Source: Elusimicrobiales bacterium (GTDB taxonomy: Bacteria; Elusimicrobiota; Elusimicrobia; Elusimicrobiales; UBA9959). Taken from it: a stretch of DNA of 8,798 nt. The translations under genes and the position numbers were made by a program. Below, piece after piece: positions 1 through 8,798 of this stretch. The first letter of the stretch is position 1, and the number at the start of each line of letters is the position of its first letter. The notes beneath the pieces are model-generated. The model searched no databases. It was given only the letters and a program-made list of their open reading frames with translations, and had not been told where the DNA came from. The DNA is taken from NCBI GenBank assembly GCA_026419335.1, contig JANZZP010000032.1, positions 1 to 8,798 of the forward strand, read 5' to 3'.

Positions 1-709
1 GATTTTTAAAACTAATTACATTGTCAAAATTTTTAATTATATTATTTATTTTATTTATTTCATTTTCAGAAGCAGCAGTATCTATTAAATCATAAACAGA
101 TTCTTTTGTTAGTTTCCAACCTGCTTTAATAATCATTATTGATACTATTATTGCAAAGGCAGGATCGATCCAATAAAAATTATAAAAAGGAAATAATTTT
201 TTTCCAAGCCATATAAACACAAGTCCAGTCATAACAGCAAAGGAAGTATATACATCTGACATAAGATGTATAGCATCTGCTTTTAAAGCTACAGATAATG
301 TTTCTGCAGATACTTTAAATAATATTTTTGAAATATATATATTTAAAATTGATGAGAATAACATTATTACAATACCAATCCCAATCATTTCAAGTGGTGT
401 TGGATAAATTATTTTTTTAATTGCTTCAAGTATTATCCATATTGCAGCTATAAATATTAAAATAGCTTCTGTAAATCCTGATATATTTTCAATTTTTTGA
501 TGTCCATATTGATGATTTATATCAGGTGGTGTTGATGATTTCTTTACTGCGAAATAAGCTATAATTGAAGCACATAAATCTATTGATGAATGAATTGCCT
601 CTGAAATAATACTTATTGCTCCTGTATAAATCCCAACTATGATTTTTAGCAATATTAACAGAGAATTTGAAACTATAGAAATTAAAGCTGCATTTATTTT
701 TTTATTCAT
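1..709 (-). CDS. Cation diffusion facilitator (CDF) metal exporter, 3' end beyond the window
   Basis: CDF transporters export divalent metals such as Zn2+ or Fe2+ from the cytoplasm in exchange for protons. I read 236 residues from an ATG at 707-709; the C-terminal cytoplasmic domain continues off the left edge. Seen: six hydrophobic segments; the transport-site motifs HxxxD in TM2 (H40, D44, inside SEAIHSSID) and HxxxD in TM5 (H148, D152, inside ADAIHLMSDV); the TM2-TM3 loop motif HQYGHQKIE (66-74); and D182-P183 at the start of TM6. Family knowledge: an HD/HD site instead of the DD/HD site of E. coli YiiP is usually linked to Zn2+ preference, so zinc is my inference. The start is forced because TM1 begins near residue 7. 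It has no SD: the bases before it are the T-tract of the terminator at 712-746, so how it is expressed is unclear. No partner gene is visible. Confidence 0.93.
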   Translation of the reverse strand, partial: MNKKINAALISIVSNSLLILLKIIVGIYTGAISIISEAIHSSIDLCASIIAYFAVKKSSTPPDINHQYGHQKIENISGFTEAILIFIAAIWIILEAIKKIIYPTPLEMIGIGIVIMLFSSILNIYISKILFKVSAETLSVALKADAIHLMSDVYTSFAVMTGLVFIWLGKKLFPFYNFYWIDPAFAIIVSIMIIKAGWKLTKESVYDLIDTAASENEINKINNIIKNFDNVISFKN

Positions 710-711
710 AA

Positions 712-746
712 ATAAAAAGCGAGATGTAACTCATCTCGCTTTTTAT
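712..746 (-). terminator. Rho-independent terminator after the ferredoxin gene
   Basis: A perfect inverted repeat with core stem GCGAGATG/CATCTCGC (719-726 and 732-739), a 5-nt loop (727-731) and flanking A and T runs that extend pairing to 15 bp. Read on the minus strand, the stem is followed by TTTTTATTT, the classic terminator form. It lies 23 bp after the ferredoxin stop and ends 2 bp before the CDF start codon. On the plus strand the second arm is also followed by T residues, so it could stop transcription both ways, although no plus-strand gene is seen to the left. Confidence 0.88.
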
Positions 747-769
747 ATCTAATTTTACTTTAATTCTTA

Positions 770-955
770 TTATTCACATTTTATTGCTTGGACTGGACAA
801 TTTTGAGAAGCAACTTTACAAGAATCCTCTGCAGATTTAGGTACCGGATTTACTTTTACTACCGCTTTATCTCCCTGCATTTCGAACACGTCAGGGCAGT
901 CATTTACACACAGTCCGCATCCTATACATAATCCTGCATCAACTGCTGCTTTCAT
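770..955 (-). CDS. Small [4Fe-4S] ferredoxin, Thermotoga type
   Basis: A soluble one-electron carrier for anaerobic metabolism, such as pyruvate:ferredoxin oxidoreductase or hydrogenase; the partner is not shown here. It has 61 residues, the normal size for single-cluster ferredoxins (about 60). Cysteines C10, C13 and C16 (CIGCGLC) and C53 (followed by P54) are the expected cluster ligands. C20 and C46 sit where Thermotoga maritima ferredoxin has a structural disulfide, so only one cluster is expected although CxxCxxCxxxCP looks like half of a two-cluster protein. C60, next to the last residue, is an extra cysteine with no role I know. An SD (AGGAGG, 960-965) lies 4 nt before the ATG. The ABC ATPase gene ends 55 bp upstream with no terminator between, so read-through from the sugar operon is possible. 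A TATAAT on the minus strand at 993-998 could give a private promoter, but I see no good -35. Confidence 0.95.
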   Translation of the reverse strand: MKAAVDAGLCIGCGLCVNDCPDVFEMQGDKAVVKVNPVPKSAEDSCKVASQNCPVQAIKCE

Positions 956-1010
956 TTTACCTCCTAAAATTATGTTTTTATATATATTTTTTATTATATA
1001 AAATTAATTT

Positions 1011-2105
1011 TCAATTTAATCTTTTTTCAGTTTGCAAATCAAAAAAATGAAGATTTGGATAATTAACTGAAAAAGACATTTTAATGCCTGGTGATGTTGA
1101 ATATGGTTTTGAAGTAGCGCAAAGTATTGTGTCTTTTGCTACTTTTATATAAATATTTTCTCTATGTCCCAATAATTCAACAACATCTACTATTCCTTCT
1201 ATCAAATTTGTTTTATCAATTTTTGATTCATCAAGTATTACATCCTCTGGCCTTATACCTAATATAATTTCTTTATTTACATAGTTAACAATATCAGGAA
1301 AAGCGAAAACTGGTATATAAAAATTAAATTCATCTTTTGAAAAATAAAATTTATCGTCTTTTATTTTTATACATCCCTTTATAAGATTAATAGTTGGAGT
1401 TCCTATAAATGAAGCAACAAATACATTTGCTGGTTTTTTATATATTTCTATAGGACTACCTTCTTGTTGTATTATTCCTTTATTCATAACAACTATTTTA
1501 CTTGCTAGTGTCATTGCTTCAATTTGATCATGTGTTACATAAATCATAGTTGTTGAGAGTTTTTGATATAGTTTAAGCAATTCAATTCTCATTTCCTCTC
1601 TTAATTTAGCATCAAGATTTGATAGCGGTTCATCAAATAAGAATACTTTAGGATGTCTTACTATTGCTCTACCTATTGCGACTCTTTGCCTCTGTCCACC
1701 TGAAAGTTGTCTTGGCATTCTGTCTAAGAGATGAGATATTTTCAATATATTTGCTGCTTCATTAACTCGTTTGTCTATTTCTTCATTGTTGATTTTTTTT
1801 AACTTAAGTGCAAAGCTCATATTTTCTTTAACAGTCATATGTGGATATAAGGCATAATCTTGAAATACCATTGCGATTTCTCTTTTTGATGGTGGTAAAT
1901 CGTTTACCTTTAAATTATCAATAAATATTTCTCCTGATGTTATTTCTTCAAGTCCAGCAAGCATTCTTAATAGTGTAGTTTTACCACATCCACTAGGTCC
2001 AACAATTACAGTAAATTCTTTATCTTTTACAGTTAAATTTAGATTTTCTAGAACTGTTATATCTTTGAATTTTTTTGTTATAGACATAAATTTAACTTCA
2101 GCCAC
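1011..2105 (-). CDS. Sugar ABC transporter ATPase, MsmX/UgpC/MalK type
   Basis: The nucleotide-binding subunit that powers the CUT1 importer encoded just upstream; it acts as a homodimer on the inner face of the membrane. At 364 residues it has normal family length. Seen in order: Walker A GPSGCGKT (36-43), Q-loop Q82, signature LSGGQ (134-138), Walker B ending in DE (158-159), D-loop SNLDAK (162-167) and switch histidine H192. A C-terminal TOBE region follows (about 235-364) with the family motif GIRPEDV (283-289). All catalytic residues are present. The start is GTG at 2103-2105, chosen because AGGAGG lies 5 nt upstream and because homologues begin MAEVKF. An overlapping ATG at 2105-2107 is in another frame and reaches a stop quickly. 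The gap to the MalG-type gene is 9 nt, and the SD overlaps that gene's stop. ATPases of this type often serve several sugar importers. The substrate cannot be read from this subunit. Confidence 0.95.
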   Translation of the reverse strand: MAEVKFMSITKKFKDITVLENLNLTVKDKEFTVIVGPSGCGKTTLLRMLAGLEEITSGEIFIDNLKVNDLPPSKREIAMVFQDYALYPHMTVKENMSFALKLKKINNEEIDKRVNEAANILKISHLLDRMPRQLSGGQRQRVAIGRAIVRHPKVFLFDEPLSNLDAKLREEMRIELLKLYQKLSTTMIYVTHDQIEAMTLASKIVVMNKGIIQQEGSPIEIYKKPANVFVASFIGTPTINLIKGCIKIKDDKFYFSKDEFNFYIPVFAFPDIVNYVNKEIILGIRPEDVILDESKIDKTNLIEGIVDVVELLGHRENIYIKVAKDTILCATSKPYSTSPGIKMSFSVNYPNLHFFDLQTEKRLN

Positions 2106-2110
2106 ATCTA

Positions 2111-2116
2111 CCTCCT
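2111..2116 (-). promoter_or_regulatory. Ribosome binding site that sets the GTG start of the ABC ATPase
   Basis: AGGAGG on the minus strand, 5 nt before the GTG at 2105. Its first two bases coincide with the last two of the upstream TAG stop (2115-2117), so termination and re-initiation happen at nearly the same spot. The sequence reads ATGTG, with an out-of-frame ATG starting 2 nt earlier; the spacing suits the GTG better. Confidence 0.75.
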
Positions 2117-2942
2117 ATCCTTTTACACTTCCAAGAGTAAGTCCTGATACAAGGTACTTTGATGTATAGAAAAATATAATTAATACTGGTATTGTTATGA
2201 GAATTGAACCTGCTGCAAACATGCCCCATTGTGTTATAAATTGTCCTTGTAACTCAAAAAGACCTAAAGTCCAAGTATAGTTTTTAGGATTATAAAGTAC
2301 AACTCTTGCAACAAGATATTCATTCCAAGCCATAGTAAAATTAAATAAAAAAGCAATACTTAATGCCGGTTTTGATAAAGGTATTATTATACGATAAAAT
2401 GCTCCAATGTCTGTTGTTCCATCAACTTTTGCTGCTTCTTCAAGAGACCTTGGTATAGTATCATAATATCCTTTGAGTATCCATATACTAAAAGGAAGGG
2501 ATGAAACTGAATAAGCGATAATCATCCCAAGATATGTATTTATTAAATTTAACTTCATAATCATAAGATATAAAGGCAAAATAAGCATACCAGCTGGAAT
2601 CATTTGAGTGAAAAGCAATAAAAAAAGTCCCCATTTTTTACCAAAGAACTTATATCTAGAAAAAGCATAAGCAGCAGATGATGCTAATATTACTCCTATA
2701 AATGATGTCGTGAGTGTTATTATAAAAGAATTGAATATCCATCTTAGAAAATAGGTTTCATTAAATAGTTTTATATATGAGATAAAGGTAGCTCCTTGCG
2801 GTATTATATTTAGTTCAGTTGAGAATATTCTATCGCCTGGTCTTATTGATACTGAAAATATTCTTACCAGCGGGAATGTTGTTATTATTACAGAGACAAC
2901 AAGAATAATATGAATTAATGTTAATCTAATATATTTTTTCAT
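2115..2942 (-). CDS. Carbohydrate ABC transporter permease, MalG type
   Basis: One of two membrane subunits forming the channel of a CUT1 sugar importer. It has 275 residues, the usual size, with six predicted membrane helices (about 8-30, 72-95, 106-130, 137-157, 190-210 and 243-263). The cytoplasmic EAA loop that docks on the ATPase is clear: EEAAKVDG (168-175), then the conserved I187-P188. The C-terminus VSGLTLGSVKG (265-275) is the usual end of MalG-like permeases. The ATG overlaps the TGA stop of the MalF-type gene (ATGA, 4 nt), which implies translational coupling. Only a weak GAAG precedes the start. It pairs with the MalF-type protein upstream and the ATPase downstream. Confidence 0.95.
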   Translation of the reverse strand: MKKYIRLTLIHIILVVSVIITTFPLVRIFSVSIRPGDRIFSTELNIIPQGATFISYIKLFNETYFLRWIFNSFIITLTTSFIGVILASSAAYAFSRYKFFGKKWGLFLLLFTQMIPAGMLILPLYLMIMKLNLINTYLGMIIAYSVSSLPFSIWILKGYYDTIPRSLEEAAKVDGTTDIGAFYRIIIPLSKPALSIAFLFNFTMAWNEYLVARVVLYNPKNYTWTLGLFELQGQFITQWGMFAAGSILITIPVLIIFFYTSKYLVSGLTLGSVKG

Positions 2943-4120
2943 GTTTCTTCATTTTTTGTTGACATTATCTTAGAATATATCATCGTTATAATAAAAAGGA
3001 TTAAAAATACTATCATTGCAAATGCTGCGGAATAGCTATATCTATTGTATACAAATGCCGCTTTATATAAAGCAGATACTAATATGTCAGCTCTTTCTGT
3101 CCCACCTGCTTGTCCTGTAACTAGATATATAACATTTATATTGTTAAATGTCCATATAGTTCCAAGCGTTATTGCGGGAAGAAGAACAGGTTTAATCAAA
3201 GGAAGAGTTATGTATTTTAATTTTTGAAAATATCCTGCTCCGTCTATAGAAGCAGCATCATAGTAAGATTGAGATATTGATTGAAGCCCACCAAGAATAA
3301 CAACCATCATAAATGGTATTCCAAGCCATATATTTATTAAGGTACACGTTAAAAGAGGATGATCGCTTAACCAGTTTAATGGTCCTATACCAATTTTTGC
3401 CAGAATAGGAAATGTTTGTTGGATTTTTGAGAGAAATATGTTTATAAAACCATATTGTGAATGAAATTCACCCCTTAATGCTAATACTGCTATAACTTGA
3501 GGCATTGCCCATGGAATTACTAAAAACGTCCTGTATATTCCTTTTGTCTTTTTGGTTTCTATAAGGAGAAGTGCTAATATAAAACCGCCTAAAACATGAA
3601 AAAAAACATTTGAGAAAGTCCATAGGAGTGTTCTTAAAAAAAGTTTTATAAAGGTAGTTTCACTTAAAGGAGGTAATTTAAAAACATTAATATAATTCTT
3701 CAACCATACAAAATCAATATAACCATTTTCTTTCCATTTAAGTATCGTGGTTAATTTAAGATCTGTAAATGAAAGATATATTTCAAAAAAGAATGGATAA
3801 AATAATAATAATCCTAGTCCTATGAAAGCTGGAGCAATTAAAAGATATGGAAGGTAGTTGAATCCTTTTAATAATTTATTTGATATAAGAAATAATATTA
3901 TTTCTATTAAGACAAAATATAGTAAAATTTTTAAATTAAAGATATTTAAAGATTTAGTTATCAAAACAAAAAATAAAATTGAAGAAAATGATATAATTAA
4001 AAGTTTTTTAAATTGATAGTATTTTAAATGTAAATAAAGGTAAATTTCAATCAAAATAAATGAAAATATTACCAAAACAACAAAACTACTAACCTCAAAT
4101 GTAGCAAGTATATAATCCAT
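2939..4120 (-). CDS. Carbohydrate ABC transporter permease, MalF type, with N-terminal membrane extension
   Basis: The second channel subunit of the sugar importer. Most CUT1 MalF-type permeases have about 290-310 residues; this one has 393. The core starts near residue 91 (YLLIAPAFIGLG is a typical first-helix sequence) and includes the EAA loop YYDAASIDGAG (286-296) with L306-P307. The first 90 residues add about three hydrophobic helices (roughly 9-31, 39-55 and 64-81). E. coli MalF also has extra N-terminal helices, so the extension may be similar, but I see no sequence match. Between the core helices, residues about 220-255 make a modest loop, far smaller than the MalF P2 domain. The start follows the lipoprotein stop by 5 nt and has no real SD, so coupling to upstream translation is likely. 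A start nearer residue 91 would give normal length, but I see no SD for one and the extension is open and strongly hydrophobic. Confidence 0.92.
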   Translation of the reverse strand: MDYILATFEVSSFVVLVIFSFILIEIYLYLHLKYYQFKKLLIISFSSILFFVLITKSLNIFNLKILLYFVLIEIILFLISNKLLKGFNYLPYLLIAPAFIGLGLLLFYPFFFEIYLSFTDLKLTTILKWKENGYIDFVWLKNYINVFKLPPLSETTFIKLFLRTLLWTFSNVFFHVLGGFILALLLIETKKTKGIYRTFLVIPWAMPQVIAVLALRGEFHSQYGFINIFLSKIQQTFPILAKIGIGPLNWLSDHPLLTCTLINIWLGIPFMMVVILGGLQSISQSYYDAASIDGAGYFQKLKYITLPLIKPVLLPAITLGTIWTFNNINVIYLVTGQAGGTERADILVSALYKAAFVYNRYSYSAAFAMIVFLILFIITMIYSKIMSTKNEET

Positions 4121-4125
4121 GATTC

Positions 4126-5364
4126 TTATCTATCCATTTCTTCAATTTTTCTTTCAACTTCTTTTTGTATTTTTATAACTGCCTCTTCAACTGTAATCTT
4201 ATTTGTCATAACAAGACCTTGATAATTTCTAAGAGTATCCCATATTGCTCTCATCTCCCATGCCATAGGCATCGGTTTACCTTTAAGTATTTGTTCCATA
4301 GAAATTTTTGCTATTTTATCTGAGGTAATTTCTTTCGAATATGCTGCTTCAGTTAATGCTGGAAGTCTTTTTAATTCTTTAAACTGCTTTATTTGATTCT
4401 CTTTGTTTGTATAGTACTCAATGAAATCTTTTATTATTTGAAATTTTTTTCCTGAGACTTTTGAAGATATTATAAAATATTTACCACTTATCATAGGAGT
4501 AGGATATAAAGAAGTTTTTGAGTTTTTGGGTAAAACTGCTATCATAAAATTATCTTTAAAATGATTTATATATCCTGATATTGACCAATCTCCGTTTATT
4601 ATGAACGGAACTTTTTCTTCTTTAAAAAGAGAGTCCATACAATTATAATCACATTCAGGTGGAATATATTTTAATTTAAATTTTAAATCATAATAAAATT
4701 TTAATGTTTCTATCATAGCTTGTGTATTTAGAGTAGGTTTTCTATCTTCAAGAGGCCATCCACCAAAAGAGCCAAGCCATGGCATAAGCCAAAACGGTTC
4801 TCCACCATCAAATGCAAGACAATATAGAAATTTTTTGCTTTTTTTGAATTCTTCGCATAAATTGAATAATTCCTCTGTTGTTTTGGGTGGATTTTTTATA
4901 TATTTTGTATTATACATTAACATTAAATGATTTCCATTAGATATTGGTATACCCCATACTTTTCCTTCAAGTGTAATAGCTTCAATAACAGGACGATTAT
5001 ATTTGGAAATATCAAAATCTTTTTCAACGTTTTTTATGAATCCAGCAATCGCGTAAATTCCTGCTACATCAGATGGAGATATCATTAAATCTGGTGGGAC
5101 ACCTGCAAGTGATGCTGCTTGAAATTGTTGTCTAAGGTCTTCTACTTGATAATGTGCTCTTGTAAATTTAATTTTTATGTTATTTTTTGATTCATAATAT
5201 TTGATAAAATCGTTAATCAATGAGTCTATAAAAGGAGCTATATAAGCATCTTCCATTTCCCATATTACTATATGATTTGGATCTTCTTGTTTTTTGATGC
5301 ATGAGTTAACAAATATTGCTATGGTGAGTATTGACAAAATGCATTTAAACAATTTCAAGCTCAT
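4126..5364 (-). CDS. Extracellular solute-binding lipoprotein, family 1 (sugar ABC importer)
   Basis: Captures sugar outside the inner membrane and delivers it to the permease pair encoded next. It has 412 residues, normal for the family. The N-terminus is a lipoprotein signal: basic start, hydrophobic run 9-19, then V19-N20-S21-C22, where C22 is the likely lipidated cysteine. The mature part has features of maltose-type binding proteins: PPDLMISPSDVAGIYA (90-105), the GIPISNGNHLMLMYN hinge region (138-152), NGDWSI (257-262), and a C-terminal lobe ending in a helix typical of the family (about 366-410). Position and similarity suggest an oligosaccharide of the maltose/maltodextrin or trehalose class, but this is inference; binding residues cannot be assigned safely. 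The mature protein carries several more cysteines (C170, C182, C238 and C242), with C238 and C242 close enough to pair. The ATG overlaps the TGA of the small membrane gene (ATGA), and no SD is visible. Confidence 0.93.
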   Translation of the reverse strand: MSLKLFKCILSILTIAIFVNSCIKKQEDPNHIVIWEMEDAYIAPFIDSLINDFIKYYESKNNIKIKFTRAHYQVEDLRQQFQAASLAGVPPDLMISPSDVAGIYAIAGFIKNVEKDFDISKYNRPVIEAITLEGKVWGIPISNGNHLMLMYNTKYIKNPPKTTEELFNLCEEFKKSKKFLYCLAFDGGEPFWLMPWLGSFGGWPLEDRKPTLNTQAMIETLKFYYDLKFKLKYIPPECDYNCMDSLFKEEKVPFIINGDWSISGYINHFKDNFMIAVLPKNSKTSLYPTPMISGKYFIISSKVSGKKFQIIKDFIEYYTNKENQIKQFKELKRLPALTEAAYSKEITSDKIAKISMEQILKGKPMPMAWEMRAIWDTLRNYQGLVMTNKITVEEAVIKIQKEVERKIEEMDR

Positions 5365-5564
5365 TTTTTAGAAATTCTAGCTACAGTTGCAATTAATGAA
5401 AATAGCAATGACATTTTAAATGCTGTAAACCAGCTTATTTTTTTAGCAATAAGATTTTGTTCACAAGCTCCAGGAAATATTTCTGGAATAGTCCATGCCC
5501 ATAAAAGTTTAATTATAAATATACCTGCTATGAATACTATCGTTATGATTATTATTTCTCGCAT
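5361..5564 (-). CDS. Small two-helix membrane protein leading the sugar ABC operon
   Basis: Not recognised as a named family. It has 67 residues with two hydrophobic segments (about 4-24 and 46-62) joined by a loop rich in residues that look constrained: W22, W24, P27, F30-P31-G32, W45. I have an unverified impression that loops of this kind (IPxxFPGA followed by ISWxTA) recur in small uncharacterised bacterial membrane proteins. The coding case rests on the full-length frame, the ATGA overlap with the lipoprotein gene downstream, and its place as first gene of a tight operon. The start is well fixed: an in-frame TGA lies two codons upstream. There is no SD, and a TATAAT box lies only 6 nt before the ATG, suggesting a leaderless message. 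It could be an accessory subunit of the importer, or an unrelated gene sharing the promoter. Confidence 0.75.
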   Translation of the reverse strand: MREIIIITIVFIAGIFIIKLLWAWTIPEIFPGACEQNLIAKKISWFTAFKMSLLFSLIATVARISKK

Positions 5565-5570
5565 AATTCA

Positions 5571-5576
5571 ATTATA
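5571..5576 (-). promoter_or_regulatory. Candidate -10 box for the sugar ABC operon (leaderless)
   Basis: TATAAT on the minus strand, ending 6 nt before the ATG at 5564. Transcription would start at or within about one base of the start codon, giving a leaderless mRNA; this fits the absence of an SD. No good -35 hexamer is found about 17 nt upstream (AAATTA at 5594-5599), so another sigma factor, an activator or a more distant promoter remains possible. Confidence 0.45.
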
Positions 5577-5591
5577 CAATTTTTTTATTTA

Positions 5592-5597
5592 TATAAT
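5592..5597 (+). promoter_or_regulatory. Candidate -10 box for the plus-strand transporter operon (near-leaderless)
   Basis: TATAAT ending 9 nt before the ATG at 5607, so the transcript would carry only about 2-4 untranslated bases. The gene has no SD. The -35 region falls on the opposite -10 box; the best hexamer there is TTCAAT (5567-5572) at a long 19-nt spacing. The AT-rich background makes chance TATAAT matches common, which limits confidence. Confidence 0.4.
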
Positions 5598-5606
5598 TTA
5601 TTTAAT

Positions 5607-6827
5607 ATGGTAGCGATTATAATACTTTTTGTGGTTTTTCTTTTGATAACATTAAGAAGAATAGGTAATTTAAAGTTTGAAATGTGGCAAATAATGATAG
5701 CAGGTAGTCTAATTAATATAATGAGTGGAACAATTACTATATCTGAGGCTTTTAAAATGGTAGATTGGAATATAATATTTTTCTTATTTTGTATGTTTAG
5801 TATTGGTAGTTTGCTAGAAATAAGTGGTTATCTTAATAGTTTTTATTCAAAATTATTTATCTCACGTGATCTAAATAAAAATTTTTTTATATTTGTGTTT
5901 GTATCAGGATTTCTCTCTGCATTTTTAATGAATGACACAGTAGCAATAATAATTGTTCCTCTTATTTCATATCTATCTAAAAAACATCAAATATCTACTA
6001 GACCTTTAATAATTGGAGCTGCTTTTTCTATTACTATAGGTAGTGTAATGAGTCCTATTGGAAATCCACAAAATTTTTTAATTGCTATTTCTTCTAATAT
6101 GAAAAATCCTTTTTATGTTTTTATAAAATACCTCTTTATTCCTACTATATTGAATCTTGTATTTATTTATTGGTTTATAAAATTAGTGTATAAAAGAGAA
6201 TTTTTAATAGTACAAAATAAAGAATTAAAGATTTATGTAAGAAAAAGTTATTTTTATTCCTTGTCAAAATTAACGGTTGGTTTGTTGTTAGGAATGATTA
6301 TATTAAAAATTTATCTTTCAACATATAAAATTGAGATACCTATTACCTTAATAGCAGGCGTATCTGCTATTCCTTCAGTTATCTTTAGTTTTAATCAGTT
6401 AAAAATATTTAGGAAAATAGATTGGAAAACATTAATATTTTTCATAGGTATGTTTATTATTATGCGTACGGCGTGGGAATCAGGATATATTCAAAAATTT
6501 ATTTTTAACTATGATCTGACGTCTATAAAATTTATATTTTTATTTTCGTTGATATTAAGTCAATTTATATCAAATGTTCCTTTAGTAGTATTATTTTTAC
6601 CTATATTAATTAATATGGGGTGTGGTGAAATAGAACTTATATCACTTGCCTGTGCTTCTACTATATCAGGTAACTTAACAGTATTAGGTGCTGCAAGTAA
6701 TGTTATAATAATACAGAATTTAGAATCTCGAAAGATGGAATCTATCTCCTCAATAGAGTTTATGAAGTTAGGATTACCTATTACATTAATTAACAGCATT
6801 ATATATTATATTTTTCTTTTCAATTAA
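5607..6827 (+). CDS. ArsB/NhaD/SLC13-like membrane transporter
   Basis: A polytopic permease of the ion transporter superfamily that includes arsenite pumps, NhaD antiporters and dicarboxylate carriers. It has 406 residues and about 10-11 membrane segments. The superfamily's internal duplication is visible. VDWNIIFF...SGY (52-74) matches IDWKTLIFF...SGY (271-294). SAFLMNDTVA (104-113) corresponds to SQFISNVPLV (318-327), and SPIGNPQN (149-156) to NLTVLGAASN (356-365). These paired SxxxNxP/NDT and G(N/S)xxN loops form the substrate and ion site in relatives. The substrate is not readable: arsenite, Na+/H+ exchange and organic anions are all possible. No arsR or arsC gene is nearby, which argues weakly against arsenic resistance. 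There is no SD, and the ATG lies 9 nt after a TATAAT box. The CsgG-like gene follows after 26 nt on the same strand, so the two are probably co-transcribed. Confidence 0.88.
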   Translation: MVAIIILFVVFLLITLRRIGNLKFEMWQIMIAGSLINIMSGTITISEAFKMVDWNIIFFLFCMFSIGSLLEISGYLNSFYSKLFISRDLNKNFFIFVFVSGFLSAFLMNDTVAIIIVPLISYLSKKHQISTRPLIIGAAFSITIGSVMSPIGNPQNFLIAISSNMKNPFYVFIKYLFIPTILNLVFIYWFIKLVYKREFLIVQNKELKIYVRKSYFYSLSKLTVGLLLGMIILKIYLSTYKIEIPITLIAGVSAIPSVIFSFNQLKIFRKIDWKTLIFFIGMFIIMRTAWESGYIQKFIFNYDLTSIKFIFLFSLILSQFISNVPLVVLFLPILINMGCGEIELISLACASTISGNLTVLGAASNVIIIQNLESRKMESISSIEFMKLGLPITLINSIIYYIFLFN

Positions 6828-6843
6828 TATATAATATTCTAAT

Positions 6844-6849
6844 AGGAGG
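6844..6849 (+). promoter_or_regulatory. Ribosome binding site of the CsgG-like gene
   Basis: AGGAGG lies 4 nt before the ATG at 6854 and fixes this start. It contrasts with the SD-less gene just upstream, showing that the organism does use strong SD sites for internal operon genes. A TATAAT at 6830-6835 might add an internal promoter, but without a recognisable -35. Confidence 0.8.
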
Positions 6850-6853
6850 ATTA

Positions 6854-8026
6854 ATGTGGAAATATATATTGTTGGTGAGTTTCTTTTTATTTAATACTAT
6901 ATACTTAAAAGCACAGGATGTTTATCAAAGTCTTGCTAATGAGCTTTCAAAATATACTGAAGGCATCAAAAAGATTGCAGTTGTGCCTTTTTCCTATGCG
7001 GATAATGTTCAATCGACTAAAGATGGTGCTGTTATAGCTGAAAGATTGAGTATAAAACTAATAAATTTAGGTAAATTTGAAGTTATAGAAAGAACTCAAT
7101 TGGATAAAGTATTACAAGAACTTAAACTTCAAAGTTCTGGAGTGATTGATGCAACAAGTGCTAAAGAACTTGGAAAAATTTTGGGTGTAGATGCAATAAT
7201 AACTGGAACACTTGTCCCTACATCAGATGGGAAGATAGAGGTTAACGCAAGAATAGTTAAAACTGATACTGCCCAAGCTATAGGAGCAGCTCAAATTTAC
7301 GTTATAAAAGATTGGATAGGAGGTGATATACAAGTTCAAAAAGATTTCCAATCACAAAATATACCAAAACAACAACCATTAATAACACAATCAAAATCAA
7401 AAAATAAATATAGTTTTATAGATATATTATTAGGATTTGGTAGTCAAAAGATGAGGCTAATGAGCGATGATAATGTGTATTTACCTTTTCCTGGTTTGTT
7501 AGGTAATTGGTCTGAAATAACCGATATAAAAACTGAAGGTATCGGTCCTATAGGAATTAGAATGGGTGGTTTTGGAGAAGGTATTGTTGGAGGTGATTTT
7601 GAATTTTCAGTATTTAAACATAAAACTTCAAAACAAAAAATATCTTGGAGTAATGGGCAAATTTTAACAATGCCAGAAGGTTTTATTAATGTGACTTCTT
7701 TTGATTTTAGTGGAGATTTGTTATTTAGAACGCTTACTAAAACACAACTTTATTTTGGTTTTGGATTTGGTTTTTCTCTTAATAAAATAACTTCAACTTG
7801 GCTTAAAACATATGATAATAAAGGTTATATTGATGAATTGTCCTTTGGTCTTTTATGGCGCATTCCAATAGGTATTAGACTTAATATGGACAAAACAACA
7901 GTGTTTTTTGAATGGAGATATCAAGGACATTGGACAACTTTCGATAGAGGAAATTATGGAAAGGAATCTCATGATATTAATATTTCCGCAACAAGGTTTT
8001 GTTTTGGAATAGGGAGTAAGTTTTAA
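6854..8026 (+). CDS. Envelope protein: CsgG-like periplasmic domain fused to a C-terminal beta-barrel
   Basis: It has 390 residues. Residues 1-20 form a Sec signal peptide ending LKA before Q21; there is no lipobox cysteine, unlike classical CsgG. Residues about 38-152 match the CsgG/FlgO-type fold seen in curli secretion and related envelope proteins: IAVVPF (41-46), then KFEVIERTQLDKVLQE (74-89) and AKELGKILGVDAIITGTL (103-120), the family's usual core. A polar linker rich in Q and K follows (about 160-185). The last 205 residues are rich in Gly and aromatics in alternating strands, such as QLYFGFGFGFSLN (298-310), and end in F390, as outer-membrane barrels do. I infer a protein inserted in the outer membrane with a periplasmic CsgG-like domain. 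The job is unknown; no csgA, csgE or csgF-like neighbour is present. It lies 26 nt after the transporter gene with a strong SD. The barrel looks too small to be the CsgG pore itself. Confidence 0.82.
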   Translation: MWKYILLVSFFLFNTIYLKAQDVYQSLANELSKYTEGIKKIAVVPFSYADNVQSTKDGAVIAERLSIKLINLGKFEVIERTQLDKVLQELKLQSSGVIDATSAKELGKILGVDAIITGTLVPTSDGKIEVNARIVKTDTAQAIGAAQIYVIKDWIGGDIQVQKDFQSQNIPKQQPLITQSKSKNKYSFIDILLGFGSQKMRLMSDDNVYLPFPGLLGNWSEITDIKTEGIGPIGIRMGGFGEGIVGGDFEFSVFKHKTSKQKISWSNGQILTMPEGFINVTSFDFSGDLLFRTLTKTQLYFGFGFGFSLNKITSTWLKTYDNKGYIDELSFGLLWRIPIGIRLNMDKTTVFFEWRYQGHWTTFDRGNYGKESHDINISATRFCFGIGSKF

Positions 8027-8058
8027 TTTAACATCTGAACTATCATTTTATATTCATG

Positions 8059-8079
8059 TTATAAAAATTCCTTTTATAA
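8059..8079. repeat. AT-only inverted repeat upstream of the clpB promoter
   Basis: TTATAAAA (8059-8066), a 5-nt loop, then TTTTATAA (8072-8079): a perfect 8-bp arm with no G or C. It lies just upstream of the -35 box, where an A/T-rich UP element would sit, and 32 bp after the stop of the CsgG-like gene. It is too weak to be a confident terminator. A promoter UP element is the likelier role, but chance in AT-rich DNA cannot be excluded. Confidence 0.3.
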
Positions 8080-8106
8080 TTATCACTCTTGACAAGTGAT
8101 TGCTAA
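8080..8106 (+). promoter_or_regulatory. CIRCE-like HrcA operator 1, over the -35 box
   Basis: TTATCACTC, 9 nt, GATTGCTAA. The CIRCE consensus is TTAGCACTC-N9-GAGTGCTAA; each half here has one mismatch (16 of 18 positions agree) and the spacing is exact. The 9-nt spacer holds the TTGACA -35 hexamer, so a bound HrcA dimer would block RNA polymerase. HrcA is the heat-shock repressor that controls groE, dnaK and sometimes clp genes; its gene is not in this window. Confidence 0.8.
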
Positions 8107-8117
8107 TAAATTATAAT
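8089..8117 (+). promoter_or_regulatory. Consensus sigma-70 promoter of clpB
   Basis: TTGACA (8089-8094), a 17-nt spacer, TATAAT (8112-8117): both hexamers are perfect. Transcription is expected to start near 8124, giving a leader of about 57 nt before the ATG at 8181. A fully consensus promoter should be very strong when free, which fits control by a repressor rather than an alternative heat-shock sigma factor. Confidence 0.9.
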
Positions 8118-8121
8118 ATAA

Positions 8122-8148
8122 TTAGCAGACAGTTTATATGACTGCTAA
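8122..8148 (+). promoter_or_regulatory. CIRCE-like HrcA operator 2, over the transcription start
   Basis: TTAGCAGAC, 9 nt, GACTGCTAA. Against the CIRCE consensus the left half matches 7 of 9 and the right half 8 of 9, with exact N9 spacing. Both halves carry G instead of C at position 7. Pairing extends outward to a perfect 13-bp arm (8116-8128 with 8142-8154), so the 5' end of the mRNA could also fold as a hairpin, as proposed for CIRCE in other leaders. Its centre is 42 bp from that of operator 1. Confidence 0.72.
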
Positions 8149-8180
8149 TTATATAAAATTTTAAATTGATGGAGGAGCTT

Positions 8181-8798
8181 ATGAATTTTGAAAAAATGAC
8201 TATAAAAGCTCAACAGGCATTACAGATTTCAAAAAATATTGCTTTGGAAAATTCAAATCAGTATATTGAACCTATTCATATTTTGATAGGAATTATAAAC
8301 GTGGAGGATTCTATTGTAGTTCAAATAATTAAGAAAATTGGCATAAATGTTAATTCATTTATTTTAGATATTAAGAGGGAGATAGATAAATATCCAAAAA
8401 TTTCGGGAAATTATGAAATATATCTATCTAATTTTTCTGAAAAACTAATTATTAATTCATTTAAAGAGATGTCGTTAATGAAGGATGAATATTTGGCTTT
8501 AGAGCATATATTTATTGCAGCTTCTGAACTAGATTATATTCCAACAAAAAATATATTTCAAAAATATTCAATTACAAAAAATTCGATTTTAAATTCATTG
8601 ATATCTATTAGAGGTACTCATAGAATAACTGAACAGGAACCAGAATCTAAATATCAGACTCTAGAAAAATATACAAAAGATTTAACTGAACTTGCTATAA
8701 AAGGTAAACTTGATCCAGTAATAGGAAGAGATGATGAAATTAGAAGAGTAATTCAAGTTCTTTCTCGAAGGACCAAAAATAATCCTGTACTTATAGGA
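8181..8798 (+). CDS. clpB: ClpB disaggregase, N-terminal part (continues beyond the window)
   Basis: ClpB is a hexameric AAA+ chaperone that works with DnaK to pull proteins out of aggregates after heat stress. I read 206 residues from the ATG. Residues 1 to about 145 are the Clp N-terminal double-repeat domain ([23 protein letters not shown]), fairly divergent in its second repeat. The match becomes strong at [20 protein letters not shown] (144-163), then [20 protein letters not shown] (167-186) and [19 protein letters not shown] (188-206). This stretch distinguishes ClpB from ClpA and ClpC. The window ends just before the first Walker A motif, so ATPase integrity cannot be judged. The start is set by GGAGG (8171-8175), 5 nt upstream. 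Two CIRCE-like operators over its promoter point to HrcA control. Confidence 0.95.

Follow-up and report, generated by a model that had tools for sequence, protein, structure and literature searches.

How would two CIRCE-like operators at a single clpB promoter act, and what holds each of them in its place? The question is raised by a window (the whole stretch of DNA analysed here, 8,798 bp long) that ends inside clpB, and for which the original prediction was a pair of helically phased operators on a perfect promoter. Operator binding by HrcA, and its release on heat, are established for this family of repressors. The classical CIRCE–HrcA system acts at the groE and dnaK operons through the element TTAGCACTC-N9-GAGTGCTAA (PMC1676014).

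Results

The promoter ahead of clpB proved to be organised as predicted, with two elements of 9-9-9 architecture whose coordinates and agreement with TTAGCACTC-N9-GAGTGCTAA we confirmed (Table 1). O1 reads TTATCACTC-TTGACAAGT-GATTGCTAA, with half-sites matching at 8/9 and 8/9 positions, and O2 reads TTAGCAGAC-AGTTTATAT-GACTGCTAA, with half-sites at 7/9 and 8/9; these half-sites follow a relaxed form, TTAGCA[A/G/C]TC, rather than the strict TTAGCACTC, and the relaxed type is common to the relatives. Across the window, a CIRCE score of at least 14/18 is reached at O1 and O2 only, the next-best score being 13/18 at one site (3551), while in 2000 windows simulated from it with a first-order Markov model the chance mean per window is 0.0265 at 14/18 or better, 0.002 at 15/18 or better and 0 at 16. 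The promoter on which both elements lie, TTGACA-17-TATAAT, belongs to a heat-shock chaperone gene and matches the consensus at 12/12 positions, with its -10 hexamer between the operators and its -35 hexamer occupying exactly the first six bases of the 9-bp O1 spacer. Transcription is predicted from the -10 position to start at about 8124, which would place O2 over the start site as claimed, and the 42-bp separation also held, being the distance between the two operator starts. At gathering thresholds, Rfam gave no match in the window.

Table 1. Features of the clpB promoter region, in window coordinates
Feature	Position	Strand	Remarks
O1, CIRCE type, 16/18	8080..8106	+	9-bp spacer encloses the -35 hexamer
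-35 hexamer TTGACA	8089..8094	+	
-10 hexamer TATAAT	8112..8117	+	17-bp spacer to -35
O2, CIRCE type, 15/18	8122..8148	+	4 nt past -10, over the predicted transcription start
Shine-Dalgarno GGAGGAG	8171..8177	+	picked by eye
clpB, 5' part	8181..8798	+	cut by the window end

The start of clpB was taken as the ATG at 8181, and the TTG at 8166 in the open reading frame list was not used. The encoded N-terminus matches TIGR03346 (E=8e-57, residues 6-206 of the 206 available), the score falling short of the full-length cut-off as the window truncates the gene. It is 64-65% identical to the ClpB proteins of G031 and G152, two genomes reached by phylum and order searches from an Endomicrobium genome; among the matches listed, the best named ClpB relative was a draft genome labelled Lokiarchaeota (50%), and an Endomicrobium locus stood at 49%. 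For the neighbouring anion transporter of the window, the 15 best relatives include four with an organism name, all of them Elusimicrobiota. Judged by these proteins, the window seems to come from an Elusimicrobiota-like organism. An anion transporter gene precedes clpB in G031 and a CsgG-domain gene does so in G152, while the window has both, where the anion transporter is followed by the CsgG/FlgO-like gene (6854-8026) and then clpB; in the 5 kb examined around the G031 clpB, the CsgG/FlgO-like gene found no match. A maltose-type ABC transporter run (ATPase, two permeases, binding protein) occupies 1011-5364 on the minus strand.

Relatives share the clpB pair only in part. Of 16 genomes with a clear ClpB, 15 came from order and family searches and one, G122, from the phylum search. 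A pair resembling that of the window is present upstream of clpB in five of them (G152, G031, G156, G123 and G159), a single site is found in nine and no site in two (G131 and G135). The single site lies on the -35 in eight of the nine genomes and behind the -10 in G122. Since these nine genomes lack O2 at clpB, the second operator is dispensable for the regulon. Where the pair is present, its arms are conserved and the upstream flank is not: in pairwise comparison of the six paired promoters (the window and five relatives), identity is 0.70-0.87 in the arms, 0.35 in the 60 bp upstream, 0.33 in the O2 spacer and 0.41 over 15 bp on the downstream side. Conservation also extends to the 4 nt that separate the -10 from O2 (0.92), and the -35 is identical in all six aligned sequences. 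The opposite pattern, poorly kept half-sites beside conserved flanks, is thereby excluded.

We reject the idea that a double CIRCE is widespread at clpB. None of 79 usable loci (the best 80 among the matches listed, minus one with <150 nt upstream) carried two sites, and six carried one (relaxed motif, at least 15/18; background 1/3473 stretches); the classical motif, with a lower limit of 13/18, gave eight matches on those 80 loci, two of them at only 13. In a first phylum sample of 30 clpB loci (L082-L111), scanned over their whole length with at least 14 required for the classical motif, seven matched and two sites were seen only in G031. One genome, G198, has two clpB copies (L198, L199), both preceded by a single operator of the same sequence whose spacer contains the -35. 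In G152 (L112), about 190 nt ahead of clpB, degenerate CAGAAGTCAGAA / TTCTGACTTCTG-like repeats were noted by eye between O2 and the start codon. In G131 and G135 (L084 1979-2245, minus strand; L120 1203-1496, plus strand), a small MerR-family gene stands directly before clpB, and its best NCBIfam match is HspR, under the model cut-off. Because clpB in these two genomes lacks CIRCE and has this HspR-like neighbour, its control there may have switched repressor.

The same operators recur at other chaperone genes, which we scored on the loci of the relatives, the hrcA-dnaK and groE loci lying outside the window. Operator pairs occur at 11 of 15 hrcA loci, in five of nine genomes with an HSP20 match, and, closely spaced, at 13 of 14 groES loci, the fourteenth (G122; L228 / L197) having two canonical-type CIRCE 131 bp apart. 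In G031, hrcA is followed by grpE-like and dnaK-like genes (named by eye), and seven of eight genome-wide pattern matches (at most two mismatches) fall at the hrcA, hsp20, clpB and groES promoters. Taken by itself genome-wide, this loose pattern is noisy, with 74 matches against 31 for the backward control in 15 genomes (an approximately twofold enrichment), and with the control above the real matches in both G122 and G156 (5 real versus 6 control matches in each). What carries the case for a regulon, in our reading of these sequences, is that the matches fall at chaperone promoters, as in G031, rather than the loose pattern alone.

Three geometries account for the placement of the pairs relative to the promoter. 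At clpB and hsp20 the -35 lies inside the O1 spacer, at hrcA the TTGACA forms part of the O1 right arm, and at groES the -35 overlaps the O1 end, while over the 35 tabulated pairs, window included, O2 starts between -2 and +5 nt relative to the -10 end. Within the clpB/hsp20 group the -35 is at O1 offset 9 in 11/11 pairs and the gap from -10 to O2 is 4 nt in 10/11 (the -10 of G159 clpB set by hand), and the spacing of the operators is 42 bp with a 17-bp promoter spacer (five pairs) and 43 bp with an 18-bp spacer (five pairs, one with its -10 placed by hand), the exception being 39 bp with a 17-bp spacer at G135 hsp20. Spacing is 52-55 bp at groES, and at hrcA it is 53-54 bp in 9/11 pairs and 49 bp in G166 and G087. 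In Cloacimonadota, where HrcA was found in 37 of 39 genomes, 26 of the 30 hrcA loci taken (L257, L259-L287) have paired CIRCE-like operators at the hrcA promoter, spaced by 57 bp in 17 cases, 58 in four, 55, 56 and 70 in one each and 71 in two, i.e., 55-58 bp in 23/26 and 70-71 bp in 3/26. In 23 of these Cloacimonadota pairs the TTGACA forms part of the right arm of the first operator.

The expected repressor is present in most of the related genomes. We found hrcA in 15 of 17, which makes its absence from the organism of the window unlikely; the two exceptions are G188 and G184, for which no HrcA was found although CIRCE is present at groES and clpB in G188 and at clpB in G184, a gap that draft genomes may explain. 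The G031 protein passes TIGR00331 (252 bits, cut-off 197) and matches the solved HrcA homolog 1STZ (E=1.4e-22). In contrast to the canonical IRxxM[A/S]xL, the recognition helix reads IR[NS][IV]LKEL in 11 genomes, and IMKKL in G131 and G135. The operators differ from the classical element at half-site position 7, which is C in the latter and G in 51, A in 48, C in 28 and T in 2 of 129 half-sites from the 35 pairs, a count that leaves out the right arms of hrcA O1.

Helix type and operator type are associated across 60 HrcA loci, six of them without a site (five canonical, one divergent). Among loci with any site, the canonical helix goes with one site at hrcA in 10/13 and with two or more in 3/13, and the divergent helix with two or more in 37/41; C stands at position 7 in 28/32 canonical versus 39/125 divergent half-sites, all these counts being drawn from related genomes that are non-independent samples. 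The direction is the same within Elusimicrobiota and within Cloacimonadota, each with only two canonical loci, and no association was found outside both phyla, where canonical loci number three with two or more sites and six with one, and divergent loci one and one. When 49 HrcA proteins are placed in one tree, those with a divergent helix from Elusimicrobiota and from Cloacimonadota fall into distinct, well-supported clades, each neighbouring the canonical proteins of its phylum; the helix label changes at least four times (midpoint root). If the canonical helix is ancestral, the helix would have changed separately in the two phyla; by parsimony we favour two such origins, a small number of events. 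An acidic residue after IRN was considered as the reader of position 7 and rejected, G001 and G122 lacking it yet keeping C.

Discussion

Our comparison sheds light on how two operators can be built into one clpB promoter, and we consider it very likely that this is an HrcA-repressed promoter in which each operator is anchored to a promoter element, the sites, the promoter and the relatives all supporting the assignment of these CIRCE elements to the HrcA system. In the mechanism we propose, O1 would act by enclosing the -35 and O2 by starting right after the -10 and covering the start site, so that in unstressed cells RNA polymerase would meet an HrcA dimer at either end of the core promoter, on O1 and on O2, and be blocked. 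Upon heat or unfolding stress, HrcA would become inactive, freeing the consensus promoter for strong clpB transcription. The same repressor, presumably shared by the organism of the window, would also control hrcA-grpE-dnaK, groESL and hsp20.

The original prediction went further and read the 42-bp distance as helical phasing, with HrcA dimers about four turns apart on the same face that could cooperate. That such dimers touch each other and that the distance itself is under selection now seems unlikely to us. The spacings of the 35 tabulated pairs do cluster near 42-43 and near 52-55 bp, a distance of 53 bp occurs at groES as well as at hrcA despite different promoter offsets (26 and 20), and the 12 distinct gene-by-spacing values give R=0.62 with a naive Rayleigh p=0.01, but these values are related by descent and not independent. 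As a rule, phasing is rejected: the spacing shifts by one bp with the -35/-10 spacer, 39-bp (G135 hsp20), 49-bp (hrcA of G166 and G087) and 55-bp pairs occur alongside those of 42 and 43 bp, and the 26 paired Cloacimonadota hrcA promoters have their mode at 57 bp, or 5.4 turns. On the simplest reading, its promoter element holds each operator in place, and dimers may in addition cooperate.

Alternatively, O1 alone might act, O2 being a decaying or incidental copy, as the single site of 9/16 relatives (eight of them on the -35) and the score of just 13/18 for the G156 O2 with the relaxed motif could suggest; we regard this as improbable in view of O2 arms that are 0.70 and 0.80 identical over six species around a spacer at 0.33, and of the 4 nt that O2 keeps from the -10 in six clpB pairs (one -10 set by hand). 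That O2 would be transcribed raises the further idea of an RNA hairpin at the mRNA 5' end, which would affect mRNA stability or translation instead of serving as an operator in the DNA. The arms of 35 O2 sites do pair with their own partners slightly better than shuffled ones (7.06/9 vs 6.77/9, p=0.015), but the excess fades to p=0.09 in the 11 clpB/hsp20 O2 sites and O1 gives p=0.56, and we reject this weak or absent covariation as proof of RNA structure; moreover, the fold of 8124-8185 is no stronger than its shuffles (z -0.39), no terminator-like site was found in 7900-8300, and the same motif also lies upstream of the start, as O1, all of which makes a hairpin quite improbable. Finally, the HspR-like gene before clpB in G131 and G135, below cut-off as it is, might point to HspR, CtsR or another repressor on these repeats; yet the clpB genes of these two genomes are exactly those without CIRCE, and the sites recur at hrcA, groES and hsp20 in relatives, so that we hold a different repressor to be highly improbable.

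Like the classical system, the HrcA-repressed promoter proposed here has a 9-9-9 inverted repeat over a chaperone promoter, with hrcA followed by grpE-like and dnaK-like genes in G031; it differs in its relaxed position 7, in pairs at many targets, in the inclusion of clpB and hsp20 and in the altered helix. Relaxation as such has a parallel in Streptococcus thermophilus, whose groESL element is reported to have G at position 7 (PMC3192767). In Mollicutes, CIRCE has been described at clpB before, M. gallisepticum having a single element. The view that a double CIRCE dedicated to clpB is less usual is fair, but such an arrangement is already in print: a report on Spiroplasma melliferum gives two copies at the clpB and at the dnaK promoters and describes the pair as being lost, one clpB copy having three mutations (PMC5138195). 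Here, by contrast, both copies are kept in six species, each of them anchored to a promoter element. Two CIRCE elements per promoter are likewise reported at Lactococcus lactis dnaK (PMC1676014) and Lactobacillus plantarum hrcA (PMC3842655), in other lineages and at dnaK or hrcA rather than clpB. In the literature searched, which took in few subscription journals, we found neither a clade-wide paired, promoter-anchored CIRCE nor a link of paired operators to an altered HrcA helix.

We further hypothesize, tentatively and with slightly more doubt than belief, that a helix change after IRN (Leu for Met and/or Lys, Asn, His or another residue for Ala/Ser) arose separately in Elusimicrobiota and Cloacimonadota and loosened recognition of position 7, each time with a second operator, and that the clpB pair of the window is one outcome, in which two loose sites keep up the strength of repression in place of one tight site. 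The altered helix would tolerate A, G or C at this position, and two weaker operators may offset the looser recognition. If the link between helix and operator is causal, the helix of HrcA in the organism of the window is predicted to read IR[NS][IV]LKEL, and the two phyla would offer a natural test of joint change in a repressor and its operator. By its sequences, this clade appears to use a loosened CIRCE, often paired and fixed to the promoter core, alongside a changed DNA-reading helix of HrcA.
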